22,382 nucleotides of DNA. Source: a virus. The translations under genes were made by a program, and so were the position numbers. Shown in pieces: positions 1-22,382 of this stretch. Within the stretch, counting starts at the first letter, position 1, and the number at the start of each line of letters is the position of its first letter. A model generated the notes under the pieces. That model was not told where the DNA came from and did not search any database. It saw only the letters and a program-made list of their open reading frames with translations. The stretch is from positions 1 to 22,382 of IMG/VR virus record IMGVR_UViG_3300008219_000117; one strand, given 5' to 3'.

Positions 1-555
1 GGCTTGAATCTGCCCCTCCCGATCTCGCTCCATCTGCTTGAGCTTTAGCCATTGAACGGGGTCTTGTCGCTCTAGCGTATCCCAATCAATGTTCGGTTGT
101 GCGGCAGCTTCCATCTGTTGCCGGAGCTGCTGAAGCACAGACGCATACGTCTGACGCTCCTGCCCCAGAGCCGTTTGCTGTTCAGCGAACGCATTGCGCT
201 CATCTGCCAACGCCTGACTCTTTTGTGTGAATGAAGATCCCCTTTGGTAGCCCGATAAGAGTTCGTCCAGCGGAACTTGCATCTCTTTGCCGTCTACGAG
301 TACACGGTAGGTTGCACCTTCGCCTTCGGATTGCTCTTCGCCAGCTTCCTCGTCTGCGAACTCATCCACTTCATCCAAACTGTCGGATAATTCGGATTCT
401 ACCTCATGCTCCTCTAGGGAGTCCTCTGCCTCAACCGGCTCGGGTTGCTCCCCTGGTTCTCCGACAAGCATTTCATTGAACGAGCTTGAAATCTCGTCCA
501 TAGTGCGCCGTTTACGGTCACTCCCTGATGGGTTGGTGACTGTTGTTTCGCTCAC
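1..555 (-). CDS. Capsid scaffolding-like protein, partial (C-terminus beyond left edge)
   Basis: Open frame of 185 codons running off the left edge; no stop is met. The GTG start at 555 shares its G with the TAG of the upstream gene (TAGTG), and GGAG lies just before it, so translation is probably coupled. Residues 19-75 are very rich in Glu and Asp. A module follows with TYRVLVDGKEMQVPLDELL, then GYQRGSSFTQKSQAL, then a Gln/Glu/Arg-rich helical stretch likely to form a coiled coil. The pattern 'V-DG-E-V-L-EL-GY-R-FT-K' is familiar from scaffold-like proteins of podovirus capsid operons, which guide procapsid assembly and then leave. Position after the portal fits. The function is inferred from pattern and context, and the downstream major capsid gene is not in view. 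Confidence 0.75.
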   Translation of the reverse strand, partial: MSETTVTNPSGSDRKRRTMDEISSSFNEMLVGEPGEQPEPVEAEDSLEEHEVESELSDSLDEVDEFADEEAGEEQSEGEGATYRVLVDGKEMQVPLDELLSGYQRGSSFTQKSQALADERNAFAEQQTALGQERQTYASVLQQLRQQMEAAAQPNIDWDTLERQDPVQWLKLKQMERDREGQIQA

Positions 556-812
556 TATTTTCTCCGTTTCTTAGATTTATTTTTCTTTTCTACTGCCAAA
601 TCCGCGACCAATGTCCTAAGACCACGAACGACTTCATCGAGGCCACGACCCTGCATATAAAGATTCTCCCTGGTGTTCACCTCGTTCAGATCCGTCAGAT
701 GCCATTGTGTAACGATGCTGACTCTTGCGGCTTCGATAACTTCGGTGAACACAGGATCTTTTAATATCTCATCAGCTCGCAGTCCCTTCTGTTCGCGAGT
801 CAACTCACTCAT
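555..812 (-). CDS. Small conserved-looking phage protein between portal and scaffold (85 aa)
   Basis: 85-residue protein, mostly helical, with a C-terminal basic tail (KKNKSKKRRK). The centre holds QWHLTDLNEVNTRENLYMQG, and the region around residues 25-65 resembles small unknown proteins often found next to podovirus portals. No enzymatic motif is seen. The ATG at 812 lies inside the end of the portal gene (8-nt overlap), and its TAG overlaps the GTG of the scaffold-like gene, so it sits in a translationally coupled trio. A head-assembly role is likely from position only; the exact function is unknown. Confidence 0.75.
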   Translation of the reverse strand: MSELTREQKGLRADEILKDPVFTEVIEAARVSIVTQWHLTDLNEVNTRENLYMQGRGLDEVVRGLRTLVADLAVEKKNKSKKRRK

Positions 813-2874
813 CTTCTAATCTCTTCTTCAAAATTTCAAGGTCTACTTCATTATCAAATTTCTCTTCAGCCTGAAATTCCCGTATAGCGATATCGCCAGC
901 AATACGCACACTCTCTCGCTCATCGAGCTGTCGCGCCTTCATTACATCAACCTCCAACTTCTGTTGATCGATTGCCGTGCGAGCTTGGATATCTGCCATC
1001 TGTGCTTGTGCGAGCAACTCTTCTGGATTTGGCGGCGGCGGTTCAGGTGGCGGTGGCTGCCAATCAATCGGTAGAGGTTTGAAGAATTGATCTGTGTCCT
1101 TGTAGCCACTGATCTCCAGCATCTTGGCTAACGTGTTTCTGATATTGCCTAAACCGACAAGAGGATTATCCGGCCCAAGTTTCTCCAACGCTTCCGTCTG
1201 CCTGACTACAACCTGATTCAGTACAGCCAGCCGTTCGTCAGTCATACCGGAGCCTAGACCCACATTCACCGTACAATCCATAGAAGAATCCCATACCCGT
1301 GGATCTACTGGCACCCATTCGTTACGCAGGCGAACTACGCGCTCACGGTCCTGGTGCGTGATGATGAGTCTTAGCAATCCCTTGAACAGACGTTTGAATC
1401 CATCTTCTGCAAACAGTCTAGCCATCATTTCCAGATGCTGTTCAGCACCACGAATCGTAGCGGTTACAGCAGCCCTGGTTGTGGATTGAAGTACATCTGG
1501 ATCTAAGCCCTGTGACGCAGCCGTCTGGCCGGTTCGAGATTCCTTCATGTCATCCAGATAGGCGACCATAGGAAACGCTTCCTTACCCAGGAACGGCACA
1601 TCCAATTGCTGTACCATACCAGGCTGGCGCATCCTGATGATTGAACCAACTTCTGGATTCAGGACATCATCAATGTCCACCATACCTTCGACTACACCCG
1701 TTCTTGGATATAACGCGAAACTCAAGCTGTCCAGCATACCACGCAGTACGGCTGACTTGATTCTCTGAATATCTTTTGTCAGGTCGGCCAAGTCAGACCC
1801 AAAGAACACATGAGGCTCTGGGTCGCAAGCGAACATAGCAAACGGTATCTCATCGGCAGGCTCGTTGTTCACAACCTTGTAGCCATCGCCAATCGTGCAT
1901 ACACGCCTGAGTTCCGCTATACCGTCACCGTCGTAATCGACATAGCACCATGCTTCGACGTACAGTACACGCCTGCGTTCATAAGCTGACAAAGGACTGT
2001 TGGATGTGCGATCATTGTATCGTGCCCAATATTCATCCGTACCAGTAAAGGCAACTTCATCCGACAAATGCTCTTCTAGCAGTTTCCTATCGTATCCCAA
2101 GGCAACCAGTGATGACACCGTAGCCATCGTTCTGTGGCCTACAACCATAGCGTCATCGAGACTTGTGGCTGCTGCATCCACTAGGAACTCTTCCGGCGGC
2201 ATTGTTTCTATTTTGACTTTATTGCGTTTGTGGTGACGTTTAATCTCAACATCGTATATCTGCGGTACTGGCATACCCTGGGCCTGCATCATCGCAGCCT
2301 GTTGTTCATCGATGCCCGGAGCTGGACGAGCTTCCACTGATACGGCTTCTACTCCATCCTCCTGTAGCAGTAGACCTAGCGCACCTTCGTCTAGATTTTC
2401 AAACGTATGCGTATGTACCTCTATAGAATCGTCCCACCACCATTTAACGAAACCGCCTTTATTCATCAGTGCGTCCTTGAACACGCTGTAGAACAAGGTT
2501 ACGGCGTCGTTATCCTGCTGTATGATGTAGTTCAGATAATCCGTGGCCTGTTCAGCCATCGCGATATCTTCGCCGGAACGTGGCACAAACTCTACAACCT
2601 TCTCAGATCCAAAGAACACACGCATCATCGAAGGGAGTACGGCCTGCACGGAATCACGAACATCACGGCTGACAACCTGACTCCTGCCGTCTACTTCGTT
2701 GCCGAATGGATCGCCTTTGTAATACTTGGTTGACTCTGCCCTGATCGGGCTGATGTCATCGTCTATGTACTGGATCGCGTCTGTGATATAGGCACGAACT
2801 GCGGTTTGCAGTTCCTCCTCCGTCATCCCGATACCAGCTTCGGTTTCAGCCTCGTCTATATATGCCAAATTCAA
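805..2874 (-). CDS. Portal protein, P22-like
   Basis: 689-residue protein of the P22-type portal family: a dodecameric ring at one capsid vertex through which DNA enters and leaves, and the docking site for terminase. The N-terminal part shows the family pattern: a helix with ISPIRAESTKYYKGDPFG, then GRSQVVSRDVRDSVQAVLPS (residues about 83-102), then MMRVFFGSEKVVEF. The C-terminal third is a charged, proline-containing and then helical tail (DWQPPPPEPPPPNPEELL onward), as in podovirus portals with a barrel extension. It lies directly downstream of the large terminase. The first possible start is TTG at 2874 with a weak ribosome site; the ATG at 2826 (residue 17, MTEEEL) fits homologue starts as well and may be the true one. 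The 132-bp gap to the terminase shows no clear signal. Confidence 0.95.
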   Translation of the reverse strand: MNLAYIDEAETEAGIGMTEEELQTAVRAYITDAIQYIDDDISPIRAESTKYYKGDPFGNEVDGRSQVVSRDVRDSVQAVLPSMMRVFFGSEKVVEFVPRSGEDIAMAEQATDYLNYIIQQDNDAVTLFYSVFKDALMNKGGFVKWWWDDSIEVHTHTFENLDEGALGLLLQEDGVEAVSVEARPAPGIDEQQAAMMQAQGMPVPQIYDVEIKRHHKRNKVKIETMPPEEFLVDAAATSLDDAMVVGHRTMATVSSLVALGYDRKLLEEHLSDEVAFTGTDEYWARYNDRTSNSPLSAYERRRVLYVEAWCYVDYDGDGIAELRRVCTIGDGYKVVNNEPADEIPFAMFACDPEPHVFFGSDLADLTKDIQRIKSAVLRGMLDSLSFALYPRTGVVEGMVDIDDVLNPEVGSIIRMRQPGMVQQLDVPFLGKEAFPMVAYLDDMKESRTGQTAASQGLDPDVLQSTTRAAVTATIRGAEQHLEMMARLFAEDGFKRLFKGLLRLIITHQDRERVVRLRNEWVPVDPRVWDSSMDCTVNVGLGSGMTDERLAVLNQVVVRQTEALEKLGPDNPLVGLGNIRNTLAKMLEISGYKDTDQFFKPLPIDWQPPPPEPPPPNPEELLAQAQMADIQARTAIDQQKLEVDVMKARQLDERESVRIAGDIAIREFQAEEKFDNEVDLEILKKRLEDE

Positions 2875-3006
2875 CCACGCTGCTAAAGATATGTAACGAC
2901 ATTCTCATTCTTTGATGACAAGATGTCTAGGGGCAACACCCTATTGCGGAGAAGACACCTTTGTTTGTTTAAGTTGGGCTGATACGCCAGTTAGCAGCCG
3001 AACCCC

Positions 3007-4392
3007 CTAGACTATCCCTGCAAGATCTCTTTTCAACTTACCCGAACGTCTGTTGGATCTTCCTCCTATAGCAGTACCAGCATCGGACGCAAACGTCAAT
3101 ACAAATGCATCTGCAGCATCTGGACTTTCTACCCCTCTTTTCTTCAGCTCTGCCTTAGATTCTATCTTGAGTTTACCTGTAGACGTATATGTATACCGCA
3201 ATGTGGTAAGTTCTGATTTTAACCTGGCATCTTTGGGTAACCGCACATCCCGACCTTCAAGCCATCCTCTGGCCTTATACCACAATTCAGCCCTCAGGTT
3301 CAGGTATGTATCGCCAAGTGAAGGACTCTCGCTGACATTTATCGCATAAGCTGGGAGTCCCAATTCTCTAAGCCTGTCAGCTACCCCTGCGCCAAGCCCG
3401 ATAGCATCAACAAATATTTCCTTTGGCTTCTCTTCGGCACTATCATATTCAGCCTTGATAGCACCCGTAAACTGCATTGTATCAAGACCACGCCATAGCC
3501 TAACAGACTCTGTGACAGAATTTCCCTTTCTCTTGCATAGAGCGGATGCGTCAGAACCGAATCTAGCGACATCGATACCCCAGACTACAGTACCAAATGT
3601 TGTTGGAAACACATCGCGTGTAATGGCACCTTCTGCCAATTCCATGCTTATGACCGTGTCATCATCCCCTTTAGGAAATTCACCAAGAACACGCACACGG
3701 TATGTATTAGACTCCGGTCCATAGCGGAGTTTGCATTCTTCAATATACTCGTTCGATACCCGTGACGTTGTTTCACACGACACATGAAATGTATTCCATC
3801 TATCTTCCAGTTTATGGAATGTATCATAAAAATATCCAGAGCTTCGTACAGGGTTGCCTGCTAATACCATAGATGCATGGTGTGCAGACATGGACCCACC
3901 GGCAGCTTCATATACCTGTTCTGGTACACCACTAGCTTCGTCACAAATAAGCAGGACATGATCTGCGTGAACTCCCTGCAAAGCGTCGGGCTGTTCGGCT
4001 CTGGATGTTCTTGCTGAAATAAAGTTTCTTTCAGAATCTTCAGCCAATTCTATCCTATCTGCACGTACAATAAACATTTCTCGGAAGCCTTCAGGTGCCT
4101 GCTTCAGCCAGGACTTAGCTTCCGGCAATAATGCATCGTGTAGCTGTGCGGATGTTGGTGCAGTTATAACTACTTTAGCGTTGTAGTGTACTGTGATCCA
4201 CCATAAAGCGAGCCATGACAAACAACTCGTTTTACCTACACCGTGACCGGATCTTATCGAGACACCCCGATCACCATCAGCAACCGCCTGCATGACCTTT
4301 GACTGCCACTCATCAGGTTCTGCATTAAGGATTGTTTGTACAAACAGGGTAGGATCTTTACGAAACCTTTTTATTGATTTGGCAAAACCCAT
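3007..4392 (-). CDS. terL: Terminase large subunit (ATPase and nuclease)
   Basis: 461-residue packaging motor. The N-terminal ATPase domain has Walker A SGHGVGKTS (residues 48-56), Walker B VLLICDE (146-152) and the coupling motif AGNP (178-181). The C-terminal RNase H-like nuclease shows its acidic residues in GIDVARFG (D274), IFVDAIGLG (D329) and SPDAADAF (D425 and D428). Length and motif order are normal for the family. It cuts concatemeric phage DNA and pumps it into the procapsid through the portal. The ATG immediately follows the TAA of the 89-aa gene. Its usual small-subunit partner is not adjacent; a candidate lies about 13 kb away on the other strand at 17075-17560. Confidence 0.98.
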   Translation of the reverse strand: MGFAKSIKRFRKDPTLFVQTILNAEPDEWQSKVMQAVADGDRGVSIRSGHGVGKTSCLSWLALWWITVHYNAKVVITAPTSAQLHDALLPEAKSWLKQAPEGFREMFIVRADRIELAEDSERNFISARTSRAEQPDALQGVHADHVLLICDEASGVPEQVYEAAGGSMSAHHASMVLAGNPVRSSGYFYDTFHKLEDRWNTFHVSCETTSRVSNEYIEECKLRYGPESNTYRVRVLGEFPKGDDDTVISMELAEGAITRDVFPTTFGTVVWGIDVARFGSDASALCKRKGNSVTESVRLWRGLDTMQFTGAIKAEYDSAEEKPKEIFVDAIGLGAGVADRLRELGLPAYAINVSESPSLGDTYLNLRAELWYKARGWLEGRDVRLPKDARLKSELTTLRYTYTSTGKLKIESKAELKKRGVESPDAADAFVLTFASDAGTAIGGRSNRRSGKLKRDLAGIV

Positions 4393-4662
4393 TTATTCTG
4401 GAAGTTCCACAAGAAAGCCAGGAGTCCCATCCCCAAACCAGCCACCAAGTTGATTGTACTCATAATACTCAAGTGCCTCTCCATAATCGGCACCATCGTC
4501 CATCAACTTCTCCAGTACTTTCGATTTATCATAAAGAAGTACGGACGGCTGACCAAATCGCTCAAGAATACCGACAACACAGCTATCGTACATTTCTGCC
4601 GGTTCCATCCTGATCGCATTATCAAGACCGTACTCTTCTACCTGTTCATCGAGATTCCTCAT
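4393..4662 (-). CDS. Unknown small acidic phage protein upstream of terminase (89 aa)
   Basis: 89 residues, acidic, with a pattern seen in many unannotated phage proteins: an N-terminal 'LDEQVEEYGLDNAIRMEPAE', a core CVVGILERFGQPSVLLYDKS, a helix KVLEKLMDDGADYGEALEYY, and a final EYNQLGGWFGDGTPGFL. The conserved aromatic and glycine positions suggest a real folded domain. The gene begins 6 nt after the lysozyme stop and its TAA abuts the terminase ATG, so the three are co-translated. I recognise the family pattern but no function. A role in packaging or head assembly is a guess from position. Confidence 0.8.
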   Translation of the reverse strand: MRNLDEQVEEYGLDNAIRMEPAEMYDSCVVGILERFGQPSVLLYDKSKVLEKLMDDGADYGEALEYYEYNQLGGWFGDGTPGFLVELPE

Positions 4663-4668
4663 ATATGA

Positions 4669-5745
4669 CTAATATCCCCTGGATTGCCTTTGTCTCCTGA
4701 GTTCAGCTTCGCGTCTGCCCCCACCTAGAAGCCCACGGATCTTGTTAACACCACCCATGATTAACTCTTGTTCACGCCTTTGCCGTCCCAATTGTTTATT
4801 TCTGAGATTCTCTTCTGCCTGTTCCCAGGTCAATGTATCCCCTTCAAGCAAGGGAGGTGATTCTGTTGGAACCACCCCCTCCTTTCTTGATTCTGATCTA
4901 AGGGCATATAGATGCTGCATAGCAGCCTCAACCGTATCATGGGTTTCTATATCCCTCCAGCTATCGCCATCACTAACCTGAACAGTTCTATTGCTCAACC
5001 TATACCTTACGGGAGCTTGCGACAAAGCCGCATTACTCCTGAGTGGTATCTGCCCTTCTTCTGAACCAAGTAAGCCAGCAACACCTGGTGTCTCGAATGG
5101 ATCTATCCTGTCACCCAGTAAGGATCTCGATGCTCTCCTTCGCCTGGTACGACGCATACCTGGCGTAAGAATATGAGGCACACCCTCCCATTCCTCTTCG
5201 GGTTCTGACTCTGTAGACATGAATACAGAGTTTCTAACCGTATCCGCTTCGAGCTGCCTGCGCTTGTTTAACCCAGGATTACTTGACGTCAATGCCTCGA
5301 TTGAATCTGCTACCGCGTATTTATCGCCAGTATTGAATGCTTCTACCACAGACTCAGGAACCCTACCAAAATTATAGGCTAACGAGGTGACCACAGCTAA
5401 CGTATCCGCATCCAGGTTATCATATATTTGAGGACTGATACTATTTCTAGCCCTGGGCATAAACTCGGTAGTCAGCCTTCTATCTATATCCCGATCAGCA
5501 TCCTCTTCGGTAACGGACATTCCCTTGGTAACGGGTATAACCCTACCATCCTCGAGCGTAATTGTATCACTACCATAACCGGCCCTGTATGCATTTACAT
5601 CCCATGTGCCCGTGGGCTGCCAGCCTTCTCGTTGGATAATGAAATCCCTGACAACATTGTATCTAGGATCTTGTCTTATCTCTATCGCCAGATCATCCTC
5701 CGGCGTTTCTTCTGTAGCAATCGGCCCCAACAAACTAGCCATCAT
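4669..5745 (-). CDS. GH24-like lysozyme domain protein with long C-terminal extension (probable virion-associated muramidase)
   Basis: 358 residues. Residues about 30-175 resemble phage lysozymes of the GH24 fold, which cleave the glycan strands of peptidoglycan. The likely catalytic Glu is E40 in IIQREGWQ. Next come AYRAGYGSDTITLEDG (52-67), VTKGMSVTEEDADRDIDRRL (72-91) and the helix motif SLAYNFGRVP (121-130). Residues 176-358 form a polar, Arg/Glu-rich extension with no recognisable domain. The start is ATG-ATG at 5742-5745 behind AAGGTGGG. It sits in the head operon beside terminase, away from the lysis cassette at 19.5-20.9 kb, so a role in the virion during entry is more likely than host lysis (inference). 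An internal capsid protein is an alternative. Confidence 0.8.
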   Translation of the reverse strand: MMASLLGPIATEETPEDDLAIEIRQDPRYNVVRDFIIQREGWQPTGTWDVNAYRAGYGSDTITLEDGRVIPVTKGMSVTEEDADRDIDRRLTTEFMPRARNSISPQIYDNLDADTLAVVTSLAYNFGRVPESVVEAFNTGDKYAVADSIEALTSSNPGLNKRRQLEADTVRNSVFMSTESEPEEEWEGVPHILTPGMRRTRRRRASRSLLGDRIDPFETPGVAGLLGSEEGQIPLRSNAALSQAPVRYRLSNRTVQVSDGDSWRDIETHDTVEAAMQHLYALRSESRKEGVVPTESPPLLEGDTLTWEQAEENLRNKQLGRQRREQELIMGGVNKIRGLLGGGRREAELRRQRQSRGY

Positions 5746-5756
5746 CCCACCTTCGT

Positions 5757-5888
5757 TTAGTGCTTAACATTTGCACGGAGAGCTTTCAGGTGTCGTTTTG
5801 CTGCTTGCACCGTTTTATGGGTGGTGAGCTTCTTCCAACCACTCGCTCGCTTGACTTGAACCGTTTTACCGCTGAGTCGATACGGCAT
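5757..5888 (-). CDS. Small basic phage protein (43 aa)
   Basis: A 43-residue ORF filling the gap between the 144-aa gene and the lysozyme: it starts MPYRLSGKTVQVKRASGW and ends ALRANVKH, with ten Lys/Arg spaced through a short strand-like part and a helix (VQAAKRHLKALRANV). The pattern 'VQVKR-GWK-L-TH-T---A--HL-ALRANV' matches tiny proteins often found in podovirus head operons. The ATG at 5888 lies 8 nt after the upstream stop, and its TAA lies 11 nt before the lysozyme start. No strong ribosome site is visible, so translation may depend on re-initiation. Function unknown; nucleic-acid binding is possible from charge alone. Confidence 0.65.
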   Translation of the reverse strand: MPYRLSGKTVQVKRASGWKKLTTHKTVQAAKRHLKALRANVKH

Positions 5889-5896
5889 CTAGTTAT

Positions 5897-6331
5897 TCAT
5901 TTTTGAAAACGTATCGCCTGACGATCTACCCATATTCTACCTTGCATATACATCTCGTCACCCTTACCAAAGAATGTATCTATGACATACTGATATTCTT
6001 CTTCGTTCATAAATTTTTCAGCTTTTCTTTCATGTTTCGCATTAACAGCAGGATAAAGCAGGCATCCCTGATTGTCTTTGGCAGAGTACACACGATTCAG
6101 GCCATTCGATACATACGCTTCCGTTCCTCCCTGCTGCCACTCAGGATAGATACCGCGTTTGTTCAAATCCATCACTGACCTACAGATAGCTTTCCTTACT
6201 TCTGCCTTCGTATGTCCCACGCCGTCTGATTGCACATCCTCGACAATCGCTGCAAAATCCAATGTATCGGCTCGCAAAACATCCTCATCTGGAATGTAAC
6301 CACTGGAAAAGGAATCCATTTGTTCCGACAT
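5897..6331 (-). CDS. Unknown phage protein (144 aa)
   Basis: 144-residue soluble protein that I do not recognise. Residues 1-50 are acidic (MDSFSSGYIPDEDVL, then a helix DFAAIVEDV); the middle has KAEVRKAICRSVMDLNKRGIYPEW; the end is basic and aromatic (YQYVIDTFFGKGDEMYMQGRIWVDRQAIRF). No signal peptide or membrane segment is seen. The ATG at 6331 follows the ParB-like gene stop by 1 nt and has GGAGAG placed well upstream inside that gene, so the start is well supported. Position between a ParB-like protein and the packaging genes allows a DNA-related or head role, but the sequence gives no direct evidence. Confidence 0.75.
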   Translation of the reverse strand: MSEQMDSFSSGYIPDEDVLRADTLDFAAIVEDVQSDGVGHTKAEVRKAICRSVMDLNKRGIYPEWQQGGTEAYVSNGLNRVYSAKDNQGCLLYPAVNAKHERKAEKFMNEEEYQYVIDTFFGKGDEMYMQGRIWVDRQAIRFQK

Positions 6332-6332
6332 A

Positions 6333-7241
6333 TTAACTCTCCATCAGGTTTGTGAAACTTTCGATAATAGTATCAAGTTCTGGTAGCCAGCGGTGTTTGG
6401 GATCCAGTTTAGCAAGATTACTTCTATTCTCCACAACTACCGACCGAGTAGCCAATACAATTTTAAGATCGGCAGGAATCGGAGGCGGCAATTGCGCCAC
6501 TGTTGCTCCAGCCAGATCCCGGTCATACTCATCACTCGACTGCGCCAGCATCTTTACGCGAGTACGTTCCGGCTGATCCATAGCCACAACGTGTGATGCC
6601 ATGGCCAGCTTCTGGGTGTGATTCGTTTTCGCTTCATTGATTAAATCGGACAGCACACCGCGATCATCCTCGTTTATCTTTTTAAGTGCCTCTTCCAACT
6701 CAGCACTCTCAACTTCCTTCTTCGCCTCTGTCAACGTCAGTGTTCCATTGATGACAGGTTCTACGAGTTCAGGCTTACGCTTCCGTATCTTCTTCGCTTC
6801 CTGCACATACTGATGGTTCGTCTGGAAGGTTTTAGCGGCGTTGTCGCGGGATTTGGAACCTTGTGCAATTGTTTGCACAATGTCACCCAAGTCCGTTCGC
6901 GTACCCTGCCTTTCGCGAGCTTCTGCTTCCAAGACATCCAAGATATCTGGGTCTGCTGCGAGCATAGCACGTTGCTGACTTGTGAGATGTCTGCGCTGAA
7001 GATTCGTCGAGACAATCCACTCGCCAGCAGTTACACCATCGGGTGCGCTCCATTCGGTTTGCTTCGGCGCAATGCCCAAGTCATTACATGCCCTGACACG
7101 GTTACGTCCATCAAGTAGTTGATTGTCGTGGATCACCACAGGATGCAGTTGACCACGATCTCGTATGTCATCGACAAGCTCTTCATACTCACGACCAAAC
7201 AACAACGGAAACTTCTCTGCTACCGGATGAATCTCGATCAT
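6333..7241 (-). CDS. ParB-like N-terminal domain protein (ParB/Srx-type)
   Basis: 302 residues from the ATG at 7241. Residues 1-95 carry the ParB N-terminal domain: MIEIHPVAEKFPLL at the start, a helix with REYEELVDDIRDRGQLHPVV, then the hallmark LLDGRNRVRACNDLGI (42-57) and STNLQRRHLTSQQRAML (78-94). Such domains bind CTP or act as nucleases, and many phages encode one near terminase genes. The rest is helical and charged, with a likely HTH-containing middle (SRDNAAKTFQTNHQYVQEAKKI). A GTG at 7280 would lengthen it by 13 residues, but its ribosome site is too close and homologues begin at the ATG. A role in DNA handling, packaging choice or regulation is inferred; no ParA partner is visible. 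Confidence 0.9.
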   Translation of the reverse strand: MIEIHPVAEKFPLLFGREYEELVDDIRDRGQLHPVVIHDNQLLDGRNRVRACNDLGIAPKQTEWSAPDGVTAGEWIVSTNLQRRHLTSQQRAMLAADPDILDVLEAEARERQGTRTDLGDIVQTIAQGSKSRDNAAKTFQTNHQYVQEAKKIRKRKPELVEPVINGTLTLTEAKKEVESAELEEALKKINEDDRGVLSDLINEAKTNHTQKLAMASHVVAMDQPERTRVKMLAQSSDEYDRDLAGATVAQLPPPIPADLKIVLATRSVVVENRSNLAKLDPKHRWLPELDTIIESFTNLMES

Positions 7242-7243
7242 AG

Positions 7244-7438
7244 TTATTTTTTTAGAGAAGGGAATTTTTTCTCGACACACCTTCTGACTCTGGCCTGCTC
7301 CGCTTCCGTACCAAACTGAGCTATCCTGGCTAGAGCATTCCTGGCATGAGAAATATCTGGGACCGGATAAGTTCTACCAGGACCGCAGAACGCGCTGTCC
7401 GGCAACTTCTTTCTCTGCTTCGTGGACAGAGTCGCCAT
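7244..7438 (-). CDS. DUF6582-like small phage protein (64 aa)
   Basis: 64 residues from ATG 7438, which has AGGAG five nt upstream; a GTG at 7444 is possible but less well spaced. The sequence follows a widespread pattern: LSTKQRKKLPDSAFCGPGRTYP, then ISHARNALARIAQFG, then VRRCVEKKFPSL. I recall this as the DUF6582 type found in phage and bacterial proteins, sometimes next to capsid proteases; the family name is from memory. The first 65 nt overlap the zinc-ribbon gene in another frame, and the TAA lies 2 nt before the ParB-like ATG. The molecular function is unknown. Confidence 0.8.
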   Translation of the reverse strand: MATLSTKQRKKLPDSAFCGPGRTYPVPDISHARNALARIAQFGTEAEQARVRRCVEKKFPSLKK

Positions 7439-7556
7439 CGTCACTCCTGAAGTGTGGATGATCCTCCAAGACTATACCGCAATATTCGCACGTTAGCCAC
7501 AGTATCGTAGGTTCCTGCGTTTGACCACAACCTGAACAGCTTATGTGTTTAGTCAT
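7374..7556 (-). CDS. Small zinc-ribbon-like protein (60 aa)
   Basis: 60 residues. Two Cys pairs, CSGC (residues 7-10) and CEYC (23-26), form a compact zinc ribbon, followed by an acidic, His-containing tail (DHPHFRSDDGDSVHEAEKEV). The start is strongly supported: GGAGG lies four nt before the ATG at 7556. The last 65 nt overlap the next gene in a different frame, whose own AGGAG sits inside this gene. Such ribbons in phage usually bind nucleic acid or host proteins; nothing more specific can be said. Confidence 0.75.
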   Translation of the reverse strand: MTKHISCSGCGQTQEPTILWLTCEYCGIVLEDHPHFRSDDGDSVHEAEKEVAGQRVLRSW

Positions 7557-7598
7557 AAGACCTCCACATATAATCTTTTCTGTATTTAACTGGTTACT

Positions 7599-7688
7599 TT
7601 ATTTCCAGATGTTTTCCATGCCCCACTTCCAGGCCATGTAATAGTACAGAAAAAACTCGTTGTTACGCAACGGTTTATGGAATACCAT
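7599..7688 (-). CDS. Possible aromatic 29-aa peptide
   Basis: A short frame starting MVFHKPLRNNEFFLYYYMAW and ending in ENIWK, with GGAAG placed four nt before the ATG at 7688. The middle FFLYYYMAW is hydrophobic and aromatic and could touch a membrane. It is the only sensible frame through the 162-nt gap between the 78-aa gene and the zinc-ribbon gene, but it is short and overlaps one copy of a diverged 29-bp repeat, so it may be chance or a decayed gene. A competing 35-codon frame starts at ATG 7698, nearly the same place. Confidence 0.3.
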   Translation of the reverse strand: MVFHKPLRNNEFFLYYYMAWKWGMENIWK

Positions 7689-7713
7689 AGGTCTTCCATA
7701 CCCCTCTTCCAAG
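7605..7713. repeat. Two diverged 29-bp direct repeats, 80 bp apart
   Basis: Positions 7605-7633 and 7685-7713 match at 23 of 29 bases; each contains TTCCAT, four C's, and CTTCCA. Read on the minus strand, each copy can encode a peptide of the form W-K-x-G-M-E-x-x-W, in different overall frames because the 80-bp spacing is not a multiple of three. They lie in the leader between two genes of the late operon. They could be protein-binding sites, RNA elements or traces of a duplicated tiny gene. Confidence 0.6.
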
Positions 7714-7718
7714 CCTAA

Positions 7719-7955
7719 TCAAACCGTAAGCTCCTCAGTTTGTCCCTCTACACCCACATCCACTACGTCACCCAGTAACTTCTTTTGTTGCCAGTGAAGT
7801 AGCTTGATACCATGCTCGTTAAAGTAAGCCATTACAGATTCTGGCGTTAAGGATTGAGTGTCCAATGCATCTGCAGCACTACGAAGCAATCTCCAGTCAA
7901 TACCGGAATGAAACTTAGATCTTGCCCGTAAGTCGATAATCAATTGTTCATGCAT
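7719..7955 (-). CDS. First gene of the late minus-strand operon, unknown (78 aa)
   Basis: 78 residues from the ATG at 7955, which has GGAG five nt upstream; an upstream frame extension to 7976 lacks that support. Helical protein with IDWRLLRSAADALDTQSLTPESVMAYFNEHGIKLLHWQQK, a pattern that recalls other small phage proteins of unknown role, and an acidic end (VGVEGQTEELTV). No cysteine cluster or membrane segment is seen. It is the first gene on this side of the divergent control region and a candidate promoter sits just upstream, so it is likely to be made whenever the head operon is transcribed. Function unknown. Confidence 0.75.
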   Translation of the reverse strand: MHEQLIIDLRARSKFHSGIDWRLLRSAADALDTQSLTPESVMAYFNEHGIKLLHWQQKKLLGDVVDVGVEGQTEELTV

Positions 7956-7975
7956 ATAATCTCCTGATAATTTCA

Positions 7976-8003
7976 AAATTACCTGGGACTCCTGTTACGT
8001 CAA
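7976..8003 (-). promoter_or_regulatory. Candidate sigma70-type promoter for the head operon
   Basis: On the minus strand TTGACG (7998-8003, five of six consensus bases) is followed after 16 nt by TAATTT (7976-7981, a weak -10). Transcription would begin about 10-15 nt before the GGAG and ATG of the 78-aa gene, giving a very short leader. The spacing is acceptable and the position sensible, but the -10 is poor and late phage promoters often use other factors. Confidence 0.35.
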
Positions 8004-8073
8004 GTCGGTATGTGTTGGGGTAAATAGTTCCTGCCCCCTGTTCAAGTAAGAGGGGGGGGTTCGCTGTTGCTTT

Positions 8074-8215
8074 AGCGAACGCGAGCGGAGGCGAGCTTGT
8101 GAGCAAGTAGGCGAGCGCAGCGAGAACCACAGCGTGGCAGCGGACCCCAAGCAGCGTAGCAGCAGCGACCCAGCTAAAGCTACGAGTGAGTAGCGAGCGA
8201 GGAACGAGCGAGCCG
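8074..8215. repeat. GCGAGC/AGCG-rich low-complexity island
   Basis: About 140 bp dominated by short related words on the plus strand (GCGAGCG, GCGAGG, AGCAGCG, ACGAGCGAGC) in irregular order, bounded on the left by the inverted repeat GTTCGCT/AGCGAAC and on the right by CGATTTTTT. The words GCTTTAGCG near the left end and AGCTAAAGCTACG near 8172-8184 echo each other. The composition differs sharply from the flanking phage DNA. It is not a tandem array with fixed period and not a CRISPR. Possible roles are a protein-binding or structural element in the divergent control region, or an acquired mobile repeat. Confidence 0.7.
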
Positions 8216-8231
8216 ATTTTTTCTGGAATTG

Positions 8232-8251
8232 GTGTCCTCTTATTAGGACAC
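8232..8251. promoter_or_regulatory. Perfect 7-bp inverted repeat with 6-nt loop
   Basis: GTGTCCT (8232-8238) pairs exactly with AGGACAC (8245-8251) around the loop CTTATT. It follows a run of six T's at 8217-8222 on the plus strand and has no T-run after it on either strand, so it is not a normal intrinsic terminator. It could be an operator half-site pair or an RNA hairpin in an early leader. Confidence 0.45.
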
Positions 8252-8293
8252 GCTAGGCTTAGTCTGTCTCGGTTGGGTCCAGTTCCAAACCCT

Positions 8294-8322
8294 ACCGAAC
8301 TTGTAACCGGTTTTGGTTCGGT
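8294..8322. promoter_or_regulatory. Nested palindrome, possible operator
   Basis: ACCGAAC (8294-8300) is the inverted partner of GTTCGGT (8316-8322), and between them lies the exact palindrome AACCGGTT (8306-8313). Nested dyads of this size in a divergent promoter region are typical of operator sites for small HTH dimers; the phage encodes several such proteins. No tRNA fold could be drawn here despite the T-arm-like GGTTCGGTTCC. Confidence 0.4.
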
Positions 8323-8433
8323 TCCCAGGCGCACGATAGCCTCCGTCTCTTTGTAGAAAGAGCTGCCTCCCCATTTCCGGAAGTCTCTCCTTCCTCCTCA
8401 ATCAATGTTCTCGGCTGCTAACATTTCTTGCTT

Positions 8434-8462
8434 TTGCCTCTTGCGTATGCAACGGATATGTA
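8434..8462 (+). promoter_or_regulatory. Weak candidate promoter for the early operon
   Basis: TTGCCT (8434-8439), a 17-nt spacer and TATGTA (8457-8462). Each box only partly matches the sigma70 consensus (four and three of six). It lies about 45 nt before the first early gene's start, where a promoter is needed, but other choices in this region are nearly as good. Confidence 0.25.
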
Positions 8463-8507
8463 GTAGGTTCTTTCATGTCAATTAATACTCTGCCGGAGGC
8501 ACGCAAC

Positions 8508-8774
8508 ATGGCCAACCCAATGCAACTAGCAAAGCTCACGATATCAATCGCCATACCGGAAGCGGCCAGGAACGTATGTCCTACTGATGATGACTCGATA
8601 GATGAGTTCTGTGATGCTCTGGACTCGATCTATCTGCACTCGGTGATCAACGCAGCCTTGAAGGAACATATGGTTTTTGGTGACAAGACCCCCTGGATCG
8701 AATACCTGGAATACACGGTTGATGATGGCTTCGAGAAAACTACGTCATCTTCCAGATCTATCCTTAATTTCTAG
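8508..8774 (+). CDS. First early gene, unknown (88 aa)
   Basis: 88 residues from the ATG at 8508, which has GGAGG eight nt upstream in a leader (CGGAGGCAC-CAAC-ATGGC) nearly identical to that of the next gene; the in-frame ATG at 8475 has no such site. The protein is acidic (AIPEAARNVCPTDDDSIDEF, then EYLEYTVDDGFEKTT) and mixed helix and strand, with no Cys cluster or membrane segment. I do not recognise it. As the first gene of the early operon it would be among the first made after infection, the usual place for host-takeover or anti-defence proteins, but nothing in the sequence itself shows that role. Confidence 0.7.
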   Translation: MANPMQLAKLTISIAIPEAARNVCPTDDDSIDEFCDALDSIYLHSVINAALKEHMVFGDKTPWIEYLEYTVDDGFEKTTSSSRSILNF

Positions 8775-8790
8775 CACGGAGGCACACAAC

Positions 8791-8961
8791 ATGGCAACCT
8801 TCACAGTGACTTACACGTTTACAGGTGAATATCAAGATGAGGTTGAGGCTGCTAACAAGGCTGATGCTCGAGCTATCGTTCGGGCTAAAATGCTCGAGGC
8901 TCCTGACGTTCTCGGTATCTTCGAGTGTGATGATGACAACCTAGATGCGGAGGAGGTGTAG
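8791..8961 (+). CDS. Small acidic early protein, DpnD/PcfM-like fold possible (56 aa)
   Basis: 56 residues from ATG 8791 behind GGAGG. It begins with alternating strand residues (MATFTVTYTFTGEYQDEVEA), continues with a helix (NKADARAIVRAKMLEA) and ends in an acidic tail (ECDDDNLDAEEV). This 'strand-strand-EVEA-helix' plan is like small DpnD/PcfM-type phage and plasmid proteins and like the 58-aa protein at 10831-11007. The resemblance is by eye. The next gene starts 2 nt after its stop. Confidence 0.7.
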   Translation: MATFTVTYTFTGEYQDEVEAANKADARAIVRAKMLEAPDVLGIFECDDDNLDAEEV

Positions 8962-8963
8962 CA

Positions 8964-9281
8964 ATGGCTACGCTCTTCTGCTTCAGGTGCGGCCATGATA
9001 AGCCCTCAACCGATTTCAGCCAGGGTATCGAGGATAGATACTACAATATGTGCGCTGCTTGTGTGTCGGAGATCCTAGCGCAGCGAGGCGATAGTAAACC
9101 GAAGCTCCACCATACCAAGACTAAGCGCACTTGCTATCTGTGTCTCCGGTTCCTCTCGGTGGACCAGTTTACCAGGCGTAAAGTCGGAACCTATTTCTCA
9201 GCCTGTAAGCCTTGCAATAAGCACGTATTTAGTAAGAGAAGTCAGGCAAGGCGCAAGGCTAAACAGGGGGCAAAGTCGTGA
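8964..9281 (+). CDS. Double zinc-finger protein (105 aa)
   Basis: 105 residues with two similar halves. The first has CFRC (residues 6-9), then KPSTDFS and CAAC (31-34). The second has CYLC (57-60), then LSVDQFTRRKVGTYFSAC and CKPC (80-83). The unit 'C-x2-C ... F ... Y ... C-x2-C' is the treble-clef or zinc-ribbon type seen in phage HNH and endonuclease VII-like proteins, but no catalytic His/Asn pair is present after the second finger, where the tail is basic (KHVFSKRSQARRKAKQGAKS). Nucleic-acid binding is likely. GGAGGAGGT precedes the ATG. Confidence 0.8.
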   Translation: MATLFCFRCGHDKPSTDFSQGIEDRYYNMCAACVSEILAQRGDSKPKLHHTKTKRTCYLCLRFLSVDQFTRRKVGTYFSACKPCNKHVFSKRSQARRKAKQGAKS

Positions 9282-9367
9282 GCAATGCTCAAATCGGTAA
9301 AGCCCTAAGTCAGATTCTGCTACTTGTCCTTTTCGCTCTGATCCTAATCAGACTTGGAGGCGTCTGA
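9278..9367 (+). CDS. Tiny single-span membrane peptide (29 aa)
   Basis: The GTG at 9278 overlaps the TGA of the zinc-finger gene (GTGA) and AGGGGG lies eight nt upstream. The peptide begins MSNAQIGKALSQ and continues with a continuous hydrophobic stretch ILLLVLFALILI before a short RLGGV end: one transmembrane helix, N-terminus probably out of the lipid on one side with few charges. No catalytic potential. Small early membrane peptides in phages can act in superinfection exclusion or host envelope changes, but this is only context. Confidence 0.6.
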   Translation: MSNAQIGKALSQILLLVLFALILIRLGGV

Positions 9368-9391
9368 TGCATCACCGCCCAGCTCAAAAAT

Positions 9392-9419
9392 CCCTCTCGG
9401 AGGGGGCGCAAGCCCCCTC
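9392..9419 (+). promoter_or_regulatory. Competing GC-rich hairpins in an early leader
   Basis: GAGGGGGC (9400-9407) and GCCCCCTC (9412-9419) form a perfect 8-bp stem closed by the stable tetraloop GCAA. CCCTC (9392-9396) can instead pair with GAGGG (9400-9404), so two structures exclude each other. No U-run follows, so it is not an ordinary terminator. It lies 15 nt before the next start and may protect the RNA, modulate translation or act as an attenuator. Confidence 0.55.
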
Positions 9420-9433
9420 AAAGGTTTAGTAAA

Positions 9434-9583
9434 ATGCAAACATATGACAACCTGGCCTTCGTGGTATTCGTGGCGATCCTAGCCTTTAGCTTCTGCGTCT
9501 GTGCCTACCTACTTGAGAAATGGCACGACAAGCAAGACAAGGCAGCCGCTAGGGCTACCATCAACCGTATCCAGAGGCACTAA
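9434..9583 (+). CDS. Small membrane protein with charged cytoplasmic tail (49 aa)
   Basis: 49 residues from ATG 9434, with AAAGG nine nt upstream. Residues about 7-26 (LAFVVFVAILAFSFCVCAYL) form one transmembrane helix; the rest (LEKWHDKQDKAAARATINRI onward) is a highly charged, probably helical cytoplasmic tail. The following gene begins 2 nt after its TAA. It belongs to a run of three adjacent small membrane proteins. Function unknown. Confidence 0.65.
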   Translation: MQTYDNLAFVVFVAILAFSFCVCAYLLEKWHDKQDKAAARATINRIQRH

Positions 9584-9585
9584 TC

Positions 9586-9822
9586 ATGGAAAACGTAACC
9601 CCTACAGAGTTCTTCTTAGTCATAGGCCTTTACTCGGTCTTCTGTGGCCTGGTCGCTCATTCGCTGACTTGGAACCATATGTACAAAAAGATTCAGAAGC
9701 TCGAGTTGGAAATAGCTCAAAGGGATGAGGGGTTAATCTGGACAAGTTGCGGTGGTTGCGGTGGTACCTTGGAAAGGTGGGACTCTTATTGCGATTACTG
9801 TGGGGATGGTCTAGGTGATTAA
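9586..9822 (+). CDS. Membrane-anchored zinc-ribbon protein (78 aa)
   Basis: 78 residues. An N-terminal membrane helix (FFLVIGLYSVFCGLVAHSL, about residues 9-27) is followed by a short charged helix (HMYKKIQKLELEIAQRDEG) that may form a coiled coil, and then a zinc ribbon with CGGCGG (55-60) and CDYCG (69-73). This anchor, stalk and ribbon layout resembles bacterial membrane-anchored ribbon proteins. The last 8 nt overlap the next gene's GTG. A role at the host membrane is plausible but unproven. Confidence 0.75.
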   Translation: MENVTPTEFFLVIGLYSVFCGLVAHSLTWNHMYKKIQKLELEIAQRDEGLIWTSCGGCGGTLERWDSYCDYCGDGLGD

Positions 9823-10576
9823 CCCTAACGGCCTGGTCTTATGGCAAGGCCCTTCTCGGATTAATGGTGATCCGATCATATGCGTAGTTACTGGCTTGAC
9901 GCAGAAAACCAGTAACGAAAAAACCGGCAATATGCTACAAACCTGGATTCTAGCTGCGAATACTCCCCCCCATGAGGCAATCAAAAACGGAAAAAGTCGG
10001 TCGGTCTGTGGTGGCTGCCGCCACGATACACAGAAGAAAACCGGCAAGCGTTCCTGTTATGTTGTCGTGCATCATGCACCCTTATCGGTCTATAGGGCTT
10101 TTGAGCGTGGATCGTATGCTAAAGTAGATTGGTCAACGTGGCCTGACTTGGTCGCTAACCGCTTCGGGCGGCTCGGGTCATATGGTGACCCTGCTGCACT
10201 ACCCTTGAGCGTCTGGGACCGATTCACGGCTCCCCTCGATGGTTGGACCGGTTACACTCATCAGTCCGGCTCTGCTCGTTTGCGTGATGCGTTGAAATAC
10301 TGTCAGGTGAGCGCAGACAGTCTAGCCGACGCAGAAGCCGCTAGGGCTGCCGGTGTCGGGAGCTTTAGGGTTCTCGGTCCGGATTCGGAACCCCGTCAAC
10401 CGTGGGAAATGCACTGTCCAGCGTCTGAAGAAAAAGGCTACAAGAAAACGTGCCAGGAGTGCGGAGTATGTCGCGGTATCGGTGGCTCTCACGTTGTGAT
10501 CAATAGCCATGGTACAGGCTCGGTAAACTTCACGGAATACAATAGAAGACCATTAACATTACCCGTCCTAACATAG
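9815..10576 (+). CDS. Conserved phage protein, DUF7227-like, with cysteine clusters (253 aa)
   Basis: 253 residues from the GTG at 9815, eight nt inside the end of the previous gene. The N-terminal part has 'GPSRINGDPIICVVTGLTQ' and 'NEKTGNMLQTWIL', a signature I recall from a widespread phage family named DUF7227 (name from memory). Cysteines sit in CGGC (65-68) with C81, and in C201 and CQECGVC (213-219); these may bind zinc or an iron-sulphur cluster. The central RFGRLGSYGDPAALP and GWTGYTHQ are also typical of the family. No known catalytic fold could be assigned. Its place in the early block suggests host or DNA metabolism. Confidence 0.8.
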   Translation: MINPNGLVLWQGPSRINGDPIICVVTGLTQKTSNEKTGNMLQTWILAANTPPHEAIKNGKSRSVCGGCRHDTQKKTGKRSCYVVVHHAPLSVYRAFERGSYAKVDWSTWPDLVANRFGRLGSYGDPAALPLSVWDRFTAPLDGWTGYTHQSGSARLRDALKYCQVSADSLADAEAARAAGVGSFRVLGPDSEPRQPWEMHCPASEEKGYKKTCQECGVCRGIGGSHVVINSHGTGSVNFTEYNRRPLTLPVLT

Positions 10577-10585
10577 GAGAAAAAA

Positions 10586-10831
10586 ATGTCAGACCAAACA
10601 AACAGACCCTTGTATAAAATCGCTGCGGAAATCCGGAGAGATTGGGTCAAGGTTCCGGCTTCGGCTAACGCCTACCTAATCCCCATGATGCAGCTCAACT
10701 CGGTCGATGACGACTACGGATTTGACTCAGGAAAGTCAGTCGTTAGGTACTTCCTCAGCAATGCTGCCACCTGGAAAGGTCCAGAGGCGCGTAGGATTAA
10801 AGAAGAACTCAAGCGCATGGTAGGTGCCTAA
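10586..10831 (+). CDS. Conserved phage protein of unknown function (81 aa)
   Basis: 81 residues, AGGAG before the ATG. The pattern 'LYKIAAEIRRDW-KV-ASANAYLIPMMQL', then 'DDDYGFDSGKSVVRYFLSNA' and 'WKGPEARRIKEELKRMV' is shared by many small unannotated phage proteins, so the reading frame is safe. It is helical and soluble. The TAA overlaps the next ATG (TAATG). Function unknown. Confidence 0.8.
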   Translation: MSDQTNRPLYKIAAEIRRDWVKVPASANAYLIPMMQLNSVDDDYGFDSGKSVVRYFLSNAATWKGPEARRIKEELKRMVGA

Positions 10832-11007
10832 TGGCAGACCTTCGAGAGTTTAAGGTTGTCTACACTTGGGAAGGTGAAGTAGAAGTAGAAGCCAGGGATG
10901 AAGAGGAAGCTATGGAGGAAACCTACAGGCTTCTTGACGGTTGCGGCGGTGATCCCAGGCAATTATTCAGCGGTAGCGATGACTTCAAAGTGAGGGAAAC
11001 ACGATGA
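10831..11007 (+). CDS. Small DpnD/PcfM-like protein (58 aa)
   Basis: 58 residues; begins in TAATG with the stop of the previous gene and ends in ATGA with the next. MADLREFKVVYTWEGEVEVE is a pair of strands, ARDEEEAMEETYRLLDGCGG a helix, then a short end. The 'EVEVEA-DEEEA' part is like DpnD/PcfM proteins and like the product of 8791-8961. The tight overlaps on both sides support translation. Function unknown. Confidence 0.7.
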   Translation: MADLREFKVVYTWEGEVEVEARDEEEAMEETYRLLDGCGGDPRQLFSGSDDFKVRETR

Positions 11008-11270
11008 CCGATTTCGATGCAATGGCTAGGAGGACCGACCCTGATACATCACATATCGCTGCGGTCACGGTCGATGCCAGCAGGCTTGAAGGGTTTGTTC
11101 TGTCGATTCTCGGTCGATATCCAGACGGTCTAACAACCAGGGAAATAAGCACACTGTTGTCTATAGATATGGTGTCAATATCCCCCAGGATGAAACCGCT
11201 CGAGAAAAAAGAGTTAGTCGAGCGCACAACTGACAGGCGCGGTCGATCAATCGTATGGAGGGCAAAATAA
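11004..11270 (+). CDS. Winged-helix DNA-binding protein (88 aa)
   Basis: 88 residues. 'RRTDPDTSHIAAVTVDASRL' is followed by a winged-helix core: VLSILGRYPDGLTTREIST, LLSIDMVSISPRMKPLEKKE as recognition helix, and LVERTTDRRGRSIVWRAK as the wing. The motif 'DPDTSHIAA ... SPRMKPLE' is a well-known small phage protein type, probably a transcription regulator. The ATG overlaps the upstream TGA (ATGA), and the TAA overlaps the next ATG. It could bind the dyads in the 8.2-8.3 kb control region, but this is inference. Confidence 0.8.
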   Translation: MTDFDAMARRTDPDTSHIAAVTVDASRLEGFVLSILGRYPDGLTTREISTLLSIDMVSISPRMKPLEKKELVERTTDRRGRSIVWRAK

Positions 11271-11710
11271 TGCGAGTTGAAAAGGTCGGCACGGTCGGAG
11301 TTGATTCCGGAACCATTGCGATAATGGACCCGTGCTATCATATCCGCGATAGAGACAAAGACGGTCAAATAGACGACAATGGCCCACCCTCAGAAGAGTT
11401 AAGCCAGGAAGTATACAAACTCCTCGAGGATTCCCTGACAACCAACATCCTCCTCGAGGATTCCCTGACAACCAACATCACTGGCAAGTTTGCAGGTATC
11501 GAGTATGGGGTAGCCGTCGCCTGTCGGTCGGGGTATGGCGATGGCATCTATCCGGTCTACGGTATCATAGCTTCTAATGATGAGACTAATGGCATGGGCG
11601 AGAGATGCATGGGATTGTTGATTGACTTCTCTACTAACAATACAATCGGCTCCGTACTCGGTGGTGCTATGGCGGCACATGAACTCACTAACTTCGGGCT
11701 GTCGATATGA
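11270..11710 (+). CDS. DUF4241-like protein with internal duplication (146 aa)
   Basis: 146 residues from ATG 11270 (GGAGG eight nt upstream; an ATG at 11255 is less likely). The start 'VGTVGVDSGTIAIMDPCYHI' and the later 'GVAVACRSGYGDGIYPVYGI' follow a strand-rich family like DUF4241 found in phages and bacteria (name from memory), of unknown function. Residues 51-70 are LLEDSLTTNI repeated exactly twice, encoded by a perfect 30-bp tandem duplication that lengthens a helix and loop before the conserved TGKFAGIEYG. The protein may still fold, since the insert lies in a surface-like segment. The stop overlaps the next ATG. Confidence 0.8.
   Translation: MRVEKVGTVGVDSGTIAIMDPCYHIRDRDKDGQIDDNGPPSEELSQEVYKLLEDSLTTNILLEDSLTTNITGKFAGIEYGVAVACRSGYGDGIYPVYGIIASNDETNGMGERCMGLLIDFSTNNTIGSVLGGAMAAHELTNFGLSI
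11420..11479 (+). repeat. Perfect 30-bp tandem duplication inside a gene
   Basis: Two identical 30-bp units, 11420-11449 and 11450-11479, each starting CTCCTCGAGGATTCC and ending ACCAACATC. The repeat keeps the frame and doubles the peptide LLEDSLTTNI. Identity at every base, including third positions, implies a recent event or an assembly artefact. Confidence 0.95.
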
Positions 11711-11985
11711 GAAACCAATGGACAATTAGTAAAGACCACATAGATGACGGTCGGGCGGTAGGTATGATAGGTCCCAGCTCAGCAACGCTAAGTGCGGAAG
11801 AAATCAGAAAACAGGGCTACCATTTCAAAATGTATGATGATGATGGGAATTTGTATTATGAAGGATATTCCACAACGAATGACGATGAGTCTGCCTTTGG
11901 ACCGTTGTGGAATTTTGGAGAACCCAACGCAGGATGCACTGGGATAAAATACAGAGGCAAGTCCGGTAGCTACGAATGGCTATAA
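11707..11985 (+). CDS. Conserved protein of unknown function (92 aa)
   Basis: 92 residues, starting in ATGA with the previous stop. The pattern 'WTISKDHID ... VGMIGPSSATLSAEEI', 'HFKMYDDDGNLYYEGYS' and 'GPLWNFGEPNAGCTGIKYRG' is shared with many bacterial and phage hypothetical proteins, so the frame is certain. Strand-rich, soluble, no catalytic motif recognised. Confidence 0.85.
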   Translation: MRNQWTISKDHIDDGRAVGMIGPSSATLSAEEIRKQGYHFKMYDDDGNLYYEGYSTTNDDESAFGPLWNFGEPNAGCTGIKYRGKSGSYEWL

Positions 11986-12003
11986 CCCACAAGGAGAAGT
12001 CAG

Positions 12004-12354
12004 ATGAAATTTGCAGAAGATGAAAGGGACGGATCGGAAGTGAATATCTATCCAAGTGTGATTGTGCAGTCGAAGCGCAAGCATCCAGGAAAGACTGCCG
12101 GTCACTACACCGTGGAATTCACCGTGTCACTGTTTGGCACTGTCGATGACAACATGATATGCATCGAAGACACCACAAAAGAGTTCGGTCACGATAATGA
12201 CGGCAACGTAGTCGAGGTGGTTAATGATAATCGAGACTCCCTGCGCCTCACGCTGATGGAGTTCGCTGCCATCATCGATGCTTCCAGTACAATATCCCGA
12301 CATGTTGCCTCTGATTGCGATTGCGAGTTCTGCAGAGATGAGGATGAGTCCTAA
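12004..12354 (+). CDS. Unknown acidic protein with C-terminal CxCxxC (116 aa)
   Basis: 116 residues with AAGGAG before the ATG. Strand-rich N-terminal half (VNIYPSVIVQSKRKHPGKTA, then HYTVEFTVSLFGTVDD), a helix near 80-95 (SLRLTLMEFAAIIDASSTI), and an acidic end containing CDCEFC (residues 107-112), which might bind a metal. I do not recognise a family. The 80-nt gap that follows holds no clear signal except the next gene's ribosome site. Confidence 0.7.
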   Translation: MKFAEDERDGSEVNIYPSVIVQSKRKHPGKTAGHYTVEFTVSLFGTVDDNMICIEDTTKEFGHDNDGNVVEVVNDNRDSLRLTLMEFAAIIDASSTISRHVASDCDCEFCRDEDES

Positions 12355-12434
12355 TAGTGGACAATGCGACTGTCGTCAGAGACACGCATACGCTAGATTA
12401 GATATGGTCAAATTAACGTCAATCAGGAGGGTTT

Positions 12435-12641
12435 TTGTCTCAGCAGGAATGGGCGAGAAAGGAGCTGCGTCGTCGTATCGATGATAGCGGCCTTGGGGTT
12501 ACCAAGTTCAGTAAGACCAGGCTTATCAGAGATCCGTCTACGGTCCACAGGTGGCTTGCCGGTGGACACATCACAAATGTTGTGTGCGAGTGGCTATTAG
12601 GTAACTGGAGAATACTAGAAAACGACTCGGTCAATGAGTGA
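12435..12641 (+). CDS. Small HTH protein, Cro-like (68 aa), TTG start
   Basis: 68 residues starting at TTG 12435, chosen because the full site AGGAGG ends four nt upstream and no ATG or GTG fits. The segment LGVTKFSKTRLIRDPSTVHRWLAGG resembles a phage HTH in which the second helix reads 'DPSTVHRWL', followed by ITNVVCEWLLGNW. Small proteins of this type are Cro or repressor-like regulators. The last 8 nt overlap the next gene. It is a candidate to bind the palindromes upstream of the early operon. Confidence 0.7.
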   Translation: MSQQEWARKELRRRIDDSGLGVTKFSKTRLIRDPSTVHRWLAGGHITNVVCEWLLGNWRILENDSVNE

Positions 12642-12825
12642 CCCTGATGAAAGGCCTAATGATCTGGACAGGCAAAAACTGATCCGCGACCTGGCTCACA
12701 TAACAAAAATTCTAGATGAGAAGGTCCACTCGCTCGAGGAGAAGCTCGAGAAGTGTCAGTCGTTAATAGCAGAATTAAAATCCCCAACAGGAGTCAACGC
12801 CAGTGACTTATCCAACAAAGAATGA
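12634..12825 (+). CDS. Small coiled-coil protein (63 aa)
   Basis: 63 residues, almost all helical; residues 13-48 show a leucine heptad (LIRDLAHITKILDEKVHSLE and EKLEKCQSLIAELK), so it probably forms a coiled coil. The ATG lies 8 nt inside the HTH gene. There is no other motif. It overlaps the next gene's GTG by 23 nt. Confidence 0.65.
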   Translation: MSDPDERPNDLDRQKLIRDLAHITKILDEKVHSLEEKLEKCQSLIAELKSPTGVNASDLSNKE

Positions 12826-12958
12826 TCTGATCAGAGCTGAAGAGGTAGGGCGCATACAGCTAGAGAATATGGTCAGAGTGTTAGACATCTTTAATGCGTC
12901 TGTCGAGGCTGCAGTCAACCCCAAGCCGGAAAAGAAGGAGGACGACAGTGCCTCCTAA
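12803..12958 (+). CDS. Small hypothetical protein upstream of the annealing protein (51 aa)
   Basis: 51 residues from GTG 12803 with AGGAG nine nt upstream. A helix (NDLIRAEEVGRIQLENMVRV, then LDIFNASVEAAV) is followed by a Lys/Glu/Asp tail. Its end contains the AAGGAGG that drives the next gene, which starts 11 nt before this stop. The tight coupling supports translation. Function unknown. Confidence 0.6.
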   Translation: MTYPTKNDLIRAEEVGRIQLENMVRVLDIFNASVEAAVNPKPEKKEDDSAS

Positions 12959-13544
12959 GAACTGGGACAAAGAGATATGGGGCGACCTGTCTCAAATCGA
13001 TGTAACGCAATATGCAATGCGTAAGGGGACTCGAGGCTTCAATCCTCTATACATCCCCTGGTCGGTTGTACATCACATCCTCATGGACAAATATGCCGGT
13101 CACTACACTCGGACTGATCACCCACTGGAGATACTTCCGGATGGTACAGGTCTAGTAAAGGTGACGGTCGGTCTTCGCGATGTTGAGAAAACCGCTATGC
13201 TCGCAGTGATGAACCACAAGTTCGAGGCGATCCAAGCTGACGCCAGGAACACTGCTGATGCATATCAACGTGCGTTTGTCAAAGCCGCCGGTCTATTCGG
13301 CCTAGGCATATCCTTGTGGATTACAGGAGAAGGTGAGCCGGTCACCCTTGACGCCAAGAGTGTTGAAGTTGCCTACTCTGATGCGTCCGGTGATCTTCTC
13401 AAACTCATTAAACAGATCGAAGAAGATACCACATCCACCATAGATGCGGATGCACTGTCTTTAGCCAAGTCTCTGCTCGAGGATAAGAGCAAACCCACCC
13501 ACCGTATTCTAGATGCAACGGAATACCTCAGATCACAACTCTAG
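12948..13544 (+). CDS. Single-strand annealing protein, DUF1071/Sak3-like
   Basis: 198 residues from GTG 12948, with AAGGAGG six nt upstream. The layout follows DUF1071/Sak3 phage recombinases of the Rad52-like group: IWGDLSQIDVTQYAMRKGT, LYIPWSVVHHILMDKY (normally 'YLSWA--W'), a strand region with VKVTVGLRDVEKTAMLAVMN, then NTADAYQRAFVKAAGLFGLG and ISLWITGEGE. The C-terminal third is acidic and helical. It should coat single strands made by the exonuclease (15153-15974) and anneal them during phage recombination. The nearby nuclease, initiator and helicase genes fit. The family call is by eye but several motifs agree. Confidence 0.85.
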   Translation: MPPKNWDKEIWGDLSQIDVTQYAMRKGTRGFNPLYIPWSVVHHILMDKYAGHYTRTDHPLEILPDGTGLVKVTVGLRDVEKTAMLAVMNHKFEAIQADARNTADAYQRAFVKAAGLFGLGISLWITGEGEPVTLDAKSVEVAYSDASGDLLKLIKQIEEDTTSTIDADALSLAKSLLEDKSKPTHRILDATEYLRSQL

Positions 13545-13558
13545 GACGAGGACTCGTA

Positions 13559-13825
13559 ATGCCAAAAGATGCAATATTTCCCAAAGGGTTAGTCATTAAG
13601 AATCCCCATGAAAAAGCTCCAGACTTTGTGCGAGCAAAGTTGCACATCATTAAGGATGAGCTAATACCGTGGCTCAATGAGCAGGAAGACGATTGGATCA
13701 ACTGCGACGTTAAGCTCAGTCAGAATGGCAAGCTGTATATCCAAGTCGATACTTGGAAGCCTGCCCCATCAGGAAACACCTCATCCGACAGCGGTGAGAA
13801 GGGTGCCGATGGACTCCCCTTCTGA
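13559..13825 (+). CDS. Conserved partner protein with SSB-like C-terminal tip (88 aa)
   Basis: 88 residues. The core 'FPKGLVIKNPHEKAPDFVRA', 'LIPWLNEQEDDWINCDVKLS' and 'NGKLYIQVDTWKP' is a pattern found next to phage annealing proteins. The end is a flexible Ser/Gly stretch and then EKGADGLPF, which resembles the acidic, Pro-Phe tip of bacterial SSB proteins that recruits repair enzymes. It may bind single-stranded DNA or dock on the host SSB network, but no clear OB-fold signature is visible. The next gene begins 17 nt before its stop. Confidence 0.75.
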   Translation: MPKDAIFPKGLVIKNPHEKAPDFVRAKLHIIKDELIPWLNEQEDDWINCDVKLSQNGKLYIQVDTWKPAPSGNTSSDSGEKGADGLPF

Positions 13826-14060
13826 GCTGAACAAGATTGCAGCATCCCTCTTTCCAGAACTAAAGAGAGAGATCTCTACTATACAGGACGACATACGGTC
13901 TGCTGAACACAGAATAAAAAGGATACCAGGCAGTGTCTTGGTTAACGGTGCAAAAGACGCGCTGATCCAGTGCCTGTCTCATCTCGATTCTGCCAACTCA
14001 GCTACAGTTAGTGCATTGAAGTCCGTACATAGCCAGTATCCGCATACTCCTGACCTATGA
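13809..14060 (+). CDS. Small helical protein (83 aa)
   Basis: 83 residues from ATG 13809, overlapping the previous gene by 17 nt; AAGGG lies eight nt upstream. Mostly helical: ELNKIAASLFPELKREISTI, then DDIRSAEHRIKRI, then KDALIQCLSHLDSANSATVS. No catalytic motif. It sits between the annealing partner and the nuclease, with ATGA overlap to the latter, so a recombination or replication accessory role is possible. Confidence 0.65.
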   Translation: MDSPSELNKIAASLFPELKREISTIQDDIRSAEHRIKRIPGSVLVNGAKDALIQCLSHLDSANSATVSALKSVHSQYPHTPDL

Positions 14061-14389
14061 AGGAGTCTGCGATATCTAGGGAGATTCGCAATTTTCTGAG
14101 GGATGTGATGGGGTTCTCGGTCTACTCGACTGAGCAGGGCTACCGCAAGGATCGTGGTGGCACAAGACAGACCCCTGGTATCCCAGATTTAATAATTTTT
14201 GGCAAGGGCATCTTCGCCTTTGTCGAAGTGAAGACTCCCAAGGGCAAACTGAGAGATTCTCAGAAACAGTTTCAGTCTGATTGTGATAGCTGCGATCCTG
14301 TCATTCCGTATTTGGTATGGAGGGATGTCAGGGATGCATTCGATTGGCTACTCGAGATTGGTGTTATTACGCAGTCAGATATCACCTGA
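14057..14389 (+). CDS. VRR-NUC domain nuclease
   Basis: 110-residue single-domain nuclease of the VRR-NUC type (PD-(D/E)XK fold). Visible catalytic elements: E9 in SREIRNFL, D44 in TPGIPDLIIF, and E57-x-K59 in AFVEVKTPKG, followed by RDSQKQFQSDC. Stand-alone phage VRR-NUC proteins are thought to cut branched DNA and may replace a Holliday-junction resolvase. The gene starts in ATGA with the previous stop and ends in TGATG with the initiator gene. Its position in a recombination and replication set agrees. Substrate is inferred. Confidence 0.93.
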   Translation: MKESAISREIRNFLRDVMGFSVYSTEQGYRKDRGGTRQTPGIPDLIIFGKGIFAFVEVKTPKGKLRDSQKQFQSDCDSCDPVIPYLVWRDVRDAFDWLLEIGVITQSDIT

Positions 14390-15156
14390 TGTCAGGCTTT
14401 GTGTTATTAGCCAGAAAGCTGCAGCGCAATGCACTTTGGCGCAGAGATCCGGATCACCTGAAATTGTTTTTATATCTATTAATGAACGCCAACTATATGA
14501 AGGATGAAACCTACACCTACACTACAGGCACTGATAAGGTGGTGGTCGGCTACGCCCAGTATCTGTGTTCCTATTCCAAGATCAGTAAGGACTGTCAGTA
14601 TTCCAGCGGCAATAAACTGGTTCGTTGGGGCTTCTCGAGAGTAAGTAGAATGATCAAGGCACTGGAGGACGAGGGTAGGATTAAGGTGTTAAGCAAGACC
14701 CAACTCGGAAGTCTGATACGCATAGAGAACTACAAGGCATACCAAGACTTTTCGACCTATAGCCATAGGGAGCCTGGAAGACAACAGGAAGACAACAGGA
14801 AGACATCTGGAAATAAAGTAAACAATGAAATACAGATAAAAGAACTATGGTCGGTATACCTCGAGGAGCTTGGTGGAAAGGGCAACCAACCAACACTGAC
14901 TGCCAAAAGGAAGAATGTCCTGGGGCTTCTTTACGAGGAGCAATTGAAGGGAGATGACAATTACCTGGACACCTTCAGGAACGTCCTAAAGGCTGTGCGG
15001 TCTTCTGATCACCACATGAAGGAACGAGCATGGCACTTGCCTGAATCGTTATTCCTGAATCAAGAACGTAGGGAGAGGTGGGCCTTAAAAGGCTCTGAGC
15101 AGATACACAAATCAACCGCTCACGGTGTGAGCAGAACATGGAGCATAGACGCATGA
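14389..15156 (+). CDS. Replication initiator, O/DnaD-like
   Basis: 255 residues from the ATG at 14389 (TGATG overlap). The N-terminal domain (1-115) is a winged helix typical of phage initiators: FVLLARKLQRNALWRRDPDH, LKLFLYLLMNANY, then GFSRVSRMIKALEDEGRIKV as recognition helix and wing. A low-complexity linker (about 125-150) is encoded by the iteron cluster described separately. The C-terminal domain (150-235) is helical (IKELWSVYLEELGGKGN, KRKNVLGLLYEEQLKGDD) with the DnaD-like 'Y--LP-SLF' part. As in lambda O, the protein would bind its own gene's iterons and load the helicase at 15971-16840. No polymerase is nearby. Confidence 0.85.
   Translation: MSGFVLLARKLQRNALWRRDPDHLKLFLYLLMNANYMKDETYTYTTGTDKVVVGYAQYLCSYSKISKDCQYSSGNKLVRWGFSRVSRMIKALEDEGRIKVLSKTQLGSLIRIENYKAYQDFSTYSHREPGRQQEDNRKTSGNKVNNEIQIKELWSVYLEELGGKGNQPTLTAKRKNVLGLLYEEQLKGDDNYLDTFRNVLKAVRSSDHHMKERAWHLPESLFLNQERRERWALKGSEQIHKSTAHGVSRTWSIDA
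14776..14842 (+). other. Probable replication origin: 11-bp iterons and A/T-rich tract
   Basis: Two exact direct repeats GGAAGACAACA (14776-14786 and 14787-14797), a third copy with two changes GGAAGACATCT (14798-14808) and a degenerate fourth GGAAATAAAGT (14809-14819), followed by an A/T-rich stretch to about 14842. The 11-nt period is not a multiple of three, so it is a DNA-level repeat and not a protein repeat. It lies in the linker-coding part of the initiator gene, as the lambda origin lies in gene O. Confidence 0.65.
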
Positions 15157-15974
15157 CGCCAGAAGAGTACCACGCCAGTGGTGGACTATCGAACAGCATG
15201 ATGACCAGGCTACTAAGGTCACCGGCACACCTGAAGCATTACATCGATCATCCGGACGCACCAACCCCACAGATGATATTGGGCACACAGGTCCATACTG
15301 CCCTCCTAGAGCCTGATGTGTTCGCTGACCTGTGCGTGGTTGGGCCTGATGGCCCTTGGACTCGTAAGGCTGCAAAGGAGGAGATCTCGAGCATGGTGGA
15401 TGCCGGTTACAACAAGAGCGATATCTTGAAGCCTGACGTTTACGATCAGATTCATGATATGGTTGATTCCGTTCTTGGTAACCCATCCGCGTCCTTGATG
15501 ATTCGGTCAGGGCGGTCGGAAGGGAAGATCGAGGACTCGCTGTTCTGGGCTGACCCAGGAACCCATGTGGAATGCAAGGCTAGGGTTGATTGCATCCCTG
15601 CAGAATCATCTATGTACTCGAACTATCTGGTAGACTTCAAGACTACCATTGATGCGTCACCCGAATCGTTTGCAAAATCGGTGGTAAATTTTGGATACCA
15701 TAGACAGGCGTACCACTACCTCAGTGGATGGAATAGTCTGCATCCGGAAGATCAGAGAAAGGGGTTTATAATCATAGCTTGCGAGAAGTCTCCCCCTTAT
15801 GCGGTAGCTATTTATGAGATGAGTGACCAGTGCATGGAGCTGGGCAAGCATGAAGTAAGTAGTCTTATGGAGCTTTATGCACGGTGTGATGAGGATGATG
15901 TCTGGGAGTCGTATCCACCAACCGTTCAGATGCTTGACCTTCCTGCATGGGCAACCGCCAAGGTGGGTCAGTGA
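15153..15974 (+). CDS. RecE-like exonuclease (PD-(D/E)XK, DUF3799 type)
   Basis: 273 residues from the ATG at 15153, which overlaps the initiator stop (ATGA) and has GGAG nine nt upstream; ATG 15138 is an alternative. The family start GGLSNSMMTRLLRSPAHLKH and GTQVHTALLEP (H48) are typical of exonuclease VIII-like proteins. The catalytic core shows ECKARVDCIP (D146), LVDFKTT (D161, K163) and the QAYHY motif (185-189). It should degrade one strand of duplex ends to make single-stranded DNA for the annealing protein encoded 1.6 kb upstream, a RecET-like pair. The stop overlaps the helicase GTG. Confidence 0.92.
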   Translation: MTPEEYHASGGLSNSMMTRLLRSPAHLKHYIDHPDAPTPQMILGTQVHTALLEPDVFADLCVVGPDGPWTRKAAKEEISSMVDAGYNKSDILKPDVYDQIHDMVDSVLGNPSASLMIRSGRSEGKIEDSLFWADPGTHVECKARVDCIPAESSMYSNYLVDFKTTIDASPESFAKSVVNFGYHRQAYHYLSGWNSLHPEDQRKGFIIIACEKSPPYAVAIYEMSDQCMELGKHEVSSLMELYARCDEDDVWESYPPTVQMLDLPAWATAKVGQ

Positions 15975-16840
15975 AAGATATACTGAGTCCTGAATTCCTC
16001 GATCACTTCCATGAGAAGGCACATGAACCGATCAGGGCAGTGCCTACACATCTCCCAACTCTGAATAGAATCAGTAGGGGGTCGGGCGGTGGCATAGGGT
16101 TTGGGCCTATATTTGTGACCATTTCTGGAGCGACCGGCAACGGCAAGTCTGCACTCGCACTCGGATTCGCATCTGCAGCATTACAGTACGGACTCGAGGG
16201 AGGTGTCTCCATGATCAATCTCGAAATGTCCTCTATCCAGACCGCGACCAGAATGTATGCCATTCACAGCGATACACGCATTGCACAACTCGAGCAAGGT
16301 AACTTCCATGATGGTGCGTTCAGAGAAGCGAGGAAGGCTATGGAAGGCTCTCAGCCGCTATGGGTGCCTGACAACATCCTTACGAGTTGGGAGGACTGCA
16401 TTGCCTATATGGAGGAGTGCCTGGAGAAAGCCGGTACACGATACTATATACTCGACTACCTACAGTTAGTATCGACCGGCACTGAGTCGGAGATCTATGC
16501 GACCACGCAAAAGATAGTTACTGAGCTTCGAGCATGGGGCGTAAGGAACGACGCTACCATACTCTGTCTGTCCCAGTTCAATAGGACGACCAGCTCCAAC
16601 TACGATCAGTCACCCAGGATGACGGGGCTGTTCGGTGGTATGATACTGGAAGCGAGTTCTGATATCGTATTGCTGCTAGATCACAGTAGATATAGGCGTG
16701 ACGGCAACACAGCTTACACACACCTCATTGTGGCAAAGAATCGGTCAGGACCAACCACTACTATACCCATTGCATGGTGCTATAAGACGCTACAGGTGAG
16801 GGAAGCTACACCAGATGAGGAACACTTATGGCCCAAGTGA
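15971..16840 (+). CDS. DnaB-like replicative helicase (RecA-fold ATPase domain)
   Basis: 289 residues from GTG 15971 (GTGA overlap; AGGTGG four nt upstream). It has the C-terminal ATPase domain of DnaB helicases: Walker A GATGNGKS (53-60), catalytic Glu in NLEMS (E85), Walker B YYILDYLQL (158-166), SQFNR (201-205) and the finger region KNRSGPT (256-262). The N-terminal primase-interaction domain of full DnaB (about 150 residues) is absent, as in several short phage helicases. It would be loaded at the origin by the initiator and unwind DNA at the fork. Confidence 0.93.
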   Translation: MKDILSPEFLDHFHEKAHEPIRAVPTHLPTLNRISRGSGGGIGFGPIFVTISGATGNGKSALALGFASAALQYGLEGGVSMINLEMSSIQTATRMYAIHSDTRIAQLEQGNFHDGAFREARKAMEGSQPLWVPDNILTSWEDCIAYMEECLEKAGTRYYILDYLQLVSTGTESEIYATTQKIVTELRAWGVRNDATILCLSQFNRTTSSNYDQSPRMTGLFGGMILEASSDIVLLLDHSRYRRDGNTAYTHLIVAKNRSGPTTTIPIAWCYKTLQVREATPDEEHLWPK

Positions 16841-17109
16841 ACTCACATCGGTTACTTGAATTCATAGGGACATTGGATCTAAGGGTTGGCCTTCCTGATA
16901 ATGTGGCTAACTATATTGAAAAGAAGATTGGAAGAGTGTTGTCTATAGAAACCGGACTTCCGGACAATGATCCGTTAAGATTCGATACTAATGGGGAAAG
17001 GCTTACGCAATACCATCTCGACAAGAAGTTGGATGGCGTAATCAAGTCATGGCCCATAAACAAAGGAGCATGGAGTGCCAGGAAGAAAGATAACAAAAGC
17101 CGCCTATAG
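16828..17109 (+). CDS. Unknown protein (93 aa)
   Basis: 93 residues; AGGA seven nt before the ATG, which lies 13 nt inside the helicase gene. Helical first half (HRLLEFIGTLDLRVGLPDNV, ANYIEKKIGRVL), then LTQYHLDKKLDGVIKSWPIN and a basic end (KGAWSARKKDNKSRL). No motif recognised. Its last 35 nt overlap the terminase small-subunit-like gene. Confidence 0.7.
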   Translation: MAQVNSHRLLEFIGTLDLRVGLPDNVANYIEKKIGRVLSIETGLPDNDPLRFDTNGERLTQYHLDKKLDGVIKSWPINKGAWSARKKDNKSRL

Positions 17110-17560
17110 AAGCCTCTCTACGTTTGGAGAGGAAGCTATATTCGAGACTTATCTCGAGGTCAGGGATGTGGCTAGGATGCTGAAGAGTCTCGAGTCTGAC
17201 ATCGGCTCTGTGAGTGTTGGTCTATTCTATCGATGGCTTCATAGCGATAAAACCGGCGGTCGATGGGAGCGATGGCAGGACAACAAGAAGATCATCGGCT
17301 CGAGCCTGGTCGAAGAAGGACTCGAGATCGTTGATGGTGCTGACGATGGTTCGGTTCAGGCTGCGCGTCTAAAGGCAGAACAAAGACGGTGGATGGCAGA
17401 GAGGTACAACAGAAGCGAATACGGCAAGCCGGATGCTACAGTCAACGTAGTGAGTATCGGGTCAGACTTCCTTTCTGCGTTAAAGCAAGTCGAAGAAGAA
17501 ATATCCAATCCGGATGAGATTGTCATTGAAGCAGAGATAATTGAGCCGGAGGACGGGTAG
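17075..17560 (+). CDS. Terminase small subunit-like protein
   Basis: 161 residues from GTG 17075, with AAAGGAG six nt upstream. The N-terminal part has a DNA-binding-like helix set (VRDVARMLKSLESDIGSVSV, then GLFYRWLHSDKTGGRWERW). The segment VQAARLKAEQRRWMAERYNR followed by SEYG is the hallmark of one class of phage small terminase proteins. The C-terminus is acidic (EVIEAEIIEPEDG-like). Small terminases form rings that recognise packaging sites and regulate the large subunit at 3007-4392. Unusually, this gene is in the early block on the opposite strand. A non-packaging HTH protein is the alternative. Confidence 0.75.
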   Translation: MPGRKITKAAYRSLSTFGEEAIFETYLEVRDVARMLKSLESDIGSVSVGLFYRWLHSDKTGGRWERWQDNKKIIGSSLVEEGLEIVDGADDGSVQAARLKAEQRRWMAERYNRSEYGKPDATVNVVSIGSDFLSALKQVEEEISNPDEIVIEAEIIEPEDG

Positions 17561-17589
17561 GTATCTACAATAGAACAAAGCGACTTAAT

Positions 17590-17606
17590 TTGGTTTTTAT
17601 AACCAA
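17590..17606 (+). promoter_or_regulatory. 6-bp hairpin overlapping a ribosome site
   Basis: TTGGTT (17590-17595) pairs with AACCAA (17601-17606) around TTTAT. The 3' arm overlaps the AAGGCG ribosome site of the following gene (17605-17610), so the hairpin may lower its translation. The stem is A/U-rich and weak. Confidence 0.35.
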
Positions 17607-17614
17607 GGCGTAGT

Positions 17615-18073
17615 ATGGGCAAGTATTCGCCAACACCTAAACTAGAGATTGTACCGATCACTCAACGTGAGGCGAAGGCGTTTGTTGAGCGATATCACCG
17701 ACACCACGCTCCCTCCAGGGGTGGAAAGTTTTCCATAGCCGTCAGTCTTAATAACAAGATCGTAGGGGTGGGGATGGCCGGTCGTCCTGTTTCGCGACGA
17801 CTTGATGACGGGTTTACCTTGGAAATCAACAGAATATGTACAGACGGCACCAGAAACGCTTGTTCAAAATTATATGGTGCGTGTATGCGAGCCGGTAAGG
17901 CAATGGGCTATACAAAGTTTATTACCTACACGCTTCCGTCTGAAGGGGGTGCCTCATTAAGGGCTACAGGTTGGGAACTAGTGGGGGAAGCCGGTGGTGG
18001 AAACTGGAACAGCAAGAATCGCCCTAGAGTGGATACGGAGCTAGACCAGCTTAAACTGAAATGGGAGAAGTAG
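17615..18073 (+). CDS. XF1762-like protein with GNAT fold
   Basis: 152 residues. 'ITQREAKAFVERYHRHHAPS' and GGKFSIAVSLNNKIVGVGMAGRP (split across the conserved GG) lead to TLEINRICTDGTRNACSKLY, the acetyl-CoA-site-like helix GACMRAGKAMGYTKFITYTL, and the final EGGASLRATGWEL. This is the XF1762 family of phage and bacterial proteins, related to GNAT acetyltransferases. The substrate is unknown; modification of a host factor is a possibility. It is the last gene of the plus-strand block and meets the minus-strand gene at 18051 tail to tail with a 23-bp overlap. Confidence 0.85.
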   Translation: MGKYSPTPKLEIVPITQREAKAFVERYHRHHAPSRGGKFSIAVSLNNKIVGVGMAGRPVSRRLDDGFTLEINRICTDGTRNACSKLYGACMRAGKAMGYTKFITYTLPSEGGASLRATGWELVGEAGGGNWNSKNRPRVDTELDQLKLKWEK

Positions 18074-18359
18074 TCACTGCTTGTCGTCTGGCTCTCATAA
18101 TTACGATGCACGTTAACTGATGCCACAAATGACTTGCAGGCTTATATCCAAACTGGGATAGATAGTTCTCGATGATATCGTCTGCGCTGTCTCCTATCCA
18201 CACCGTACATCCGTTGTCCATCTTGTGAAAATGATTTGGATATATTTCGTGTAATTCGCCAGGTAGTTTTACGGTCGGTCGATTCCTGCTTTTGCATATG
18301 AGGTAGGCTTCAACAGCGTTATCCAATACGGCTTCTAATTCATTCTTCTCCATCGTCAT
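18051..18359 (-). CDS. Unknown protein, last gene of the minus block (102 aa)
   Basis: 102 residues (100 if ATG 18353 is used). An N-terminal helix (EKNELEAVLDNAVEAYLICK), a loop with PTVKLPGELHEIYPNHFHKM, then VWIGDSADDIIENYLSQFGY and a basic end. The start overlaps the upstream gene by 14-20 nt; the 3' end overlaps the convergent plus-strand gene by 23 bp. I do not recognise it. The folded-looking middle and coupling to the winged-helix gene support translation. Confidence 0.65.
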   Translation of the reverse strand: MTMEKNELEAVLDNAVEAYLICKSRNRPTVKLPGELHEIYPNHFHKMDNGCTVWIGDSADDIIENYLSQFGYKPASHLWHQLTCIVIMRARRQAVTTSPISV

Positions 18360-18600
18360 TCTCGGGCAGAATGCGATAGCCCCACACCTTGCGAAGATCT
18401 CCGGTCAGGCTCTTTCTCATAATTCTTACTGGTAGCAGACGCCCAGTTTTACTGAACTGCTTCAGTCGTTTTCGTATCGCGGCATCACCCACGCCAAGCA
18501 ATTCAGCCAATTCACCTGTGGTGAACGCATCGTCTGGTGATCCTACATTCTCAATAGCAGCCTGGAGTTCAGCGATGAGATCTGCTTCAGTCATCTTCAT
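18340..18600 (-). CDS. Winged-helix DNA-binding protein (86 aa)
   Basis: 86 residues, starting in ATGA with the metallophosphoesterase stop. After a helix (TEADLIAELQAAIENVG), the part FTTGELAELLGVGDAAIRKR is a clear helix-turn-helix, followed by LKQFSKTGRLLPVRIMRKSL and GDLRKVWGYRI as the wing. A small regulator is likely. Its target is unknown; being late-strand, it may act on late or lysis genes. Confidence 0.75.
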   Translation of the reverse strand: MKMTEADLIAELQAAIENVGSPDDAFTTGELAELLGVGDAAIRKRLKQFSKTGRLLPVRIMRKSLTGDLRKVWGYRILPENDDGEE

Positions 18601-19478
18601 ATAGTCAACACGCTTGATCTTTCTGCGTTAAACAATATGGGCATCACCTCGATCCTTCCTTTATCACAGATCAGAAGGACGATCCCGATGTCAGCCAACG
18701 ACTCTGCTGCAATCCTATGGACATATTCGGTAGCGAACTGCCACGCAGGCATGGATACGACCCTGGTAACACCACGGTGATCGTAGCCACTGTCCATGTA
18801 TCTGTGGTTATGACTTCGCACTGCGATGTCTGGAGGACGCCTTTCGTTAAATTCCGATAACGGATCTTCAGACACAAGCATGGCTTGATACGCTTCAAGC
18901 ATACGTTCTGCCCAGATATCAAATCCATAAAGATTGGCGTAGCCGCGAACAGTGTGCGCTCGTTGTCCCATCCTACCGTGATGAGCCACATCTATCCTGA
19001 CACCTTCTACGTCGATCCTTCGTCTGTAGCTGGACATGGTTCCAGTGTCGGGATCTTTGATGACAGGCCACAGTTGACCTTTCAATGCTCTGGCGATTCC
19101 TTCTTCCGCATCACCTGATCGGCCTACATGGGACGGTGTACCACGAATCACATGGACTTCTTTGGGCTTCAGTGCTAGTGGCACTCTCAAAGACTCCAAC
19201 GCACAATGCACATGGAGTCCCGTTAATGGACTCGCTATCTGGGCTGTTCGGTGATGGTCACCATCAATAGCATCACCATTGATGACTAAGGTAAATTTCT
19301 TCTTTCCAATAATCTTCTTGGCCTGTTTCCAGGCAGACTCCCAACAGTGCCATAGCCAGTTCTGGGCATCCGATGGTTCATACATACCGCCATCATCAAG
19401 CTCGAGTCCTTCAGGTGGACAAAGTCCGACGGTCGAACCGCAGTGCAGATCACCACACACTGCGATGATATGGGACAT
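18597..19478 (-). CDS. Calcineurin-like metallophosphoesterase
   Basis: 293 residues. The metal-binding motifs run in order: GDLH (9-12), NGDAIDGDHH (67-76), RGTPSH (112-117) in place of the usual GNHD/E, AHHG (165-168) and RSHNH (221-225). This is a two-metal phosphoesterase of a subgroup common in phage genomes; substrates may be DNA ends, cyclic nucleotides or RNA 2',3'-phosphates, and cannot be told from sequence. The ATG overlaps the spanin stop (TAATG). The changed third motif is shared by other phage members of the subgroup as I recall. Confidence 0.92.
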   Translation of the reverse strand: MSHIIAVCGDLHCGSTVGLCPPEGLELDDGGMYEPSDAQNWLWHCWESAWKQAKKIIGKKKFTLVINGDAIDGDHHRTAQIASPLTGLHVHCALESLRVPLALKPKEVHVIRGTPSHVGRSGDAEEGIARALKGQLWPVIKDPDTGTMSSYRRRIDVEGVRIDVAHHGRMGQRAHTVRGYANLYGFDIWAERMLEAYQAMLVSEDPLSEFNERRPPDIAVRSHNHRYMDSGYDHRGVTRVVSMPAWQFATEYVHRIAAESLADIGIVLLICDKGRIEVMPILFNAERSSVLTI

Positions 19479-20116
19479 TATTTAGTACCCCAGAGAACGT
19501 ATCCCCCTGCCAAGCCTACAACCGCGAGCCACCAATCAGCCTTGAGCCTTAGTCCAAGACTAGGTTTCATGGAAGCCTTCAGCGCAGCGACCTGTGCCTC
19601 GAGCATAAAGCTCTTGATCCCGAGTTCTCCTTGAACCTCTCGAAGACTGAGGACGAGTTCACTCGCCTGGTCTGCTCTTAACGCTTCCGCTAATCGCGTT
19701 TCACGCTCAATCACAATAATAGAATCTAATTTTGTAATCTGCATTTCATAACCAATAACGACTCGGTCGAACTCCAAGGCTTGTATCGAGTCCAGAGATG
19801 CCCTCAGACGCTCAGAAATCGCCTGAGAACGATCTCGAGCTTCTCTACGCTCTCTGGTAAGCCTAGCGACCTCACGCTCGTTTATTCGCTCTTGTTCTAA
19901 TGCGGCTGAATCAGCGACCTCGAGTGCGAGGGTGAGTGAGTCTGCCCGATGTACCACGGAATCAAGAACAATCTCCTGAATTTCTATTCTTTGTTCCGTG
20001 TCGTCGGCTACACCACGGTAGTACGCAGCTTGCATACTCTGTTGGGCGATAGTGCCGATTAGTCCGATAACGGCAACGAATACAACTGTCCATGCCCAAT
20101 TAGGTATTGTTACCAT
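19478..20116 (-). CDS. Spanin-like coiled-coil protein with two membrane helices
   Basis: 212 residues. An N-terminal membrane helix (WAWTVVFVAVIGLIGTIA, about 7-24) is followed by a long, highly charged coiled coil (about 30-185; many Arg/Glu/Leu heptads) and a second hydrophobic segment near the end (WWLAVVGLAGGYVLWG, about 194-209). Position after holin and endolysin suggests an Rz-like inner-membrane spanin that helps disrupt the outer membrane. The extra C-terminal helix is unusual for Rz; no separate outer-membrane lipoprotein or lipobox was found, so a unimolecular or different mechanism is possible. The ATG overlaps the endolysin stop by 7 nt. Confidence 0.7.
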   Translation of the reverse strand: MVTIPNWAWTVVFVAVIGLIGTIAQQSMQAAYYRGVADDTEQRIEIQEIVLDSVVHRADSLTLALEVADSAALEQERINEREVARLTRERREARDRSQAISERLRASLDSIQALEFDRVVIGYEMQITKLDSIIVIERETRLAEALRADQASELVLSLREVQGELGIKSFMLEAQVAALKASMKPSLGLRLKADWWLAVVGLAGGYVLWGTK

Positions 20117-20556
20117 CTAGCCGGTGCGCTCCTACCTATCATGCCCCGTATATCGATATGAGTAAATGTCTGATAATTGCCGATACCAAACTGATTGCTC
20201 AAAGGATGTGCTTCCAGCATTGCAGCCACCTGATAAGGTTTATATCCCACCTTCACGATATCTGCAGCTCCACAAGTCATATGCATAGAACGCAGTACAC
20301 CACCGATTGCATAATTATAATCGGGATCTCTATACCAGGAATTGACGAGTATAGGAGTTGGTATCTCATAATCTCTCAACCATTGCAGTACGTCTATTAG
20401 CTTAACAGCGTTTCCTAGAAGGTCGAAGGTCGGAGCAGACAACTCAACGCCCTTTGCCGTGCGTCCTACATCACAGATTTCCAGTGGTGAGAAGTTCTGG
20501 ATACCTAGCGCAGATAGCTCCGCTCCACAGATCTCATTCCAATCACTTCTCGTCAT
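20110..20556 (-). CDS. Endolysin, peptidase M15-like (D-Ala/L-Ala-D-Glu peptidase)
   Basis: 148 residues from ATG 20556, which overlaps the holin by 14 nt; an upstream GTG at 20622 would overlap it by 80 nt and is less likely. The M15 zinc peptidase motifs are clear: VNSWYRDPDYN, SMHMTCGAADI (the SxHxxGxAxD motif, one zinc His and Asp) and THIDIRG (second zinc His). It cleaves peptide cross-links or stems in peptidoglycan and is probably the lysis enzyme, acting after the holin opens the membrane. The N-terminal part (CGAELSALGIQNFSPLEIC) matches neither a signal peptide nor a known wall-binding domain. Confidence 0.9.
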   Translation of the reverse strand: MTRSDWNEICGAELSALGIQNFSPLEICDVGRTAKGVELSAPTFDLLGNAVKLIDVLQWLRDYEIPTPILVNSWYRDPDYNYAIGGVLRSMHMTCGAADIVKVGYKPYQVAAMLEAHPLSNQFGIGNYQTFTHIDIRGMIGRSAPARW

Positions 20557-20863
20557 GCTCTTGGAATCTTGAGTCGTTGTCCAAGAGATCAGGTCTGCGT
20601 GGATCTTTGGTAAGGGAAGCACCGATACCCTGTGCTACTGCACCGATCTGTGGTAACAGATACTGTGCAATCCTGGGACCAGCAGCCCACGCGAGCAAGC
20701 CGGTAAATATCGTACCAAGTAGTGCGTAGATAGCATTGCTTACATTACCCCATAGTACGATATCGAAAAGGATTAATGCACCAGTGAACAACAGTGAGCC
20801 TACAAGGAGTGCCCGTGCTGCAGACAACTTACCTTTTTCATCACTCAGAAGCTGTGCGATCAT
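20543..20863 (-). CDS. Holin-like protein
   Basis: 106 residues. A short charged start with KGKLSAARALLVGS, then two membrane helices: about 17-38 (ALLVGSLLFTGALILFDIVLWG) less a few residues, and about 44-69 (AIYALLGTIFTGLLAWAAG). A charged, cytoplasmic C-terminal tail follows (LTKDPRRPDLLDNDSRFQEH). The 'GK-S--R' start followed by two helices is a familiar phage holin form. It forms holes in the inner membrane at the time of lysis. It lies directly upstream of the endolysin with a 14-nt overlap. The ATG lies 14 nt after the stop of the large virion gene; no strong ribosome site is seen. Confidence 0.85.
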   Translation of the reverse strand: MIAQLLSDEKGKLSAARALLVGSLLFTGALILFDIVLWGNVSNAIYALLGTIFTGLLAWAAGPRIAQYLLPQIGAVAQGIGASLTKDPRRPDLLDNDSRFQEHDEK

Positions 20864-20877
20864 ACTAGCGAATCGAC

Positions 20878-22382
20878 CTATCGACCTGAGAATTGGTCTG
20901 CCCCACCCGATCCACCACCAAACATATCAAAGAGTCCTGTTTTTTTAAGGATTGCGGTTCCAATACCAAATTTGAAAAGTGTCTTAAACGCCTGTGACCA
21001 CTCAGCCATATTTTGCCCAAGTATATGGGGTTTTCTTATGCGTACAGGAAGAAGTTTATCGAGATCCTTTATTGTCCGGTTATATGCCTGTAGCCCTTCA
21101 TCGCTCTGGTCGAAGAATTGTCTAAGCCACGCTCTACCGGCACCAGTATGGAGTTGATCATATAATTCCGTAGCAGCTTTTTCGCCTGCTTCTCTTCCGT
21201 GAATAAGTGGCGATTCGATCTCACTTTGGAATAAAGTGTCAAGAAAATTATTTCTAAGTATAGTCTTTTCAGCAGACGACCTACCCTGTGCTTCAACAAA
21301 GTCTACCGCCTTACTTAACTGTGTGGCATCACCACCAATTTTCAATTCAGATCTTGGTATAGGAGATTCCTTGAATGTGATTTTTCTGAATGACCCTGGA
21401 AGTCCATACTCATGTGCATCAAGTCTTGTAACCGCCTGTCGAAAGATGTCATCAGCATGAGTCAAGCCTGGATAAAGATCCTCCATAATATTTTCTACTT
21501 TTGTAACAAATTCGACCGCTTTTCTATCTCCTTGGTCAGCTAATTCACGAAGTGTATTCCTGAAGATCTGCATACTGTGCAAGCTAGGGGCACGACCGGC
21601 TTGCAAGTCTGCTACCAACTCGGTTACCAACCTTGTAGCACCTTTATTATCAAGACCGAAGGTCTGTGTCTGACCTCTTGGACTCAACAAATGACCGGCA
21701 TCTTTCTTTATAATTTTGACGATACCCTTGAGATCTTTTAAGCCAGCGCCAACTGCTGATTCATATTCTACCTTCCATGTTGCATCATCCGTAGATTTTC
21801 CTGCAAATTTAGCTATACGATTGAGTTGCTCCATCCAATCCCCAAGAACCTTTTTGTCGAAGGTCTGACCTAGTTTTCGGTTTAGATTCCAACCGCTAGT
21901 AAAGACTGCGTCCAATGGACTGTAAACTGCTTTTCTATCTATTTCCTTGGCTGCTTCCAAGATACCCTTCTGTGTTTTAACCCTCTGAAGAGTGGCTCCT
22001 ACATTTTTCGCAATTTTACTCCAATATTCAGACCCAGGTCCACTAGATGGTATTATTTCATTTTCTGGAAGCAGTTCCTCTAGTTCCTTGCCTCCTCTTT
22101 GCAAGGTTTCCTCTGGCAGCATATTACTTGCTCTAGCTCTGCCTGAATGCGTACTGAATACTTGAGCGGCTTCCTCGCCAGGTGTACCAGGCAGCACACG
22201 GGCTTCAAACATCTCACGAAGCGGTCGCTGAACTGGTAATGGTTCCTGCCTGAAAGGTATCTTAAGCTCTTCCGGCGAGTGACTTAGGATTGACCCAGGC
22301 TGCTCGCGTGTCAGGGGAGCCAACTCAGGACCAGCTCCACCACGTTTACGAATACCCTTACCGACAAATGTTCCTACCGGAC
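20878..22382 (-). CDS. Large probable virion or ejection protein, C-terminal part (partial)
   Basis: About 500 codons are open to the right edge; the first start-like codon is TTG 22323, but the frame continues upstream with no stop (VGKGIRKRGGAGPEL), so the gene almost surely begins outside the window. The visible part is helical and charged, with no catalytic motif: RKLGQTFDKKVLGDWMEQLN, LVTELVADLQAGRAPSLHSM and MQIFRNTLRELADQG. A hydrophobic, Gly-rich end (FKFGIGTAILKKTGLFDMFG) precedes GGGSGGADQFSGR. A long, helical protein just upstream of the lysis genes is typical of podovirus internal ejection proteins. That is context; the family is not recognised. Confidence 0.7.
   Translation of the reverse strand, partial: PVGTFVGKGIRKRGGAGPELAPLTREQPGSILSHSPEELKIPFRQEPLPVQRPLREMFEARVLPGTPGEEAAQVFSTHSGRARASNMLPEETLQRGGKELEELLPENEIIPSSGPGSEYWSKIAKNVGATLQRVKTQKGILEAAKEIDRKAVYSPLDAVFTSGWNLNRKLGQTFDKKVLGDWMEQLNRIAKFAGKSTDDATWKVEYESAVGAGLKDLKGIVKIIKKDAGHLLSPRGQTQTFGLDNKGATRLVTELVADLQAGRAPSLHSMQIFRNTLRELADQGDRKAVEFVTKVENIMEDLYPGLTHADDIFRQAVTRLDAHEYGLPGSFRKITFKESPIPRSELKIGGDATQLSKAVDFVEAQGRSSAEKTILRNNFLDTLFQSEIESPLIHGREAGEKAATELYDQLHTGAGRAWLRQFFDQSDEGLQAYNRTIKDLDKLLPVRIRKPHILGQNMAEWSQAFKTLFKFGIGTAILKKTGLFDMFGGGSGGADQFSGR

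Follow-up and report, generated by a model that had tools for sequence, protein, structure and literature searches.

The stretch of viral DNA analysed here, referred to as the window (22,382 nt, positions 1 to 22,382 of IMG/VR record IMGVR_UViG_3300008219_000117), carries two related sites in which short GGAA boxes precede an A/T-rich tract. One of them (site A) lies inside a replication initiator gene and the other (site B) in non-coding DNA. The two sites probably constitute a matched pair of initiator-binding replication sites, with a layout like that of phage SPP1. They are conserved as DNA and occur together in related phages, and their box type changes jointly with residues of the initiator.

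A repeat array and an A/T-rich tract within the initiator gene

The initiator gene and the elements of site A are the following.

14389..15156, plus strand: DnaD/O-like replication initiator, 255 aa, assigned from profiles, an AF2 model and Foldseek
14776..14786, plus strand: site A iteron 1, exact GGAAGACAACA
14787..14797, plus strand: site A iteron 2, exact GGAAGACAACA
14798..14808, plus strand: site A iteron 3, GGAAGACATCT, two changes relative to iterons 1 and 2
14809..14844, plus strand: box 4 of site A with the A/T-rich tract that it opens, a candidate unwinding element, GGAAATAAAGTAAACAATGAAATACAGATAAAAGAA, common to site B

Box 4 (14809-14819, GGAAATAAAGT) consists of GGAA followed by A/T and opens the A/T-rich tract. 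The first-pass annotation had described two exact 11-bp repeats, an altered third and a partial fourth, and all of these were confirmed at 14776-14819. The A/T-rich stretch that it had placed after them, in the linker-coding region, was also recovered and falls in and just after the linker. Starting at 14809, the tract of 36 bp has an A+T content of 78%, belongs to the least stable 0.1% of the 36-mers of the window and coincides with the least stable stretch of the initiator gene. Only two self-match runs of at least 19 at periods of 5 to 40 exist in the window, namely the site A tandem and a 30-bp duplication at 11420. The 19-base self-match of site A at lag 11 was obtained in none of 1000 synonymous recodings of the initiator protein made with the codon usage of the phage.

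The initiator matches the DnaD-like profile phrog_2514 (E 6e-19) and the O-like profile phrog_345 (E 3e-6). An AF2 model built from 12 sequences, usable for the winged helix (a 6-sequence version was poor), predicts a winged helix at residues ~20-115 with fair confidence, a disordered linker at 121-144 and a helical C-terminal domain, so that the repeats of site A encode part of the linker between the two predicted domains. Several of the best viral fold matches in Foldseek are named replisome organizer or DnaD, and a fold search of the PDB with the same model was uninformative. No relatives of the initiator were found in the named-phage collection or in the genome collection, and the named phages closest in portal or helicase have replication modules of other kinds.

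A second copy of the site in non-coding DNA

When the initiator gene was searched against the window, boxes 3-4 and the tract of site A were found again at 7576-7617 on the minus strand (88% over 42 bp, E 7e-10), and nothing else in the window came close to this match. This second copy is absent from the first-pass annotation and was found in the present analysis. The 42-bp match is part of a conserved 145-bp non-coding element. Site B itself (7572-7710, minus strand, non-coding) is located ~7.2 kb from site A, at the divergence of early and late genes, and is organized as follows.

7687..7710, minus strand: upstream block of site B, consisting of boxes 1 and 2 at 13 bp spacing, with box 3 following after 67 bp, kept in the seven aligned B sites
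7607..7630, minus strand: boxes 3 and 4 of site B, spaced by 13 and 11 bp
7572..7606, minus strand: box 5 of site B with the A/T-rich tract, GGAAATAAAGTAACCAGTTAAATACAGAAAAGATT
7374..7556, minus strand: small zinc-ribbon ORF just after site B, replaced by a different gene in some relatives

The architecture is thus a box-13-box block, then a box-13-box-11-box block and then the A/T tract GGAAAYAAAGTAAMCAGTTAAA. This layout is common to the window and to L006, G001, L008, G007_1, L033 and L032, with 67-68 bp between the two blocks (66 in L032). The same divergence also holds ~500 bp lacking a convincing gene (7980-8470), within which 8075-8215 is a GCGAGC-rich low-complexity stretch.

Selection acts on the DNA

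In G007_1, whose initiator is 62% identical to that of the window, the tract GGAAACAAAGTAAACAGTTAAATACAG is nearly equal to the tract of the window and is read one frame over, the linker residues above it being ..RKQSKQLNT.. and ..GNKVNNEIQ.., respectively. This phage has one 11-bp box fewer upstream, which is offset downstream, so the length of the linker is unchanged. Conservation of the same tract DNA in another reading frame indicates that selection acts on the DNA. The observed similarity was exceeded by 0 of 2000 synonymous recodings for the window, G001 and G007_1, and in a cross-phage test it was matched by 1 of 5000 synonymous versions of the G007_1 gene; the recoding test was weak for the more distant L010 (75/2000) and L017 (17/2000). 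The DNA-level selection proposed in the first-pass annotation is therefore supported, both by the frame-changed tract and by the copy in non-coding DNA.

The two sites are paired in related phages

An IMG/VR DNA pattern scan combined with protein scans yielded twelve distinct genes for the initiator, and site B was recovered in ten phages or fragments. Site B is present, on the strand opposite to the initiator gene, in all seven phages whose contig extends far enough, and also in three fragments that carry only this site. The distance from A to B among relatives is ~7-9 kb, G001 being excluded because its contig is open between the sites. The window, G001 and the first phage of G007 each have exactly two full sites. 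When ~140-270 windows were ranked per phage, those of the initiator linker gave the top off-locus match in six of the seven phages, always at the minus-strand site B. Site B is conserved although the initiators are only 46-62% identical to that of the window. Box number at site A varies between phages; the repeats and the A/T element inside the initiator gene are kept in 11 of the 12 genes examined.

The twelfth gene, and the seventh phage of the ranking, is that of L032, in which site A is degenerate, the linker bearing one or two loose boxes only, and site B is complete. A relative that keeps the linker and lacks the repeats, which the first-pass annotation had named as evidence against its reading, does therefore exist in this one phage, with site B intact. 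This suggests that site B can persist while site A decays.

One of the records deserves a comment. G007 (IMGVR_UViG_3300030098_003320, 59,795 bp; L018, L025-L027, L035) holds two related phage genomes head to tail, with two terminases, two portals and two initiators. Its end lies in a stretch ~98% identical to an earlier one, so the record probably arose by the joining of two co-occurring phages during assembly.

Box type and winged helix change together

A second lineage (G007_2, L034, L036-L039, L041) has linker repeats of GGAACAG type, and site B, where the contig reaches it, bears the same GGAAC word; the word of the window group is GGAAR. The L032 initiator is 59% identical to that of the window and 44% to the GGAAC lineage, and yet GGAAC is found in all five boxes of its site B; this C is absent from the remaining six B sites of the alignment. 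L032 thus seems to have switched box type. Its protein sides with the GGAAC lineage at 6 of 67 diagnostic alignment columns. Three of the six (57, 63 and 81) fall where the two predicted DNA-binding helices of the winged helix begin, or immediately before that, and there is also a change to a basic residue at position 60. Since GGAAC boxes and winged-helix substitutions change together, the initiator is indicated as the binder. This pattern is what would be expected if the initiator reads the fifth base of the box and, with few lineages at hand, constitutes a strong hint and not a proof. The repeats of site A are very probably real landing sites for the initiator.

Alternative explanations

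The boxes could be operators for the initiator or another phage protein, controlling the late operon at B and autoregulation at A, with replication starting elsewhere. In several phages a minus-strand gene does lie directly downstream of site B, and both sites are oriented with local transcription, as a transcriptional role would predict. Moreover, a small conserved protein, putatively HTH (12435-12641), is encoded in all checked phages with site B except G001, whose contig is without this segment. However, the putative helix DPSTVHR of the protein is the same in the window and L032 despite the box change, and this protein was rejected as the binder. No sigma-70-like promoter occurs on the relevant strand at either site, the gene downstream of site B varies although site B is conserved, and the A/T tract is kept alongside the boxes at both sites. 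We regard operators as unlikely. An RNA element acting as a leader, in antitermination or in translational control is very unlikely: both copies are on the transcribed sense strand, but no covariation supports the consensus fold of the seven B sites (term +0.43, 1 of 23 pairs), no Rfam match was obtained, and DNA binding better accounts for the phasing by 11 bp, a DNA turn, and for the joint change with the winged helix.

Linkers of such initiator proteins are often polar and repetitive, and the variable number of boxes at site A would suit a repeat that arose by chance or from a protein-driven low-complexity linker, site B being a recent duplicated fragment. The synonymous recoding and frame-change results contradict this, as does the maintenance of site B in phages with such divergent initiators, and it is most improbable. 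Iterated short repeats also occur in some centromeres, and a ParB-like gene adjoins site B in the window, as expected of partition or anchoring sites for its product. This gene is absent from G007_1, G007_2, L032, L033 and L037, all of which have site B; a partition site was rejected and is scarcely credible.

Comparison with known phage origins

The pair of initiator-binding replication sites that we favour was compared with origins described in the literature. The Bacillus phage SPP1 has two origins, oriL in gene 38 and the intergenic oriR, about 12-13 kb apart; both consist of direct repeats and an A/T-rich unwinding element bound by the replisome organizer gp38, and a block at oriR is regarded as the trigger for the change to recombination-dependent replication (PMC6316719, PMC3485210). 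As in SPP1, the phages studied here have two sites made of repeats and an A/T tract, one inside the initiator gene and one intergenic, and a DnaB-type helicase, an exonuclease, an annealing protein and a junction resolvase are phage-encoded in both (PMC6316719, PMC3485210), the resolvase here being a weakly assigned candidate. In contrast to SPP1, the sites are ~7-9 kb apart, mutually inverted and built of 11-bp GGAA boxes, and the virion type differs, the portal here being SU10-like. No separate helicase-loader gene was recognised either, as none of the early genes scanned, among which small ORFs without assignment remain, matched a gp39-like or P-like family.

Lambdoid phages have a single origin in gene O, with four iterons in lambda and six in Stx phages, where the additional iterons add residues to O (PMC7466680). 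Lambda likewise has iterons next to an A/T-rich tract midway along its initiator gene (PMC7466680), and this part of the lambda-like origin called in the first-pass annotation stands. As the closest model, however, lambda was rejected on account of the second site in each genome. The boxes are also shorter here and variable in number, and the DNA of the tract is preserved across a change of frame. At a lambda-type origin a separate P-type loader recruits host DnaB; this phage encodes its own DnaB-type helicase, and no P-like gene was recognised among those scanned. With two matched sites per genome, SPP1 oriL/oriR is the better fit.

Phage 80alpha combines an SPP1 gp38-related initiator with a Sak recombinase needed for replication, and has a DnaC-like loader and no helicase (PMC5499656). 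The initiator and Sak-like protein found here resemble this module; the short DnaB encoded here does not.

By these comparisons sites A and B seem to work like the SPP1 pair, a classification that stops short of membership. SPP1 has so far been the worked example of one origin in the initiator gene with a matched second site elsewhere. This layout is now seen in an uncultivated podovirus-like group that offers two box types, a frame-changed tract and, in L032, an apparent switch. The two box types and L032 make the roles of the sites and the code of initiator-iteron recognition testable with plasmid modules.

Proposed function of the two sites

In the mechanism that we propose, the winged helix of the initiator would bind GGAA boxes that recur about once per turn of the DNA helix, and the bound protein would strain open the adjoining A/T-rich tract. 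The C-terminal domain may then help to load the phage DnaB-type helicase once the tract has melted. On the model of SPP1, theta replication would start at one site, the other being a second origin or a fork block that may aid the switch to recombination-dependent concatemer synthesis through the neighbouring exonuclease, Sak and resolvase. For site B, the candidate roles are a second origin, a fork block or a late-operon switch. The genes that would take part are encoded around site A.

12894..13544, plus strand: Sak-like single-strand annealing protein, PF06378 E 4e-10
14057..14389, plus strand: VRR-NUC nuclease, candidate junction resolvase (weak assignment), PF08774 E 2e-6, phrog_5702 Holliday junction resolvase E 5e-8
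15138..15974, plus strand: exonuclease VIII-type nuclease, phrog_412 E 2e-73
15947..16840, plus strand: short DnaB-type replicative helicase, C-terminal domain only, PF03796 E 1e-29, phrog_19 E 1e-34

The first-pass annotation had proposed cumulative GC-skew as a check on an origin at site A. The skew reaches its minimum near site B in both the window and G007_1, and in G001 towards the contig end that holds B; no change is seen at A. Gene direction turns at the same place, which confounds the signal.

A more speculative reading, to which we give a minor chance, is that the inverted sites form a split bidirectional origin, in which A would send a fork rightwards through the early genes and B leftwards through the late genes. 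Site B would tie late expression to replication via the initiator, and the change from GGAAR to GGAAC with residues ~57-63 and 81 would be a recognition code switched at least twice. If this is true, each fork would run with transcription.

Other features of the window

The helicase (15947-16840) is without an N-terminal domain. Of the phages compared, the window phage and G001 alone have the ParB-like gene beside site B (6333-7280, phrog_12047 E 2e-11). A Mom-like DNA modification protein (17615-18073, phrog_1384 E 2e-38) was not found in the related contigs searched, including G001. Two candidate lysis enzymes, a lysozyme-family protein and an M15 peptidase, are encoded at 4669-5745 and 20110-20622. 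Finally, the perfect 30-bp tandem duplication (11420-11479) lies in the ORF 11255-11710 and repeats the ten residues LLEDSLTTNI.
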